Below, piece after piece: positions 1 through 64,000 of a DNA stretch of 64,000 nucleotides (the first letter of the stretch is position 1; every line of letters begins with the position of its first letter). Source of the DNA: Sneathiella sp. (GTDB lineage Bacteria > Pseudomonadota > Alphaproteobacteria > Sneathiellales > Sneathiellaceae); contig NZ_JARGOQ010000010.1 in NCBI RefSeq assembly GCF_029233945.1, positions 5,943 to 69,942 of the forward strand. The letters are read 5' to 3'. The translations under genes and the position numbers were made by a program. The notes below the pieces were generated by a model. That model was given only the letters and a program-made list of their open reading frames with translations. It was not told the origin of the DNA and ran no database searches.

Positions 1-106
1 GCTGACAGCAAAAGCCAATCCTTTGGATTATTTAGTTTCGTTGAGTAGCAAATAGGCTCTCCAAAAGGAGGCTATTGCGCGCCGGACACAGCCGAAAGAA
101 ATTATA

Positions 107-134
107 TTGCAGTTGTCATGCTATCGATTACAAT
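107..134 (+). promoter_or_regulatory. Putative enuR promoter (leaderless transcript)
   Basis: TTGCAG (107-112) and TACAAT (129-134) are separated by 16 bases and resemble sigma-70 -35 and -10 boxes. Transcription would begin near base 141, which is the A of the ATG preferred for enuR, so the message would have no leader. The match is by eye only. The alternative TTG start at 75 has a good AAGGAG at 65-70 but lies upstream of this promoter. Confidence 0.35.
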
Positions 135-147
135 TGTTGCATGACAA
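113..147. promoter_or_regulatory. Inverted repeat, likely EnuR operator at its own promoter
   Basis: TTGTCATGC (113-121) is repeated exactly in inverse as GCATGACAA (139-147), with the palindrome ACAATTGT (130-137) inside the spacer. The element covers the putative -10 box and the ATG of enuR, as expected for autorepression. Parts of it (TTGnCATGC and ATTACAATTG) recur at 1555-1573 upstream of uehA. Binding by EnuR is inferred. Confidence 0.5.
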
Positions 148-1532
148 AATGGATCCCCAAGCGTGAAACACTCGAACGCCCCCTCCATATTGGTATTGCA
201 AATCTCCTCAGGGACGCCATCTCTGACGGGCAGCTGGCTGTTGGGGAACGTCTCCCGCCGCACAGAACACTGGCCGATATTTTACGCGTCAGTGTTCATA
301 CCGTCAGCAAGGCTTATGATGAGCTCACGCGCGCCGGGCTAATTGGTGGTCAGGTCGGGCGCGGGACATTCGTTCTGGATCCCGCACGAACCTCCCGCCA
401 ACCATTTCTGATGGAGCGAACCGACCAAGGGCTGATTGATCTTTCAATTGCCCGGCCGCTGTATGACAATATTCATGTCAACAAGATGCAATCCGCACTG
501 GCGGAGATGTCCGAGGGGATAAACCCGGATACTTATCTGGCCTGCCGACCCAACATCGGATTAGAAGAACATCGTCATGCAGGCGTGAAGTGGCTGTCGA
601 AGTGCGGGCTGGAAACCTCAGCAGGAAATGTTGTCATGACCAATGGCGTCTGCCACGGCATGGCGACGGCTCTCTCCTCGGTTGCCCGTCATGGCGATGT
701 TATCGTGACAGACACCATTGCCCATCATCTTATTATCTCTCTTTGCGCCTATCTCGGCCTGCGCCTGCAGGGTCTCCGGATGGATGAGGAAGGAGTATTG
801 CCGGATGCATTTGAAGAAGCCTGCAAACAACAGGATGTGAAAGTTTTCTTTACGGTTCCGACCCTTGCCAGCCCGTCCGTCAGTTTAATGTCGATGGAAA
901 GGCGAGAGAGACTCATTCGAATCGCACGACAATATGATATTCTGATTATCGAAGATGATGTTCTCGGCCCCCTGCCAGAAATCCGCCCAACTCCGATATC
1001 TGCGCTCGCCCCCGAACGGTCAATTTATCTTACCTCTTTTACAAAATGCGTAATGCCGGGCCTTAGAACAGGATATCTGGTTGCGCCAGAAGCCTTGCTG
1101 CCCTCGATTATTGGAAGGCTGATTGTGTTCAGCTGGATGGCCACTCCCTTTATCTCGGAACTCGCAAGTCGCTGGATTGAGGATGGCACGGCAGACGAAC
1201 TGGTGCTTTGGCAGCGCGAGAAACTTGCCGAACGTCATGAAATCGCGGCTGAAGAACTGACCGAATTTACCTGGGTCGGCCATCCGGCTGCCCTGCATTT
1301 CTGGCTTCCGCTACCTGAGCAATGGACATCACATAACATGGTGGAGCATGCGAAAGCTCTCGGTGTTGCCGTGGCCCCACCGCAACCTTTCATGACGGCG
1401 CAGTGCGAACCCTTGAATGCGGTCCGGATCGCCGTTGGTGGCGTAGCCCGTACGGAAAGGTTTCAACAAGGGCTCGGCCTTATCAAAAGCCTGTTGAAAC
1501 GATCTCCCGAACCCTTACCACAACTTCTATAA
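141..1532 (+). CDS. enuR: MocR/GntR-family transcriptional regulator of ectoine catabolism (EnuR)
   Basis: This 463-residue protein has an N-terminal GntR-type winged helix (about residues 10-80; the motif VSVHTVSKAYDEL is typical) and a C-terminal class I aminotransferase-like domain that binds PLP. The Schiff-base lysine lies in SFTKCVMPG and is residue 302 when translation starts at ATG 141. I recall the same number for Ruegeria pomeroyi EnuR, and that favours this start over the TTG at 75. EnuR proteins repress ectoine import and catabolic genes and respond to ectoine breakdown products through PLP. It heads the uehABC-usp-eut cluster in the Ruegeria order. The operator-like repeat overlapping its start suggests autoregulation. 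Confidence 0.88.
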   Translation: MTKWIPKRETLERPLHIGIANLLRDAISDGQLAVGERLPPHRTLADILRVSVHTVSKAYDELTRAGLIGGQVGRGTFVLDPARTSRQPFLMERTDQGLIDLSIARPLYDNIHVNKMQSALAEMSEGINPDTYLACRPNIGLEEHRHAGVKWLSKCGLETSAGNVVMTNGVCHGMATALSSVARHGDVIVTDTIAHHLIISLCAYLGLRLQGLRMDEEGVLPDAFEEACKQQDVKVFFTVPTLASPSVSLMSMERRERLIRIARQYDILIIEDDVLGPLPEIRPTPISALAPERSIYLTSFTKCVMPGLRTGYLVAPEALLPSIIGRLIVFSWMATPFISELASRWIEDGTADELVLWQREKLAERHEIAAEELTEFTWVGHPAALHFWLPLPEQWTSHNMVEHAKALGVAVAPPQPFMTAQCEPLNAVRIAVGGVARTERFQQGLGLIKSLLKRSPEPLPQLL

Positions 1533-1573
1533 TTGTACTGCGTCAATATAATATTTGACATGCATTACAATTG
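1531..1573. promoter_or_regulatory. Likely EnuR operator/promoter region upstream of uehA
   Basis: AATTGTA (1531-1537) and TACAATT (1566-1572) form an inverted repeat. TTGACATGC (1555-1563) followed by ATTACAATTG (1564-1573) repeats the elements found over the enuR start. TTGACA is also a perfect -35 hexamer, though no convincing -10 box follows at normal spacing. The uehA start is 200 bases downstream, leaving a long leader in which I see no other signal. Confidence 0.45.
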
Positions 1574-1773
1574 GAGGCCAGACTTTCGGTTGAAAAATTC
1601 AGGCGGGTTGTTTTTCGCCAAATTCTGACTCCAGCAGTATTTTCGGGCATGCATTCACAGGAAGAGCCAGTATTGCTTTTACGGACCGTGAGGTGTTTCA
1701 GGATTATGGGGCCTTCGTGCCAGGAAGATAAACGCGTCAATAATTACCAAAATCCAACAGGAGGTAGATACCA

Positions 1774-2790
1774 ATGACTTTGAAGAAACGCGGCTTGATT
1801 AGCGGCTTAACAGCAGTGGCGACAATTGCAGCCGGACTGAGCGCTGCAAGTGCGGATACCTGGAAATATGCATTTGAGGAATCCTTGACCGAAGTCCAGG
1901 GGGTTTATGCTACAAAATTCAAGGAAGAGATTGAGAAAAACTCTGATCACGAAATCCAGCTGTTTCCTTATGGCACATTAGGCGAGTCAGCCGATCTGAT
2001 GGAGCAGACACAGGCAGGCATCCTGCAATTCGTTGACCAGTCTCCCGGATTTACTGGCGCGCTGATCCCCGAAGCACAGGTCTTTTTTGTCCCCTACCTG
2101 CTGCCGACAGATCAGGAGCATCTGGCCCGCTTCTTCCGGGAAAGCAAGGCTATTAACAAGGATTTCAAAGGGCTTTACGCGAACCAAGGGCTTGAACTCC
2201 TTCAAATGTTCCCTGAAGGCGAAGTAGCCATGACGACCAAAGAGCCCGTCAACAGCTGCGCGGATCTGGATGAAGTTAAATTCCGCGTCATGACGAACCC
2301 TCTTCTGGTAGAAGCTTATAAAGCGTTCGGCGCGACACCAACGCCTTTGCCTTGGGGAGAAGTGTACGGAAGCCTGCAAACCAATATCATTCAGGGCCAG
2401 GAAAACCCGACTTTCTATCTGTATTCAACCAAGCTGTATGAAGTGACTGATTACATCACCTATACAGGCCACAGCAATTTTACGACTGCGGTTATGGCCA
2501 ACAAGGAATTCTTTGATGGTCTTGGCGATGCCGACAAGAAGATTGTTCAGGATGCCGCCAAAGCAGCTTATGAACATATTGTTGTTTATCAGGAAGGTCT
2601 GGCTCAGGAGGAACTGAAAAAAATCAAGGAATCCAAGCCAAGCATGACAGTTACCGTCCTCTCCGAGGAGCAGCGCGCCTGCTTTAAGGAAGCAGCAGGA
2701 GACGTTGAGGCCAAATTCATCGAAATGACCGGTGATAGCGGCACGGCAATCCTTAAACAGTTCAAGGCAGATCTTGCGGCCACAAAATAG
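1774..2790 (+). CDS. uehA: TRAP transporter substrate-binding protein, ectoine/hydroxyectoine (UehA)
   Basis: This is a 338-residue DctP-family periplasmic binding protein. It has a Sec signal peptide (about residues 1-27, ending SAASA before DTW), the DctP core, the conserved arginine in FRVMTNPL and the QGQENP segment that normally shape the ligand pocket. AGGAGG at 1760 precedes the ATG. Ectoine specificity is inferred from the surrounding cluster (enuR before it, eut/doe genes after it), which matches UehABC of Ruegeria. It delivers the compatible solute to UehBC in the inner membrane. Confidence 0.88.
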   Translation: MTLKKRGLISGLTAVATIAAGLSAASADTWKYAFEESLTEVQGVYATKFKEEIEKNSDHEIQLFPYGTLGESADLMEQTQAGILQFVDQSPGFTGALIPEAQVFFVPYLLPTDQEHLARFFRESKAINKDFKGLYANQGLELLQMFPEGEVAMTTKEPVNSCADLDEVKFRVMTNPLLVEAYKAFGATPTPLPWGEVYGSLQTNIIQGQENPTFYLYSTKLYEVTDYITYTGHSNFTTAVMANKEFFDGLGDADKKIVQDAAKAAYEHIVVYQEGLAQEELKKIKESKPSMTVTVLSEEQRACFKEAAGDVEAKFIEMTGDSGTAILKQFKADLAATK

Positions 2791-2802
2791 GGCTGTACAT
2801 CC

Positions 2803-2844
2803 AAAAATACCGGGCGATCCAAAATGAAATTGCCCGGTATTTTT
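2803..2844 (+). terminator. Hairpin between uehA and uehB (attenuator or mRNA-stabilising)
   Basis: AAAAATACCGGGC (2803-2815) pairs perfectly with GCCCGGTATTTTT (2832-2844) around a 16-base loop, and the second arm ends in a T run. It has the form of an intrinsic terminator but sits inside the operon. It probably allows partial read-through, or protects the uehA message, so that binding protein exceeds permease. A similar hairpin occurs in the other two TRAP operons here. Confidence 0.7.
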
Positions 2845-2885
2845 CCCTCTAGAATTTTGGATTTGGACGATACAGGGGATGCCTC

Positions 2886-3452
2886 GTGACAGATAAAGCT
2901 CACAAATCAATGCTACCCGGTTTCCTGGGTCAGATCGATACTCTGATCGGTCGGGTGGAAGCCGTCATCCTCGCAGCCGGTGTATTATTGATGGGCCTGA
3001 ATACAGTGGGCAATGTCATTGGCCGTTTCATCTTCCAATACAGCTTCTTCTTCACCGAAGAGATAAACAGAATTCTTATTATCATGATCACCTTTGCGGG
3101 CATCGGTTATGCCGCGCGGCACGGGCGGCATATCAGGATGTCAGCGATCTATGACGCCCTGCCCATTCGAACGCGCAAAGTCATGATGATCCTCATTACC
3201 ATAATCACCGCGTTGACGATGTTTGCCCTGTGTTACTTCTCAATCGGCTATATCATGAAAGTTGCAAACTCCGGACGTGTACTACCTGCCCTTCAGATAC
3301 CGGTTTATCTGATTTTTCTTTGGGTACCCGTCGGTTTCGCCGTCACCGGAATCCAGTATGCGCTCACAACGGTCAAAAATATTCTCGAAAAAGACGTCTA
3401 CCTCTCCACCAGCATGCTGGAAGGTTATGACGACGACGAGATCGAAGTTTAG
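2886..3452 (+). CDS. uehB: TRAP transporter small permease subunit (UehB, DctQ family)
   Basis: This is a 188-residue integral membrane protein of the DctQ family with four hydrophobic segments (about 25-45, 60-80, 100-125 and 140-165) and the typical FFTEEINR stretch between helices 1 and 2. It begins with GTG; the ATG seven bases upstream is out of frame and closes at once. It partners with the large subunit encoded 9 bases downstream to form the sodium-coupled permease. Confidence 0.85.
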
Positions 3453-3461
3453 GAGGGTCGG

Positions 3462-4745
3462 ATGGCAATCAAAATAACAGCAATCATGATCGTCCTGCTA
3501 CTCGCGGGCCTGCCCATGATGATCCCGCTCCTGCTCGGCGCTTTTTATGGCTTTTATGAGCTTTTCAATGGCTTCTCGAAAATGGACTTCATGGTCCAGC
3601 AGATGCTCGCTGGCATACGCCCCGCGTCATTAATAGCAGTCCCGATGTTCATTCTCGCCGCTGAAATCATGACCCGGGGCCAGTCCGCGAACCGTCTTAT
3701 TGATATGGTGATGAAGTTTATCGGCCATGTCAGGGGCGGTCTCGCCGTCAGCACGGCCGCGGCCTGTACTCTTTTCGGTGCGGTATCCGGTTCCACCCAG
3801 GCCACTGTCGTCGCCGTGGGTTCGCCATTGCGCCCTCGTATGCTGAAGGCGGGATACAAGGATTCATTTATCCTCGCCCTGATCATCAATGCCAGTGATA
3901 TTGCCTTCCTCATTCCGCCCAGCATTGGCATGATTATTTATGGCGTAATTTCCAGCACGTCCATTTCAGAATTGTTCATCGCCGGTGTTGGCCCCGGCCT
4001 TCTGTTAATGGTCCTCTTTTCCGCTTACAGTATGATCTATGCGACCATTAACAAGGTGCCGACTGAACCGAAAGCAACCTGGTCCGAACGGTTGGGCGCC
4101 GCCCGAAGAGCTATCTGGCCACTCGGTTTCCCGGTCATAATTATTGGCGGTATTTATGGTGGCATTTTTAGCCCGACAGAAGCGGCAGCGGCCTGTGTAT
4201 TCTATGCCCTGATTCTGGAAATTGTCATTTTCAAGTCCCTGAAACTCACAGATATTTACCAGATCGCCAAATCCACAGGACTGATTACGGCCGTCGTCTT
4301 TATCCTGGTTGGCGCCGGAGCCGCCTTTTCATGGGTCATCTCCTTCGCCCAGATCCCGCAGGAAATTCTGGGGGCGATTGGTATTACCGAGATGGGCCCG
4401 AAAGGGGTTCTGGGCGTCATTTCTGTCTCCTTCTTCATCGGATGTATGTTTGTTGATCCGATCGTCGTGATCTTGGTTCTCGTGCCCATTTTTGCGCCGG
4501 TGGTCGAGGCCGTCGCTTTGGATCCGGTTCTGGTGGGAACGATTATCACGCTGCAGGTTGCCATTGGCTCGGCTACGCCGCCCTTTGGATGTGATATTTT
4601 CACGGCAATTGCCGTCTTTAAAAGGCCATATGCAGATGTTGTAAGGGGGATTTTCCCGTTTACGATCATTCTTGCGGCTGTGTCGGTCGCTCTCATCTTT
4701 TTCCCGCAGATTGCCCTGTTTGCCCGCGATCTGGCCTTTCGTTGA
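3462..4745 (+). CDS. uehC: TRAP transporter large permease subunit (UehC, DctM family)
   Basis: This 427-residue, roughly 12-helix DctM protein carries the family hallmarks AGPRP-like turns, IPPSIGMIIYGV and SPTEAAA. GGAGGG precedes the ATG. Together with UehB it forms the inner-membrane channel that takes ectoine or hydroxyectoine from UehA using a sodium gradient. Length and topology are normal for DctM. Confidence 0.88.
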   Translation: MAIKITAIMIVLLLAGLPMMIPLLLGAFYGFYELFNGFSKMDFMVQQMLAGIRPASLIAVPMFILAAEIMTRGQSANRLIDMVMKFIGHVRGGLAVSTAAACTLFGAVSGSTQATVVAVGSPLRPRMLKAGYKDSFILALIINASDIAFLIPPSIGMIIYGVISSTSISELFIAGVGPGLLLMVLFSAYSMIYATINKVPTEPKATWSERLGAARRAIWPLGFPVIIIGGIYGGIFSPTEAAAACVFYALILEIVIFKSLKLTDIYQIAKSTGLITAVVFILVGAGAAFSWVISFAQIPQEILGAIGITEMGPKGVLGVISVSFFIGCMFVDPIVVILVLVPIFAPVVEAVALDPVLVGTIITLQVAIGSATPPFGCDIFTAIAVFKRPYADVVRGIFPFTIILAAVSVALIFFPQIALFARDLAFR

Positions 4746-4762
4746 TGGGCAGGAGATAATAT

Positions 4763-5200
4763 ATGTTTAAAAAAATCCTGATCCCGATGGATGGTTCTGA
4801 GCCCTCCCAGAAAGCCCTGAAAACAGCTGTCAAAATGCAAGAGTCTTTTGACTGCGAACTCCTCATCCTGACTGTTTTCAGACATCATAGTCTTTTGGAA
4901 ACATCCATATCGATGGTCCGTTCGGAGGAACCCGAGGTTATGGATGATATTCTGCGGAAGCATGCATCCGATGTAGCGGAAAGTGCAAAAAAAGCGGCGC
5001 TGGATATGGGCGCCAAAGCAGTTCGGGCTTTTGTAAAGAACGGCCCGCCCGCCAGAACAATTGTCAATTTTTCAAAGGACAAGGATGTGGATCTCATTGT
5101 TCTGGGCAGCCGAGGACACGGAGATTTGGAAGGTTTCCTCCTCGGAAGCGTCTCCCACAAGGTAACAAGCCTCGCAAACTGTCCAGTGATGGTCGTTTAA
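4763..5200 (+). CDS. usp: Universal stress protein (UspA family), TRAP-associated
   Basis: This is a 145-residue UspA-fold protein with the ATP-binding signature GSRGHGDLEGFLLGSVS near its C-terminus. The start has AGGAGA upstream. In ectoine TRAP operons (TeaD of Halomonas, usp of Ruegeria) a Usp follows the permease genes and is known to bind ATP and modulate transport. It sits in exactly that position, 17 bases after uehC. A regulatory role for this copy is inferred. Confidence 0.85.
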   Translation: MFKKILIPMDGSEPSQKALKTAVKMQESFDCELLILTVFRHHSLLETSISMVRSEEPEVMDDILRKHASDVAESAKKAALDMGAKAVRAFVKNGPPARTIVNFSKDKDVDLIVLGSRGHGDLEGFLLGSVSHKVTSLANCPVMVV

Positions 5201-5259
5201 ACGCCTCGTCCGACTTGTAATATCGACCTCATCATATTTTTCAGGTGGGATAAAATTAA

Positions 5260-5433
5260 ATGGAATCTTCAACTCAATATTCCCGGATCTTTTCATCCGA
5301 GTTGGATGCATCTCCCGTCTCTAAAAGAACTGGCCTGATCGCTCTTGCTACTGATCACATACCAGAGCCGGATTTTACGCAGAAAAATTCCCGGTTATGG
5401 CCGACTGTTTCAAATTTTATTTACCCAGCATGA
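5260..5433 (+). pseudogene. eutA: Remnant of eutA (N-terminal end only)
   Basis: A 57-codon frame starts at ATG 5260 behind AGGTGGG and reads SKRTGLIALATDHIPEPDF near codons 21-39. This resembles the start of EutA, a member of the Asp/Glu racemase / arylmalonate decarboxylase superfamily (R-x-GLI-x-LATDH-type beginning). After about codon 40 the similarity stops and the frame closes at 5433, right on the Shine-Dalgarno of eutB. EutA is normally about 250 residues and lies at this point in the Ruegeria cluster (usp-eutA-eutB). I read this as a deletion of most of eutA. A real small protein cannot be excluded. Identification is from memory of the family. Confidence 0.6.
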
Positions 5434-5444
5434 AGGACCACGAG

Positions 5445-6458
5445 ATGGGTTCAATAAGTTTGGCAGCTATTGAAAAGGCGCGTCTCAGGATAGCTCCCTT
5501 TATCCGGCAAACGCCGATGGTATCCTCCCCGTCCCTGTCGGAACGGACGGGCGGAGATATTCATCTGAAGCTTGAGCAGCTCCAGATTACGGGAAGTTTC
5601 AAGTTGCGCGGCGCAACGAATGCTGTGTTGTCCTTGTCCGAGGATCAAAAGGCAAACGGTGTTGTCGGTGTCTCAACCGGCAACCACGGGCGCGGACTTG
5701 CCTATGCTGCCCATAACGCCGGTGTGAAATGCATCATCTGCATGTCTGAACTCGTGCCACAAAACAAAGTGGACGGCATCCGCTCGCATGGCGCAGAAGT
5801 CCGTATTATTGGGCGTTCGCAAGACGATGCGCAGGTGGAGGTGGATCGGCTGGTTACTGAAGAAGGGATGACCATGCTGCCGCCCTTTGACCATGAAGAT
5901 ATTATTGCGGGACAGGGAACGCTCGGTCTGGAACTGCAGGAACAGCTTCCGGATGTTGAAACCGTATTGGTGCCCTTGTCCGGTGGGGGCCTGATTTCTG
6001 GTGTTGCCCTTGCCCTGAAAGCCAAAAGCCCCGCGATCAGGATCATCGGTGTCTCTATGGGCCATGGTGCCACCATGCATGAAAGTCAACGGGCTGGCAA
6101 ACCCATTCTGGTAGAAGAATGCCCCACTCTCGCAGATTCACTGGGCGGTGGGATTGGTCTTAACAATCGCTACACATTCCAGATGGTGAAGGAACTTGTC
6201 GATGACATCGTGCTGGTAACAGAAACCGAAATTGCCGAGGCCATCCGCCATGCCTATTGGCAGGAAAAGCTGGTGATCGAAGGGTCCGGCAGCGTCGGCA
6301 TTGCCGCCTTGCTTGCCGGAAAGATTGAGACCCCTGGCACCTGCGTTAGCCTCATCAGTGGATGCAACATTGACATGAAATTGCATAAACGGCTTATCGA
6401 CGGAGAGAATGTCGACGTCGGTCGGGAACAGTTGGAAGCGGAAGCCCGACATGCCTGA
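5445..6458 (+). CDS. eutB: EutB, threonine-dehydratase-like PLP enzyme of hydroxyectoine use
   Basis: This 337-residue fold-type II PLP enzyme has its lysine in GSFKLRGATNA (about residue 51) and the phosphate-binding loop LSGGGLISG (about 180). The start was placed at ATG 5445 because AAGGA at 5433-5437 is well spaced, while the ATGs at 5397 and 5430 have no such site. EutB is implicated with EutA and EutC in converting hydroxyectoine to a form that enters ectoine breakdown; the exact step is not firmly settled. Its stop overlaps the eutC start by 8 bases. With eutA lost, its present role is uncertain. Ordinary serine/threonine dehydratase is the alternative. Confidence 0.82.
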   Translation: MGSISLAAIEKARLRIAPFIRQTPMVSSPSLSERTGGDIHLKLEQLQITGSFKLRGATNAVLSLSEDQKANGVVGVSTGNHGRGLAYAAHNAGVKCIICMSELVPQNKVDGIRSHGAEVRIIGRSQDDAQVEVDRLVTEEGMTMLPPFDHEDIIAGQGTLGLELQEQLPDVETVLVPLSGGGLISGVALALKAKSPAIRIIGVSMGHGATMHESQRAGKPILVEECPTLADSLGGGIGLNNRYTFQMVKELVDDIVLVTETEIAEAIRHAYWQEKLVIEGSGSVGIAALLAGKIETPGTCVSLISGCNIDMKLHKRLIDGENVDVGREQLEAEARHA

Positions 6459-7443
6459 AATTACCATTATGAGCGAAAAAGAACTAAGGCAGGTCGTTTC
6501 GCTGGACAAGGCTGCCGTTGACTGCATCGAAAATGCATTCCGGCTTCTCGCAACGAGGGATGTGGTAATGCCGCCCATCCTCAGCTTTCACGTCCCGGAT
6601 CATAACGGGGAAGTGGACGTCAAAACGGCTTATGTCCCGGGAATTGGCTCCTTCGCAATTAAAATGAGTCCCGGATTCTTTGATAATCCCAAACTGGGCC
6701 TGCCAAGCCTCAATGGATTAATGGTTCTTTTTTCCTCAAAGACGGGCATCGTCGAAGGCGTCCTGCTGGACAACGGGTATCTGACGGATGTGCGGACCGC
6801 GGCAGCTGGTGCAGTCGCTGCCAAGTGGTTATCCCGAAAGGATGCGAATGTCACTGGAATAATTGGCACTGGGACACAGGCCAAACTCCAGCTAAAAGCC
6901 CTCACCCTTGTTCGTGACCTCAAAAAAGCCGTTGTCTGGGGCCGGAATGGCGTGAAGGCACAGCAATATGCCAAAGAATGCAAAGAAGAACTCGGGATCG
7001 AAATCGAGGTCGCCAAAACCATTGATGCCCTGATGGACGAGAGCGATATCGTGGTGACGACAACGCCATCCCAAACCGCCCTGATTTCAGCGGCACAACT
7101 TCGACCCGGCCAACATATAACTGCCATGGGAACGGATGCCGACTACAAAACCGAGCTCGCGCCAGACGTTATCCCCACAGCCGATCTATATGTCTGCGAC
7201 AACCTTGCCCAATGCCGCAAGCAGGGTGAACTGCGCGCTGCCATCGCTGCTGGAACTGTAGGCGAATCTACTGATTTCCCGGAACTCGGCGGTATTATTG
7301 CAGGGCACCACAACGGCCGCCAGTCGGATGAAAGTATCACGATCTGCGATCTGACCGGTACAGGCGTTCAGGATACCGCCATTGCCACCTTAGCCCGAGA
7401 GCTAGCGCAGGACGCAGACATCGGCACCATTTTCAACAGCTAG
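6451..7443 (+). CDS. eutC: EutC, ornithine-cyclodeaminase/mu-crystallin family enzyme
   Basis: This 330-residue protein has the ornithine cyclodeaminase fold, with a nucleotide-binding GIIGTGTQAKLQ segment near residue 137 and the conserved LTDVRTAAAGA stretch before it. The start is ATG 6451, overlapping the end of eutB, which suggests translational coupling. EutC acts with EutB in hydroxyectoine metabolism in the Ruegeria-type pathway; the reaction is not well defined. Confidence 0.83.
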   Translation: MPEITIMSEKELRQVVSLDKAAVDCIENAFRLLATRDVVMPPILSFHVPDHNGEVDVKTAYVPGIGSFAIKMSPGFFDNPKLGLPSLNGLMVLFSSKTGIVEGVLLDNGYLTDVRTAAAGAVAAKWLSRKDANVTGIIGTGTQAKLQLKALTLVRDLKKAVVWGRNGVKAQQYAKECKEELGIEIEVAKTIDALMDESDIVVTTTPSQTALISAAQLRPGQHITAMGTDADYKTELAPDVIPTADLYVCDNLAQCRKQGELRAAIAAGTVGESTDFPELGGIIAGHHNGRQSDESITICDLTGTGVQDTAIATLARELAQDADIGTIFNS

Positions 7444-7460
7444 CAGGTTTGGAGAAAACT

Positions 7461-8642
7461 ATGTCTGGACTTGATCTACCCTTCGCTCTTTCAGAATATC
7501 AGCAGCGCATTGCAAAAGCGCGAGCTTCAATGGCCGAACATGGAATTGACCTCCTTATCGTCACCGACCCGTCCAACATGGCCTGGCTCACGGGCTATGA
7601 CGGCTGGTCCTTTTATGTCCATCAATGCGTTATCCTGTCGATGGACGGCGATCCACTTTGGTTTGGCCGCAAGCAAGACGCGAATGGTGCCGTGCGAACT
7701 ACTTTCCTGAGTGAGAACAATATCCTCTTTTATACGGATAACTATGTTCAATCCATAGTACGTCACCCTATGGATTATCTGAGCACAGTTTTGACTGATC
7801 GCGGTTTTGGAAATGTCGTTATCGGCGTCGAAATGGACAACTATTATTTTTCCGCCGCCGCCTATATGTCGTTGGTCAATCATCTTCCCAATGCCGAGTT
7901 CAAGAACACCACGGCATTGGTGAATTGGTGCCGCGCAGTAAAGTCGGAGCAGGAGTTAATCTATATGCGGCGAGCGGGCCGCATTGTCGAGGAGATGCAC
8001 AAATGCATTTTCGAAAAAATTGAACCCGGCCTTCCAAAAAATGAACTCGTGGCAGAAATTTATAATACAGGCATTCGCGGGGCGGATGGCTTCGGCGGAG
8101 ATTATCCGGCAATTGTTCCGCTCCTCCCGTCAGGCGCAGATGCGGCGGCGCCACACCTCACATGGGATGACAAACCCATGAAAGCGGGCGAAGGCACATT
8201 CTTCGAGATTGCGGGTTGTTATCGGCGCTATCATGCACCGCTATCCAGAACTATTTTTCTTGGAAAGCCATCGCAAACATTTATCGATGCGGATAAAGCG
8301 GTTCAGGAAGGCATGGAAGCCGGGCTGGAAAAAGCGCAGGCCGGTAATACATGTGAAGATATCGCGAGTGCCTTTTTTGCTGTGTTAAAAAAATACGGCA
8401 TTATCAAGGACAATCGGACCGGTTACCCCATCGGCTTGAGCTACCCACCGGATTGGGGCGAACGGACGATGAGTTTACGGCTTGGGGACAAAACAGTTCT
8501 CGAACCCGGCATGACCTTTCATTTCATGACAGGCCTCTGGATGGATGACTGGGGCATGGAAACAACGGAAAGCATTATCATTACTGATGGAGCGCCCGAT
8601 TTCCTTGCGTCCGTCCCCCGCCAACTCATGATCAAGGATTAA
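7461..8642 (+). CDS. doeA: Ectoine hydrolase DoeA/EutD (M24 peptidase family)
   Basis: This 393-residue cytoplasmic enzyme of the creatinase/prolidase fold has an N-terminal creatinase-like domain (about 15-145) and a C-terminal pita-bread domain (about 155-385). DoeA opens the ectoine ring to N-acetyl-diaminobutyrate. GGAG at 7451-7454 supports ATG 7461 rather than the upstream TTG. Its place between eutC and the deacetylase gene is the standard order and separates it from general Xaa-Pro peptidases. Confidence 0.87.
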   Translation: MSGLDLPFALSEYQQRIAKARASMAEHGIDLLIVTDPSNMAWLTGYDGWSFYVHQCVILSMDGDPLWFGRKQDANGAVRTTFLSENNILFYTDNYVQSIVRHPMDYLSTVLTDRGFGNVVIGVEMDNYYFSAAAYMSLVNHLPNAEFKNTTALVNWCRAVKSEQELIYMRRAGRIVEEMHKCIFEKIEPGLPKNELVAEIYNTGIRGADGFGGDYPAIVPLLPSGADAAAPHLTWDDKPMKAGEGTFFEIAGCYRRYHAPLSRTIFLGKPSQTFIDADKAVQEGMEAGLEKAQAGNTCEDIASAFFAVLKKYGIIKDNRTGYPIGLSYPPDWGERTMSLRLGDKTVLEPGMTFHFMTGLWMDDWGMETTESIIITDGAPDFLASVPRQLMIKD

Positions 8643-8646
8643 GCCT

Positions 8647-9636
8647 ATGAGAGCCAATCCTATTTCCGCCACAGTCAACTATGATGAAGATGGTGTTCAA
8701 CATGGTTTCCTGAAGCTACCGTATTCCCATGACGGATCTGCCTGGGGATCGATCATGATCCCCATTACGGTTGCCCGAAATGGTGACGGGCCGACGGTCC
8801 TGTTGACCGGCGGCAATCACGGCGATGAATATGAAGGCCCGGTGGCATTATTCGACCTTGCCAGAACGATAAAATATGAGGATATCAGCGGCCGTGTCAT
8901 CATTGTGCCCGGCATGAATTATCCGGCGTTCCGGGCGGCGCGGCGGACATCACCCATTGACAGCGGAAATATGAACCGGACGTTCCCCGGCAATCCCGCC
9001 GGGACGGTGACCGAAAAAATAGCAGATTATTTCCAGCGCACCCTGTTGCCCCTTGCCGATTATGTGCTGGATATCCATTCGGGCGGGAAAACGCTGAAAT
9101 TTGTGCCTTTCTGTGCGGTCCATTTTCAGGACGACAAGGTGCAGGAAGAAAAATGCGTTGCCGCCATGCGGGCCTTCAATGCGCCTTTTTCAATGATGCT
9201 TCTGGAAGTGGATTCAACCGGCATGTTTGACACGGCCGCAGAGGAAATGGGAAAGATATTTATTTCCACTGAACTCGGCGGCGGCGGATCAACGACGGTG
9301 CGGAGTGTGGCCATCGCCAAAAGGGGCGTGAAGAATTTTCTGCACCATGCCGGCGTTCTGGCCGGGGAACCGGAAGGCGGCGAGTCGGTTGCCCTGTACA
9401 TGCCGGATCACCGCTGTTTTATCTCCAGCGAAACCACAGGGCTGCTCGAACTCTGTGTGGATTTGGGCGACGTCGTGATGGAGGGGCAGCTTCTGGCCCG
9501 CGTCTATGACATGGAGCGCACGGGCAGCGATCCCACAGAGTATATCAGCCCGATGGAGGGTATCTTTGCCGCCCGCCACTTTCCCGGCCTGATCGGCATG
9601 GGAGATATTGTGGGCGTCGTTGCCGTTAAAGCATAG
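8647..9636 (+). CDS. doeB: N-alpha-acetyl-diaminobutyrate deacetylase DoeB/EutE
   Basis: This 329-residue zinc hydrolase belongs to the succinylglutamate desuccinylase/aspartoacylase family. Metal-ligand motifs are visible as GGNHGDEYEGP (about residues 56-66) and DIHSGGKT (about 141-148). DoeB removes the acetyl group from N-alpha-acetyl-L-2,4-diaminobutyrate, giving diaminobutyrate and acetate. AAGGA overlaps the end of doeA, 4 bases upstream of the ATG, so the two are coupled. Confidence 0.87.
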   Translation: MRANPISATVNYDEDGVQHGFLKLPYSHDGSAWGSIMIPITVARNGDGPTVLLTGGNHGDEYEGPVALFDLARTIKYEDISGRVIIVPGMNYPAFRAARRTSPIDSGNMNRTFPGNPAGTVTEKIADYFQRTLLPLADYVLDIHSGGKTLKFVPFCAVHFQDDKVQEEKCVAAMRAFNAPFSMMLLEVDSTGMFDTAAEEMGKIFISTELGGGGSTTVRSVAIAKRGVKNFLHHAGVLAGEPEGGESVALYMPDHRCFISSETTGLLELCVDLGDVVMEGQLLARVYDMERTGSDPTEYISPMEGIFAARHFPGLIGMGDIVGVVAVKA

Positions 9637-9654
9637 AAGCGGTATATCTAGAGT

Positions 9655-10128
9655 ATGATCAAACTTGATGACCGAGACCTGAAAATCCTGGCTGTCCTAC
9701 AACAGGATGGCCGCATCCCCAAAAACCAGCTTGCACAGAGAGTGCATCTCTCTCCAACGGCTTGCTGGGAACGATTAAAACGGCTGGAGGAGGCTGGTGT
9801 TATCGAGGGTTATGGAGCTCGGCTTTCACTCCCCAGCCTAGGGTCCCCGGCGATAATTTTTATGCAGGTGGAACTTGCGAGCCATCGCGCCGAAGATTTT
9901 GAGCGCTTTGAAAACGCTGTTGGCGCAATTGACGAAATCACGGAATGCTGGGCCGTCGGCGGCGGCGTAGACTATTTCCTGAAGCTGGTCTGCAAAGGGG
10001 TTGATGCCTATCAGCGAAAAGTTGATGAAATGCTGGCGGCAGATATCGGTTTACGGCGCTACTACACATATGTGGTGACCAAGCCTGTAAAGAATACAGA
10101 CCAGATCCCCGCTTCCGCCTTCAGCTAA
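9655..10128 (+). CDS. doeX: AsnC/Lrp-family regulator of ectoine catabolism (DoeX)
   Basis: This is a 157-residue Lrp-type protein with an N-terminal helix-turn-helix (about 8-60; LAQRVHLSPTACWERLKRLEE) and a C-terminal RAM ligand-binding domain. Such a regulator (AsnC in Ruegeria, DoeX in Halomonas) accompanies the ectoine genes and is thought to act as activator or feedback sensor. No strong Shine-Dalgarno precedes the ATG. A possible target is the inverted repeat just downstream, before the aldehyde dehydrogenase gene. Confidence 0.85.
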   Translation: MIKLDDRDLKILAVLQQDGRIPKNQLAQRVHLSPTACWERLKRLEEAGVIEGYGARLSLPSLGSPAIIFMQVELASHRAEDFERFENAVGAIDEITECWAVGGGVDYFLKLVCKGVDAYQRKVDEMLAADIGLRRYYTYVVTKPVKNTDQIPASAFS

Positions 10129-10196
10129 GTTTCATCGGGCAATTCTCAATGTGAACGGAACGATCCGATAAATCCTCTTTCTTTGTCGGGTTTCCA

Positions 10197-10259
10197 AGAA
10201 TTCTTCTCTGAATTCTCCCGCTACTATAAACGCACTCTCTAGCCGATCTTTCCTATACT
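10197..10259 (+). promoter_or_regulatory. Inverted repeat and possible internal promoter before the dehydrogenase gene
   Basis: AGAATTC (10197-10203) and GAATTCT (10210-10216) form a perfect inverted repeat with a 6-base spacer. TATACT at 10254-10259 could be a -10 box. The 160-base gap is the largest within the 3' half of the eut operon, so the last two genes may have their own promoter, possibly controlled by the AsnC-type regulator. This is inference from position only. Confidence 0.3.
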
Positions 10260-10288
10260 TCCTTCAGAGTTTTTGGCGGAGATAAGTG

Positions 10289-11779
10289 ATGCGCGAAGGA
10301 AAGAAAAACCTATCCCGGATACCGGAGCTGGATCTGCTTAAAGATCCCAGATTGTTCAAGGAATTTGCTTACTGCGGTGGTGAGTGGCAGTCTGCAAAGT
10401 CCGGTCACATTATTGAGGTGACTAATCCGGCAGATAACGCCTGGATGGGGAATATCCCGTCACTCAGTAAAGAAGAAAGCAAGGCGGCGGTTGCCGCGGC
10501 CCATCAGGCATTTGCGGGCTGGGCGTCCCTTCTCCCTCAAGAAAGAGCATCGATTTTAAAAAACTGGTTCCAACTGATCAATGACACCAAGGAAGATTTG
10601 GCTCTGATCATGACGCTGGAGCAAGGCAAACCCATATCGGAAAGCCGGGGCGAAATCGATTACGGCCTGTCTTTTATCGAATTCTTTGCCGAAGAGGCCA
10701 AGCGCACGGACATTCTAGGCGTAACGTCACATCTCCATAATGCGGAGGTTGAAGTGTGGCTGGAACCGGTTGGCGTTGCGGCCCTCGTAACGCCATGGAA
10801 TTTTCCGAATGCCATGATAACCCGGAAAGCGGCGGCCGCCCTCGCGGTCGGATGCCCTGTTATCGTGCATCCGTCCAAGGAAACGCCCTTTTCGGCGCTC
10901 GCGCTCGCCGAACTTGCTGAGCGCGCAGGTTTCCCCACTGGTGTTTTCAATGTTATCACTGGCGATCCTGTCGAAATTGTCGGGGAATGGACGAAAGATG
11001 TCCGCGTTCGGGCACTTTCCTTCACGGGATCAACAGAAATCGGTCGTCTCCTTTATGCGCAATCGGCCCCGACCATCAAGCGCCTGAGTTTGGAGCTTGG
11101 CGGACATGCGCCCTTTATCGTATTTGCGGATGCGGATCTGGACAAGGCCGTTGAAGAAGGTATCGGTGCCAAGTTCGCCACATCCGGCCAGGATTGCCTG
11201 GGTGCCAATCGCTTTTTTGTGGAGCGATCCATCTATGACGATTTCTGCCAGAAGTTTGCAAAAAAGGCAGCCGCTTTAACAATTGGGCGTGGGTTGGATG
11301 ATCGGGACATCGGCCCTCTCATGAATAAAAATGCCGTTACCAAACAGAAAGAACATGTTGAAGATGCCCTCAAAGAGGGAGCAACGCTTTTGACCGGCGG
11401 AAAGAGCCATGCACTGGGGCCGTTGTTTTTTGAACCGACTGTTCTGAAGGACGTGCCGGCGTCTGCCAAAATTATGCATGACGAAACATTCGGACCCGTC
11501 GCCGCCATTGCTCCTTTCGATTCCGAAGACGAGGTCATTCACCGTGCGAATGACACAGAATACGGGCTGATGGCCTATGTTCACACCAAGAATCCGTCTC
11601 GTATCTATCGCCTGAGCCGGGCGCTGGAATTTGGGATGATCGGCGTCAATCGCACGAAAGTCACTGGCGCCCCGATCCCCTTCGGCGGGATGAAGCAGTC
11701 CGGGCTCGGGCGCGAAGGCTCCCGCCACGGGATCGAGGCGTTTTCAAATATCAAATATGTCTGTCGGGACTGGGCTTAA
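10289..11779 (+). CDS. doeC: NAD(P)-dependent semialdehyde dehydrogenase (Ssd/DoeC)
   Basis: This 496-residue aldehyde dehydrogenase is closest in look to the succinate-semialdehyde dehydrogenase group. The catalytic glutamate is in LELGGHAPF (about residue 270) and the catalytic cysteine in SGQDCLGANR (about 304). In ectoine degradation it oxidises aspartate-semialdehyde to aspartate. The ATG at 10289 has GGCGGAG upstream and is preferred to the overlapping GTG at 10286. It is followed by the partner aminotransferase gene after 28 bases. Confidence 0.85.
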   Translation: MREGKKNLSRIPELDLLKDPRLFKEFAYCGGEWQSAKSGHIIEVTNPADNAWMGNIPSLSKEESKAAVAAAHQAFAGWASLLPQERASILKNWFQLINDTKEDLALIMTLEQGKPISESRGEIDYGLSFIEFFAEEAKRTDILGVTSHLHNAEVEVWLEPVGVAALVTPWNFPNAMITRKAAAALAVGCPVIVHPSKETPFSALALAELAERAGFPTGVFNVITGDPVEIVGEWTKDVRVRALSFTGSTEIGRLLYAQSAPTIKRLSLELGGHAPFIVFADADLDKAVEEGIGAKFATSGQDCLGANRFFVERSIYDDFCQKFAKKAAALTIGRGLDDRDIGPLMNKNAVTKQKEHVEDALKEGATLLTGGKSHALGPLFFEPTVLKDVPASAKIMHDETFGPVAAIAPFDSEDEVIHRANDTEYGLMAYVHTKNPSRIYRLSRALEFGMIGVNRTKVTGAPIPFGGMKQSGLGREGSRHGIEAFSNIKYVCRDWA

Positions 11780-11807
11780 TCCAGTCACTTTTAATCAGGA
11801 GAGTATA

Positions 11808-13184
11808 ATGCTTACAAATGATCAACTCAGCCAATGGGACCGTGAGAATTTCTTTCATCCCTCCACGCATCTTGCGCAGTTCGCCCGCGGCGAAATGTCC
11901 AACCGCATTATAACGGGTGGGTCTGGCGTTCACATTGAAGATCGGGATGGCATCCGACTTCTGGACGCCTTTGCTGGCCTTTATTGCGTCAATGTCGGCT
12001 ATGGCCGCACCGAAATCGCCGATGCCATCGCGGCACAGGCGAAAGAACTTGCCTATTACCATTCCTATGTCGGGCACGGCACCGAAGCTTCCATCACCTT
12101 GTCGAAAATGATTATCGACCGGGCTCCGAAGAATATGAGCAAGGTCTATTACGGTCTTTCCGGTTCGGACGCCAACGAGACGAACATCAAGCTGGTCTGG
12201 TATTACAACAACGTCCTCGGCCGTCCCGAGAAGAAAAAGATCATCTCCCGCTGGCGCGGTTATCACGGGTCAGGCCTGATGACGGGTTCCCTGACAGGAC
12301 TGGAGCTCTTCCATAAAAAATTCGACCTTCCGCTGACGCAGGTTATCCACACGGATGCGCCCTATTACTACCGCCGCGAAGACCTGAATCTCAGCGAGGA
12401 AGAATTCTCCCGCCAATGCGCGGAAAATCTGGATGCCCTTATCCAGAAAGAAGGACCCGATACCGTCGCCGCCTTTATCGGGGAGCCTGTACTTGGAACG
12501 GGTGGCCTTGTTCCTCCTCCAGCCGGATATTGGGACGCAATTCAGGCCGTTCTTAAAAAATATGACATTCTGCTGATCGCGGACGAAGTGGTCACCGGGT
12601 TCGGGCGCCTTGGCTCTATGTTCGGCTCCGATCACTACGGCATTGAGGCGGATATCATTACGTCAGCCAAAGGCCTCACCTCCGCCTATGCGCCGCTGTC
12701 GGCGTCTATTGTGTCGAAGAAAGTCTGGAAGGTACTTGAGCAGGGCACAGACGAATTCGGTGCCATCGGCCATGGCTGGACCTATTCTGCTCATCCCGTC
12801 TGCGCGGCCGCAGGCGTTGCCAATCTGAAACTAATCGATAGCATGGGGCTCGTCGCGAATTCGGGTGACGTCGGTCCTTACTTGAAGAAAGCTATGACCG
12901 ACGCGATAGGCAATCACCCGAATGTCGGGGATGTCCGTGGAGAGGGCCTGATGATGGCCGTTGAACTGGTCGAGAACAAGGAAACGAGAACCTTTCTCGA
13001 TCCTTCCTTACTGACAGGTGCAAAAGTGGCCGCCGCCCTTCTGAAGAGAGGTGTTATCGCGCGCGCTATGCCTCAGGGGGATATCCTCGGCTTCGCACCG
13101 CCACTATGCCTGACGAAAGGAGAAGCCGACACCATCGTCGGCGCTATGGCCGAAGCCGTCGGCGAAGTTTTCGATAATGCCTAA
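11808..13184 (+). CDS. doeD: Class III aminotransferase, diaminobutyrate transaminase (Atf/DoeD)
   Basis: This 458-residue PLP enzyme of the omega-aminotransferase family has IADEVVTGFGR (PLP aspartate) and the Schiff-base lysine in TSAKGLTSAYAPL (about residue 288). In this pathway it converts L-2,4-diaminobutyrate to aspartate-semialdehyde, the substrate of the preceding dehydrogenase. CAGGAGAG sets the start at ATG 11808, although the frame is open further upstream into doeC. It ends the ectoine operon. Confidence 0.85.
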   Translation: MLTNDQLSQWDRENFFHPSTHLAQFARGEMSNRIITGGSGVHIEDRDGIRLLDAFAGLYCVNVGYGRTEIADAIAAQAKELAYYHSYVGHGTEASITLSKMIIDRAPKNMSKVYYGLSGSDANETNIKLVWYYNNVLGRPEKKKIISRWRGYHGSGLMTGSLTGLELFHKKFDLPLTQVIHTDAPYYYRREDLNLSEEEFSRQCAENLDALIQKEGPDTVAAFIGEPVLGTGGLVPPPAGYWDAIQAVLKKYDILLIADEVVTGFGRLGSMFGSDHYGIEADIITSAKGLTSAYAPLSASIVSKKVWKVLEQGTDEFGAIGHGWTYSAHPVCAAAGVANLKLIDSMGLVANSGDVGPYLKKAMTDAIGNHPNVGDVRGEGLMMAVELVENKETRTFLDPSLLTGAKVAAALLKRGVIARAMPQGDILGFAPPLCLTKGEADTIVGAMAEAVGEVFDNA

Positions 13185-13404
13185 CTAAAGCCGTTTGCAA
13201 CCCCTGCATCCTCGCTTGGGGGAATATTGCAGGTGCTGTCGGGCCGCCTTTGGGCCGCCCGGCATCTAAACCCGTGAACGCGGAAGATCTGAGCGCTAAG
13301 ATATGGAATACTCCTACGCCCTCTATTGTAGAAAGTGATTGGTGGTTCCATATAGGAAAAGCTACACTATCTTTCGCCCAGTCGCGTTCACACTAGGATC
13401 TTTT

Positions 13405-14049
13405 ATGCGCTTGATGATTTTCATATGCTGCATTTTTTTGCTGGCCCCGCAGCGCGCTGTCCTTGCCCATCCTCACGTCTGGACGGACATGACAATCAAA
13501 ATCCTGTTTGATGACAACGGACGGGCTTATGGCCTGCATCAAACCTGGCTGTTTGATGATTATTACACAGCCTATGCGGTTGAAGGGACCGACCGAGATG
13601 GCAACGGCACTCCCGATCAGGAAGAGCTCGATGAAATCATGAAGGTGAACATGGGTCATCTGAAAGAATATGGATATTTCACGGAAGTGGCGGTTAAGAA
13701 CAAGGTTATCAAACTCAAGCCCGTAACCAATATGTCCACAAAAATGGTTGATAAGCGGCTGGAGATGTCTTTCGTGACGCCCTTTGAAGAACCTGCATCA
13801 GTGACCGGGAATGATTTTTCCTACGCCATTTTTGATCCCACCTACTATGTCGAGATGTTGCACGCGGAAACCGACACGCCCGTCATCATATCTGGCGCCC
13901 CGGAAGGATGTACATATAAGTTGATACCGCCTAACCCAGACCCGAGCGCGGTCGCGCAGGCCGCCATGCTGGATGCATCTGAGCGCGGGGCGACAGGCCT
14001 GGGATCTTTTTTTGCAGAACGCGTCAACCTGATATGTCCCGAAGAGTAA
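13405..14049 (+). CDS. DUF1007 family periplasmic protein, metal-transport partner
   Basis: This 214-residue exported protein has a signal peptide (about residues 1-21, ending VLA) followed at once by HPHVWTDM, a histidine motif typical of DUF1007. The start was set at ATG 13405 because the upstream part of the frame would spoil the signal peptide. DUF1007 proteins are encoded with NicO-type nickel/cobalt transporters and are thought to handle the metal in the periplasm. Its last 16 bases overlap the transporter gene. The frame also carries DRDGNGTPDQEEL, an EF-hand-like acidic loop. Confidence 0.8.
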   Translation: MRLMIFICCIFLLAPQRAVLAHPHVWTDMTIKILFDDNGRAYGLHQTWLFDDYYTAYAVEGTDRDGNGTPDQEELDEIMKVNMGHLKEYGYFTEVAVKNKVIKLKPVTNMSTKMVDKRLEMSFVTPFEEPASVTGNDFSYAIFDPTYYVEMLHAETDTPVIISGAPEGCTYKLIPPNPDPSAVAQAAMLDASERGATGLGSFFAERVNLICPEE

Positions 14050-15005
14050 TCTATGTCATTTGGCTCTGCCTGTGCGTCGTGGCCCTATCACCCCTGATCA
14101 TTCCGTCAGCTTTTGCGGTTGCGGGCACGGTGGAACCTTCGGCCTGGTCACGTCTTGTCAGTTGGATCATGGCGCAGCAACGCGCCTTTCATGAAGAGCT
14201 GGTAACCGCCCTAAAAGCCCTTGCAGATTCCGGCGGGATCACCACAGCCTGGGGCCTTATTCTTGGCAGTTTCCTCTACGGGATTTTTCATGCCGCCGGG
14301 CCCGGGCATGGCAAAGTCATCCTCACAACCTATCTGCTGACCCATCCGCACAGGATCAGGCGCGGCGTCGGCATTGCCGGGGCGGCCGCCTTGTGCCAGG
14401 GATTTGTGGCGATAATCCTTGTCTATGGGCTGATCTATCTGGCCGGCTGGATTCCGAGAGAGACCAGTTCCGCTGTAGCATGGAGCGAACGGCTTAGTTA
14501 CTTACTGGTTGCGGGCATAGGCGCCCTGCTGATTTTGCGGACTATCCGGCAGCTGTTCAACCGCTATATGGCGCAGAAACATGCCGTCGATCATTCTTCC
14601 CATGATCATCATCATGACGACGGCTGTGGCCATGCCCATATGCCAAGCGGGGATCAGATAGAGCAAATCAACAGTCTTCGATCCGCAATCGGCGTTATTT
14701 TAGCCATCGGGCTCCGCCCCTGCACCGGTGCCGTTCTGGTGCTTGTCTTGGCAAAGGCCATGGGACTGCCGCTCGCGGGTATTGGTGCCGTGATCGCAAT
14801 GTCTTTTGGAACCGGTATGGCGGTTGCCTTGCTCGCCTTCCTGGCTGTGGCTGCCCGGCAAAAAGCCGCAGCGGCGACCACGGACAGCGTCCTATGGAAA
14901 GTTCTTGGGAACGGCGTTGCGTTGGCCGGTGGCGGCATACTTCTCGCCATCGGAATATCCTTGCTCAGCGCTTCATTTTATAGCCGCCACCCTCTTGGGC
15001 TTTAG
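14034..15005 (+). CDS. NicO/RcnA-family nickel/cobalt (or zinc) transporter
   Basis: This 323-residue membrane protein has about six to seven helices, the NicO hallmark FHAAGPGHGK (about residues 87-96) and a second motif GLRPCTGA. A cytoplasmic loop rich in histidine (HSSHDHHHDDGCGHAH, about residues 186-201) probably binds metal. RcnA-type proteins export nickel and cobalt, while other NicO members import. Direction and metal cannot be told here. It is translationally coupled to the DUF1007 gene. Confidence 0.8.
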   Translation: MSRRVIYVIWLCLCVVALSPLIIPSAFAVAGTVEPSAWSRLVSWIMAQQRAFHEELVTALKALADSGGITTAWGLILGSFLYGIFHAAGPGHGKVILTTYLLTHPHRIRRGVGIAGAAALCQGFVAIILVYGLIYLAGWIPRETSSAVAWSERLSYLLVAGIGALLILRTIRQLFNRYMAQKHAVDHSSHDHHHDDGCGHAHMPSGDQIEQINSLRSAIGVILAIGLRPCTGAVLVLVLAKAMGLPLAGIGAVIAMSFGTGMAVALLAFLAVAARQKAAAATTDSVLWKVLGNGVALAGGGILLAIGISLLSASFYSRHPLGL

Positions 15006-15036
15006 GCAGACGACGCCTTTTGGAAAAGCCGTTTGG

Positions 15037-15067
15037 TGTAAGGCGTAACTATTTGCTACGCCTTGCA
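15037..15067. terminator. Hairpin between convergent genes
   Basis: TGTAAGGCGTA (15037-15047) pairs with TACGCCTTGCA (15057-15067) with one G-U pair and a 9-base loop. It lies between the convergent NicO and thiolase genes. There is no good T run on either side, so it is only a probable bidirectional terminator. Confidence 0.45.
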
Positions 15068-15083
15068 ATATGGTAATCGGTTT

Positions 15084-16295
15084 TTAAGCGCGTTCGAAGA
15101 TCGCAGCCAGACCCTGCCCACCGCCGATGCACATGGTCTCAAGGCCATAACGGGCGTCCCGCCGCTCCATCTCCCGAAGCAGGGTTGCGAGGATACGACC
15201 GCCCGTGGCGCCAACCGGATGACCGAGCGAAATACCGGAACCATTCACATTCATCCGCTCAAAATCAGATTTTTCAAACTTCCAGTCGCGGGTGCAGGCC
15301 AGAACCTGCGCGGCAAATGCTTCATTCAGCTCGATCAGGTCCAGATCTTTAAGGCCAAGTCCGGCTCGATCCAGCGCCTTCGCCGTCGCCGGAACGGGCC
15401 CGATACCCATGATTTCCGGCCCCACGCCCGCGACGCCCCAGCTTACCAGACTGCCGAAAGGTTTGAGGCCAAGCTCTTCCGCTATCGCCCGTGTTGTGAC
15501 AACACAGGCTGATGCGCCGTCATTCTGTCCGCTGGCATTACCGGCGGTAACGGTTGAGTCCGGGTCTTGTTTAAGACGTATCGGGCGTAGCTTGCCAAGG
15601 CTTTCCTCAGTCGCTTCCGGTCGGGGGTGCTCATCTTTGTCATAGACCGTATCCCCTTTCCGGCCTTTTACGGTCACTGGAATAATTTCATCGTCGAAGC
15701 GCCCCCCGCCTTGCGCAGCCACTGCCCGACGATGGGATTCCACCGAGAAGCTATCCTGCTCATCACGCGGAACGGAATGGCTCTTGCGAAGATTTTCAGC
15801 CGTCTCCAGCATACCGCCGGGTACGGGGAAGTTAATGCCGCCGGCAGTCACGCGGCCGCGGGCAAGCGCATCGTGAAATTCAAGGGACGTACCCTTGATC
15901 CCCCAGCGACCGGCTGTGGAGTAGAACGGTGCATTCGACATAGATTCCGCCCCGCCCGCAATCACGACGGATGAACCTCCCGTCGCCACCTGCATAACCG
16001 CATTAATGATCGCCTGAAGGCCGGAGCCGCATCGGCGGTCAAGCTGATAGCCTCCTATGGTTATGGGAAGACCCGCATCCAATCCAACGACACGACCAAG
16101 CGCCGGGGCATCCATCGACGGATAGCATTGAGCAAAGATCACATCTTCCACCCGATCTTTAAGGCCGTCGCAGCGGGCCAGCAATCCTTCAATCACAGTG
16201 CGGCCCAGTTCATGGGCATGAAGATCCTTGAACTGGCCGCCAAAACGGCCCACAGGTGTTCTTACTGGTTCGCAGATCACGACGTCTTTCAGCAT
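15084..16295 (-). CDS. Acetyl-CoA acetyltransferase / 3-ketoacyl-CoA thiolase
   Basis: This 403-residue thiolase has the acyl-accepting cysteine in LDRRCGSGLQAI (about residue 90), NEAFAAQ, GHPVGATGGR with the catalytic histidine, and the second cysteine in CIGGGQG. It condenses or cleaves acyl-CoA and acetyl-CoA. AAGGAC 7 bases upstream fixes the start; the open frame continues 22 codons further but without a site. Its neighbour across the 280-base gap, a BKACE enzyme, releases acetoacetate, which makes joint use possible. Chain-length specificity cannot be read from the sequence. Confidence 0.87.
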   Translation of the reverse strand: MLKDVVICEPVRTPVGRFGGQFKDLHAHELGRTVIEGLLARCDGLKDRVEDVIFAQCYPSMDAPALGRVVGLDAGLPITIGGYQLDRRCGSGLQAIINAVMQVATGGSSVVIAGGAESMSNAPFYSTAGRWGIKGTSLEFHDALARGRVTAGGINFPVPGGMLETAENLRKSHSVPRDEQDSFSVESHRRAVAAQGGGRFDDEIIPVTVKGRKGDTVYDKDEHPRPEATEESLGKLRPIRLKQDPDSTVTAGNASGQNDGASACVVTTRAIAEELGLKPFGSLVSWGVAGVGPEIMGIGPVPATAKALDRAGLGLKDLDLIELNEAFAAQVLACTRDWKFEKSDFERMNVNGSGISLGHPVGATGGRILATLLREMERRDARYGLETMCIGGGQGLAAIFERA

Positions 16296-16575
16296 TATTC
16301 TTGTCCTTTTCACTGAGGGGAGATTTTGCGCGGTGACCCGACGACTATTATCCGAACTCACCTGCTTACTTGTTATCCAACCCGATTTAAAAATTGTACG
16401 TAGTCAATACCCATATCTGACACTCTCGGCAAGTGCCGTGATGCCATCATTTACGGCGTGATCCATCCCAAATGCCGATAAAAACCCAACGTGCTGCAGT
16501 TTACACACTCACTTGATCAGCTTTAAGATAAAGTGCATTTGAGACGATGTTTTTTGAGTTCAGGAACAAGATGTC

Positions 16576-17403
16576 ATGGATAATCCATCCTCCCTTCCCC
16601 CGGCAATTCTGACGGTCGCGCCAAATGGGGCGAGAAAGACCAAGCAGGATCATCCGATGCTACCCATTACCCCTGCCGAGCTTGCAGACGAGGCCGAGGC
16701 CTGCCTGAAAGAAGGGGCGGCCATGATACATCTGCATGTGCGTGATGATCAGGAAAGGCACACATTGGATGTCACAAAATATCGGGAGGCCATCGCGGCA
16801 ATTCGGGACAAGGTCGGAGATGCCCTTGTTATACAGGCAACGACGGAGGCTGTCGGTATTTACACACCGCAGCAACAGATGGATATGGTGTTGGAGTTGA
16901 AGCCCGAAGCCGCCTCCCTCGCGATCAAGGAACTGGCCCCGGAAGGGCATGAGCCCGCGGCCAAAGAATTCTTTAAAGAAATGCACGCGCTTCAAATCAT
17001 GCCGCAGTTCATCCTTTACTCCCCCGAGGATATGCAGAGGTTCGAGGCTCTGAAATCTGAGAATGTTATCCCCTTCGAAAATCCATTTCTGATATTAGTG
17101 CTCGGGCGGTACACATCAAACCAGACATCCCATCCGCATGATTTAATCCCATTCCTGAACCATATGAGTCCTTCCAGAATTTGGGCAACTTGTGCATTCG
17201 GGCCGTTGGAACATGCCGCCGCGAGCGGCGCTTTGGCAATGGGGGGGCATGTAAGAGTAGGCTTTGAAAACAATATGCTTTTAAAAACCGGCGAGCGCGC
17301 CAGGAGGAATGCGGATCTTATTCGACAGGTCCGGGAAGTGGCCGAGGCTATTGGCCGGCCCATCGCAACAGCAGAAGACGTGAGAAAAACATTTACAGGT
17401 TAG
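16576..17403 (+). CDS. Beta-keto acid cleavage enzyme (BKACE, DUF849)
   Basis: This is a 275-residue TIM-barrel protein of the BKACE family. The metal-binding pair is seen in IHLHVRDDQ (about residues 48-56), and the N-terminus AILTVAPNGARK is typical. BKACE enzymes use acetyl-CoA to cleave a beta-keto acid, releasing acetoacetate and a new CoA ester. The substrate varies within the family (beta-ketoadipate-like, dehydrocarnitine and others) and cannot be fixed here. It precedes a TRAP operon by 280 bases and could work on what that system imports. Confidence 0.83.
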   Translation: MDNPSSLPPAILTVAPNGARKTKQDHPMLPITPAELADEAEACLKEGAAMIHLHVRDDQERHTLDVTKYREAIAAIRDKVGDALVIQATTEAVGIYTPQQQMDMVLELKPEAASLAIKELAPEGHEPAAKEFFKEMHALQIMPQFILYSPEDMQRFEALKSENVIPFENPFLILVLGRYTSNQTSHPHDLIPFLNHMSPSRIWATCAFGPLEHAAASGALAMGGHVRVGFENNMLLKTGERARRNADLIRQVREVAEAIGRPIATAEDVRKTFTG

Positions 17404-17685
17404 CGCAAATTGAATCATTGCCATTAGTCGCCGCCTTGCAGATTTGCCCCTCGTTAAAATTCGACGGGCAGTTTACGCCATGGCTTGTAAATCCGAATTC
17501 TTTATTATACCATCAAAGCGGAATATATTGTTGTCGGCCTAATCAAAAAAAGTGAATTGTGGCAACATTCAATCAAAAGGCCCATACAGCAATGCTTATT
17601 CCCAAAGAGAAATAGCTGCGGCAAGAAAACAAAAATATGGCTGTTTAACAGGGCAGCAAAAACGCACAACGGGAGGAATACTACC

Positions 17686-18726
17686 ATGACAAAAGAAACA
17701 AATGTAATTAGTCGGCGTGGCGCGTTGGCAGGCGGCGCTGCTGCACTCGCTGCTCCGGCCTTTATTGGCAAGGCGGCCGCCGCCGAGAAGGTGACATGGA
17801 AGGTGCAGTCGCATTGGCCAAAAGCATCTTCGTCCTATGGCGACAGTCTCGCCGTTATTGCAGAGGAACTGAAGACTAACACTGACGGGCAATTTGAACT
17901 GCAGCTCTTCGGGGCTGGCGAATTCGCAAAAGGCGGCGAAATCTTCAACATCGTCCGGAAGGGCGTAGTTGAAATGGGCACAATCTCTCCAGGCTATATC
18001 CTGGGTGAAGCCCCGACAGCCGGCATTGCTCTTGGTGTCCCGGGCACTTTCCGTGAACCATGGGAATTTGCGCATTTCCTGAAAAACATGGGTTTCGAGG
18101 ATCTGTTCAACGAAGATCTGGCGGCGCATGGTGTTATAAGCCGGGCTGAAAAAGTCTATCCAACGGAGTTGGTTGTCTCAAAAGAGATCAATTCGGTTGA
18201 GGACTTCTCCACGCTGAAATTGCGCTCATCCGGTAGTTACCAGAAATTCCTGGAAGCCGCCGGTGCTTCAACGCAATATGTTGCCGGCCCCGAGCTTTAT
18301 TCGAGCCTGGCCAGCGGCGTTGTTGACGGCGCACATTGGGGTGCCGCACAAGGTGCCATGTCAATGAGCCTCTGGGAAGTTGCCAAATTCCATATGAAGC
18401 CAACTCTCGGGCTGGCGGTTGACACGCTCATCATGAACCAGCAAGCAGTTGACAATCTGTCACCTGACCTCCGCAAGGAGTTCCTCACTCTTCTCGACAT
18501 GCGTTTCTGGAAGCGGACGACCGAGTATCAGTACAAAGAGAAGCTTGCTCTCTCGAAGGGTCTGGCGGAACAGAACATTACTGTCTCCCAGTTCCCGGCG
18601 GATGTGCAGAAAAAATTCGCCGAAGCATCAGGCGCAATTCTGGCCGAGGAAAGCTCCAAGGGCGGAAACGCGACAAAAGCGAGTGAAATGCTCACCAATT
18701 TCCTCAAGGGAATGGGCTACGTCTAA
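17686..18726 (+). CDS. TRAP transporter substrate-binding protein with Tat-type signal
   Basis: This 346-residue DctP-family binding protein starts at ATG 17686 behind GGGAGGA. The leader SRRGALAGG followed by an Ala-rich stretch to AAAAE looks like a twin-arginine signal, common in the TakP-like (2-oxoacid) branch. AHWGAAQGAMSM is the pocket region. The ligand may be an organic acid, but that is inference. The frame is open 43 codons upstream with no site. It is followed by a hairpin and the permease genes. Confidence 0.85.
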   Translation: MTKETNVISRRGALAGGAAALAAPAFIGKAAAAEKVTWKVQSHWPKASSSYGDSLAVIAEELKTNTDGQFELQLFGAGEFAKGGEIFNIVRKGVVEMGTISPGYILGEAPTAGIALGVPGTFREPWEFAHFLKNMGFEDLFNEDLAAHGVISRAEKVYPTELVVSKEINSVEDFSTLKLRSSGSYQKFLEAAGASTQYVAGPELYSSLASGVVDGAHWGAAQGAMSMSLWEVAKFHMKPTLGLAVDTLIMNQQAVDNLSPDLRKEFLTLLDMRFWKRTTEYQYKEKLALSKGLAEQNITVSQFPADVQKKFAEASGAILAEESSKGGNATKASEMLTNFLKGMGYV

Positions 18727-18774
18727 GGCCCGTTTCATCTGTCAAAAATTTGGCACATGCTAACCTAACCTCAT

Positions 18775-18810
18775 CCGGAGTTCGTTGCAGAAATTTGCAA
18801 CGGACTACGG
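18775..18810 (+). terminator. Hairpin between DctP and DctQ genes of TRAP operon 2
   Basis: CCGGAGTTCGTTGCA (18775-18789) pairs with TGCAACGGACTACGG (18796-18810) with one mismatch and one G-U pair around the loop GAAATT. No T run follows, so it is more likely an RNA-stabilising or processing hairpin than a full terminator. It sits in the 176-base gap after the binding-protein gene. Confidence 0.6.
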
Positions 18811-18902
18811 TGGGGTGACGGCAAATTTGACCTTTTCCGGTTGATTGAGCTTGTGCCTGAGATTGAACAGGTCGCTTTAGTCAATTTTTTCTGGAGAATA
18901 TC

Positions 18903-19469
18903 ATGGCTGCCTTAACAGCATTCGCTCGTGCAGTGACAAATACAAACGCCAAGATCGGTCGGCTCGCAAGTTATGCCGTTCTTATCTTGTTTGTTCTCTT
19001 GCTCAGCGACGTAATCATGCGTTATGTGACGCAAAGTCCGATATCCTGGTCCGCCTTAGCGTCAAAAATTGTGTTCGGTATTTACGCAATTATCGGTGGC
19101 GGCTATCTGCTCGCGCGCCGTGATCATGTCAATGTCGATCTTTTCTACGGCAACTTCACGGCAAAGCAGAAAGCGCTAACAGATATCGCAACATCATTCC
19201 TGTTTTTCCTTTTCCTAGGCGTTCTGCTTACCGAAGCCTATTCGATGGCATCTGATAGCATTTCCCGCCTTGAAGTCAGTTATGAAACCACATGGCGACC
19301 CGCGATCTGGCCCTCCAAATCGATGATTTTTGTTGCCGCATTCCTACTGCTGCTGCAGGGAATAGTGAAATTGATAGCCGACATCATGATCCTCTGCGGC
19401 ATAGAAGTTGATGAGACTGCCTTTGGCCCGCTGCGGGATGACGAGCATGACGAGAAGGAATCTGTTTGA
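18903..19469 (+). CDS. TRAP transporter small permease (DctQ family)
   Basis: This 188-residue protein has four hydrophobic segments (about 20-40, 55-75, 95-115 and 140-165) and the DctQ-like ISWSALASK stretch. CTGGAGA lies 8 bases before the ATG. Its TGA overlaps the ATG of the large subunit by one base, so the two are coupled. With the next gene it forms the sodium-dependent permease for the Tat-exported binding protein. Confidence 0.84.
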   Translation: MAALTAFARAVTNTNAKIGRLASYAVLILFVLLLSDVIMRYVTQSPISWSALASKIVFGIYAIIGGGYLLARRDHVNVDLFYGNFTAKQKALTDIATSFLFFLFLGVLLTEAYSMASDSISRLEVSYETTWRPAIWPSKSMIFVAAFLLLLQGIVKLIADIMILCGIEVDETAFGPLRDDEHDEKESV

Positions 19470-20794
19470 TGTATGATCTCTTAAGTATCGAGGTTCTTAC
19501 CCTCCTCTTTTTCGGTCTCCTGTTCCTGTTTATCATGCTCGGAGTGCCGCTCGCGTTCGTTCTGGGCGGGCTATCTATTATCTTCCTGTATTTTGAACAG
19601 GGTCCAATCGCCTTCTACCTGATCGCCTCAAAGATGTGGGATTTGATGGAGACGTCCTCACTCATTGCGATTCCGCTCTATGTTTTCATGGCCATGTTGC
19701 TGGAGAGAAGCGGCGTTGCACATGACCTCTACCGAATGATGCATTTATGGTGGGGTGGCGTGCGGGGCGGCCTCGCTATCGGCACCGTTGGAATTTGCAC
19801 GATCTTCGCGGCGATGTCCGGAATTTCCGGTGCAGCTGTTGTCACCATGGGAACAATTGCCCTCCCGCAAATGCTCGACAGAGGCTACGATAAACGCCTT
19901 GCGCTTGGTGCCATTAACGCCGGGGGTGGCTGGGGCATATTGATCCCGCCCTCTATCCTGATGGTTCTTTATGCGCTGATTACCGAAGTCTCGGTTGGCA
20001 AACTGTTTGCTGCCGGTGTGTTCCCGGGTCTGCTTCTCTTTGCGCTGGTCTCCATCTATATTGGTGTCAGATGCTGGTTCCAGCCTCATTTAGGACCGTC
20101 CCTGCCAGAAGAGGAACGGGCGGACTGGAGTGAAAAGCTAAGCGCACTTCGCGCCGTCTTTCTGCCGATTTTTATTATCTTCCTCGTTCTCGGGGCGATA
20201 TTTGGCGGTTACGCCACTGTGACGGAGGCCGCCGCTGTTGGCGTCTTCGGTGCATTGGTTGCCAGTGCCATAAACCGCAAGCTGACGTGGAAGGTAATCT
20301 CGGAATCCTCACTTCGAACCTTCCGGCTTACGACGATCATTACCTGGATCGTTTTCGCGGCACATGCCTATTCGATGGCCTATACCGCAATGGGCGCGGA
20401 AGAGTTTATCACCCATATGACCGCGCAGATTCCTGGCGGAAAATGGGGGGCGCTTGCCTTTATGATGTTTGTTCTCTTCCTCTTGGGGATGGTGCTGGAT
20501 CCCGTCGGTATTATGCTGATTACCCTGCCCGTCTTCCTGCCGCTGGTGGCAAGCCACGGATTTGATCCGGTATGGTTCGGCATCCTGTTCGTGGTGATGA
20601 TGGAAATCAGCTATATGACGCCGCCCTTCGGGTTCAACCTGTTCTACCTTCGATCCGTTGCCCCTCCGGATGTAACGATGAAGGATATCTACTGGTCGGT
20701 TGGCCCTTATACCCTGGTCGAACTGGCAGGGCTCTTCCTGATTGTCTTGTTTCCGGCAATTGCGTTGTGGCTACCGAACTATCTGTTCCAGTAG
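19469..20794 (+). CDS. TRAP transporter large permease (DctM family)
   Basis: This 441-residue DctM protein has about 12 helices and the conserved IPPSILMVLYALI and ATVTEAAAVG stretches. The ATG at 19469 overlaps the stop of the DctQ gene (TGATG); a TTG one codon upstream is less likely. It is the last gene of the operon, followed 35 bases later by a strong terminator. Confidence 0.86.
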   Translation: MYDLLSIEVLTLLFFGLLFLFIMLGVPLAFVLGGLSIIFLYFEQGPIAFYLIASKMWDLMETSSLIAIPLYVFMAMLLERSGVAHDLYRMMHLWWGGVRGGLAIGTVGICTIFAAMSGISGAAVVTMGTIALPQMLDRGYDKRLALGAINAGGGWGILIPPSILMVLYALITEVSVGKLFAAGVFPGLLLFALVSIYIGVRCWFQPHLGPSLPEEERADWSEKLSALRAVFLPIFIIFLVLGAIFGGYATVTEAAAVGVFGALVASAINRKLTWKVISESSLRTFRLTTIITWIVFAAHAYSMAYTAMGAEEFITHMTAQIPGGKWGALAFMMFVLFLLGMVLDPVGIMLITLPVFLPLVASHGFDPVWFGILFVVMMEISYMTPPFGFNLFYLRSVAPPDVTMKDIYWSVGPYTLVELAGLFLIVLFPAIALWLPNYLFQ

Positions 20795-20828
20795 GGTGTA
20801 GGGTAGGTTACATATAAACTCATACAGC

Positions 20829-20868
20829 CCCGTTGCGCAGAAACTAGTCTGCGCAACGGGATTTTTTT
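20829..20868 (+). terminator. Rho-independent terminator of TRAP operon 2
   Basis: CCCGTTGCGCAGA (20829-20841) pairs perfectly with TCTGCGCAACGGG (20848-20860), loop AACTAG, followed by A and seven Ts. It is a textbook terminator for the + strand operon and separates it from the convergent protease gene. Confidence 0.92.
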
Positions 20869-20902
20869 GAATTCACAAGATCATTACATTGTCGGCGGTA
20901 TT

Positions 20903-21808
20903 TTATAGATCATCCGTGCTGAAGGTATCGCACTTACGGACATCGCCGCTTTCAAAGCCCGTCATAAACCATTTCACGCGCTGCTTGGATGACCCATGCG
21001 TAAAGGAATCCGGCACGACCCGACCGGTTGACTGTTTCTGCAATCTGTCATCACCGATTGCCGTGGCCGCATTAAGCGCTTCTTCAATATCCCCGGCTTC
21101 CAGAAGATTACGGGATCGATCCGCATTATAGGCCCAGATACCGGCAAAACAGTCTGCCTGCAGTTCAAGACGGACCGATAGCTTGTTTCCTTCGACCTTG
21201 CTGAGTTGGCCCCTCTGTTCATGAACTTTCTGGGAAATACCTAGCAAAGTCTGAACATGATGCCCCACTTCATGCGCGATTACGTAGGCTTGCGCAAAGT
21301 CACCCGGCGCGCCAAATCGATTATGAAGCTCCCTGAAAAAGGATAGATCGAGATAAACCTTCTGGTCCCCCGGGCAATAGAACGGCCCCATAGCAGATTG
21401 TGCATAGCCGCAAGCGGACTGAACGGCATCGGAAAAAAGCACCAGGGTCGGCTCCTGATAGCGCCGATCAGCAGTTTCAAATAACCCGTGCCATGTATCT
21501 TCAGTATCCGCCAGGACTACGGAAACAAATTTCGTGAGATCATCATCCGTTGCGGATCGGGTTGTGCCTGACTGCGGCTGCGATTGCATTCCACCGGTTT
21601 GCATCCCTCCTTGCAGCAATACTGTCGGATCAATGCCAAGGAAAAGCGAAATACCGACAACGGCAAGAATACCGACAATCCCGAGCTTCCCGCCTCGCCC
21701 TCCTGGCAGCCGAATGGGTATTCCCCGGCCTCGACCGAGTCCTCTCGGACTTGCCTGCCCGCGCCGGTCTTCAATATTGTCGCTTCGCCGTCTGCCCCGC
21801 CACCGCAT
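20903..21808 (-). CDS. ypfJ: YpfJ-type neutral zinc metallopeptidase
   Basis: This 301-residue protein has the YpfJ-family start MRWRGRRRSDNIEDRRG, a glycine/arginine-rich linker, one transmembrane segment (about 40-60) and a C-terminal domain with the zinc motif HEVGHHVQ (about residue 185). AAGGTGAT precedes the chosen ATG; nine extra codons upstream are not needed. It is probably an inner-membrane protease facing the periplasm. Its substrate is unknown in the family. Confidence 0.85.
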   Translation of the reverse strand: MRWRGRRRSDNIEDRRGQASPRGLGRGRGIPIRLPGGRGGKLGIVGILAVVGISLFLGIDPTVLLQGGMQTGGMQSQPQSGTTRSATDDDLTKFVSVVLADTEDTWHGLFETADRRYQEPTLVLFSDAVQSACGYAQSAMGPFYCPGDQKVYLDLSFFRELHNRFGAPGDFAQAYVIAHEVGHHVQTLLGISQKVHEQRGQLSKVEGNKLSVRLELQADCFAGIWAYNADRSRNLLEAGDIEEALNAATAIGDDRLQKQSTGRVVPDSFTHGSSKQRVKWFMTGFESGDVRKCDTFSTDDL

Positions 21809-21909
21809 GACATCACCTTTGTTATTCACATACACTGCCTATAATCATGTCATGGGCAGGCAGGAATGTCATGCAGATCGGTGGAAGGCTCTCTCCTGCA
21901 TGGAGAAAA

Positions 21910-23202
21910 CTACACTTTATATCCGAGGACGGTGGGGAGCCAAAGCGCGATGGACGGAAAGGCGATAACGAGACCAACAGAGATGATCATCGCAACAATC
22001 GGCCAAAGGACCCATCGCATCGTGGCCTCAATCGGCACATTCGCTATCTTCGCCGTGACCATCAAATTAACGGCAACCGGCGGCGTAAACTGGCCGATCG
22101 CGACGTTCATGGCCATCAGGACGCCGAACCATACCTGGTTCCAGCCAAGCGTCGCCATAATTGGCATCAGCAACGGCAAGGCAATCAAATAGATCGACAC
22201 CCCATCGAGGACCATTCCGGCGAGCAGAATAATCGCCATTACCAAGATCAGCACAACCATCGGGGATTCCGAAATTGACAGGATATGGTTCGCCGCCGCG
22301 TCAAATGTGCCAAGGATCGAACCGGCAAAAGCGAAAATTCCGGCGAGCGAGATAATGATCATCACAACCGCAGAAATCTGGGCCGCTTCGGCGAGGACAT
22401 TGTAAATGTCCCGCATTCCCATGGAGCGGTGCAAAAACAGGCCGACGATTAGTCCGTAAAAGACGGCAACCGCAGCCGCCTCGGTTGGCGTGAACAGACC
22501 GCTTCGTAATCCACCCAGGATAATAACGGGTGCGAATAGCCCTGGCAACGCCCGGACAAAGCTCTTCCCAAGCGGCGGACGTCCGGTATCGACAGCGCCA
22601 AACCCTTTTCGGCGGCTGATGAGAAGCGCCGGGATTGCAACGGCCAATCCTGCGAGAAGGCCCGGAAACAAGCCTGCGGCGAACAAGGCCCGCAGATCAA
22701 CTCCCGGTACCATGATCGAATAAACGATCAGGGCGATGGAGGGCGGAATGAGGATAGCGGTGGAGGCGGAGGCGGCAATGATACTGGCGGAAAAGGCACG
22801 CGGATACCCTTCCTTCAACATGCTCGGGATCATGACAGTCGCGACGGCCGCCGCATCCGCCGGACCAGAGCCGGACATCCCGCCCATGATAAGACAAACT
22901 AGTATGGCAACAAGCGCGAGGCCGCCACGGCGAGGGCCGACGACTGCCCGCGATAATTCGACCAATCTTTCTGCCACGCCAGACCGCTCGAAAATCATGC
23001 CGGTCAGAATAAAAAGCGGGATCGCGATAAGGGGGTATTTCGCGATACTGGCATAGGTGATGGTGCTCATATTCGCAACGGCATCCATATCAAGGCCAAA
23101 GAATATAGCGATGACTCCTGAAAGCCCAAGAGCGACAGAAATTGGCGCGCCGGAGATAAGAATTAGGAAAAACGACCCGAGGAGGATGACATGCGCGCTC
23201 AT
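21910..23202 (-). CDS. TRAP transporter large permease (DctM family), operon 3
   Basis: This 430-residue, 12-helix DctM protein has ILIPPSIALIVYS and FTPTEAAAVAVFY. The start overlaps the DctQ stop by 4 bases (ATGA). It is the last gene of the IclR-ThDP-TRAP operon and, with DctQ and DctP, imports the substrate that the preceding enzymes probably use. Confidence 0.87.
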   Translation of the reverse strand: MSAHVILLGSFFLILISGAPISVALGLSGVIAIFFGLDMDAVANMSTITYASIAKYPLIAIPLFILTGMIFERSGVAERLVELSRAVVGPRRGGLALVAILVCLIMGGMSGSGPADAAAVATVMIPSMLKEGYPRAFSASIIAASASTAILIPPSIALIVYSIMVPGVDLRALFAAGLFPGLLAGLAVAIPALLISRRKGFGAVDTGRPPLGKSFVRALPGLFAPVIILGGLRSGLFTPTEAAAVAVFYGLIVGLFLHRSMGMRDIYNVLAEAAQISAVVMIIISLAGIFAFAGSILGTFDAAANHILSISESPMVVLILVMAIILLAGMVLDGVSIYLIALPLLMPIMATLGWNQVWFGVLMAMNVAIGQFTPPVAVNLMVTAKIANVPIEATMRWVLWPIVAMIISVGLVIAFPSIALWLPTVLGYKV

Positions 23203-23702
23203 CTCTTGTTCCTCAGTTCATTCCACTGCACCTGGAAAATCCGGAAGAGAACGGCCAGTGACAGCAGTGGCAACCACATCGTATAAATCCAGGTCGGATA
23301 GCCGAGCGCCGGGGACGTTTCTTCGAACAGATACTCGTCAATGGCCAGATCTGAACCGTAGTAGACAAGCAACCCAAATAAGGAGACAGATGCCAGGAAC
23401 GAAATTGTATTCAGCAATGCCCGCCCGTGCCGGCCGAACCGGTTGACAACAAAAGTAATGCAGATATGGCCGTTGTTGGTATAGGCCAGCCCTGCGCCGA
23501 CGAAGGTGACAATAACCAGAAGAAATACCGAATATTCCTCTGTGAAGGCAAAAGAGACATTTGTCGCATATCGAACAACGACGTTTAGAATGCTGATAAG
23601 ACAAATCAGGCCCATTGCAAGGGCTCCAACTGCCTCTTCTATTCGAAACGGTTGCTTTTCTTGCAGACTGTCGTCTGTTTCATCCGCGCTTTCTTGTTCC
23701 AT
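23199..23702 (-). CDS. TRAP transporter small permease (DctQ family), operon 3
   Basis: This is a 167-residue four-helix DctQ protein with a charged N-terminus and the FAFTEEYSVF stretch between the first two helices. It is coupled to the large subunit by a 4-base overlap and separated from the binding-protein gene by an 87-base gap that holds a hairpin. Confidence 0.84.
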   Translation of the reverse strand: MEQESADETDDSLQEKQPFRIEEAVGALAMGLICLISILNVVVRYATNVSFAFTEEYSVFLLVIVTFVGAGLAYTNNGHICITFVVNRFGRHGRALLNTISFLASVSLFGLLVYYGSDLAIDEYLFEETSPALGYPTWIYTMWLPLLSLAVLFRIFQVQWNELRNKR

Positions 23703-23724
23703 GAACTCATACTTACCTTATAGA

Positions 23725-23768
23725 AGCCGGAAGGCCTTTCCGCGTTTGCGGCGTCTGTCCCTCCGGCT
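23725..23768 (-). terminator. Hairpin between DctP and DctQ genes of TRAP operon 3
   Basis: On the + strand AGCCGGAAGG (23725-23734) pairs with CCCTCCGGCT (23759-23768) with one mismatch, and an inner stem CCGC-GTTT-GCGG lies at 23740-23751. No T run is seen. As in the other two TRAP operons it lies just after the binding-protein gene and probably stabilises that message or limits read-through. Confidence 0.55.
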
Positions 23769-23789
23769 CACCATATTTAATAAAGCGAA

Positions 23790-24806
23790 TTAGCGGTTCG
23801 CGACGCTTTCTTCCGCCTTCTTCACCAGATCCGGACCGACAATTTCCGTCCATTTCTCATAAACGCCACGGCTTGCATCAACAAATTTCTGCCGCTCTTC
23901 ATCCGTGAGATGCGTCACAGTCACACCAAGGCCTTCAATCGACTTATACAGAGAGTCATCCCCTTCGGTCAGGCCTGTACGCGCTACTTCGATGCCATAT
24001 GCACCGGCATCTACAGCTGCCTGACGGATAAGTTCCTGATCTTCAGGCGTGAAGTCGTTCCAAACCCTGTGGCTAACCGCAAAAATCAGCGGATCCGCAA
24101 CATATCCCCAAGTGGTGACATACATCTGACCGACGAGATGCATTTTCGCAATGGTGAAAATCGTCAACGGATTTTCCTGACCATCAACGGCGCCTGTGGT
24201 GAGCGCAGGTTTCGCATCCGCCCAGCTCATCTGGGCCGGGTTCGCGCCAAAAGCCGTGAAGGTATCATTGAAAAGCGGAGAACCGACTACGCGAATCTTC
24301 ATGCCTTCCAGGTCGGCTGGCGACCGAACTTCCCTTTTTGAATTTGTCAGTTCCCGAAACCCGTTTTCAGCCCATGCCAGAGGTTCAACACCTTTGGAAC
24401 GGACGATTTCAAAAATTTCCTCGCCGACCGGACCACCGGTCAACGCATCCATGGCCTTATAATCCGGAATCAGGAATGGCAGTGCGAAGATATTCATTTC
24501 CGGAATTTGCGGTGACCAGTTGATGGTGGAGCTGACGGACATGTCAATCGCTCCCTTGCGCACCGCGGTGAATTCCTTGGTTTGTTCACCGGCTACAAGC
24601 TGCGTACCGGGGTAGGCCTTCATATTGATCCGGCCATCGGAACGTTTCCGCACCAGTTCAATCCATTTGTCTGCAGCAAGTCCCCATGGAAACGGCGCAG
24701 GCACAACGGTTGAGACCTTATATTCAGACTTGTAGTCGGCCGCATATGACGGCGAAATACTGGCAACGCCAATCAAGGCGGACGCAAGCAAAGCATACAG
24801 TTTCAT
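23790..24806 (-). CDS. TRAP transporter substrate-binding protein (DctP), operon 3
   Basis: This 338-residue DctP-type protein has a Sec signal peptide (about 1-22, ending SYA) and the family arginine in MKIRVVGSPLF, followed by GAVDGQENPL in the pocket. This branch generally binds carboxylates; the ligand is unknown. It is encoded directly after the ThDP enzyme, linking import with the E1-like and acetolactate-synthase-like enzymes. Confidence 0.86.
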   Translation of the reverse strand: MKLYALLASALIGVASISPSYAADYKSEYKVSTVVPAPFPWGLAADKWIELVRKRSDGRINMKAYPGTQLVAGEQTKEFTAVRKGAIDMSVSSTINWSPQIPEMNIFALPFLIPDYKAMDALTGGPVGEEIFEIVRSKGVEPLAWAENGFRELTNSKREVRSPADLEGMKIRVVGSPLFNDTFTAFGANPAQMSWADAKPALTTGAVDGQENPLTIFTIAKMHLVGQMYVTTWGYVADPLIFAVSHRVWNDFTPEDQELIRQAAVDAGAYGIEVARTGLTEGDDSLYKSIEGLGVTVTHLTDEERQKFVDASRGVYEKWTEIVGPDLVKKAEESVANR

Positions 24807-24840
24807 TGTCTTTTCCTTCCCTTTTTATGAAAGCCGCGCG

Positions 24841-26571
24841 TTATGCCACGCGGTCTCCTTTTTTGACCTGAACGGTCCTGTTATCCACCGCAGGAAGCAT
24901 TCTTGCGGGGTCTCTCGTGACGACAACATCTACGACGCTTGGGCGGTCTTTTTCGGAAAATGCGCTGAGCAATGCGGCTTCCAACTGGTCCGGGCTTTCA
25001 ACGCGGACTCCATGGCATCCCATAGCATTTGCCACGCTGGCATAGTTGGTTTCCGAAAGTTCCGATGACTGGTAATTTCCATCCCCATACATCAGATGCT
25101 GCAAAGCTTTGACATATCCGGACGCGGCATTATTGACGACAACAATGGTCACGCCAAGATTCATTCGACGGGCCGTTTCCAGCTCACCCAGAACCATGTT
25201 GAAGCCGCCATCGCCGGTAATTCCAACCACGATTGCTCCTGGCTCGGCCAACTGAACACCCATCGCACCTGGCAGCCCATAGCCAATTGAGGCAAAGCCA
25301 CGGTCCGGAACAAATGCCCTGCCCGCTTTCTTTGTATCAAAGAGTAATCCGCCCCAATGCGCGGCAAACCCACCATCGGCAACGAGATACCCATCCTCCG
25401 GCAGCAGCTTGTTAATTTCCGTGATCAGCCGCGCCATATGCACAGGCGTTTCATCTGAATTAAGACGCTCCGACACATCATCCCGCCAGACTGCCATTTT
25501 TTGGGGGATTTCCGCAATATAGCCTTCGCGCATTTGCCGCTGTTCGCTCACGCTGTCTTTCAGCAGGTCATAAAGGTCATTCAATCCGGATTTAGCATCG
25601 CCCCATAGTTTGAGTGCGGGCTCATAAGTCCGCCCCATTTCCTCGGCGACGATATCGAGATGAATGACGGGTCCATTGGCTTCGGGGATGGTATATCGTT
25701 TGGTGGCAATCTCGCCCAGCTTACATCCAACTACCAACAGGCAATCGCTTTCGGCAATCAAGTCATTTGCAATGCGGTCATATCGACCAAAAAGACCGGC
25801 ACTCAGCGGATTGGAACAGGCAATCGCCCCTTTACCCGTAAGCGTATGGGCAACCGGAATACTACAGGCTTCGGCCAATCGCGTAACCTGCTCTTGCGCG
25901 CCGGAAATATGGACGCCACCGCCGCAGAGTATCATCGGTCGCTTCGCCGTTGCAATAAGAGCCGCTGCTTTTGCCGCCATCTCGGCATCCGGGCGGCAGC
26001 GAAGGGATGGCATCCTGGAATGAGCACCATCAACAGCGAATTCTTCTGGTTCGAAATTATGGGTCCCGTGCGCGATATCTTCCGGCACATTCACCACGAC
26101 CGGACCCGGCCGGCCGGATGTCGCGATGGCAAAGGCCCGCCGCATGATTTCCGGAATTCGGTGAATAGTCTCGATTTTGAGGAGTTCCTTGCACGCGGGC
26201 CGGAGTATGGAAACCTGATCCGTTTCCTGGGTCATATTCTTCCCGGCATGATCGCGATGCGCATCTCCGATAATGGCAACCATTGGGGAGCCCGCGTTTA
26301 AGGCTTCCACCAGTCCGGTCACCAAGTTCGTTGCCCCCGGCCCCAATGTCGCATCGACCAAACCGACCCGGTTTGATACCTTGGCATAGGCATCTGCGGC
26401 GAATACCGCGCAGCGCTCATCATTGATCAGATTGTGATTAAGGCCCAAACGCCGTGCCGCGTCATAGAACGGCAAGAGCTGAAACCCGCCCATACCGAAC
26501 ATCGGGCCCGCCTCATGTGCGAGTAGCATCCGAACCAGCGCTTCACCGCCTGTCATTTCATTTTTAATCAT
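24841..26571 (-). CDS. Acetolactate-synthase-like thiamine diphosphate enzyme
   Basis: This 576-residue protein has the three-domain ThDP decarboxylase fold: N-terminal Pyr domain with the activating glutamate in INDERCAVFAADAYAK (about residue 43), central domain (about 195-330) and C-terminal PP domain with GDGGFN ... NN (about 450-480). True acetolactate synthase works with a small subunit in valine/isoleucine synthesis; none is encoded here. The catabolic context (E1 genes before it, TRAP genes after it) suggests a 2-oxoacid decarboxylase, carboligase or C-C lyase of an unknown substrate. It starts on the base where the E1 beta gene ends. Confidence 0.82.
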   Translation of the reverse strand: MIKNEMTGGEALVRMLLAHEAGPMFGMGGFQLLPFYDAARRLGLNHNLINDERCAVFAADAYAKVSNRVGLVDATLGPGATNLVTGLVEALNAGSPMVAIIGDAHRDHAGKNMTQETDQVSILRPACKELLKIETIHRIPEIMRRAFAIATSGRPGPVVVNVPEDIAHGTHNFEPEEFAVDGAHSRMPSLRCRPDAEMAAKAAALIATAKRPMILCGGGVHISGAQEQVTRLAEACSIPVAHTLTGKGAIACSNPLSAGLFGRYDRIANDLIAESDCLLVVGCKLGEIATKRYTIPEANGPVIHLDIVAEEMGRTYEPALKLWGDAKSGLNDLYDLLKDSVSEQRQMREGYIAEIPQKMAVWRDDVSERLNSDETPVHMARLITEINKLLPEDGYLVADGGFAAHWGGLLFDTKKAGRAFVPDRGFASIGYGLPGAMGVQLAEPGAIVVGITGDGGFNMVLGELETARRMNLGVTIVVVNNAASGYVKALQHLMYGDGNYQSSELSETNYASVANAMGCHGVRVESPDQLEAALLSAFSEKDRPSVVDVVVTRDPARMLPAVDNRTVQVKKGDRVA

Positions 26572-27551
26572 TAACTTGCCTTTTTGAGTGTTTCTTGCGC
26601 TGCGGTAACCATCATTTCCGACGTAACACGCAGCATGTCTTCGAGATTCGGCGCATAGGAGACCAGCGAACGGGGCGCACCGAGGCGGCGAACCGGGCCT
26701 TTAAGTGTATGGCCAGCCTTTTCAGCAACGGTGGCAACGATTTCCGCCCCAAACCCTCCGACAGCAACCGACTCATGAGCGACGACCAGATGGCCGGTTT
26801 TGGCGACACTTTTCAGTACAGCCTCTTTATCCCATGGCCACAGGCTGCGAAGGTCAATGATTTCGGCGCTGACACCCTGATTGGAGAGAGCCTCAGCGGC
26901 TTCCATCGCAAGATTCGCGGTATTTGACCAACTGACAATGGTGACATCCGAACCTTCACGCCGTATTTCAGCTTTTCCAAACTCATATTTTTTCGAGAAA
27001 TCAACGTCGCCTTCAAGGTCCCAAATACCCTTATGCTCCAGATAGACCACAGGATCATCGCAGGCGATGGCCGCCATTAACATGGAATAATTATCCTGAG
27101 GCGTTCCGGGGCATACGACGACAAGACCAGGGATATGCGCATACCAGCTCTCAAGGGATTGGGAATGCTGCGCTGCGGATGAACGCCAAAGGCCCATCGG
27201 TTTTCGAATGACCATCGGCGCACGCGACTGGCCGCCGAACATGAACCGGGCCTTTGCGATCTGGTTGACCAGTTCGTCTGTCGCACATAACGCAAAATCT
27301 GAGAACCGCATTTCGACGATTGGGCGTGTGCCGATCATCGCGGCGCCAAAAGCGGCACCCATAATTGCGGCTTCGGAAATGGGCGCATCGGAAATCCGTG
27401 CCTCGCCAAATTCCTCACGTAATCCCTTATACTGGCCGAATACACCCCCGCGACCCAAATCTTCGCCCACGCACCAGACAGTCGAGTCCTCTCGCATGGA
27501 GTGCTGGATGGCAGCAAGGCTCGCGTCTCTATAACTTAATGTCGGCATCAA
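26571..27551 (-). CDS. 2-oxoacid dehydrogenase E1 beta subunit (AcoB/PdhB-like)
   Basis: This 326-residue protein matches the E1 beta (transketolase Pyr plus C-terminal) architecture. Visible marks are VGEDLGRGGVFGQYKGL near the N-terminus and DLRSLWPWD in the C-terminal domain. It forms a heterotetramer with the alpha subunit encoded upstream (4-base overlap). No E2 or E3 gene is next to it, so it either borrows the cell's E2/E3 or catalyses a non-oxidative ThDP reaction. Confidence 0.84.
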   Translation of the reverse strand: MMPTLSYRDASLAAIQHSMREDSTVWCVGEDLGRGGVFGQYKGLREEFGEARISDAPISEAAIMGAAFGAAMIGTRPIVEMRFSDFALCATDELVNQIAKARFMFGGQSRAPMVIRKPMGLWRSSAAQHSQSLESWYAHIPGLVVVCPGTPQDNYSMLMAAIACDDPVVYLEHKGIWDLEGDVDFSKKYEFGKAEIRREGSDVTIVSWSNTANLAMEAAEALSNQGVSAEIIDLRSLWPWDKEAVLKSVAKTGHLVVAHESVAVGGFGAEIVATVAEKAGHTLKGPVRRLGAPRSLVSYAPNLEDMLRVTSEMMVTAAQETLKKAS

Positions 27552-28546
27552 TAAGCCTCCACTGCGGGACTACCGATATCCTGCACATCGTTAAATGCTG
27601 TCGCATCTGCCGGGAATGGCGTATTGGCGGCTTCTTTGAGTATATCTATCATTTCTTTCTGAGCACTCTGATGTAGAGACTGTGTGTCGGCTTCCGACAT
27701 GCCAGCGGTCTGCAAAATTGCGCGCTGGCGTTTTATCGGATCGCTCCTTTTCTCTTCTTCGGTCGCCTCGTTTGCCGGGCGATAGGTTGCCGGATCAAAT
27801 GACGTATGGCCAGTACGGCGATAGGTTTTCGCATGAAGAAATTCCGGCGGTCCGCCCGCGCGCAAGCGTGCGGCAATATCTGCGGCCGTATCGGCGATCG
27901 CCTCCACATCATTTCCATCAACCGTTGTCGATCGCATCCCCAAAGACACAGCCCGCGTAGCGGCGCCATCGCCCGCCGTCATCGACGCCGTCCTTGTCGT
28001 TGCGGAATACTGATTATCCTCACAAACAAAAAGTATCGGAAGCTTGAAGACAACCGCCCAGTTCATCCCCTCCAGAAAGGGTCCCCTGTTAATGGCGCCA
28101 TCACCAAATATGTCGACCACAATTCTATTGTCACCCAGCAACTTGATCGCATGGGCCGCACCGGCCGCAATCGTGATATTCGCACCAACGACACCATTGG
28201 CGCCCAGCATCCCAACATCAAAATCCGCAATATGCATGGATCCGCCCTTGCCACCGCAACAACCGCCCTCCCGGCCGAGCAATTCGCGCATCATTGCGAG
28301 GGAGCTCGCACCCTTGGCCAGTGTATGTCCGTGACCACGATGCGTTGACAGAAGAATATCCTCTTTTTTCAGGTTATGCATGATGCCGGCGGCGACGGCC
28401 TCCTGACCAATGGAAGGATGAATCGCGCCAAGCACCAGCTGATCGCGCTCCGCTGCCAGACAGGCCTGCTCCTCAAACGCGCGAATACGCTCCATCATCT
28501 CGAGCAACGATCGCCCACGCTCAAAATTGTGACCGGCGGAAGTCAT
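27548..28546 (-). CDS. 2-oxoacid dehydrogenase E1 alpha subunit (AcoA/PdhA-like)
   Basis: This 332-residue ThDP-binding alpha subunit has HRGHGHTLAKG (about residue 70), GGKGGSMHI and the ThDP motif GDGAINRGPFLEGMN (about 149-163). It resembles acetoin dehydrogenase AcoA and pyruvate dehydrogenase PdhA. It overlaps the IclR gene upstream and the E1 beta gene downstream by 4 bases each, so all are co-translated. The third residue of the usual N-N pair reads N-R here (GAINR), slightly off the common GAANQ. Confidence 0.84.
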   Translation of the reverse strand: MTSAGHNFERGRSLLEMMERIRAFEEQACLAAERDQLVLGAIHPSIGQEAVAAGIMHNLKKEDILLSTHRGHGHTLAKGASSLAMMRELLGREGGCCGGKGGSMHIADFDVGMLGANGVVGANITIAAGAAHAIKLLGDNRIVVDIFGDGAINRGPFLEGMNWAVVFKLPILFVCEDNQYSATTRTASMTAGDGAATRAVSLGMRSTTVDGNDVEAIADTAADIAARLRAGGPPEFLHAKTYRRTGHTSFDPATYRPANEATEEEKRSDPIKRQRAILQTAGMSEADTQSLHQSAQKEMIDILKEAANTPFPADATAFNDVQDIGSPAVEAY

Positions 28547-29325
28547 TTATTTTGTTCCCTTTCCAATGCATTAAACCGACCGGCGAGCCGACGGGCCTCT
28601 CGTTTCAATCCCGGCAGAAGAAGATCGTCGATACGCGACTGTTTCATTCTGTCGTTGATGGCACCGATGGCGAGAGCCGCGACCAACCGGCCACTGGCTG
28701 TTACGACAGGCACGGCGATCGCGCTCATGCCACTGACAACCCCTCCCTGATTGCGAGCATAGCCATGCGCCTTAAAAAACTTATACTCAGTTTCCAGACC
28801 CTCATTGGTGACGCCATAGTCAGTCAGCCAGTTCTTGTTGACCCGGCAGACGGCTGCCCTTTGATCTTCAGACAGCGAACAATAAAGAGCGAGGGAACCT
28901 GCACCGACCCCCAAGGGTCGGCGATCTCCTTTATCAAGCGTAAGGGTGCGAATCGGAAATGCCCCGACCTTTCGGCTGACACAGATTGAGGCCGCGCCCT
29001 CCGGGACAGACAGGAAAACCGTATCCTCCGACATTTCCGCCAAGCGTGTCATACCACGTTCGGCAAAGGCGCCGACGTTGACTCGCTCCGCATTTCGGGA
29101 AAGCTCAGCGAGTTTAGATCCCAGCCGATAAACCCTGGTCGCAGGATCCTGGAAAACATAATCGACCTCGCGCAAAGACGCCAATACACGAAACGTGGTC
29201 GTTTTCGTGAATTTCGATTGCGCCACAATTTCCGTAAGATCCGCACCCTCAGACGCAAGTGACAGCACATCCAGCACGCGCGCTGCACGGGCTATCGAAC
29301 CTTTTGGTGCCGACAAGTTTGTCAT
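28543..29325 (-). CDS. IclR-family transcriptional regulator of the ThDP-TRAP operon
   Basis: This 260-residue protein has an N-terminal winged helix (about 10-70, with EIVAQSKFTKTTTFRVLASL) and an IclR effector domain (about 85-250). GGGAGAG precedes the ATG. It is the first gene of the operon it probably controls, and a perfect 7-bp inverted repeat lies 14 bases upstream of its start. IclR proteins sense small organic acids, in line with the transporter. Confidence 0.86.
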   Translation of the reverse strand: MTNLSAPKGSIARAARVLDVLSLASEGADLTEIVAQSKFTKTTTFRVLASLREVDYVFQDPATRVYRLGSKLAELSRNAERVNVGAFAERGMTRLAEMSEDTVFLSVPEGAASICVSRKVGAFPIRTLTLDKGDRRPLGVGAGSLALYCSLSEDQRAAVCRVNKNWLTDYGVTNEGLETEYKFFKAHGYARNQGGVVSGMSAIAVPVVTASGRLVAALAIGAINDRMKQSRIDDLLLPGLKREARRLAGRFNALEREQNK

Positions 29326-29338
29326 GCTCTCTCCCGCT

Positions 29339-29357
29339 AATTCCGTTTATCGGAATT
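29339..29357. promoter_or_regulatory. Putative IclR operator in the divergent promoter region
   Basis: AATTCCG (29339-29345) and CGGAATT (29351-29357) form a perfect inverted repeat with a 5-base spacer, the size and form of many IclR operators. It lies in the 91-base gap between the iclR-type gene (-) and the duplicated-domain gene (+), so one site could control both. Binding is inferred. Confidence 0.5.
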
Positions 29358-29416
29358 TTTTGTTGCGCAATTTGAAACTTATTGAAGGGAAGAGTCAAGA
29401 TATGTAAGGTCAAAAA

Positions 29417-30211
29417 ATGTCAGAAAATCCAATTTTACTCGATTCTATAACGGATGCAGATGAAGGGCACCGGGGCCAGATTGTGGTTTCCGGATCGCAT
29501 GGTGGCATCTATCCGGCTGCCATTGCATCCCAAGCAGGTATTCGCGCTGTCCTGTTCAATGACGCGGGCATCGGCCTCGATCAGGCTGGTGTCGCCGGGG
29601 TGCTTGCGCTTGCCGGAAGCGGCATGGCTGCTGCCGCGATCGACTGCCGAAGCTGCCTGATAGGATCGGCGGAAGATGCCTTTAGGCGGGGAATCCTTAC
29701 TACCGTAAATTCCATCGCAGCCCAATGTGGCCTGACGGCTGGCATGCCGGTAGACAAGGCAGTACGTGCACTTGAAAATGCACCGCAACCGCAAGGCCTT
29801 CTACCCGAAGTGAACGAATCCAGAAATGAACTGCGACTGAAAGAAAACGGACTGGAGGTATTGATGGTGGATTCTGCCTCTCTTGTGACCCCGGAAGATA
29901 AAAGCAAGATCATAGTTACCGGGTCGCACGGTTACCTTATTGGTGGAAATCCAGCCCGGGCGCTTAAAGCCGCCGCACGCATCGCTGTTTTTAACGACGC
30001 CGGGGTGCTCTCCAATAAAGTCGGTATTTCTCGGTTGCCTGCCCTTGATGATCAAGGAGTGGCTGCCGTGACAGTCTCCCATGAAACGGCACGAATCGGC
30101 GATGCCCGATCCACTCTGGAAACCGGGGTAATATCGAAAGTCAACAGGCACGCGCAGAGTGCCAACGCGGAAACAGGCATGAAATTGAAGGTCTGGCTAA
30201 CAGCTTTATAG
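29417..30211 (+). CDS. Unrecognised protein made of two copies of a GSHG/FNDAG domain
   Basis: I do not recognise this 264-residue protein. It has no signal peptide or membrane segment and is probably cytoplasmic. It is an internal duplication: IVVSGSHGG ... AVLFNDAG (residues 22-51) is echoed by IIVTGSHGY ... IAVFNDAG (165-196), and each copy continues with a hydrophobic LAL/PAL turn, an A-x-IG-x-A segment and a (T/K)VN motif, ending TAGM or ETGM. The conserved Ser, His, Asn and Asp could form a catalytic or phosphate-binding site. It is transcribed away from the IclR-ThDP-TRAP operon and probably belongs to the same pathway. Confidence 0.75.
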   Translation: MSENPILLDSITDADEGHRGQIVVSGSHGGIYPAAIASQAGIRAVLFNDAGIGLDQAGVAGVLALAGSGMAAAAIDCRSCLIGSAEDAFRRGILTTVNSIAAQCGLTAGMPVDKAVRALENAPQPQGLLPEVNESRNELRLKENGLEVLMVDSASLVTPEDKSKIIVTGSHGYLIGGNPARALKAAARIAVFNDAGVLSNKVGISRLPALDDQGVAAVTVSHETARIGDARSTLETGVISKVNRHAQSANAETGMKLKVWLTAL

Positions 30212-30233
30212 CATCATTCTCATAGAGGGTTAT

Positions 30234-30262
30234 CTCGCACCAATTTGCTCGAATTGTGCGAG
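30234..30262. repeat. Stem-loop between the duplicated-domain gene and the MFS gene
   Basis: CTCGCAC (30234-30240) pairs with GTGCGAG (30256-30262), and the inner bases CAATT/AATT extend the stem past one bulged C. No T run follows. It could be a terminator-like hairpin or an operator for the MFS gene. Confidence 0.45.
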
Positions 30263-30385
30263 CGGTTCTGATTGAATGGAATGATCAGAGCTGAATTCAT
30301 TCAGGCGCGTGTCGGTAAACTCATTTGCAAAAAACCGCGTCCGCATATTATGATGGCGCAAAATAATAATAACGGTAAATTCCCG

Positions 30386-31612
30386 ATGTCCAATTTAAGG
30401 GCCTTACGGCCAGTTCTACCGATCCTGATCGCCGCCGCTGTGATGTTGAGCCTGAGTTTCGGCCTTCGGCAAAGCCTGGGTCTTTTTATGCCATCGCTTA
30501 CGCAGGATATTGCCGTTACGATTACGGACTTCACCTTCGCGATTGCCATACAGAACCTTGTCTGGGGCCTCTGTCAACCATTTGCCGGTATGTTCGCTGA
30601 TCGATGGGGATATCGCCCCGTTATGGTCGGCGGCGCAGTATTTTACGCCATAGGGATGATTTGCCTTGTCAACGCGAGTGGAACGATGACGGTAATCCTC
30701 GGGGCGGGTATTTGCGTCGGCATTGCCATGGCTTGCGCGTCCTTCGCGATGACGATGTCTCTCACCTCGCGGCTGGTTCCCGCGTCAGTGCGCAGCACCG
30801 CCCTCGGCATTATGTCCGCCGCCGGATCAGTAGGTGCGATGTTCACGGCCCCACTCGGGCAATTGCTTGAATCGCTTTATGATTGGCATGTTGGCTTAAT
30901 TGGTTTTACCGTCGTCGCCCTCGTTATCATTCCTGCGGCCTGGATTGCCGGACGCGTCGACAAGGAAGCACCGCTGGAGCTTTCCGAGAACAACTCGGAT
31001 CGACTGCCCGCAGGAGCCGCCGTCGCCGTTGCGTTCCGGCACGCACCGTTTCTGGTAATGGCGATTGCTTATTTTGTATGTGGCATGCAACTCGTCTTCC
31101 TGACAACGCACTTGCCTTCCTACCTCGTTATATGCGGAATGGATCCAATGCTGGGCGCATCCGCACTTGGCATCATTGGCGGTTTCAATGTCGTGGGCAG
31201 CCTCTTTTTCGGCTGGGCTGGCGGACGCTGGTCGAAGCAGGTTTTGCTTGGGATAATCTATGTCTCACGATCATTTGTCCTTGCCATATACTTCATTCTC
31301 CCCCCCACCCCGACAACGACGATACTGTTCGCGGCCGTTATGGGGTTCCTCTGGCTTGGTGTCTCACCGCTTGTCGCCGGATCCGTTGTTGAGATGTTCG
31401 GTCTGCGCTGGCAAGCAATGATCCAGGGGCTCGCTTTTTTTAGCCACCAGATTGGCAGTTTTTTTGGCGCCTTCGGTGGCGGCTGGCTGTTTGACCTGCT
31501 CGGCTCCTATGATCTGGCGCTACAAATTGGCGTTGGACTGGGGATTTCAGCCGGTCTGGCGCAAATTATGTTTGCCCTATACAGACCGCCCGAGAAACCC
31601 CTGCCCGCGTAA
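30386..31612 (+). CDS. Major facilitator superfamily transporter
   Basis: This protein has twelve predicted helices and the MFS loop motif MFADRWGYRPVMVGG (between helices 2 and 3), resembling the oxalate/formate and monocarboxylate-like group. The start is uncertain: ATG 30386 (408 residues) gives a normal N-terminus just before helix 1, but no clear Shine-Dalgarno precedes it or the earlier ATGs at 30350 and 30272. Its location next to the IclR-controlled cluster suggests carriage of a related organic acid. Specificity is unknown. Confidence 0.8.
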   Translation: MSNLRALRPVLPILIAAAVMLSLSFGLRQSLGLFMPSLTQDIAVTITDFTFAIAIQNLVWGLCQPFAGMFADRWGYRPVMVGGAVFYAIGMICLVNASGTMTVILGAGICVGIAMACASFAMTMSLTSRLVPASVRSTALGIMSAAGSVGAMFTAPLGQLLESLYDWHVGLIGFTVVALVIIPAAWIAGRVDKEAPLELSENNSDRLPAGAAVAVAFRHAPFLVMAIAYFVCGMQLVFLTTHLPSYLVICGMDPMLGASALGIIGGFNVVGSLFFGWAGGRWSKQVLLGIIYVSRSFVLAIYFILPPTPTTTILFAAVMGFLWLGVSPLVAGSVVEMFGLRWQAMIQGLAFFSHQIGSFFGAFGGGWLFDLLGSYDLALQIGVGLGISAGLAQIMFALYRPPEKPLPA

Positions 31613-31640
31613 GCATTTGTAAGAAATGCAATGCGCTCAT

Positions 31641-32465
31641 CTATTGCCCTGAAAACTTCGCGGGACGCTTTTCCAGGAAATGGGCGACGCCTTCTTTAAA
31701 GTCCTCGCTCGCAAAACTCTTGATCATTTCCTCATTGCCGGTTGCGACGGCATCGCTCAGGCTTTGGAACTGGGCTTCATACACTTGGCGTTTCATAACC
31801 GCCATGGAGCGTGGCGAGACGTTTTGCGCAAGATCCGCTGCATAGGCTTTGACAGCTGGCATCAGAGCGTCGGCATCATGAACCTGGTTCACAAGACCGA
31901 GTTGCAGGGCTTCCTCCGCCGTCACCTTACGGGAGGACAGCAGGAGATCCAGCGCCGCCGAGTGGCCAATCAAGCGCGGCAGCATCCAGGAGATACCATG
32001 CTCAGCGATCAGGCCGCGTTTCGCGAATGCCGTCATGAAGATAGCGTCCCGGCTGGCGAAGCGCATATCGCAATATAGGGACACAACCATCCCCAATCCG
32101 GCAGCGGGGCCATTAATAGCGCCAATGATGGGTTTGCTGATGGATGGAAAATAGGAATATTGCGTCTGGAAGTCCGACCGGACTGCAACATTATATGCCT
32201 TTGTACCATATACCGCGCCGGCCTCTCGCTTTTCCGATCCATCCTCAATTCCGCTCAAGAGATCCATATCGGCCCCGGCGCAGAACCCACGACCTTCCCC
32301 GGTGAGGATAATAACCCGAACCGCATCATCTTTTTCCGCAGATTCCATCGCGTCACGCACTTCGCGTTCCATCGTCCGGGTCCAGGCGTTCAGCTTATCC
32401 GGCCGGTTCAGGGTTACTATTGCGACACCGTTTTCTGTTTCGAATTTTATATGCTCATAGGCCAT
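31641..32465 (-). CDS. Enoyl-CoA hydratase/isomerase family protein
   Basis: This 274-residue crotonase-fold protein has the oxyanion-hole segments GRGFCAGADMDLL (about 58-70) and GPAAGLGM (about 119-126). The glutamate positions of true hydratases fall around RGLIAEHGISWMLPRLIG, which keeps one acidic residue. It may be a hydratase, isomerase or other crotonase. It converges on the MFS gene with a 28-base gap and has no partner gene of beta-oxidation beside it. Confidence 0.83.
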   Translation of the reverse strand: MAYEHIKFETENGVAIVTLNRPDKLNAWTRTMEREVRDAMESAEKDDAVRVIILTGEGRGFCAGADMDLLSGIEDGSEKREAGAVYGTKAYNVAVRSDFQTQYSYFPSISKPIIGAINGPAAGLGMVVSLYCDMRFASRDAIFMTAFAKRGLIAEHGISWMLPRLIGHSAALDLLLSSRKVTAEEALQLGLVNQVHDADALMPAVKAYAADLAQNVSPRSMAVMKRQVYEAQFQSLSDAVATGNEEMIKSFASEDFKEGVAHFLEKRPAKFSGQ

Positions 32466-32978
32466 TACATTTCCCTTTTTATTGCTTTTGACGGGGAATA
32501 AAGTTTAACCCAAATCAGAAGAGGCGTCTCGCTGTCTTTTTTGAGGCCCCAATCTCGACCTTAATCCACGGACTACAGACCCATGTAGCTATTGATGAAT
32601 TCTTGCGGCAAGAGCAATTACTTTCATTTGAAGATGCGCCGCCCTAAAGCATCCATAAGAAAAAACCTTGCCCTGCATTGATTGCGACAGCTAACGGTAC
32701 TTATGATAGGACGAGGTTCAAGATTTCAGCCTTTTTATGCATCCCGTGGCCAACCTATATTTGACCTTCAAAAATTTCGTATTTCGGATCATTTCAACAA
32801 GCCTAATAAGATTGCTCCCCATTTACATCATTTTAATCTATTATGTGATCGGGGGACGATTGTATCGACGCATATATTTTCTAGTTTCGATTTTTTGCCC
32901 TCCCGATATTTTGTAGCAATAACATACTCTTAGCAAGTGTGTGCAAATAACGGTATTTTTAGAGGAGGGGAAGTAAAA
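32466..32978. other. 513-base region without a confident gene
   Basis: This stretch is AT-richer than its surroundings and holds the promoters of the enoyl-CoA hydratase (-) and the usp/symporter pair (+). An open frame from 32492 to 32641 has protein-like composition and ends LSFEDAPP but has no start codon, so it may be a gene relic. A weak 83-codon frame at 32682-32933 looks non-coding. I found no riboswitch fold, including no glycine aptamer motifs, ahead of the symporter genes. Confidence 0.5.
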
Positions 32979-33416
32979 ATGACAACTACACTGGTAATTG
33001 GTCTTGATGGCCATGAGTCGGGGGAACGTGTTCTTGACTATGGCAAGCGAATGGCAGGTCTGATCAAGGACAGCGAACTTCTGGTCGTCTATGTCGTTGA
33101 ATGGTCACCCTATTCATTTCAGACGCCTGAGGAAAATGCGCAGCGCCACAAGCGAAGAGATGAAGAAATCTCCCTCGCGACCGAACGGGTGATCGATCCA
33201 GCATTGGCGAAGCTGAAAGAGGCCGGCGTCAACGCCCGGGGCGTCGTTCGCCATGGCCATGTCGCAGACATTCTGAACGCTGTCGCCAAGGAAGAAGGCG
33301 CGGAGCAAATCATCGTCGGGCGTGCCTCAAATCAGGGGCTGGTTGATCGACTGTTTGGGAGCTCAACGTCTACTCTGGTGATGAGCGCACATGTACCTGT
33401 AACTGTGATTGGCTGA
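32979..33416 (+). CDS. Universal stress protein (UspA family), symporter-associated
   Basis: This 145-residue UspA-fold protein begins TTLVIGLDGHESG and carries the ATP-binding pattern VGRASNQGLVDRLFGSST near the C-terminus. AGGAGGGG sets the start at ATG 32979. It lies 13 bases before an alanine/glycine symporter gene, echoing the usp of the ectoine TRAP operon. A modulating role on the symporter is inferred from this pairing. Confidence 0.84.
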   Translation: MTTTLVIGLDGHESGERVLDYGKRMAGLIKDSELLVVYVVEWSPYSFQTPEENAQRHKRRDEEISLATERVIDPALAKLKEAGVNARGVVRHGHVADILNAVAKEEGAEQIIVGRASNQGLVDRLFGSSTSTLVMSAHVPVTVIG

Positions 33417-33429
33417 AGGGGGAGTTGTC

Positions 33430-34977
33430 ATGAGAAAAATATTTATCGCACTGCTAGTTCAGATTGCAGCAATCGCCGCCGTCGGGCCCGCGCTCGCCCA
33501 GGAGGCAATGTCGCTGGACGCTCAGGTAAATCAGACGTTCGCCGCCGTCACAGGCCCGTTTGTCAGTTTTATCTTCGCACCCATCCCGGGAACCAGCTTT
33601 CCCTGGATCGTGATGTGGCTTGTCATTGCCGCCTCTATCTTCACAATCTATTTCGGTTTCGTCCAGTTCCGCTTCTTCGGGCATGCAATCAGCCTGGTGA
33701 AGGGCGATTATTCAGACCCTAATGACGCAGGTGAAGTCAGCCATTTCCAGGCCCTTGCAACAGCCCTCTCGGGCACTGTCGGACTTGGCAATATTGCTGG
33801 TGTGGCCGTCGCTGTTGGCATTGGCGGCCCGGGCGCTACCTTCTGGATGATCCTTGCCGGGCTTCTTGGCATGGCGTCAAAATTCACGGAATGTACGCTC
33901 GGCGTTAAGTACCGGAATGAATATGAAGATGGCACGGTCTCAGGTGGACCGATGTACTACATATCGAAAGGTTTCAAGCAGCTCGGCATTCCGGGCGGCA
34001 AGCCTCTCGCTATTCTCTTCTCCATTTTCTGTATTCTCGGCGCCCTCGGCGGCGGTAATATGTTCCAGGCGAACCAGGCCCACGCCCAGATTTCCGGCAT
34101 TGTTGGGGAGTATCCCGGATGGATTACCGGTGTCGTCTTCGCCGTCGTCGTGTTTGCCGTGATTGTCGGCGGCATGAAGTCAATTGCGCGGGTAACTGAA
34201 AAGGTCGTCCCCTTTATGGGCATCATGTATGTAGCCGCCGCGATTATTATTCTCGCGGTCAATTACGACCAGATCGGTTGGGCTTTTGGTCAGATTTTTG
34301 AAGGTGCCTTTACGGGTCTCGGCGTCGCTGGTGGGTTTGTCGGTGCATTGATCCAGGGATTCAAACGGGCGGCCTTCTCCAACGAAGCCGGTGTCGGCTC
34401 CGCCGCCATCGCCCATTCAGCCGTAAGGACGAAAGAACCGATCACGGAGGGAGTTGTCTCCCTGCTGGAACCTTTCATTGACACGGTGGTTATCTGTACG
34501 ATGACGGCGCTGGTCATCATCATCACAGGCCAGCTTATTGTTGATCCGGCAACCGGCGACTACATGATGAATGGCTCGATGATTGCCACGGTCGGCGGAA
34601 CATCCGGCGTTGCATTGACCTCCGCGGCCTTTGGATCCGCTGTCAGCTGGTTCCCGTATGTTCTGGCGATCGCCGTGATCCTGTTTGCTTTCTCGACAAT
34701 GATTTCCTGGTCCTATTACGGACTGAAAGCCTGGACCTATCTGTTCGGTGAGGGGAAAACAACGGAGCTGATCTTCAAGCTGATCTTCTGCGCCTTCGTG
34801 ATCATTGGCGCCGCAGCAAGCCTCGGGCCGGTCATTGACTTCTCGGATGCCGCGATTTTCGCGATGGCCGTTGTCAATATTTTCGCGCTTTACTTCCTGA
34901 TGAAGTTAGTGAAACAGGAATTCTATTCCTATCGCGAGCGCCTTGCTTCGGGTGAAATCAAGAAGTTCAAAGGCTAA
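33430..34977 (+). CDS. Sodium:alanine/glycine symporter (AGCS family)
   Basis: This 515-residue membrane protein has about 10-11 helices after a signal-like N-terminus. The AGCS signature is seen in SGTVGLGNIAGVAVA (about residues 108-122), with GMASKFTECTLGVKYR and KRAAFSNEAGVGSAAIA following. It takes up small neutral amino acids with sodium. AAGGGGGAG precedes the ATG at 33430. It is co-transcribed with the usp gene and ended by a terminator at 34984. Confidence 0.88.
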   Translation: MRKIFIALLVQIAAIAAVGPALAQEAMSLDAQVNQTFAAVTGPFVSFIFAPIPGTSFPWIVMWLVIAASIFTIYFGFVQFRFFGHAISLVKGDYSDPNDAGEVSHFQALATALSGTVGLGNIAGVAVAVGIGGPGATFWMILAGLLGMASKFTECTLGVKYRNEYEDGTVSGGPMYYISKGFKQLGIPGGKPLAILFSIFCILGALGGGNMFQANQAHAQISGIVGEYPGWITGVVFAVVVFAVIVGGMKSIARVTEKVVPFMGIMYVAAAIIILAVNYDQIGWAFGQIFEGAFTGLGVAGGFVGALIQGFKRAAFSNEAGVGSAAIAHSAVRTKEPITEGVVSLLEPFIDTVVICTMTALVIIITGQLIVDPATGDYMMNGSMIATVGGTSGVALTSAAFGSAVSWFPYVLAIAVILFAFSTMISWSYYGLKAWTYLFGEGKTTELIFKLIFCAFVIIGAAASLGPVIDFSDAAIFAMAVVNIFALYFLMKLVKQEFYSYRERLASGEIKKFKG

Positions 34978-34983
34978 CAACAG

Positions 34984-35014
34984 AGGGAGACGCCCTTCAA
35001 GAGCGTCTCCCTTT
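34984..35014 (+). terminator. Rho-independent terminator of the usp-symporter operon
   Basis: AGGGAGACGC (34984-34993) pairs perfectly with GCGTCTCCCT (35003-35012) around a 9-base loop and is followed by a short T run. It ends the + strand operon 7 bases after the symporter stop. Confidence 0.8.
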
Positions 35015-35182
35015 ACATTTCCAATCGCGTTTTCTTTTTTATGAAATTTTGGTGTTGCACGCCGCGCCGTGGACCGAAGGTCTCGTCTGCCCAGACGAAA
35101 TATGCTACGGTTTTGCTTCAAGGACCGTAAAGACGCGTAAAAATCACTTTTTTATAAATAAACAAGGGCGGATTTAGCGATC

Positions 35183-36835
35183 ATGAAAAAGCTGACCAGT
35201 GCCGTTTTTCTATTGTTCTTTGTCCTGACCGGAGCGGCCCTTGCCGATGTCGACAGGAATGTGGCTGCGGCCCTCACTGATATCGAAAAATATGAGCAAA
35301 AGTATTCCGGACAGACTTCTGCCTCGAAAACGAGTATCAATCGTGACTTGAAGCTTCTGAAGTTAACCCGCCAGCGACTTGATGACGCAGCAGATCACAG
35401 CCAACCTGAATGGCAACAGGCCGATCAACGGTACAATGCCCTGTTGACGCATCTGAATAGCCTACTGAACCCATCCGGCGGCACATCAAGTGCGACCTCG
35501 ACTACGTCAACAGCACCGAAGAAAGCTGACTCACCTACCGCCGCGACTACATCAAGTTCAGCGCCCAAACAGATGATCTCTCAGCAACGCGTTCATATCA
35601 AAAAACTGAAACGCGATGTTGAAAGCGCGACGGATACTGTCGACAAAGCCGGACCCAAACCTTTCCAGGACCCGACTTATGTTGAAAAAGTGGATAACGC
35701 CGTTGGCAGGTTTCAGGGTACATATGCCAAATTCACAGATTTTAAAGATGACCCGGATGTTGTTGCCGCTGCAAACGCTCTGGCTACGCTGGAAAATATG
35801 GTCGCCTTTGGGAAGGATCACGCCGCGAAGGAACTTGCCGAACTTGGGGATGTGCAGGCGCGGCTTACAGAAATCAATGGCTATATTCGTCAGCTAAAAA
35901 TCCCGCCTACGCCGGAACAGCCGTTTGAAAAAGGACAATTGGCGCAATGGCTCCGCGATCTTGCCAAAACACGAAAAGCCGCAGTTTCTATCTATCAGCC
36001 CATACCCGAGATAACGAAACGCGCCTATCTGCCGAATAATGTCGGCACCGTAGAACAGGGCGCTCCCTATGACCTTCAGGATGTCGACAGGTTTGATCGC
36101 TACCTGCGAGAAGTTGTTGGCAATATAGATAATGGCGTTAGAACTTTCACTGCCAACCTTACCCATACCGTCCAGTTTGAGACCGAGAACCTGTCATACT
36201 ATGACAATTTTGACCCTACGGACCCACAGCAACAAATGCAGCAGTTCCTGCTCGCCGGGCGGGCGGATGAAATTCGTCAGGAACTGGCAGGAAAACATCT
36301 TCTGGTCAGCGAAGCAGCCGAATACGCAAAGCTTCTCAAGCACGACACCTATGACGACAGGGTTACACTGCTCGCCCGCGTCGAAGATGTCGCGAGCAGA
36401 TATGAAAGCAACTACAAAAAGGCACGGGAATTGGTGCGGATGCCAAAAGCGGCAACAACGGATTCCGATCTGACCGATATCGCGATGGAAACGCTCAAGA
36501 GCCCGGATTATGGCTATGTGGGGGAGATTAAGCGTCTTGTTATCAATACCGAGAAAGCCCATCGTACCAAAAAGACCAGTACAGCGGAATTCGACAAGGT
36601 CGATGTCAGCTCAACCGGCACCGTCACACTTTCAGGAACGGAAACCACCTATTTTTACGAATGGGATCAGTTTCAGGTCGCAACCGCGGAACCGGCGGGG
36701 GATAAATTCTATATCTTCTATACAACGCTGAAATATTATACCTCCGGCGCGGAGAGAACCCCGCTCAATCAATGGATCATCAGCGGAAGAATTCAGGGAA
36801 GCGAGATTCCGGAACAAAATATTGAGTTGGATTAG
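35183..36835 (+). CDS. Secreted protein of unknown function
   Basis: I do not recognise this 550-residue protein. It has a clear signal peptide (about 1-21, ending ALA before DVDRN), a helical first part (about 25-95), a Ser/Thr-rich low-complexity linker (about 96-130) and a long, charged, mostly helical region (about 130-440) with coiled-coil character. The C-terminal part (about 460-550) looks beta-rich, with STGTVTLSGTETTYFYEW. It is probably periplasmic or exported. It stands alone, converging on a dehalogenase gene 7 bases away, so context gives no hint. Confidence 0.75.
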   Translation: MKKLTSAVFLLFFVLTGAALADVDRNVAAALTDIEKYEQKYSGQTSASKTSINRDLKLLKLTRQRLDDAADHSQPEWQQADQRYNALLTHLNSLLNPSGGTSSATSTTSTAPKKADSPTAATTSSSAPKQMISQQRVHIKKLKRDVESATDTVDKAGPKPFQDPTYVEKVDNAVGRFQGTYAKFTDFKDDPDVVAAANALATLENMVAFGKDHAAKELAELGDVQARLTEINGYIRQLKIPPTPEQPFEKGQLAQWLRDLAKTRKAAVSIYQPIPEITKRAYLPNNVGTVEQGAPYDLQDVDRFDRYLREVVGNIDNGVRTFTANLTHTVQFETENLSYYDNFDPTDPQQQMQQFLLAGRADEIRQELAGKHLLVSEAAEYAKLLKHDTYDDRVTLLARVEDVASRYESNYKKARELVRMPKAATTDSDLTDIAMETLKSPDYGYVGEIKRLVINTEKAHRTKKTSTAEFDKVDVSSTGTVTLSGTETTYFYEWDQFQVATAEPAGDKFYIFYTTLKYYTSGAERTPLNQWIISGRIQGSEIPEQNIELD

Positions 36836-36842
36836 CAGCCTG

Positions 36843-37565
36843 TCAGGAAGATGACTTTCGCAAAGCCTCTACAAGCTCGATAAAACTATCGACATCATAA
36901 TCAAAGGGAACAGGTTTTTCTTCCGGCGCAACGCCCGGACCATACTCAAGGGGTCGGTTGACGTAAGCGGTTTTAAAGCCGGCATTCTTTGCCCCCTCAA
37001 GATCTCGCGCATGGCAGGCCACCATCATGATCTGCTCAGGCGGCAATTGAAGCAGGGCAGCGGCATCATGATAAATTGTGGGATCGGGCTTAACTTTCTT
37101 GAAAAAATCAGCGGAGATTATTCCATCCCATGGAAGGTTGTTGTGGCGACTTATATCGAGTAAGCATCGAAAGTCCCCGTTGGAAAAAGGCAAGATCATA
37201 TAGTCTTCTTTCAACTCTGCGAGACCTTCCACAGCGTCACCCCAAACACCCAGATGGTTCCAGGCAAGATTGAAATCTTCAATATCTTTGTCACTAAGCC
37301 CGCTTATCCCATACTCATCAATCAGGCATAATAGTTTTTCTCGATGGATTTCAGCGGTCGGGATGACTTCCCTCTTTCCTGTGGAGATATCGCCAAGCGC
37401 TTGCAGATAGCCGTCAATGCGCCATTTGTTGACGAACTCTCCCCATGGAACAGCGATCCCGGTCTTGTCTGATATTTTTTGCCCTTCCTGCGTCACGGAA
37501 GAATACCAATCCGTGACGGTTCCGAAGACGTCAAAACACAGGACCTTTACATTTGAAGCAAACAC
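36843..37565 (-). CDS. Haloacid dehalogenase, type II (HAD superfamily)
   Basis: This 240-residue HAD hydrolase has the nucleophile in CFDVFGTVTDW (motif I, about residues 10-20), SNGDF (motif II), a lysine in KKVKPDP (motif III) and ACHARDLEGAKNAGF (motif IV). This pattern is that of L-2-haloacid dehalogenases, which hydrolyse 2-haloalkanoates through an aspartyl ester. GTG is the start, behind AAGGTCAG. Many such proteins have other phosphatase-like substrates, so the activity is only probable. Confidence 0.83.
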   Translation of the reverse strand: MFASNVKVLCFDVFGTVTDWYSSVTQEGQKISDKTGIAVPWGEFVNKWRIDGYLQALGDISTGKREVIPTAEIHREKLLCLIDEYGISGLSDKDIEDFNLAWNHLGVWGDAVEGLAELKEDYMILPFSNGDFRCLLDISRHNNLPWDGIISADFFKKVKPDPTIYHDAAALLQLPPEQIMMVACHARDLEGAKNAGFKTAYVNRPLEYGPGVAPEEKPVPFDYDVDSFIELVEALRKSSS

Positions 37566-37653
37566 GATCTGACCTTTCTGCTTTCGTCCATTATCAAGCT
37601 AAAAATTCTGTTCAAAAAACCGATAGATTTATAGCTGTTGGAATGTTCAATTT

Positions 37654-37818
37654 ATGTGTAACCGTCTGCATGTTATAATTCAAGGTGAGGAAAACCCCGA
37701 ATACGACTGCGCTGCGGCGGAAAAATTAGGCCTTTCGGTTCTTGATAACGTAAAAGAACTTGCCAGCAAGCTCACATACTTCTTATATAATATTAAGAGA
37801 GAAAAAATATCTTCTTAA
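37654..37818 (+). CDS. Possible small protein, 54 residues
   Basis: This short frame runs from ATG 37654 to TAA 37818 in the gap between the dehalogenase and yghU. It begins MCNRLHVIIQGEENPEYD and has coding-like composition up to its AT-rich 3' end. TTGGAA lies about 10 bases upstream. I recognise no family. It could be a small protein or the fragment of a lost gene. Confidence 0.35.
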   Translation: MCNRLHVIIQGEENPEYDCAAAEKLGLSVLDNVKELASKLTYFLYNIKREKISS

Positions 37819-37841
37819 TTCTATATAAGAGAGTATTTATT

Positions 37842-38009
37842 ATGATCCAATTATGGCCTGGATATAGTAAGGCCGATCCCGTCAAGGCCCGATTTGTGAC
37901 GAACACTGCATATCACAAATCTGTTGGTGGACTTTTGGGGAAATTTGTTCAAAATAACCTTGGGCGCTTAACAGAAAAAATGCCACCTATCGCGTCACAC
38001 GATAAGTGA
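37842..38009 (+). CDS. Possible small protein, 55 residues
   Basis: This frame runs from ATG 37842 to TGA 38007-38009, beginning MIQLWPGYSKADPVKAR, and ends two bases before the Shine-Dalgarno of yghU. AGAGAG lies 9 bases upstream. No family is recognised. Its end at the yghU ribosome site would suit a leader or coupled gene, but chance is possible. Confidence 0.3.
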   Translation: MIQLWPGYSKADPVKARFVTNTAYHKSVGGLLGKFVQNNLGRLTEKMPPIASHDK

Positions 38010-38023
38010 ACGGAGTTTCGAAA

Positions 38024-38908
38024 ATGAATGAAACAGCAGCCTACGTACCCCCAAAGGTCTGGAAATGGGAAATGGAAAGCGGCGGCCGCTTTGCCAGCAT
38101 CAATCGCCCTATCGCGGGTGCAACCCATGAAAAGGACCGTCCCATCGGCAAGCATCCGATGCAGCTTTATTCTCTCGGAACGCCTAATGGGGTCAAAGTC
38201 ACGATCCTTCTGGAGGAATTGCTGGCAAAAGGCTTTTCCGGCGCGGAATATGACGCCTGGCTCATCAATATCGGAAAGGGAGATCAGTTCAGCAGCGGAT
38301 TTGTTGAAGTCAATCCAAACTCCAAAATTCCGGCATTGATGGATCATAGCGGCGAAAAGCCGATACGATTATTTGAGTCCGGGGCAATCTTGCTGCATCT
38401 GGCTGAAAAGTTCGGAGCCTTTATCCCAACCGGCGTTGCCAAGCGGGCAGAATGTCTCTCTTGGCTTTTCTGGCAGATCGGCAGCGCCCCTTATCTTGGC
38501 GGCGGATTTGGCCACTTTTACGCCTATGCGCCGGAAAAATTCGAATATCCGATTAACCGCTTCGCCATGGAGGTGAAGCGGCAGCTCGATGTTTTGGACC
38601 GACAACTAGCTGACAACCGGTATATCTGTGGAGATGAGTATACAATTGCAGATATGGCCATCTGGCCCTGGTATGGTGCGCTGGTTTTAAACAGGGTTTA
38701 TGAGGCGGCCGAGTTTCTTGACGCCGCCTCCTACAAGCATGTTAACCGCTGGACGGAAGAGGTCGGTGCCCGGGATGCAGTTCGACGCGGCCGCATGGTC
38801 AACAAGACGGCCGGTCCGCTGGAAGAACAACTCCACGAACGACACGATGCCAGTGATTTCGAGAACAAGACTCAGGACAAACTCGAAGCAGTGGACGACG
38901 CGAGCTAG
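38024..38908 (+). CDS. yghU: Disulfide-bond oxidoreductase YghU (GST superfamily)
   Basis: This 294-residue protein closely resembles E. coli YghU over its whole length: N-terminal PPKVWKWEME, the thioredoxin-like domain (LYSLGTPNGVKVTILLEE, VNPNSKIPALMDHSG), the helical GST domain and the tail NEQLHERHDASDF-like. YghU binds glutathione or its disulfide and reduces disulfide bonds. CGGAG at 38011-38015 supports ATG 38024 over the earlier GTG. The next gene is linked to cysteine-related chemistry. Confidence 0.9.
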   Translation: MNETAAYVPPKVWKWEMESGGRFASINRPIAGATHEKDRPIGKHPMQLYSLGTPNGVKVTILLEELLAKGFSGAEYDAWLINIGKGDQFSSGFVEVNPNSKIPALMDHSGEKPIRLFESGAILLHLAEKFGAFIPTGVAKRAECLSWLFWQIGSAPYLGGGFGHFYAYAPEKFEYPINRFAMEVKRQLDVLDRQLADNRYICGDEYTIADMAIWPWYGALVLNRVYEAAEFLDAASYKHVNRWTEEVGARDAVRRGRMVNKTAGPLEEQLHERHDASDFENKTQDKLEAVDDAS

Positions 38909-38927
38909 ACGAAGTTGCACGATAATT

Positions 38928-38949
38928 CCGCCCGGCAGCAACCGGGCGG
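38928..38949 (+). repeat. Hairpin between yghU and the ATC-hydrolase-family gene
   Basis: CCGCCCGG (38928-38935) pairs with CCGGGCGG (38942-38949) around a 6-base loop. No T run follows, so it is more likely an intercistronic RNA element than a terminator. Confidence 0.45.
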
Positions 38950-38976
38950 GAAACCGGCACCAAGGACGTTGAACAG

Positions 38977-39441
38977 ATGACGGATGCAACCGATATTACC
39001 CCGTTTGAACATATCAAGCTCACAGTCGAAACGCAAATTCCGCTGGTTCGGGCAATGGAAAAAGAGCTTGGGCGGGACAAGGCCCATCAACTGGTGCGGC
39101 AGGCACTGGACAGCCGCAACCGGAAAATATCCGAGGCACGATCGCGCGAAGCGCCGATGACCATTCCTAAACTTGAAGCCGAATTTGCCTCGTTCGGGAT
39201 AGGTGTTGATTTCGAATTTGATGTGCTAAAGCGCAGTGACGATGAGTTTCACGTCGATGTGCATAAATGTGCCTATACAAAAATGATGGAAGAGATGGAG
39301 GCCCGCGATCTTGGTCCGCTGCTGATCTGCAACTGCGATTATGCGCTCGCGGAAGGTTTGGGCCTAGAACTCAAGCGCGAAAAAACCTGCATGAAGGGCG
39401 ATGGGATGTGCGACTTTCGCTTTCGCAAAGTAGAGAAATAA
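38977..39441 (+). CDS. L-2-amino-thiazoline-4-carboxylate hydrolase family protein
   Basis: This 154-residue protein fits the ATC hydrolase family (PF14196): a helical first half and a C-terminal half with spaced cysteines in HKCAYTKMMEE, LICNCDYAL and REKTCMKGDGMCDFRFR. The founding enzyme opens a thiazoline ring on the way to cysteine, but many members are untested. A heme- or metal-free cysteine-rich pocket is suggested by the motifs. It follows yghU by 68 bases, so both may deal with thiols. Confidence 0.7.
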   Translation: MTDATDITPFEHIKLTVETQIPLVRAMEKELGRDKAHQLVRQALDSRNRKISEARSREAPMTIPKLEAEFASFGIGVDFEFDVLKRSDDEFHVDVHKCAYTKMMEEMEARDLGPLLICNCDYALAEGLGLELKREKTCMKGDGMCDFRFRKVEK

Positions 39442-39444
39442 GAT

Positions 39445-39816
39445 CTACTTCTGCGTCCATTTACCGTTTTCATTCAGAAACCAGGTTCCCTGCGGCGCCT
39501 TCTTGAAGATTTCCACAGCATAAACCCGCCCGACCTGTTCAACGGTGACGTTTTCCGCCTTCGCGCGTTTCACGTAAATGGCGCGCCGTTGCTCATTCAG
39601 GGTGGCAACAAATCCTTGCGCTGACCCATCGCGCGCGCGGGCAAATCCATCAAACGCCTCCCCCACCGCACCGGAGCGCCGCATGTCTTCAAGCTGGTCC
39701 GCCCAAGCGGGCACGCTCGCAAAAAGCGGGAGGCACGCAATAATGGAGAGAGAGAGCACAGCTTTCCGAAAAAGCTGCCTGCGGCTCAAATTTCCAATGT
39801 TTTTTCCAGATCGCAT
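39445..39816 (-). CDS. ydbL: YdbL family protein (DUF1318)
   Basis: This 123-residue exported protein has a signal peptide (about 1-40 including SRRQLFRKAVL, ending AWA) and the DUF1318 core LEDMRRSGAVGEAFDGF ... VNVxxRAxIY-like region ending WFLNENGKW. The ATG at 39816 follows the ynbE stop by one base with GGGAA upstream. In E. coli YdbL is a periplasmic helper of the YdbH-YnbE pair. Confidence 0.82.
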   Translation of the reverse strand: MRSGKNIGNLSRRQLFRKAVLSLSIIACLPLFASVPAWADQLEDMRRSGAVGEAFDGFARARDGSAQGFVATLNEQRRAIYVKRAKAENVTVEQVGRVYAVEIFKKAPQGTWFLNENGKWTQK

Positions 39817-39817
39817 A

Positions 39818-40018
39818 TCAGAAGATTCCCGGATTGTTACTAACATCATCTTTCGCCTGCTCTTCAATCTTGAGGCGTACTTCCGCATCCAGCTTGATAT
39901 TCAGATTGATTGTGATGGGTTCAGCCGGCGCCTCGACCTTAACTGTTGGTGTGCAGGAAACTGCGACGAACAAAACCACTGTCACGATCGGAATCGCGAG
40001 AAGAGAATGCTTATCCAC
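39818..40018 (-). CDS. ynbE: YnbE family outer-membrane lipoprotein
   Basis: This 66-residue lipoprotein has a lipobox ending VAVSC (lipidated Cys at about residue 23), then TPTVKVEAPAEPITINLNI, the YnbE signature. Translation most likely begins at GTG 40018: GAAGGA is 6 bases upstream, inside the end of ydbH. The ATG at 40036 lies before that site. In E. coli YnbE multimers meet YdbH at the outer membrane. Confidence 0.82.
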   Translation of the reverse strand: MDKHSLLAIPIVTVVLFVAVSCTPTVKVEAPAEPITINLNIKLDAEVRLKIEEQAKDDVSNNPGIF

Positions 40019-40028
40019 AGATATTCCT

Positions 40029-42887
40029 TCACTCATTATATCGGTCACCGACGGTAGCACGGAGCGCTTTTTCCGACAAGAGATAGCCATCCAGAATGGC
40101 ATTAAATATCTTGTCCAGGCTTGTCGTCAGATTTATGTTGAGGACCACGGGGCGATTATTTTCAACATCAGGATTACTGCCTGCGGCGTGCAGCTTAACC
40201 GTATCTTCGCCGCTTTCCGTCTTTGTAATCTGAATCGAAAGCTCCGAGTAGCGGAAATTCTCCAATATATCGAGAAGTAACTCCGCCTGCTCTCCCCCGC
40301 CGCCAAGGGCCTGACGCGCCGCGTCCGACGTCATTTTCAGGACCCCCGGCCCGTCCGCCGCCAGCGATCCGTCCTCAACGAGCAAGCGCGCGCCGCCAAA
40401 AACCAGCGGTATTTTTCCACTGACGCGGCCGGTCGCAATGAGCTCCTCGACATTGCTGAGCGCCATAACTTCCTCTAGATCAAGGCGGGTCACTTGAACC
40501 TCCACACGGTTGATTTTAGCCCCCGTATCTATGAGCGCCTCTTCAATAATGGCCGCACCGCCCACCAGCCCAACGGTTAGCCGATCAATATATAGAACCG
40601 GAGAGCCGTTCTTGGTCTCGACGCGAAACCGCAAAAAAGGCTTCTCCAGGGAAATGCCCGCCGTAGCGCTCCGCGCTGTCAGTTCCTGGGGTGATGAAAC
40701 AGTGATTGGGTTCAACTCACTAACATGAACCTTTCCAGTGAGGCCCGAAATACTGCTCCCCGCCGCCTTGATCGAAAGATCGTCAAGACTGATATCCGCA
40801 GAAGACTTCATCCCTTTTGCAGACCAGCTTGCCTCGCCGATCGGCACAATGCTGCCCTCTACTTTCATTTCGGTATCGACAGCGATAAGATCAGAGGGTT
40901 GCAGGCCGTCTTCCGAAAAGGAGAGCGGATTAACGGTAACTTGTACCGCTCCGGCACCGCCCGATAAAGAATGATGACCACCCAGATGGAGGTACTTCCC
41001 CAGAAAATCTGAGGCCAGCGCCAGCGAGAAAACAATTTGTCCGCCTCTTAAGCTCGCATCTCCCGTCACGGTTTGAGCCTCCTTGAAAAGCGCGCCTTCT
41101 TTCGGGTTTACCTTCAGATGGGATATCACAAAACCCCCGCTTTCCCCGGGACTGAGGTTCTCAAGTGAGGTCTCAAACCCCGCCCTAATATCCGAAATGG
41201 CCATATTCTGGGCATCCAGCCGAACATTTCCAGCGCGCCCTGTAATATCTCCCTCAAATAGAGCGCCCTCTTCCTTCTGCCCGCCAATTACTTTGAAATT
41301 GAGCCCCTCTGCGACCAGCGTCTTGTCCTGCCAACGGCCATCTCTCAGCTCAGCCTCCAGCGATGAAAAGACAAGTTTACCCGCTGCATCACGGGTTATT
41401 TCGCCAGCTCCCGCCACAGTCCCGGTAAGGCTATTTCCAACTTCCTTTAAATGAGATGATAGCCCGGCAAGTGACGCTCCGTCCTTTCCGATTTGGGTGT
41501 TCGGTATCTGGAAGGATAGCTTCCCTTCACCGGACTCAATCCCATACGCCGCGGATACATCAACTTTGAAATTCTCCGCTCTATTGCCCACCTCTCCTTG
41601 AAGCGATAGGTCCTGTAATGACAACATCCCACCGGCGAGCGTAAAATAAAAAGGAAAAAAATCGGGTATTGAACCAGTATCTCTCATCACTCCGCTCAGT
41701 GTTTTTAGATCAAGCTTTTTGGTAAGATTTTGAACATCCAGCTCGCCGAAAAGGTCACTGACGACCAGCGTCTTACCAGAAAATTCACCCGACACTTCAG
41801 ACTTATGTAATGTCACTCGGGCATTTTGCGCATTGTCTTGCAGATCATATTTCCCCCGAAATCCAACAGGCAGCCGATCCGAGACAAGATGCCCATCGGC
41901 GACCGCCATCGCCATCTCCTCAACGACAAAATCCCCCTCATAAGTGATGGCGGATCCCGCAATGTCAGCAGTTGCCACAAATTTTACCGTTGCATCAATG
42001 GCCGGGAATCTTTCCGCGTAACGTGTTAAATCCACAGGCTGCAGCCCATCACGCCGGAATATTAAGGCTTCCAGCGTAAGCTGAACCTTGCCAGATGCGG
42101 AGGCGATGTCATAATTTCCTGTCAACTCCATCAGAGACGGGCCGTCCGTTGTTTTCACCGCCATTTGTAGAGTAGATACGCCCGCCGCCAGCTCTCCTTG
42201 CCCCGTGAGCATGAGCGGCGCCCAATCCGGCTTGGGTCCGGCATGGCGTATGATCCCACCATTGAGCACCAGCGCCGCTGATTGCATCCCCAAATCCGCG
42301 CGCAGAGAGAGCGTCATATCTTCCAGAATGATCGGACCTGAGGTTGTTTTGACCTGAGCCTTTACCATGGCCTTGACCATTAGCCTCTGATCGGCAGACA
42401 AGGCGCCCGAAAAATCCGCATGAAACGACCGCTTTTCGTTTTTCGAGAAAGCTTTTCCCGCTTTTAGGGAGATTTCCGGAATCTGGCGGGTTTGCACGGC
42501 ATCTTCACCGCCACCCTCCTCATTAACAAGGCTGACTATTTGCCTTATTGCACCATCTTCCGGGTTGGAAAAATCGATAAGAAGTTCGTCGATTTCCGCC
42601 TTATCGATCTCTCCCCGCAGGAGGGAAAGAGGCGTATAATGCACAGCAACATCACGCAGTATAATCTGATCAGAGAGCGATAATTCTTCAATAGTGACGT
42701 GATCGAGAGTAACCACCTCAACGGTCAAGGTGACATCGTCAAACCCGTAATAATCAAGAGCAAGTTCGCCAACATATTCAAGCACGGTGGAGCGCAGGAG
42801 AATCAGGGAGACAAGCAAGGCAACGAGCAAAAAAAACCCGCCCCAAATAAGCTTTCGAAGATTGCCTGATTTAGCGCCTGCCGCCAT
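40029..42887 (-). CDS. ydbH: YdbH, AsmA-like intermembrane lipid transport protein
   Basis: This 952-residue protein has one N-terminal transmembrane helix (about 12-32) and a very long periplasmic part of repeated beta strands, as in AsmA/TamB bridge proteins. The C-terminal region (LDLEEVMALSNVEEL ... GRVSGKIPLVFGG) is the YdbH family signature. With YnbE it is known in E. coli to form a lipid-carrying bridge between the membranes, redundant with TamB and YhdP. AGGAAGGG precedes ATG 42887. The ydbH-ynbE-ydbL order is the E. coli one. Confidence 0.88.
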   Translation of the reverse strand: MAAGAKSGNLRKLIWGGFFLLVALLVSLILLRSTVLEYVGELALDYYGFDDVTLTVEVVTLDHVTIEELSLSDQIILRDVAVHYTPLSLLRGEIDKAEIDELLIDFSNPEDGAIRQIVSLVNEEGGGEDAVQTRQIPEISLKAGKAFSKNEKRSFHADFSGALSADQRLMVKAMVKAQVKTTSGPIILEDMTLSLRADLGMQSAALVLNGGIIRHAGPKPDWAPLMLTGQGELAAGVSTLQMAVKTTDGPSLMELTGNYDIASASGKVQLTLEALIFRRDGLQPVDLTRYAERFPAIDATVKFVATADIAGSAITYEGDFVVEEMAMAVADGHLVSDRLPVGFRGKYDLQDNAQNARVTLHKSEVSGEFSGKTLVVSDLFGELDVQNLTKKLDLKTLSGVMRDTGSIPDFFPFYFTLAGGMLSLQDLSLQGEVGNRAENFKVDVSAAYGIESGEGKLSFQIPNTQIGKDGASLAGLSSHLKEVGNSLTGTVAGAGEITRDAAGKLVFSSLEAELRDGRWQDKTLVAEGLNFKVIGGQKEEGALFEGDITGRAGNVRLDAQNMAISDIRAGFETSLENLSPGESGGFVISHLKVNPKEGALFKEAQTVTGDASLRGGQIVFSLALASDFLGKYLHLGGHHSLSGGAGAVQVTVNPLSFSEDGLQPSDLIAVDTEMKVEGSIVPIGEASWSAKGMKSSADISLDDLSIKAAGSSISGLTGKVHVSELNPITVSSPQELTARSATAGISLEKPFLRFRVETKNGSPVLYIDRLTVGLVGGAAIIEEALIDTGAKINRVEVQVTRLDLEEVMALSNVEELIATGRVSGKIPLVFGGARLLVEDGSLAADGPGVLKMTSDAARQALGGGGEQAELLLDILENFRYSELSIQITKTESGEDTVKLHAAGSNPDVENNRPVVLNINLTTSLDKIFNAILDGYLLSEKALRATVGDRYNE

Positions 42888-42961
42888 CGACCCTTCCTGC
42901 ATGTCTTTATGTCAGTTACATGGACATACCAATAAGGCAAGCCTAGAGCATGACTAAAGGG

Positions 42962-42987
42962 GTGAGAAAGTTATATTTCTTTCTCAC
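42962..42987 (-). terminator. Hairpin downstream of the GST gene
   Basis: GTGAGAAAG (42962-42970) pairs perfectly with CTTTCTCAC (42979-42987), loop of 8 bases. It lies 12 bases past the end of the - strand GST gene and upstream of ydbH. No T run is present, so termination efficiency is doubtful. Confidence 0.5.
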
Positions 42988-42999
42988 GCTCCTATAATT

Positions 43000-43608
43000 T
43001 TACGCTCGGGCGCTCGGGCGGCTGGTTACGCGCACCCACCAGCTATTTATGTTTGCCTGCTCCTCAGCGGGACGGACGCCAACCGCTTTTCCCATCAGGA
43101 TCGCGCACTGCGCCGTAATATCAGCGATACTGTAGGCATCTGTCGCGATATACTCACGCCCGTCTAAAGACGTCTCAAGCCAGTCTAGACTTCGGGTCGC
43201 CTGTTTTTGGCAAACCGGCACGTAATCCGGGATCTGTTCGCGAATACCCTTCCACATGGGATGGCCATGAGAAAAGGCGCTTACAAGTGGGATCAGCAAC
43301 TCCAATTCCATACGCCGGTTCCACATCTCGATTTGCGCCCGCTCCAAAGGGGTGTTTCCCATTAGCGGCGGTTCAGGATGCATCCCTTCCAGATAGAGGC
43401 AGATCGCATGGCTTTCCGAGATCGTTGTTCCATCATCCAATTCAAGCACCGGCATACGTCCAAGAATATTTTTCTCTAAATACTCTGATGTTTTGTTATA
43501 GCCCGTGGAAAGGTCGATTTCCTCTTTCGGGATATCCAACCCCTTTTCCGCGATAAAAATCCGGACCCGGCGGGCATTTGGCGATGCGGGTAGATCGTAA
43601 AGCTTCAC
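43000..43608 (-). CDS. Glutathione S-transferase family protein
   Basis: This 202-residue GST has an N-terminal thioredoxin-like domain with LPASPNARRVRIFIAEKG (about 5-22) and ISESHAICLYLE (about 66-77) for glutathione binding, then an all-helical domain. The start is GTG behind GAGGAG. It is encoded 33 bases after the TauD-type dioxygenase and probably co-transcribed. Its substrate is unknown. Confidence 0.85.
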   Translation of the reverse strand: MKLYDLPASPNARRVRIFIAEKGLDIPKEEIDLSTGYNKTSEYLEKNILGRMPVLELDDGTTISESHAICLYLEGMHPEPPLMGNTPLERAQIEMWNRRMELELLIPLVSAFSHGHPMWKGIREQIPDYVPVCQKQATRSLDWLETSLDGREYIATDAYSIADITAQCAILMGKAVGVRPAEEQANINSWWVRVTSRPSARA

Positions 43609-43641
43609 AATGCTCTCCTCTTTGTTTTTATATCCGTGAGA

Positions 43642-44499
43642 TTACGGCTGGCTCGATGCAAATTCGCTTTTCGGATCTCCGGCAATACGCGAATGATACA
43701 TAACCCGCGGCTGGTTCATATCCCACGGGGTGGCTTGATGCAGGAGGCAGCGATTGTCCCAAATCACCACATCCCCTGGCTCCCAGTGATGATGATAAAT
43801 GCGAGGTGCCTGACAAGTGAAATCGACCAGTTCTTCCAACAGCGTTTCAGACTCCTCCTCACTCAGGCCCGGAATACCATACGCATGACGTCCGATGGTC
43901 AGGCAAGGACGACCGGTCTCCGGATGCGTTTTTACGAGAGGACGAAGCGGCGGCTCCAGATTGTGAAGGCCGTAACCATTGTATTCACTATCTTTCTTCT
44001 TCTGGATGAAACCCATTTTCTGCTGACTATAATGGAGCGAGTGATATGCTTTCAGGTTTTGAATGCGGTCCCGCGTTGCTTGATCAAGCGCCCCATAAGC
44101 TGCGGTGAGATCGGCCCAACCTGTCTCCCCTCCCTCTGACGGAACGACATGGGCACTGAATACCGCGCCCTTGGCCTGCACCGGCATATATGTGCTGTCC
44201 TGATGCCATCCCATATTTCCCTTGAGGATCTTGACCATATCATTCTCATCAGACTTGACCAAATTTCCGGCGGCATCAACATTGCTGATGGCCGTGAGAT
44301 CAAACTCCATATCGCCGAAGCGGCGGGCAAACTCTACCTGTTCTTCCGTGGTTAAATGCTGCGCCGGAAATATCAGCAGTGAATACTGCAGCCAGTTGGC
44401 ATAAAGATCGGAAAAATCACCCTCGCTCAAGGATTTCAGATCAAGGCCTGTAACAACGGCGCCGAACGTTGCATCGACAGGTTTTACGGTAAAATTCAT
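43642..44499 (-). CDS. TauD/TfdA-family 2-oxoglutarate-dependent dioxygenase
   Basis: This 285-residue non-heme iron enzyme has the iron ligands in WHQDSTY (His and Asp, about residues 105-107) and LLHQATPWD (distal His), and the 2-oxoglutarate arginine in MYHSRIAG. The group hydroxylates sulfonates, aryloxyalkanoates or similar acids. GGGAGGG sets the start at ATG 44499. It pairs with a GST gene, and a divergent acyl-CoA dehydrogenase gene lies across a 216-base gap. The true substrate cannot be inferred. Confidence 0.85.
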   Translation of the reverse strand: MNFTVKPVDATFGAVVTGLDLKSLSEGDFSDLYANWLQYSLLIFPAQHLTTEEQVEFARRFGDMEFDLTAISNVDAAGNLVKSDENDMVKILKGNMGWHQDSTYMPVQAKGAVFSAHVVPSEGGETGWADLTAAYGALDQATRDRIQNLKAYHSLHYSQQKMGFIQKKKDSEYNGYGLHNLEPPLRPLVKTHPETGRPCLTIGRHAYGIPGLSEEESETLLEELVDFTCQAPRIYHHHWEPGDVVIWDNRCLLHQATPWDMNQPRVMYHSRIAGDPKSEFASSQP

Positions 44500-44715
44500 G
44501 ATATTAACCCTCCCTGAAAAATAGGGCGGCGGGAGTTTTTGATTTCTCTTGCTTGATTCCGCCGCCATCAATATTCCTACCATAAAGGCTTGCGATGTCA
44601 GCGTCTACAGAGTGAATAACAGCTGACATGCAAGGAACTCGAAATTATCTCCACCGTTATGCTATGATGGCCGCAGCGTTCACGCGAAAAATAAAAACCA
44701 GACCCATAATAAAGG

Positions 44716-45852
44716 ATGAGTGACGTGAATCCGGCAAAGAACCAATCAGCAGACATACTACAACTAATCAGGAATTTTGCCGACGATCATATCCGGCCAC
44801 GGCGTGCGGAATTAATTGTCTCCGACGTATTTCCAGAGGATCTTTGGCAGGCTTTTGCTGCCTCCGGTCTCGCGGGCCTCTCCCTACCCGAAGATCACGG
44901 AAGCCTTGGCGCGAACTATAAGCTTCTGTCTGCTGCCGCACGTGTAATCAGCCGGACCGGCGGCGTTCCGGGTGTAACCATGGTCTTCATGGCCCATTGG
45001 CTCATGTCCAAACTGCATATCGCGACAGACGCTCCTTCCTCGCTGCAGCGGCATTTGATACCATCACTCACCGCCGGGAAAACGACGCTCTCTGTCGCGA
45101 TTTCCGAACCCGGCGCCGGTGCCCATCCGAAGCATTTAAAAACAACGGCACGACGGGACGGTAATGATTTCGTTCTAAACGGAGAGAAGGCCTTTCTGAC
45201 GAACGGGCCACTCGCCGATCAGTTTATCGTCCTTGCGATAACCAGTGAAACAGATGGCAGGAAAGCCTTCAGCGCCATTCTCGTGCCCGCCGATAGCCCC
45301 GGATTTCACCGGACGGAAGGCGTTAAGATAGATTTCCTGCACCCCTGTCCCCACGGTGGCATCGCGCTTGAGGACTGCCGCGTTCCGGTAGCAAACCTGC
45401 TTGGTGAGGAGGGGGACGCCTTTACTAAAACCTCTATGCGAATGCGGGCGATCGAGGATGCCGCCGGGGCCGCCGGTCAGGTCGGATCGATGTATTGCCT
45501 TCTGTCGGATATTGCCGAGACGGCAGGCAACGATCTCGCTATGGAAATCGGAGCAATCGCGACAAGGCTGCAAGCACTGGATGTTATTGCTGAGCATCTT
45601 GCATCAATGGCGGACGCCGCAGGGAATGATCTTCAGCCTCTGTTGGAGTTACAGCTCGGATTTCATCAGCAATGCCAGAACTGTTCCGAAGCGTTTGGCG
45701 CCCTGCTTGAAAAGCTGCCCGATTCAGACAGTCCTCATATCAATTATCTGTTCCGCGATATATCAAAATCACTCTCTATCGCCAAAAATGCCCATGTCGC
45801 CCGTCTTGCAAAAATCGGCACGACGGTCCTCCATCATGCGAGAAGCCGATAA
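44716..45852 (+). CDS. Acyl-CoA dehydrogenase family protein
   Basis: This flavoprotein of about 378 residues has an N-terminal helical domain (FADDHIRPRR), the FAD-binding SVAISEPGAGAHPKHLKTTARR (about 132-153) and a C-terminal helical domain. It is shorter at the C-terminus than most family members. The start may be ATG 44716 or GTG 44725; AAAGGA at 44709-44715 suits the GTG better. It faces the dioxygenase gene and converges on the DUF1989 gene with a 10-base gap. Confidence 0.82.
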   Translation: MSDVNPAKNQSADILQLIRNFADDHIRPRRAELIVSDVFPEDLWQAFAASGLAGLSLPEDHGSLGANYKLLSAAARVISRTGGVPGVTMVFMAHWLMSKLHIATDAPSSLQRHLIPSLTAGKTTLSVAISEPGAGAHPKHLKTTARRDGNDFVLNGEKAFLTNGPLADQFIVLAITSETDGRKAFSAILVPADSPGFHRTEGVKIDFLHPCPHGGIALEDCRVPVANLLGEEGDAFTKTSMRMRAIEDAAGAAGQVGSMYCLLSDIAETAGNDLAMEIGAIATRLQALDVIAEHLASMADAAGNDLQPLLELQLGFHQQCQNCSEAFGALLEKLPDSDSPHINYLFRDISKSLSIAKNAHVARLAKIGTTVLHHARSR

Positions 45853-45862
45853 CCCGCTAATA

Positions 45863-46729
45863 TTAGCCTTTTGCGCCGTGATTACGGGAGTATGGGGATC
45901 GCTCCGCCGGTTGCCAGTCTACGGGCAAACCTTCGGAAGCCCTGAATATCTCAACTTTCAGCGGATAGCAGGCCGCCTCATCGCTGGAATGACCGGAACT
46001 GCAATCCCCGCCGGGGCAAGTCGAGAGCCCGCCTAAAAGATCAATCTCCGCGAAAATTTCCAGATAGTCGCCAGGTCGGACAGGACTCGCTTTCATGAAA
46101 TACTGATGCGTATCTTTGGTGAAACCCGTGCACATAAATACATTCAGGACGTCATGCACAAAGGGCTCCGCCGCATCGTATGAAATATTCCGCGACGTCG
46201 CGAAGGCGCGAATAAGATTGGAATGACAGCAGTAATGATATTCCTCACTGCCCAGCATGACATTGGTATAGGGATCACAGCGCGTTCCGATGACATCATG
46301 GATGCCCCCGCCATCCTCATCCCAGCCATACCAGTCAAGCGTGTCATGAGTGATCGTCGCCATGGGCCGCATATAGGGCAGGTTGCTCCAGAGCCGGTCT
46401 CCAACGCTGACATGGGTACCATGAAGCGCCCGTGTCTTGCCGCTGAAAAACCGTTCGTTCACGTCATGTGCGTTCCAGAGGTTAAGGTCACCAACCTGAG
46501 GGCCTTCGATACTGACAATACGGAAGAAATGCCCAGCCGGCACCTGAAAGCATTTCGCATCTCGCGGGGCGACAATAACTTCATCGATCTGCTCCAGATG
46601 TGCCCGTGCGTCAGAATAAATATCTGCGTTTGGCAGCGGGAGCGTATCAACGGGATAAACAATCACCGGCTTGATGGCTCTGCGGCTCTTTGCATCTTCA
46701 GGGGGATTGTTTTGCGGGCTGCATTTCAT
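45863..46729 (-). CDS. DUF1989 / urea carboxylase-associated family protein
   Basis: This 288-residue protein matches DUF1989: VPAGHFFRIVSIEGPQVGDLN near residue 65, then GTRCDPYTN and CHSNLIRA. Conserved Cys and His residues suggest a metal site. Members lie next to urea carboxylase or guanidine genes, none of which is present here, and some act in aminomethyl transfer-like reactions. AAGGAG precedes the ATG. Function is unknown in this setting. Confidence 0.8.
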   Translation of the reverse strand: MKCSPQNNPPEDAKSRRAIKPVIVYPVDTLPLPNADIYSDARAHLEQIDEVIVAPRDAKCFQVPAGHFFRIVSIEGPQVGDLNLWNAHDVNERFFSGKTRALHGTHVSVGDRLWSNLPYMRPMATITHDTLDWYGWDEDGGGIHDVIGTRCDPYTNVMLGSEEYHYCCHSNLIRAFATSRNISYDAAEPFVHDVLNVFMCTGFTKDTHQYFMKASPVRPGDYLEIFAEIDLLGGLSTCPGGDCSSGHSSDEAACYPLKVEIFRASEGLPVDWQPAERSPYSRNHGAKG

Positions 46730-46806
46730 CGAACGGCTCCTTCGTTAAGGACAGCCGATCCTACGATGCTCTGACAAGGCGAGCAAGCGAGGAGCCGGAA
46801 ATTTAA

Positions 46807-48786
46807 TTACCAGCCACCTCCGCCGCCTCCACCTCCGCCACCGCCGGAAGACCCGCCGCCTGACGAGCCGCTGGAACTGCCGGGTGCGGTCGCCGCGGAG
46901 GAAATAGCGCTCGTAAATCCACGTCCGAGAGAGGTGGAAAATTCGCCCAGATTTGTCGGATTAAAATGCCGTCCGTGATACCAGGTCGGGCGATAGCCGG
47001 TCATCTGCGCAGGAGCTTCATGTGCATTTGCAAAGCTGTTCGAGAATTGCTCGGCCCAGGCATTTTCAACATCCAGCGCCACGGCAAAGGGCAGGAACTT
47101 TTCAAACAGCTCCGGTGTCCGTTCCGGCGGATTGAAAAAATTCATCCGATCTTTTTCGGTAACACTCAGGAAATCGGCAAAGCCCGCAAACCTGTCCAAC
47201 ATCTTCCGGCCCAGCAAAGTCGGCGCCTTCAACAAATGATAAAAGACAAGATTTACTATCTGTATCAGCAGAAAAACGATCGCAGCTGCAGGTGAGGTTG
47301 CCTCGACCAAAAACATCAGGCCCATAGCTTCCCCGCCGAGAAACGGAATTGCCATGACAGACAAAATTATGGCGCCAATACCGGAAAGAGGATTTTTTCC
47401 GCTTAAAAATTCCCGCCATGCCCGATAACCTCGGCGCAAAATAAAATAGACCCCTGCAGCCCAGCCGGCGAGCCAAAACGAAATAAAAGCGGCAGCACTC
47501 GGCTCCCTTGCCCCGATAATCATCAATATGATGACAAGAATTGAAAGCCCTGCACCCGGCAGGAAATAATGCCGGTTATCATTGAAGTAGGTTTTTTCAT
47601 ACTCGGTCCGCAACCATTCTTTCAGGCTATTACGAGCAGCTTGTATGATCGCCCGGTTCTTCTGCTTGAGCTCAAGTTCATTATCTTCGAAATTGAAAAA
47701 CTTTCTGGCAACCGCTCTTTCCCCCATAGAGAGCGGCACCTTCTTTGCGATCCTTTTCACGGTATATGTCCCCGAAGAATCCTCATGAATTGTCACGTAG
47801 CCCTTCACCGCCATGCTCAATATGGCCGCTGAAAAAACCTTGTTATCAAAGCCCATGTTCCGGATATATCGCATCGCCGCAGGAGAATATCCATCGGGGG
47901 GCTCGAAAAAGGGAATAATCGTTCCAGCCGCCGGATCCCGTCCGACACGCCACCAGACAAATAGATAATAGGCAACGATAACCAGCAAGCCAATGATACC
48001 AATGAAGAGGATTTTATTGTCAGACAGCAGATAGCCCAGCTTCTCCGTATTCGTGGGCTTCGTAACAAAACCGCTCGGCCAGGAAACGGCAATGGTCAAT
48101 CCTTCCTGGGGACGAAGCGGCTTCGTCGTATAGAATTCAATGCCATCGACAAAATCGCGAGTTCCATAGGCTTTGCCCTGATCCCCCTGATATCCGGTAT
48201 AGGCGATATAATCCTGTACAGAGGCACCTTCCGGCAGATGCACGCGGGCACTCGCCCTTTCGATCGCAAAGGCCCAACCATTTCCAGTCACATTCCAGTA
48301 AAGCTCGTCAATTCCATCAAAGTACCCAATCTGGCGCGTCGTTCGATAAGTAATCATGTAGCTATGCTCACCATGTGGAATGATGACATCCTTATCCCCG
48401 ATATAAACGCGCACACCGTTGGATTGTCGCTCGGTGTGAAATGGTTCCGCTTGCCCGTCGCGGGTGACTTCCTCGACCTCGAAGCCAACCCGATACTGGT
48501 TTCCTTGGGTATCTTTGTAGTCCGTCGGAAAATCGCGGTAAATTCCGCGCCTGATCTGGTTCCCCTCGCTTACGACGGTAATCCGCTCCTGCACTGTCAG
48601 GGTTGCATCGCTATGAACCCAGAGATTGCTTTGGAAATTCCGAATGAGTTCTTCTGCATGGGATAAGGTCGGAGAAATAGCTCCAATCAGAAAGAACAGC
48701 CCGAACAGAGCCGCGAGGGGAAATTTTGGCGTTCGGGCTGTAAAAGTCACCGGATCAGGGATGCACCGATTAGTCGAACTTAACAT
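46807..48786 (-). CDS. DUF2207 membrane protein with glycine-rich C-terminus
   Basis: This protein of about 659 residues has a signal peptide, an N-terminal DUF2207 beta domain (about 45-245; FQSNLWVHSDATLTVQERI), several membrane helices (about 265-285, and 440-560) and a tail of nearly pure Gly and Ser ending GGW. DUF2207 proteins are regularly encoded with LemA, as here, and their role is poorly known. The start is uncertain: ATG 48786 overlaps lemA by 17 bases, and the frame is open further upstream. Confidence 0.82.
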   Translation of the reverse strand: MLSSTNRCIPDPVTFTARTPKFPLAALFGLFFLIGAISPTLSHAEELIRNFQSNLWVHSDATLTVQERITVVSEGNQIRRGIYRDFPTDYKDTQGNQYRVGFEVEEVTRDGQAEPFHTERQSNGVRVYIGDKDVIIPHGEHSYMITYRTTRQIGYFDGIDELYWNVTGNGWAFAIERASARVHLPEGASVQDYIAYTGYQGDQGKAYGTRDFVDGIEFYTTKPLRPQEGLTIAVSWPSGFVTKPTNTEKLGYLLSDNKILFIGIIGLLVIVAYYLFVWWRVGRDPAAGTIIPFFEPPDGYSPAAMRYIRNMGFDNKVFSAAILSMAVKGYVTIHEDSSGTYTVKRIAKKVPLSMGERAVARKFFNFEDNELELKQKNRAIIQAARNSLKEWLRTEYEKTYFNDNRHYFLPGAGLSILVIILMIIGAREPSAAAFISFWLAGWAAGVYFILRRGYRAWREFLSGKNPLSGIGAIILSVMAIPFLGGEAMGLMFLVEATSPAAAIVFLLIQIVNLVFYHLLKAPTLLGRKMLDRFAGFADFLSVTEKDRMNFFNPPERTPELFEKFLPFAVALDVENAWAEQFSNSFANAHEAPAQMTGYRPTWYHGRHFNPTNLGEFSTSLGRGFTSAISSAATAPGSSSGSSGGGSSGGGGGGGGGGGW

Positions 48787-49336
48787 CGACCGGCTTGCGA
48801 GCTGCCTCTTCATCCTCGGCCAGCTCGAAAAATTCGGCTTTGAGGAAGTTAAAGGCGTTGGCAACGAGATTGCTGGGAAACTGATCAATCTTGATATTGT
48901 TGTCCCGCACCATCCCGTTATAGTAACGCCGGGCGGACTGTATCTTGTCCTCTACCTCCGATAGCTGATCCTGAAGACTCTGGAAGTTTTCATTAGCCTT
49001 GAGCTCGGGATAATCCTCCGCAAGGGCGAACAGGGATTTCAAAACGCCCGACAGCATATTTTCAGCTTCCGCCTGCTCCGCCGGAGACCCATCATTGGCC
49101 ATAGCCTCGTTTCTCGCCCGTGTTACGGCCTCGAACGTGCCCGCCTCATGCTTGGCATAACCTTTTACGGTCTCGACCAGGTTGGGAATGAGATTATATC
49201 GAAGCTTCATCTGGACTTCGATCCCGCTCCATGCCTCGTTGGTTTTCTCACGCAGAGTGACAAATCCATTGTAAGTCACAATGACATATAGAATGACGGC
49301 GGCAATCAGGCCAAAGACAATCAGTAAGGAAATCAT
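48770..49336 (-). CDS. lemA: LemA family protein
   Basis: This 188-residue protein has a short N-terminal membrane anchor (about 2-22), then the LemA coiled-coil fold with LREKTNEAWSGIEVQMKLR and QLSEVEDKIQSARRYYN. GGGAG precedes the ATG. It is the first gene of a pair with the DUF2207 gene. The function of LemA is unclear; it is an inner-membrane protein facing outward. Confidence 0.87.
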   Translation of the reverse strand: MISLLIVFGLIAAVILYVIVTYNGFVTLREKTNEAWSGIEVQMKLRYNLIPNLVETVKGYAKHEAGTFEAVTRARNEAMANDGSPAEQAEAENMLSGVLKSLFALAEDYPELKANENFQSLQDQLSEVEDKIQSARRYYNGMVRDNNIKIDQFPSNLVANAFNFLKAEFFELAEDEEAARKPVDVKFD

Positions 49337-49415
49337 GTCGCGTTACTCCCACGGCAGGCACATTTCATTCATGGATATGCGCGCTGCTGCAAGTTTACGG
49401 CCTAAATCGTTAACG

Positions 49416-50579
49416 TCAAATATAGATATCCTTGAGGTTGTAATTTTTGAGGAGTTTTTCGCGATTCTCCTCGTTCCAGCGATTTTCCTCAATTTCACCT
49501 GACAACGGCTGATAATCATACCTTGGTTCATCCGGAAACCGCTGCTGGCGCGCATCAATGCCAAGTGCGATGATCCGGCTGCGCGTATGAATACGCTCTG
49601 CATCATATGTTTCCATTCGCCCATCCAACTGACTTGTCGAAATATCGAGGACACGATGACGCGGGAAAAATCCGGCATTTATGGTCACGCGTCGATCCGG
49701 TGAGGAGTTCGCAAAAGATCCATGCACCATCTGCCGGTTAACGACAAAAACCTCGCCTGCCTTACAGACAAGCGGCACAGCTTCATTCAGCCGCTCCGAT
49801 CTGCTTTCGTTTACAAGGGCAGGAATATCCGCTTTCCCACCCTTATGGCTGCCCGGCAGAACCCAGACACAGTTGGCGGGTGTGCTTGGGTAAAGCTGGG
49901 TCATGAAATTAAAGCCATGCGCATCTCCGTCCCAGTCCGGCGCATCCCAATGGGTCGTGCCGTCCTGATGCCAGGCAACAGAGGGCCCAAGGCCCGGCTC
50001 CTTGATGAAAACCACTTCGTTATAGGGAACAAAATCGGGGCCGCTAATAGCCTCCGCCACGGCAAGCAAGCCCGGATGACCATAGAGGCGCAGACAGGAA
50101 TCCATCAGGTGCAAATTGCCCGTCAAAAGTTCGATGGTCCAACTCGGCGCATCTTCGCCCGGTGTCGGATTGAGCATCTTGACTGGATGACGCCCCTTGT
50201 TCTTTGTAGTTCCCCCAAGCGGATCGCTGAGCGGCTTGGCAAAGCGGTAGGGATAACGTACAAATTCTGGACCTAACGCCGGTCGACCCGCCGCGTCCAG
50301 TTCTGCCTCCGGCTCGACCGGCGCTCGCGACAGGAAGTGTTCGACATCTTCACGGAGCTCATGCAGTTCAGGGGCATCCACGACATTCTCAAAAACGTAA
50401 AAACCATGCTCCCGGTAGGCATCGAGGATTTCCTTGTCCAACTTGCCATCCGGGTCCAACTTGATCGGACCGCGATTCCCGAGCGCATAGGCGCGCGCCT
50501 CGCCCTCCCGGGTATATGTCTCCATTAAATGCGCATGATCAGCGACGGTGATATAGTCTGCGGGCTGTGTATTATTCAT
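49416..50579 (-). CDS. Phytanoyl-CoA dioxygenase (PhyH) family protein
   Basis: This 387-residue non-heme iron, 2-oxoglutarate-dependent enzyme has the iron ligands in AWHQDGTTHW (about residues 209-218) and VHGSFANSSPDRRV (distal His and 2-oxoglutarate Arg, about 293-306). PhyH enzymes hydroxylate varied substrates including small metabolites. It is longer than ectoine hydroxylase EctD and lacks an ectoine biosynthesis context, so I do not call it EctD. It lies 117 bases after the FAD monooxygenase on the same strand. Confidence 0.82.
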   Translation of the reverse strand: MNNTQPADYITVADHAHLMETYTREGEARAYALGNRGPIKLDPDGKLDKEILDAYREHGFYVFENVVDAPELHELREDVEHFLSRAPVEPEAELDAAGRPALGPEFVRYPYRFAKPLSDPLGGTTKNKGRHPVKMLNPTPGEDAPSWTIELLTGNLHLMDSCLRLYGHPGLLAVAEAISGPDFVPYNEVVFIKEPGLGPSVAWHQDGTTHWDAPDWDGDAHGFNFMTQLYPSTPANCVWVLPGSHKGGKADIPALVNESRSERLNEAVPLVCKAGEVFVVNRQMVHGSFANSSPDRRVTINAGFFPRHRVLDISTSQLDGRMETYDAERIHTRSRIIALGIDARQQRFPDEPRYDYQPLSGEIEENRWNEENREKLLKNYNLKDIYI

Positions 50580-50696
50580 TATTTTCCCCTTTTTGTAATC
50601 TGACTGGCGCTCCTGCCCGGCTAAGCAGACCCGTTTCTTATCGAGTTTAAAAAACAGGTCATCAGAATGGTTGTTATTTCCGGGCAGGATTATGCC

Positions 50697-51914
50697 TTAC
50701 CAGGATAGTTCTCGCCATTCATCATCCGTGCCCATGACCGCCTTTTCCGCATCATAGGAATAGAGCCAGCGCTGACCGACCGGGAAGCCGTCCTGATCTT
50801 CCTGCTGATGACGCGCGAAACGGGCGTTCCGGCGCGAAACCTCTTCCGGGTCGGTCATATGGAACAGATGTTCCGCCGCGCGCGATTGCAGGAGGACCCG
50901 ATTGGCGCGGTCGAGGCGAAGTCTCTCGTACTTTTTAAGTGCCGCAGAAATATTACCTTCCGCCATCTCCAGGGATCGGCCCAGCACCCAGGCATCCTCA
51001 ATACTCTGCCCTGCGCCTTGTGCGTGATACGGCATCATCGCATGGGCCGCGTCCCCCATCAGAGCAACCCGGCTCGTGACCCAACTCTCCAGCGGTTCAC
51101 GATCGATCATATTGGTCATGAAGAGGCTTTCCGTGCCCGCGATCAACTCACGTATCTGCTCGTTCCAGCCATCATACTCATTAAGGGCAGCATCGCGAGA
51201 GCCAGTCTGTGACCAGGATTCCTTCGCATTGTCATTGTAGGGGCCAATCCCGACCCAGTTAAAAAGATCGCCGCCACAGACATAATAGAGTACCGCAGAC
51301 CGATGCGGCCCCATCCAGACATAGGAATTCTGTTCGAAGCCGAGATTCCGTGCGACATCAACCGGCACCAGTCCGCGCCAGGCGACACAGCCCGAGGGGC
51401 GGGGTTTTTCGGGCGCGAAGAATTTCTCCCGCACCATGGAATGAAGCCCGTCAGATCCGATCAGGACATCTCCCTTTTCGACCGTTCCGTCACTTAAGTG
51501 AACTTCGACCCAGTCGTCATTTTCTTTAACATCGACGACCTTGCAGTTCAGCCGGATGTTTTTCGGATCCATCGCCTTCACCATAATATCGAGCAAGTCC
51601 GCCCGATGTACATGGTAATAGGGTGCGCCAAAGAATTCTTCGACCTTCGGCATTAATGGTGTCTTGAGGTAAACTTCCCCTGTTTTATAATCTTTGAACA
51701 GGTGGGCCGAGGGCGGCACGCCGATGCGCGCCAGTTCGTCCTTAAGACCCAGATATTCAAGAACCCTAATGCTGTTCGGGCTTTGCTGAAGGCCCGCGCC
51801 AACTTCGGAAAGTTCCGATGCCTGCTCCAGCACCAAATGGGAAATTCCAGCCCTCTGTAAAGTGAGCGACAATGCCGCGCCTGCGATCCCACAGCCAATC
51901 AAAATAACATGCAT
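50697..51914 (-). CDS. FAD-dependent aromatic-ring monooxygenase (salicylate hydroxylase type)
   Basis: This 405-residue group A flavin monooxygenase has the FAD site GCGIAGAALSLTLQRAG (about 7-23), GDVLIGSDGLHS (DG motif, about 148-159) and MGDAAHAMMPYHAQGAGQ (GD motif, about 285-302). It resembles salicylate and 3-hydroxybenzoate hydroxylases. GGAGGGAG sets the start at ATG 51914; the frame upstream is non-coding. With the following PhyH gene it may hydroxylate one substrate in two steps, but no ring-cleavage gene is near. Confidence 0.85.
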   Translation of the reverse strand: MHVILIGCGIAGAALSLTLQRAGISHLVLEQASELSEVGAGLQQSPNSIRVLEYLGLKDELARIGVPPSAHLFKDYKTGEVYLKTPLMPKVEEFFGAPYYHVHRADLLDIMVKAMDPKNIRLNCKVVDVKENDDWVEVHLSDGTVEKGDVLIGSDGLHSMVREKFFAPEKPRPSGCVAWRGLVPVDVARNLGFEQNSYVWMGPHRSAVLYYVCGGDLFNWVGIGPYNDNAKESWSQTGSRDAALNEYDGWNEQIRELIAGTESLFMTNMIDREPLESWVTSRVALMGDAAHAMMPYHAQGAGQSIEDAWVLGRSLEMAEGNISAALKKYERLRLDRANRVLLQSRAAEHLFHMTDPEEVSRRNARFARHQQEDQDGFPVGQRWLYSYDAEKAVMGTDDEWRELSW

Positions 51915-52114
51915 GTTATTCTCCCTCCGGATTTTCTCCGTGTTATTCTTGAAAATGCAAGAGCTTAAGGGTTGCAGACTTAAGCACAAACGACAAGAAA
52001 AAAGCCATCCCCCATCTCCATTCACTATTTTATTTATTGTCTCCGTATTTTGCCGGAAATTCGCATCAGGAGTTTCTAATTTGATAGAGATTTGCACATC
52101 ATTGAGAGGTGGGC

Positions 52115-52152
52115 AAATTAAAAGGCCGCAAACCCTAAAAGGATTTGCGGCC
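52115..52152 (-). terminator. Rho-independent terminator of the sigma-antisigma-fasciclin operon
   Basis: Read on the - strand, GGCCGCAAATCC pairs with GGGTTTGCGGCC (+ strand arms 52124-52135 and 52141-52152) with one G-T pair, followed by TTTTAATTT. It lies 45 bases beyond the fasciclin gene. Confidence 0.85.
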
Positions 52153-52196
52153 CCGGAGTGACCCTCCGCCTTGGCGGGGGCAATCAATGCTCTGAG

Positions 52197-52757
52197 TTAG
52201 GACGCAGGAAGCAATACCTTGTCAATCACGTGAATGACGCCATTTGACTGTTCGACATCCGCAATCGTGACATGGGCGACATTGCCCTGGCCGTCTTTGA
52301 GCATGATGGTATCACCCTTATACATGGCGGTATAAACACATCCGCCCACTGTCTTGACGGGGTGGGCACCGCTATCGTCATCCACCATCCCCTTAATCGG
52401 GCCGGAGAGGGCTTTCGCCGCGACCACATGGCAGGTCAGAATTTTAGTAAGCTTGTCCTTGTTCTCCGGCTTCAAAAGCATTTCAACCGTGCCTTCGGGC
52501 AGCGCCGCGAAAGCTGCGTCCGTAGGCGCAAAAACGGTAAAGGGACCTTCACCCTGAAGTGTTTCGACAAGACCGGCGGCCTTTACGGCCGCAACCAGCG
52601 TTTCATGGTCCTTGGAGTTTGAGGCATTCTCAACGATGTTCTTGCTCTCATACATAGGTGCTCCGCCAACCATTGGATTATCGGCAGAAGCGGCACAGCC
52701 CGTGATAGCGACAGGCAGGGCAAGCGTGGCGGCGAGTAGCATACTTTGAAGTCTCAT
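52197..52757 (-). CDS. Fasciclin-domain lipoprotein
   Basis: This 186-residue protein has a lipoprotein signal (about 1-21, lipobox AITGC) and one fasciclin domain (about 50-185) with the H1 motif FTVFAPTDAAFAALPEGTVE and the H2-like VIHVIDKVLLP end. AAGGAG sets the start at ATG 52757. Fasciclin proteins mediate adhesion or surface functions. It follows the anti-sigma gene by about 95 bases and is probably a target or member of the sigma regulon, as MPT70/MPT83 are for mycobacterial SigK. Confidence 0.87.
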   Translation of the reverse strand: MRLQSMLLAATLALPVAITGCAASADNPMVGGAPMYESKNIVENASNSKDHETLVAAVKAAGLVETLQGEGPFTVFAPTDAAFAALPEGTVEMLLKPENKDKLTKILTCHVVAAKALSGPIKGMVDDDSGAHPVKTVGGCVYTAMYKGDTIMLKDGQGNVAHVTIADVEQSNGVIHVIDKVLLPAS

Positions 52758-52852
52758 TCCTATTCTCCTTGTTGAATGCACGGCTCTTCAATGAACCGTT
52801 ACAGGGAGCAACGAGAGACTTGCTGAAATAGTTTCAGTATTCGGAAAAAAAT

Positions 52853-53575
52853 TTAAATTTCTATCGCCTTGCCGGCTGCAAGTACCGGCCCGGTTGCCTT
52901 TCCGGTCGGCGATCCGCCTTCGGGCTCATCACTGATTGCGATAATCGCCTCGGAGAACTTATCACGCAAAGCTTCAGGCACAGTAACTTCACCACGGTCG
53001 CCTGTCGGCACCAGGCCGAGGGAGACGGGGTCATTGCCGCCCTCGATCAACCAAAGCTCGAAAGATCGCCCGGCGGCAGGGGCGCCCTTGACCCGACTAA
53101 CCTTCAGAATACCGCTCCGCGCATCATAGAGAGTGACCAGTTCCACTTCATCGCTTTCGCCGGAAAGCTCGGCAACGAAGACTGGCGCGACAATAGGCCC
53201 TGATCCACCCGGTCCGGCTATGATGCCGCTATAAAGTCCGGCAAGGATGACGAGCGCAACAAGTGAAATTGCGCTCAAACCACGCCAGAAACCAACGCTG
53301 CCCCACCAGCCAGAAGTTGGTGCGGATGACCTGGCACCCGATGCAAAAATTTCAGCTTCTATGCCGGAAAACACACGAGATGGCGGGGAAACCGGTGCGA
53401 ACTCATCTTCGAGTTCCGCAAAATGCCCCTCCCAGAACTGAACGCGAGCCCGCAACGACGCCTCACTGGAAAGGCGTGCCGCAAAGGCTACCCGTTCCGC
53501 ATGTGGCAGGACACCCAGCACATACTCGGCGGCGAGTATGTCGTCAGGCTCCTTTATGTCGTCCTCAGTTGTCAT
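52853..53575 (-). CDS. RskA-type anti-sigma factor
   Basis: This 240-residue membrane protein has an N-terminal cytoplasmic sigma-binding region (about 8-75; ILAAEYVLGVLPHAERVAFAARL), one transmembrane helix (about 103-125) and a periplasmic RskA domain with FELWLIEGGNDPVSLGLVP (about 180-198). It should hold the ECF sigma factor inactive until a periplasmic signal triggers proteolysis. Its ATG overlaps the sigma gene stop (ATGA). Confidence 0.86.
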   Translation of the reverse strand: MTTEDDIKEPDDILAAEYVLGVLPHAERVAFAARLSSEASLRARVQFWEGHFAELEDEFAPVSPPSRVFSGIEAEIFASGARSSAPTSGWWGSVGFWRGLSAISLVALVILAGLYSGIIAGPGGSGPIVAPVFVAELSGESDEVELVTLYDARSGILKVSRVKGAPAAGRSFELWLIEGGNDPVSLGLVPTGDRGEVTVPEALRDKFSEAIIAISDEPEGGSPTGKATGPVLAAGKAIEI

Positions 53576-54111
53576 CTTTCGAGACACTCTTTCAGTTTCA
53601 ACAGGCCACGGCGCAGCCATGTCCGTATTGTGTTCAATGGAATATTCTGTTGCTCTGCCAGTTCCTGATAGCTGTAACCCTCAAGATAGGCACCACGTAT
53701 TGCTGCAGCCCGCGTGTCCGGCAACTCGTTCAAGCAGCGATCAATTCCGCGCCGGTCGGAGGAGGCTATTGCCTCTTTTTCCGGATCTGCCGCCTCATCT
53801 GATAAATCCGTCATTTCATCAATATCAACCGCGGCAGGCTTGCTTGCTCTTATTTTGTCAATTGAGTGATTGCGTGCAATGGCAATCAACCAGGACATCG
53901 GACTGAAATCACTCGGCGCATATTTCGACGCATCCCGCCATATCTTGACGTAAATCTCTTGCAAAGCATCTTCCGCTTCCGCCCGATTATTTAAGATACG
54001 AAGGCAGACCGCAAAAAGTTTCGAGCTTGTGGCGGAATAAAGATCAGTAAAGGCTTCCCGGTTCCCGAGCGCAACACGGCTGATCAATAATGAAATATCA
54101 TTTGCGGTCAC
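53572..54111 (-). CDS. ECF sigma factor (SigK-like, ECF19-type)
   Basis: This 179-residue sigma factor has region 2 (about 12-85; AEDALQEIYVKIWRDASKY) and region 4 (about 120-175; SYQELAEQQNIPLNTIRTWLRRG). The pairing with an RskA-type anti-sigma factor and a fasciclin gene is the layout of the SigK group. It probably directs its own operon; I could not find a repeated promoter motif. Confidence 0.86.
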   Translation of the reverse strand: MTANDISLLISRVALGNREAFTDLYSATSSKLFAVCLRILNNRAEAEDALQEIYVKIWRDASKYAPSDFSPMSWLIAIARNHSIDKIRASKPAAVDIDEMTDLSDEAADPEKEAIASSDRRGIDRCLNELPDTRAAAIRGAYLEGYSYQELAEQQNIPLNTIRTWLRRGLLKLKECLER

Positions 54112-54349
54112 GGGTACACGCTATCCTGAAGTGCTTTACTTCTCATCCCACGACAGTAGGGAAGGTCCCTCAAATTGTCACTCGTTTTTCAAAGAAACCC
54201 TTTTCACGATTGCGGCGGATGTAGGAACTCTCTTTATCCTTTTTTTTAGATCACATCTTTATTTCCCGTTCACCCTTGCCGCAAGATCAGTAAAGTATAG
54301 CGGTCGGGCAGAATATTGCTCTGGCGCTAAATTATTCAAGGTGGACAAG

Positions 54350-55276
54350 ATGGACGACAGCGAAATAAGCACTCACGATGCAGAAGAGGATATTCGAAAC
54401 CGGGACATCATGATCTATGTGAATGGTGAAATTGTTCCTCGGGCAGAAGCGAAGATATCGGTCTATGATTCCGGCTTCATGCTGGGCGACGGGATGTGGG
54501 AAGGAATGCGCCTTTACCAAGGCAAATGGGCATTCTTCGATGAACATATGGACAGGTTGTTCGACAGCTGCAAAGCGGTTTCGTTGAATATCGGTATGGA
54601 CCGGCAAGGCGTTCTCGACGCCCTCACCCAGACGGCTGAAGCCAACGGAATGACCCATGACGTTCATTGCCGCCTGATGATCACACGCGGCGTTAAATCC
54701 AAGCCGTTTCAGCACCCTAACCTTTCAAAATCCGGCCCGACAATCGTGATCATTATGGAGCATTCAAAACCTGCAGCGCATCTTCAAGCCAAGGGCATTT
54801 CACTTGCAACCGTGCCGCAAGTGCGCGGCCTGCCTATGTCGCAGGATGCAAAATATAACTCACATTCCAAGCTGAACTGCGTCATCGCCTGCCTGCAAGC
54901 AGAGCAGGCCGGGGCGGACGAAGGCCTGATGCTGGACCCGCATGGTTTCGTCAATACCACAAACGCCTGCAACTTCTTCATCGTCCGAAAGGGGGAGGTC
55001 TGGACTTCTACCGGCGACTATTGCATGAACGGCGTGACCCGTCAGAAGGTTATAGACCTTTGCAAAGCGAACAATATTCCGGTTTTTCAGAAGAACTATT
55101 CTCTTGTCGAGGCATATGGCGCCGAAGAGGCATTCCTGACCGGCACGTTCGGCGCCCAGACACCTGTCGCGCGGATTGATGGAAAAAAGATCGGACCTCA
55201 CGACGGCACCGGGCCCATGACCGCCCGACTTCAAAGCCTTTATCGGGAGCTTGTCGCCCAGAACACGCAACCATAA
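54350..55276 (+). CDS. Class IV aminotransferase (BCAT/DAAT fold) with unusual PLP site
   Basis: This 308-residue fold-type IV PLP enzyme has the Schiff-base lysine in YNSHSKLNC (residue 174). Where branched-chain and D-alanine transaminases have a glutamate that holds the PLP ring nitrogen (xxEGxxxN), this protein reads FVNTTNACNFF, with Thr203 at that place. I recall a little-studied subgroup with a similar CNSTHFF-like stretch, so it may be a family trait. AAGGTGG sets ATG 54350 as the start. The substrate is unknown. Confidence 0.82.
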   Translation: MDDSEISTHDAEEDIRNRDIMIYVNGEIVPRAEAKISVYDSGFMLGDGMWEGMRLYQGKWAFFDEHMDRLFDSCKAVSLNIGMDRQGVLDALTQTAEANGMTHDVHCRLMITRGVKSKPFQHPNLSKSGPTIVIIMEHSKPAAHLQAKGISLATVPQVRGLPMSQDAKYNSHSKLNCVIACLQAEQAGADEGLMLDPHGFVNTTNACNFFIVRKGEVWTSTGDYCMNGVTRQKVIDLCKANNIPVFQKNYSLVEAYGAEEAFLTGTFGAQTPVARIDGKKIGPHDGTGPMTARLQSLYRELVAQNTQP

Positions 55277-55290
55277 TTCCGGCAATAAAA

Positions 55291-55318
55291 AACCCGGCTC
55301 GAAAGCCGGGCTTTTCAC
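55291..55318. terminator. Bidirectional rho-independent terminator
   Basis: CCCGGCT (55293-55299) pairs with AGCCGGG (55304-55310), loop CGAA. The + strand continues CTTTT and the - strand continues TTTTTTATT, so it can end both the aminotransferase gene (+) and transcription from the - strand. The binding-protein gene ends 16 bases further on. Confidence 0.85.
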
Positions 55319-55334
55319 CTCCCACTACGCGGTA

Positions 55335-56528
55335 TTAATAACTGATCGCGCTGACTTTTTGCCACTTGTCGCCAACAACCTGATAAAGGCTGGCACTATT
55401 ACGCGCGTCCGGACCTAGATGATCCTCAGCCGAGAAGCTGTAGGGAGCGCCACCAAATATATTCTGATAGTCCTGAATGCTCTCAATAGCCTCAGCGACT
55501 TTCTCGGCGGTCAGATCCGGGCCAGCCTTTTCAAGTGCCATGATAAAAACATGCATTGCGTCATAACCGGCAATCGACTGCAAAACCGCGTCGTCACCGA
55601 AGCGCGCCTTATAGTCATCCATCCATGCCTTCACTTCTGGCGTTGCGTCCTCGTAATAAGGGATGGGGGATTGCCCCGTACCATATAGACCTTCTGTCAG
55701 GCCCTTCGCCAGCGTTACATTCTCAGGAACATAACCCGCTGAACTGACAACAAAGATCGGGTCGTAACCAATTTTCTTGGCTGTCGCCATGCTACCGATG
55801 GTCTCACCGATGATCGTGCCAAGGCAGACCAGTTCAACCCCTTCAGACTTTAGTTGGGCAACCTGTGACGAAAAGTCCTTGGACCCGCGCTTGAAGTTGG
55901 TTTTTACAACGTCCGTAAGACCCATGTCCTTGGCCTGATCTTCACAACCGTGAAGTACATTTTTACCAAAGTCATCGTCCTGGTACAGTACGCCGATTTT
56001 TTTGACACCCTTATTATCAACAAAATATTTCACGGCAGCCTGCATCTGGTCGCTATAGGGTGTAAAGCCGCCAAATTTAAGCTTATGGTATGGCAGGAAC
56101 ATCTCATTCGCGGCCGTAACCGGAAAAACATTCATGACCCCCATTTTAAGGGCGCGGGGCATGGTTACCATATTCGGCGGAGTTCCAAGAGCACCGACAA
56201 GCGCGAAAACCTTGTCCTTCTTGAGCAGCTTATCCCCGGCCTGGGCAGCCTTGTTCTGCTGATAAGCTGAATCTTCAACGATCAACTCGATCATCCGGCC
56301 ATTGACACCGCCATTGGCATTAGTTTCCTCGACAGCCATCCGCATTCCGTTAGTCACTGGCACTCCCCAAAGAGCAACCGGACCGGACAGCGGTTGATGC
56401 GATCCAAGGACAATTTTATCGTCAGAAATTCCCTGATCGGCCAAGGCTGTTCCAGCCGATCCGATAAATACTGTTGCGATTGTCGCGACAGCCCCCAACG
56501 AGATATTCAAAAAGCTTCTACGTTTCAT
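55335..56528 (-). CDS. ABC transporter substrate-binding protein (branched-chain amino acid type)
   Basis: This 397-residue LivJ-type periplasmic protein has a signal peptide (about 1-31, ending ALA) and the peripla_BP_6 fold (VLGSHQPLSGPVALWG near the N-terminus). It is the last gene of the liv operon, after the acyl-CoA synthetase, separated by 70 bases. Such systems with a CoA ligase often carry fatty or aromatic acids rather than amino acids. The ligand is not determined. Confidence 0.86.
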   Translation of the reverse strand: MKRRSFLNISLGAVATIATVFIGSAGTALADQGISDDKIVLGSHQPLSGPVALWGVPVTNGMRMAVEETNANGGVNGRMIELIVEDSAYQQNKAAQAGDKLLKKDKVFALVGALGTPPNMVTMPRALKMGVMNVFPVTAANEMFLPYHKLKFGGFTPYSDQMQAAVKYFVDNKGVKKIGVLYQDDDFGKNVLHGCEDQAKDMGLTDVVKTNFKRGSKDFSSQVAQLKSEGVELVCLGTIIGETIGSMATAKKIGYDPIFVVSSAGYVPENVTLAKGLTEGLYGTGQSPIPYYEDATPEVKAWMDDYKARFGDDAVLQSIAGYDAMHVFIMALEKAGPDLTAEKVAEAIESIQDYQNIFGGAPYSFSAEDHLGPDARNSASLYQVVGDKWQKVSAISY

Positions 56529-56598
56529 GGTTATTCTCCCAAATTATTCCCTGATAGCGACATTATACTCTATTATTCTAATTTATCGAAATTACTGC

Positions 56599-58431
56599 TC
56601 AAGCGTACATCGTATCGATCAACCCTTTGTATTTCTGGTTTACGAATGAGCGCTTCAGTTTCATGGTCGGCGTCAACTCATCATCCTCCGCCGTGAGAAC
56701 CTCCTCAATTAACCTGAATTCCTTTACTGTCTCAACCTGCGCAAAATTCTTGTTCACCTTTTCAACTTCCTCGCGGATCAGGTCCAGCACCTCGCTGGTT
56801 TTGCAAAGGCTCTGAAAGTTCGTGAAAGGGACGTCGAGGTCTTGCGCGTATTTCTCTACATTCTCGTGATCGATCATAATCAGACAACTGAGGTATTTCC
56901 GCTTGTCACCGATGACAACCGCGTCCGAGATATAGGGACTGAATTTTAGTTGATTTTCGATTTCTGACGGTGTGATGTTCTTCCCCCCGGCCGTAATGAT
57001 GATATCTTTCATTCGGTCGGTAATTTTCACAAATCCATTGTTATCCACATACCCGACATCACCGGTATGCAACCAGCCGTCCGTCACCGTTTCTGCGGTC
57101 TTTTCCGGCTGATTTAGATAACCAAGAAAGACATGTGGTCCTTTAAGGAGTATCTCTCCTTCATCGGAGATACGCACTTCCGTCTCTGGCGCCGCAACCC
57201 CCACCGTACCGAGCTTGTATTGATCAGGAAGATTGGTCGTCGCAACGCCGGTATTTTCCGTCTGCCCATAAACCTCATACATGCTGAGGCCCAGCGCCCA
57301 GTACCATTTGATGAGGTCAGGTGAAATCGGCGCGGCGCCGGAACCAAGGTAATGCGCGCGATCAAGTCCCAAAAGACGCTTCACGTTCTTGAGCACCAAA
57401 TGGTCTGCCAGCCAGAAAGTAAGTTCTTCCAGTTTATTCGGTGTTTCTCCGTTCAGCTTCCGATCCGCTATTCTGTAGCCTGCCCCGATTGCCAGTTTAT
57501 AGGCAAGCTGCTGCAGTCCTGTCGCTTCCTTCAGCTGCAATGTTATCGCCGAGTAAAATTTTTCCCAGATACGCGGCACGGCGAAGAATACGGTCGGCGA
57601 GACTTCCCGGATATTTTCCGGCACTGTGTCCGGCCCCTCAACGAAATTAATCACAGACCCCGCAAAGAGCGGCAGGAAGACGCTAAAGGAACGCTCGGCC
57701 ACATGGCACAACGGAAGAAAGGAGAGCTGCTCGTCCTCGGGGCCGAAGTTAATGATCGGCGTCAGGTTGGATATCTGGAACATCAGGTTCCGGTGCGAGA
57801 TCATTGCGCCCTTGGGCGGGCCCGTCGTGCCGGAAGTGTATATCAGAATTGCCAAATCATCGGGTTTGGAAAGAGCAATCTGCTCATCCCAAAAATCGGA
57901 GTGTTGCTTATGATAATCCTCTCCAATTTGATACAACTCATCAATGCTGATGACCATATCATCCTTGAAATCACGCAGCCCCTCCATATCGAGAACGATG
58001 ATTTTTAGAAGATCAGGTAGTCGTTCGCGCACCTCCAGGATTTTATCAAGCTGCTCTTCATTCTCAGCAACGAAAATCCGCGTCCGGGAATCCAGACAGA
58101 GATACTCCACCTGTTTCGCGCTATCCGTCGTATAGACTCCGTTGCTGACCCCCCCGACACACAGGATGCCCATATCCATGTAGAGCCATTCGGGGTTATT
58201 GTCGCTCAATATCGAGACTGTCTCGCCTCGCTTAAGGCCGAGCGCCACCAGGCCCAGCCCGCAAGCGCGCGCTTTTTCGCCATACTCGGACCACGTAACT
58301 GTTTGCCAGATGCCGAAATCCTTTTCACGCATCGCAATTTTCTTGTCATGTTGCTTAACGCGCTTCCAGAAAAGCTGGCAGGTTGTCGTCGTGCCATCAA
58401 TGACCGTTGGCGGGTAACTCATTGCGTTCAT
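56599..58431 (-). CDS. Long-chain acyl-CoA synthetase (AMP-binding family)
   Basis: This 610-residue ANL-superfamily ligase has the P-loop-like LIYTSGTTGPPKGAM (about 195-209), YGQTENTG (about 395-402) and the C-terminal ITDRMKDIIITAGGKNI (about 473-489). It activates a carboxylic acid with ATP and CoA. GGAGGG precedes the ATG. Being between livF and the binding-protein gene, it should trap the imported acid as its CoA ester. Chain length is not certain. Confidence 0.87.
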   Translation of the reverse strand: MNAMSYPPTVIDGTTTTCQLFWKRVKQHDKKIAMREKDFGIWQTVTWSEYGEKARACGLGLVALGLKRGETVSILSDNNPEWLYMDMGILCVGGVSNGVYTTDSAKQVEYLCLDSRTRIFVAENEEQLDKILEVRERLPDLLKIIVLDMEGLRDFKDDMVISIDELYQIGEDYHKQHSDFWDEQIALSKPDDLAILIYTSGTTGPPKGAMISHRNLMFQISNLTPIINFGPEDEQLSFLPLCHVAERSFSVFLPLFAGSVINFVEGPDTVPENIREVSPTVFFAVPRIWEKFYSAITLQLKEATGLQQLAYKLAIGAGYRIADRKLNGETPNKLEELTFWLADHLVLKNVKRLLGLDRAHYLGSGAAPISPDLIKWYWALGLSMYEVYGQTENTGVATTNLPDQYKLGTVGVAAPETEVRISDEGEILLKGPHVFLGYLNQPEKTAETVTDGWLHTGDVGYVDNNGFVKITDRMKDIIITAGGKNITPSEIENQLKFSPYISDAVVIGDKRKYLSCLIMIDHENVEKYAQDLDVPFTNFQSLCKTSEVLDLIREEVEKVNKNFAQVETVKEFRLIEEVLTAEDDELTPTMKLKRSFVNQKYKGLIDTMYA

Positions 58432-58455
58432 ATTTCCCTCCAGCTTCAGACTTTC

Positions 58456-59229
58456 CTATCGCCAGGTTTTACGTTTTTTCCAACGGCGTTTACCGCGAAC
58501 GCCGTGATCCTGAATGCCAAGATAGAACTCCCGAATATCCTCTTTTTGCAGAAGATTTTCAGTCGTATCCTCCATCATGATACGACCCACTTCGAGGACA
58601 TAGCCGAAATCCGCCGTATGTAGCGCGATGTTGGCGTTCTGCTCGACCAGCAGCATCGTCATGCCCTGCTCCACATTCAGCCGTTTGATGATCGTGAAAA
58701 TTTCCTTCACCAACCGCGGGCTCAGGCCAAGGCTCGGTTCATCGAGCAGCATCAGCTTGGGCCGTGCCATTAGTGCCCGGCTGATCGAGAGCATCTGCTG
58801 TTCACCGCCTGAAAGCTGCCCCGCCGGCTGTTCCGCCCGTTCTTTTAAAATCGGGAAATAGCTGTGAACCAACTCAACATCCTGAGCAATCGCGTCCCGA
58901 TCTTTTCGAATGTATGCCCCCATCATCAGATTGTCATGAACCGATAGAAACGGGAATACTTCCCGCCCTTCTGGAACATGGCTGATCCCCTGGCGCATCA
59001 CCCAGTCGGGATCGCGTTTCTGGATTTCCTTCCCGTCGAACTCCACAATACCTTTTTGCGGGTCCATAATACCGCTGACGGTTTTGAGTATCGTGGTTTT
59101 TCCGGCACCGTTTGCCCCCAGAACCGTTGCAATCTGCCCTTCTCGCACGTCAATCGAAATGCCGCGAATGGCCATGATCGGGCCGTAGTATGTTTCAATA
59201 TTGCGGACTTTCAGGATCGCATCACTCAT
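58456..59229 (-). CDS. livF: ABC transporter ATPase, LivF type
   Basis: This 257-residue ATPase has Walker A GANGAGKTT (about 37-45), the signature LSGGEQQM (about 139-146) and Walker B LMLLDEPSLGL. A basic tail (GKRRWKKRK) extends past the usual LivF end of about 235 residues. It begins one base after livG ends and works with LivG, LivH and LivM. Confidence 0.88.
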   Translation of the reverse strand: MSDAILKVRNIETYYGPIMAIRGISIDVREGQIATVLGANGAGKTTILKTVSGIMDPQKGIVEFDGKEIQKRDPDWVMRQGISHVPEGREVFPFLSVHDNLMMGAYIRKDRDAIAQDVELVHSYFPILKERAEQPAGQLSGGEQQMLSISRALMARPKLMLLDEPSLGLSPRLVKEIFTIIKRLNVEQGMTMLLVEQNANIALHTADFGYVLEVGRIMMEDTTENLLQKEDIREFYLGIQDHGVRGKRRWKKRKTWR

Positions 59230-59230
59230 T

Positions 59231-59989
59231 TTACTCTCCCAGATAGGCCTTGATGACTTCCGGATCGTTCTGCACCTCTTGAGGAGAGCCGAAGGCCAAC
59301 ATCCGTCCGTAGTTCAGCACCAGAACCTGATCAGAAACTTCCGACACCAAGCCCATGTCATGCTCGACCATCAGCACCGTAATCCCGAGATCCTTTTTGA
59401 TATCGTCGATCCAGAACGACATATCCTGGGTTTCCTCGACATTGAGGCCGGAAGAAGGTTCATCAAGCAATATCAGTTTCGGCTCGGTACAAAGCGCGCG
59501 ACCAAGCTCGACCACCTTACGCACACCATAGGGCAGGTTCGTGATCAAACTTTCCCGGTAATGCTGCAAGTCAAGGAAATCGATAACCTCTTCCACCTTT
59601 TCTCGATGCGCAAACTCGGCTCTTCGAACCGAGGGCGTGAAAGCCAGTTCGGAGAATAAACCGGTCCTTGAATGGCAATGACGCCCGACCAGCAAATTTT
59701 GCAATACCGTCGCATGCTCAAACAGTTCAATGTTCTGAAAAGTTCGCGCAATACCGAGGCTCGCAATAGCGTGAGGCGGTACTTTTGTTATATCCTGGCC
59801 GTCGAACGTCATCTTGCCTTCGGTCGAGTCATATATCCGGCTGATAAGGTTAAAGATCGTTGTCTTACCGGCGCCGTTCGGGCCGATAATGGTAAAACAT
59901 TCGCCCTTGTTAATCTCAAAATTGACTCCGTCGACCGCCTTAACGCCGCCGAAATTAATCGCCAGATTTTCCGCTTTGAAAAAACTCAT
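59231..59989 (-). CDS. livG: ABC transporter ATPase, LivG type
   Basis: This 252-residue ATPase has Walker A GPNGAGKTT (about 36-44), the LivG-specific signature LPYGVRKVVELGRAL in place of LSGGQ, and Walker B LILLDEPSSGLN. It overlaps livM by 4 bases. It energises uptake through LivHM. Confidence 0.88.
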   Translation of the reverse strand: MSFFKAENLAINFGGVKAVDGVNFEINKGECFTIIGPNGAGKTTIFNLISRIYDSTEGKMTFDGQDITKVPPHAIASLGIARTFQNIELFEHATVLQNLLVGRHCHSRTGLFSELAFTPSVRRAEFAHREKVEEVIDFLDLQHYRESLITNLPYGVRKVVELGRALCTEPKLILLDEPSSGLNVEETQDMSFWIDDIKKDLGITVLMVEHDMGLVSEVSDQVLVLNYGRMLAFGSPQEVQNDPEVIKAYLGE

Positions 59990-61095
59990 TTCAATCGTTC
60001 CGACTTCATATAGGCTTTCTGGCGCTTGAAGGTGGCCTTCTTGTAGACAGGAAACATCTGGAAATAATGCTTTATCTTCAACCAGCGACCATAAATGCCA
60101 TAGGGTTCAAAAATAATGACCAGCACCAGGATCAAGCCGAAAATAAAAGGCTCCATTCCCGGTGTCTCGGCGATAGCTGTTGGCAGATAGTCCTTCAGAA
60201 TGGCCAGCCCTTGCGGCAGGGCCAGCACGAATATCGCGCCAAATATTGCCCCATGAAGTGACCCGATGCCGCCAACGACAACCAGCACCAGCAGCTCCAG
60301 AGACTGGAACACCGTAAAACTTTCCGGGGAGAGGAACCCCAGCTTATGTGCAAACAAGGCCCCGGCAAGGCCCGTGATCCCGGCACTTAGCGCAAAAGCA
60401 GTGGTTTTCACCCGCGCCAGATTGACGCCCATGCTTTGCGCGGAAACCTCTGAATCGCGGATGGCCATCATTGCCCGCCCCGTTGGAGACCGCAGAAGGT
60501 TGATCGATATCAATATAACAAGGACCAGCAAGCCGAGGCTCAGAAAATAAAAAGGCGCGCCGTCCGTAAGTTCCGTATCCCCGACATAGAGAGATTCCAC
60601 CAATAGGCCCGTGTAGCCGTTGGTCACACTCTCCCAGCGAGAGAGGATCTCTTCAATTACCAAGGCAAAGGCAAATGTCGCAATGGCCAGGTAAATTCCT
60701 GTCAGGCGCAGAACCGGGATGCCAATTACCACACCCGCCAGCGCGGCGAAAATGGCCGCAAGGGGCATGGAAATGACGAAGGGAAAGATTACCGGTTCTT
60801 CCATAAACGGCAGCGGAACCCCATTGCTTGTGAGCACAGCCTCCGTATAGGCGCCGATACCGAAAAACGCCGCATGCCCAAGACTGACCAAGCCGGTATA
60901 ACCCGCAAGGAGCATCAAACCGACGCCCGCCATAGCGATAATAAAAAGCTGTGTCATCTGGCCTATGTAATAGCCTTCCAGAAAGTAAGGCGCGGCAATC
61001 ACAATCAGCAGTAACAACCCATAAGACCAATAGTATCCTGAATGTTTCGCAATCCGGATATCCTGATTATAATCTGTTTTAAAAAGAAACCGCAT
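59986..61095 (-). CDS. livM: Branched-chain-type ABC permease, LivM
   Basis: This 369-residue permease has about nine helices, the LivM hallmark LLAGYTGLVSLGHAAFFGIGA (split here around residues 62-82) and GGIGSLHGAIFGA near the C-terminal end. It pairs with LivH in the inner membrane, whose gene ends 2 bases before it. Confidence 0.88.
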   Translation of the reverse strand: MRFLFKTDYNQDIRIAKHSGYYWSYGLLLLIVIAAPYFLEGYYIGQMTQLFIIAMAGVGLMLLAGYTGLVSLGHAAFFGIGAYTEAVLTSNGVPLPFMEEPVIFPFVISMPLAAIFAALAGVVIGIPVLRLTGIYLAIATFAFALVIEEILSRWESVTNGYTGLLVESLYVGDTELTDGAPFYFLSLGLLVLVILISINLLRSPTGRAMMAIRDSEVSAQSMGVNLARVKTTAFALSAGITGLAGALFAHKLGFLSPESFTVFQSLELLVLVVVGGIGSLHGAIFGAIFVLALPQGLAILKDYLPTAIAETPGMEPFIFGLILVLVIIFEPYGIYGRWLKIKHYFQMFPVYKKATFKRQKAYMKSERLK

Positions 61096-61097
61096 GA

Positions 61098-61991
61098 CTA
61101 CACTCTCTTTCCGGTCTTCTGACCGAACAGCCCTTGCGGCCGGACAACCAACACAACGAGCAGCACAATATATGCGGCCACGTTCTTGAAGCCAGGCGGC
61201 AGATAGAACCCCGCGAGCGTTTCAATAATGCCGATGATCACGCCCCCAACGACGGCGCCCGGAATGGAGCCAAAGCCGCCAAGCACAGCGGCCGGAAAGG
61301 CCTTCAACCCGATAAAGCCCATACTGGTGTCAATCAGGGTGGTCGGCGCAAGTAGGATGCCAGCCGCTGCGGCCACCGCCGCGCTTATGCCCCAAATCAT
61401 CGAAAAGACGGCCTTGACCGGTATCCCCATATAATAGGCGGCAAGCTGGTTCTGCGAAGATGCCTGCATCGCAATACCGAGCCGCGTATGGGTGAAAAAG
61501 GCATACAGGATGGCGCAGAGAAGGACGGTCGCGATAATCACGGACAGATCCGTTTGCGATATAACGAGAGAGCCGATCGATTCTGGAACCAGGCTCATCC
61601 CCTCGCTCGAAAATGGTGTGGAAATCGCGTAGGTTTCCGTCCCCCAGCCGGGAATCATCCCTGCCCCGCTTCGCGCCATATACCCAAATCCGATGGTCAC
61701 CATGACAATTGAAAATTGCGGCTGTCCCAGTACCGGACGAAGAAATATCCGGTCCACAAAGTTCCCGATGACGAACATGCAGAAAATTGAGGCGGCGGCA
61801 CCCACCCAATAGTTCCACCCGAGAATGGAAATAAAGGTATAGGCGAGAAAAGCGCCAAGCATCATCAACTCGCCTTGCGCAAAGTTGACGACCTCCGTCG
61901 CCTTATAAATCAATACGAAACCGAGGGCGACAAGGGCATAGATACACCCGATAGACACGCCACCGATAACCAACTGAAAAAATTCAAACAG
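61098..61991 (-). CDS. livH: Branched-chain-type ABC permease, LivH
   Basis: This permease of about 297 residues has eight or so helices, with the start-proximal VSIGCIYALVALGFVLIY and the EAA-like GGFGSIPGAVVGG. No ATG, or GTG in frame, lies between the upstream stop and the conserved N-terminus. GGAGG followed after 5 bases by CTG (61991) gives the expected N-terminus FEFFQLVIGG. The TTG at 61973 has no ribosome site. A CTG start is therefore likely. It is the first gene of the operon. Confidence 0.86.
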   Translation of the reverse strand: MFEFFQLVIGGVSIGCIYALVALGFVLIYKATEVVNFAQGELMMLGAFLAYTFISILGWNYWVGAAASIFCMFVIGNFVDRIFLRPVLGQPQFSIVMVTIGFGYMARSGAGMIPGWGTETYAISTPFSSEGMSLVPESIGSLVISQTDLSVIIATVLLCAILYAFFTHTRLGIAMQASSQNQLAAYYMGIPVKAVFSMIWGISAAVAAAAGILLAPTTLIDTSMGFIGLKAFPAAVLGGFGSIPGAVVGGVIIGIIETLAGFYLPPGFKNVAAYIVLLVVLVVRPQGLFGQKTGKRV

Positions 61992-62485
61992 GATAGCCTC
62001 CCACTATTGTCCGATTTTTTTTAGTTATTTTTCACACCATATTACTTAAGCGGACGAATACGATGGTCGCGAAAGTATAAGCAAGCGTTTTACCCAGCGT
62101 CAATAAAACATTTCAATAAACGCAGTATTTTTTTGTTCGCATTTGCAATATAATTTATTTTATTAATAAAAAATCAATAAAAAAATTAATTATATGCTTT
62201 TTACTATTATAATTACATTGTAACTATATTTTATTACTTATTAAACATCAATTTAATGCGCGCGAGATTGGCAAATCCCTTGCCTATGATGCCGCCCACC
62301 CAAACATTAGGAAACGTGCATGTTGCGCCGCATGCCAACAACGATAATATCGTCATATATTTCATCTACGGAATGAGTTGGATTTGTTTCATCAACATGG
62401 TTATCGTCAGGTTGCCTTTTTACAGTTTTAGTTTTCTCAAACGCTGGGCGATCAGGGCCGAGCAACAATAAATCGGGAGTGAAAA
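61992..62485. other. AT-rich intergenic region between livH and the cysteine synthase gene
   Basis: About 490 bases separate these divergent genes. The part from roughly 62100 to 62260 is extremely AT-rich, built of A and T runs with very few G or C, and probably carries promoters or a nucleoid-protein site. From 62256 both strands have short open frames of about 70 codons that overlap each other; I see no reason to prefer either as a gene. Confidence 0.6.
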
Positions 62486-63580
62486 ATGAACCAGAACCCA
62501 CAAGGAGACTCACGCACAACAGACGGATTAGGGCAACTTTATAATTCTATCGTCGACACCATTGGCAATACGCCCTGCATCCGTGTCAACCGCCTTGGGC
62601 CTGAAGGTATTGAGTTATACGTGAAGGCAGAATTCTTTAATCCGGCGGCGTCCGTTAAGGACCGGCTTGCAATTTCGATTATCGAGCAGGCGGAAAAGCG
62701 TGGAGACTTGAAACCCGGCCAAACCGTTATCGAGGCCACCAGCGGCAATACGGGCATCGGCCTTGCCATGGTGTGCGCGGCCAAGGGGTACCCCCTCGTC
62801 GTTACGATGGCGGACAGCTTTTCGATCGAGCGCCGGAAGCTAATGCGCTTTCTTGGCGCAAAAGTAGTTCTCACGCCGCGAGCCGCAAAGGGCTTCGGCA
62901 TGTATCAAAAGGCAAAAGAGCTGGCTGAGGCAAACGGCTGGTTCCTCGCGCGTCAGTTTGAAACGACCGATAATGCGTTGATCCATGAAAATACGACGGG
63001 GCGGGAAATCCTCGCCGATTTCAAGGGGCATCGTCTTGATTATTGGGTGAGCGGGTATGGAACGGGCGGCACAATGACTGGCGTATCCCGTGTCCTCAAG
63101 AAAGAACGGCCAGAGACCAAGATTATTCTGACGGAACCCGCAAATGCCCAGCTTGTCGGAAGCGGGGTTGCGCAAGAACGCGATGCAAGCGGTTCCCCGA
63201 GTGAAGGGCATAAATCTTTCGAGCCCCACCCGATCCAGGGTTGGACCCCGGATTTTATCCCGCTTGTTCTTCAGGAGTCTCTGGATCAGGGGTATTATGA
63301 CGAGCTTATTCCGATCGCAGGTCCGGAAGGAATTAAATGGTCACAGGAACTTGCCCAGAAGGAAGGAATTTTCACCGGTATATCGGGTGGATCAACCTTT
63401 GCTGTTGCCATGAAGGTTGCGGAAAAAGCGGCACTAGGATCAGTCATCCTCTGCATGCTGCCCGATACGGGAGAGCGCTATCTTTCTTCACCGCTGTTTG
63501 AAAATATCGTTGAAGATATGGCGGACGACGAAATCGCCCTTTCCCTCTCGACGCCAGGTTTTCATATGCCGACGGAGTAA
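62486..63580 (+). CDS. Cysteine synthase family protein (CysK type)
   Basis: This 364-residue fold-type II PLP enzyme has the PLP lysine in NPAASVKDRLA (about residue 58), the substrate loop EATSGNTGIG (about 84-93) and GYGTGGTMTG for the phosphate. It makes cysteine from O-acetylserine and sulfide. It is longer than the usual 310-320 residues, with extra N-terminal residues and an insertion rich in Ser, Glu and His at about residues 226-252. GGGAG precedes the ATG. A cystathionine-beta-synthase-like role is possible. Confidence 0.86.
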   Translation: MNQNPQGDSRTTDGLGQLYNSIVDTIGNTPCIRVNRLGPEGIELYVKAEFFNPAASVKDRLAISIIEQAEKRGDLKPGQTVIEATSGNTGIGLAMVCAAKGYPLVVTMADSFSIERRKLMRFLGAKVVLTPRAAKGFGMYQKAKELAEANGWFLARQFETTDNALIHENTTGREILADFKGHRLDYWVSGYGTGGTMTGVSRVLKKERPETKIILTEPANAQLVGSGVAQERDASGSPSEGHKSFEPHPIQGWTPDFIPLVLQESLDQGYYDELIPIAGPEGIKWSQELAQKEGIFTGISGGSTFAVAMKVAEKAALGSVILCMLPDTGERYLSSPLFENIVEDMADDEIALSLSTPGFHMPTE

Positions 63581-63598
63581 CGTGGACATTAAAATAAA

Positions 63599-63655
63599 GC
63601 AAAACTCATTTCGTTGATCACTTGATTTGTTCCCGGGTCACGAAGTGAGTTTTGC
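63599..63655. terminator. Long hairpin between convergent genes
   Basis: GCAAAACTCATTTCGT (63599-63614) pairs with ACGAAGTGAGTTTTGC (63640-63655) with one G-T pair, around a 25-base loop. The ends are A/T-rich. It lies between the convergent cysteine synthase and SMR/EamA-like genes and probably ends both transcripts. Confidence 0.6.
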
Positions 63656-63667
63656 ATTTACTGCAAT

Positions 63668-64000
63668 TTACGCTGATCTTCCGACAAGCACGCATCCGCC
63701 AACGATCAGCACTGTTCCGATAATCCGCATCGGGGTGACATTCTCATTTAACAGCAAAATCCCGAACAGCATTGTGACCACAAAGCCGATGCCGACAAAG
63801 GGGTAGGCAACACTCAGATCTACTTTCGAGAGGACCCAGAGCCAAAGCACGACACTCAGTGCGTAGATAATTAACCCAAACCAGATGAAGGGCGAGAACA
63901 GAGCTGCCAAGGCAGATTCATAAATACCCGACTGCATTGCCGCCTGCATTTTCTGATCCGCGACGCCAAGCTTCAAGACAAGCTGCGCACATGCCGACGC
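63668..64000 (-). CDS. SMR/EamA-like small membrane transporter, cut by the window end
   Basis: This partial protein of 110 or more residues runs to the edge of the window with no stop upstream, and reads ACAQLVLKLG before the first in-window start-like codon, as in helix 1 of SMR and ArnE-type proteins. Three further helices follow (about 30-50, 60-80 and 85-105 of the visible part), with AYPFVGIGFVVTMLFG and the end RIIGTVLIVGGCVLVGRS. It may be a drug, lipid-sugar or small-molecule exporter. Its true start lies beyond 64000. Confidence 0.75.
   Translation of the reverse strand, partial: ASACAQLVLKLGVADQKMQAAMQSGIYESALAALFSPFIWFGLIIYALSVVLWLWVLSKVDLSVAYPFVGIGFVVTMLFGILLLNENVTPMRIIGTVLIVGGCVLVGRSA

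Follow-up and report, generated by a model that had tools for sequence, protein, structure and literature searches.

A eutA remnant in the ectoine operon of a Sneathiella strain and a second, unlinked EutA homologue that may stand in for it

The sequence analyzed here (the window) is a stretch of 64,000 nt from the genome of a Sneathiella sp., a draft assembly of 3.63 Mb in 114 contigs that is 99.7% complete. Positions 108-13184 hold an ectoine/hydroxyectoine operon of the Ruegeria pomeroyi type, in the order enuR, uehABC, usp, the slot for eutA, eutBCDE, asnC, ssd, and atf (Table 1). The uehA product matches the TRAP_S1/DctP models, and uehA, uehB, and uehC keep their order in the sister species at 88-99% identity. 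The window strain is labeled G000; its relatives include Sneathiella sp. HT1-7 (G003), MAG SRR3401491_bin.77 (G009), S. litorea DP05 (G019; eut locus L046), S. sedimenti CAU 1612 (G022; L045), and MAG IN21 (G015; L047). A search for literature on Sneathiella and ectoine returned nothing.

Table 1. Features of the ectoine/hydroxyectoine operon and of the eutA slot, in window coordinates
Feature	Position	Strand	Basis
enuR (EhuR/EnuR, MocR-type regulator)	108..1532	+	NF052286, 628 bits (cut-off 480)
uehABC, TRAP transporter genes	1774..4745	+	uehA 1774-2790, uehB 2886-3452, uehC 3462-4745
usp, universal stress protein gene	4763..5200	+	upstream neighbor of the eutA slot
Former eutA ribosome-binding site, AGGTGGG	5243..5249	+	sequence; conserved in sister species by alignment
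57-codon frame, eutA relic left by an internal deletion with frameshift	5260..5433	+	TIGR02990, E 2.1e-5; alignment with intact eutA of G019, G022, and G015
Surviving eutA 5' part, about 40 codons, in frame	5260..5379	+	alignment of 40 codons with G019 EutA, 29/40 residues identical
ATTCCCGG, 8-bp repeat, left copy	5279..5286	+	recombination with the right copy yields exactly the 108-bp-larger deletion of G003 and G009
Surviving eutA 3' end, RKIPGYGRLFQI, out of frame, stop mutated	5380..5417	+	34/38 bases identical to G019
ATTCCCGG, 8-bp repeat, right copy	5387..5394	+	alignment with G003 and G009
eutB, intact	5445..6458	+	TIGR02991, 534 bits (cut-off 413.35)
eutC, intact	6451..7443	+	TIGR02992, 498.7 bits (cut-off 471.65)
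eutD/doeA, intact	7461-8642	+	TIGR02993, 743 bits
eutE/doeB, intact	8647-9636	+	TIGR02994, 550 bits
asnC, ssd, atf (remainder of the operon)	9655..13184	+	asnC 9655-10128, ssd 10286-11779, atf from about 11805; order conserved in sister species

The original prediction held that a 57-codon frame between usp and eutB begins like EutA and marks a deletion in place that spared the expression signals of eutB. The frame is present, and its likeness to the EutA N terminus is confirmed: residues 15-41 match positions 1-27 of the EutA model TIGR02990, at 24 bits where the cut-off is 318 bits over 239 positions. It matches no other NCBIfam family, a Pfam search of the 57 residues gave zero matches, and a whole-genome search with TIGR02990 recovers the same relic (E 4e-4). 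Comparison with sister species bears out the deletion as well. An intact eutA (759 bp and a stop codon) occupies the same slot in S. litorea, S. sedimenti, and MAG IN21, and alignment with these three genes gives a net deletion of 602 bp (3x200+2); from eutA start to eutB start there are 185 bp in the window versus 787 bp in S. litorea and S. sedimenti. Because 602 is not divisible by three, the frame shifts, which is why similarity had appeared to vanish after the EutA-like start. The in-frame likeness does end near codon 40, but the 3' end of the gene is still there in a different frame, matching the final codons and stop region of the S. litorea gene (R-KIPGYGRLFQI), with the original stop TGA now TTA. 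The two cysteine motifs of the superfamily (xCT and SCT) both lie within the deleted 602 bp and are absent from the frame.

What remains of the gene has also changed at residues that are invariant in the three intact proteins (TSELDFA to IPEPDFT, and I to T in KRIG), and its own dN/dS is uninformative, with 27 changes over 40 codons. An artifact of assembly or sequencing might be suspected in a draft of 114 contigs, but we give this practically no credence, because two independent sister-species assemblies show the same gene missing at the same site with another breakpoint, and because the substitutions and the lost stop codon go beyond what a collapse would make. We are nearly certain that the eutA of the window strain is a pseudogene, the relic of a deletion in place.

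The stop codon of the relic frame (TGA, 5431-5433) overlaps an ATG at 5430 (ATGA), which is an alternative in-frame start for eutB. In HT1-7 and MAG SRR3401491_bin.77, the ATG equivalent to that at 5445 is now ATA (L044 and L052, near 7001), so that eutB must start there at the ATG overlapping the relic stop. The eutB of the MAG also ends two codons early. From this layout, translational coupling of eutB via the relic frame is plausible, and the 57-residue frame would be at most a leader for eutB. A larger role, as a functional small protein or as a leader cistron under selection for coupling translation to eutB, is very unlikely in our judgment. It would account for the retained ribosome site and start, the overlapping stop, and the unchanged start, frame, and end of the relic in the two relatives that need the overlapping ATG. 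Against it, the peptide is conserved in neither length nor sequence (57 versus 21 codons) and has lost EutA-conserved residues, which indicates no peptide function, and the overlapping ATG is also found in S. sedimenti and MAG IN21, where eutA is kept.

HT1-7 and MAG SRR3401491_bin.77 share the loss of eutA, and their relic has eroded to 21 codons with the same start and end. Compared with the window, they have lost a further 108 bp, between the two copies of ATTCCCGG. In nucleotide trees of the locus and of rpoB, these two genomes and the window strain form one clade (support 99-100) that is sister to S. litorea and S. sedimenti, both with intact eutA; an rpoB protein tree had support too weak to be used and was replaced by the nucleotide trees. 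Within the clade, the locus tree joins HT1-7 to the MAG (94.7/91), and the rpoB tree, in which the MAG sequence is partial, weakly prefers the window strain with HT1-7. On the simplest history, the common ancestor underwent a single deletion, which recombination at the repeat later extended in HT1-7 and the MAG; independent deletions are an alternative. Genomes G001 and G017 are likewise without eutA, and their eut locus is rearranged or differently inherited, with the GYGRLFQ tail of eutA retained in G001. As they form a separate lineage, eutA has been lost at least twice in the genus.

Other arrangements of these genes also occur in Sneathiella. In G024 (L093 8662-12883), uehABC-usp-eutA has no eutB downstream, and eutB and eutC of a divergent type lie on another contig, which is the mirror image of the window. 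In a second subclade (L090, L091, and L092, from G012, G010, and G006, respectively), eutB is divergent from eutE-eutC-asnC-ssd-atf, and there is no eutA.

The absence of eutA is accompanied by a change in the selection acting on its neighbors. In a two-ratio codon model (six species and nine genes, with a single tree per gene and between-species recombination at the locus ignored), dN/dS was about twice as high in the eutA-less clade as elsewhere for eutB (0.153 versus 0.073, p 3e-4) and about 1.7 times as high for eutC (0.145 versus 0.086, p 0.009). The eutB result passes a Bonferroni correction for the nine genes; that of eutC alone fails. No significant rise was seen in this model for eutD (p 0.58), eutE (p 0.08), uehA, uehB, uehC, or enuR, and the value for usp was lower in the eutA-less clade (p 0.02). 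When G001 and G017, the second eutA-less group, were added as a third class, the estimates were 0.064/0.143/0.121 for eutB (p 4e-5) and 0.078/0.143/0.141 for eutC (p 7e-4), so that the second lineage shifts in the same direction for both genes; neither eutD (0.072/0.077/0.082, p 0.8) nor eutE was significant. The effect is carried by no single branch, and the tip of the window strain alone is not significant in eutB or eutC. These tests indicate that the genes whose constraint shifts once EutA goes are the two thought to act with it. Separately, synonymous distances jump along the operon (1.18 in eutB and 0.34 in eutD between S. litorea and S. sedimenti; 2.5 in eutD and 0.77 in eutE between the window strain and MAG IN21), which points to between-species recombination of operon segments involving eutD and eutE (window 7461-9636; L045, L046, and L047).

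A dN/dS near 0.15 still represents strong purifying selection on eutB and eutC. It is possible that hydroxyectoine use has been lost, or nearly so, and that the two genes are slowly decaying, kept only by the recency of the loss or by their place in an operon required for ectoine. The roughly twofold rise in both genes in both eutA-less groups, with none in eutD, could be read in this way, and some organisms have been suggested to use ectoine and not hydroxyectoine (PMC5924519). We nevertheless consider such a loss unlikely, as both genes are full length and score over their family cut-offs, their dN/dS remains far below 1 across within-clade synonymous distances of about 0.4-0.6, and over an equal time eutA itself shrank to remnants.

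Three options had been proposed for intact EutB and EutC without EutA, namely loss of hydroxyectoine use, a substitute for EutA elsewhere, or an independent role for the pair. The substitute is now the best evidenced, with the other two as rivals. A search of the remaining genome found a single other EutA homologue, here EutA2, which is a full-length protein of 251 aa encoded on contig C108 (15490-16242, minus strand), unlinked to the eut operon. It has both cysteine motifs (IYGCTSGT and LFISCTAIR) and aligns with positions 8-238 of the 239 in TIGR02990 at 239.7 bits, short of the cut-off. The gene closes an island (L003 8564-18830) that also contains lrp, ehuABCD, and genes for a diaminopropionate ammonia-lyase-like PLP enzyme, a BisC/TorA-type S/N-oxide reductase, and an M24 hydrolase; its EhuB, EhuC, and EhuD score over NCBIfam cut-offs. 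One might speculate from this content that the island encodes a pathway of the ectoine type acting on a compound built around a 2,3-diaminopropionate core. We know of no characterized pathway for such a compound. Counting against EutA2 as a substitute are its score below the cut-off and its relationship to proteins of M24/ammonia-lyase islands as well as to genes of the eutA slot. On a Photobacterium plasmid (L121), genes for an ammonia-lyase, an EutA2-like protein, an M20 aminoacylase, a TRAP transporter, and an M24 protein occur together.

The distribution of EutA2 is the complement of that of eutA. In the rpoB clade that contains the window strain, it is found in G000, G003, G009, G001, and G017, all of them eutA-less, and in none of the five eutA-bearing genomes (G015, G019, G022, G023, and G002), a mutual exclusion with p 0.008 if relatedness is ignored, the independent events being few (two losses at least). 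In HT1-7, the ehuABCD, ammonia-lyase, reductase, and hydrolase genes of the island are gone, and eutA2 is intact and conserved (L079 6431-7434); no EhuB over the cut-off was found in that genome. A weak remnant of the M24 C terminus lies directly upstream of this lone eutA2. Pairwise dN/dS values for EutA2 are 0.06-0.09. A comparison of conserved 8-10-mers found no EnuR-type operator common to the eut operon and either the C108 island or the sequence preceding the solitary eutA2 of HT1-7, a result that counts against substitution. Another homologue, EutA3 (150-178 bits; G019, G013, G006, G020, and G008), was considered as a substitute and rejected: it is absent from the window strain, sits apart on a long branch, has different motifs, and in S. 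litorea is found together with intact eutA.

The nearest relatives of EutA2 outside the genus occupy the eutA slot itself. They are encoded directly upstream of eutB in G234 (65% identity) and G289 (54%), which belong to two other alphaproteobacterial families, and the order in G234 is enuR-uehABC-usp-EutA2-eutBCDE-asnC. The tree groups both with Sneathiella EutA2 (UFBoot 98/SH-aLRT 85), and all share the cysteine motif GCTSGT, where relatives from M24 islands have ACT. Slot position, grouping, and motif are the best evidence that EutA2 partners EutB as an EutA-type protein rather than being just a distant racemase.

Across 385 genomes of the class, 26 carry eutB (E <= 1e-105), and an EutA-family gene adjoins it in only three (G065, G234, and G289). 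An EutA-family homologue somewhere in the genome (E <= 1e-40) is found in 23 of these 26, compared with 60 of the 359 without eutB, counts that are uncorrected for relatedness and genome size. Judged from these matches, unlinked EutA is common among eutB genomes. Alternatively, EutB and EutC may need no EutA, if their substrate is the native stereoisomer or some other hydroxylated compound, and EutA2 may have an unrelated job in its own island. The congeners G010 and G012, whose genomes are complete or near-complete, have eutB and eutC and no EutA homologue at all, which suggests that EutA may be dispensable and counts against a supply in trans by EutA2. Halomonadaceae and several Burkholderiaceae with the catabolic genes also have no eutA (PMC13188858). 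However, G010 and G012 have a more divergent kind of eutB (53-55% identity), the eutA slot of G234 and G289 is filled by EutA2 homologues, EutA2 alone survives in HT1-7, and the class-wide counts, relatedness uncorrected, run the other way. A role for EutB and EutC that is independent of EutA therefore seems improbable to us.

EutA has been predicted to be a racemase that acts before EutB (PMC5924519), and hydroxyectoine use in R. pomeroyi requires EutABC, the exact steps of EutA, EutB, and EutC being uncertain (PMC8739950). Taken together, we favor, with a probability of roughly 55% for the statement as a whole, the reading that eutA is a pseudogene, that EutA2 supplies its step in trans, and that EutB and EutC still serve hydroxyectoine use. 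An ancestor shared with HT1-7 would have lost the central 602 bp of eutA, both catalytic-type cysteines included, with a frameshift, and the retained ribosome site and open frame into the eutB start would keep eutB translated. The EutA step is thought to invert the carbon that bears the hydroxyl group, after which EutB would dehydrate the hydroxyectoine-derived intermediate and EutC would reduce it; this step would most likely come from EutA2 of the unlinked ehuABCD island. EutB and EutC would remain in hydroxyectoine use under a constraint that is weaker or altered. To our knowledge, racemase-type activity has not been measured for any EutA.

We also advance a broader proposal, tentatively and at slightly less than even odds: EutA2 may represent a second EutA branch that the present family model misses and that replaces EutA either in the slot next to eutB or from an unlinked island. 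Many eutA-less clusters may then be served by an unlinked EutA below the cut-off, and the constraint on EutB and EutC may change when their partner is swapped or lost. The reactions of EutA, EutB, and EutC are unestablished even though all are needed in R. pomeroyi, and the many clusters without eutA are a puzzle. Sneathiella offers a natural series among close relatives, from intact eutA through a partial relic to near-complete erasure, and a second EutA is present where the first was lost, so that a few strains and one gene, eutA2, would allow a direct test of the need for EutA. It is also a warning that eutA-less calls from the present model may be wrong.

The operon matches the R. pomeroyi type in gene order and content and in the type of regulator and transporter, from enuR through atf. 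It differs in that only the two ends of eutA are left, and an EutA-type gene is found away from the operon, within an ehuABCD island. EutA2 resembles the EutA of TIGR02990, a member of the maleate isomerase/arylmalonate decarboxylase superfamily, in aligning over almost the whole model and in having both cysteine motifs, and the solved structures nearest to it are those of arylmalonate decarboxylases and maleate isomerases; unlike that EutA, EutA2 shares a branch of its own with the slot genes of G234 and G289, all scoring 220-243 bits, under the 318-bit cut-off. The eutA-less clusters of Halomonadaceae and Burkholderiaceae (PMC13188858 and PMC5924519) are alike in having eutB and eutC with no eutA in the cluster, and some Paraburkholderia likewise have a eutA homologue within separate ehuABCD clusters (PMC13188858). 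In contrast to those clusters, the relic in Sneathiella can still be read, sister species with the intact gene exist, and the evolutionary effect on eutB and eutC can be measured.
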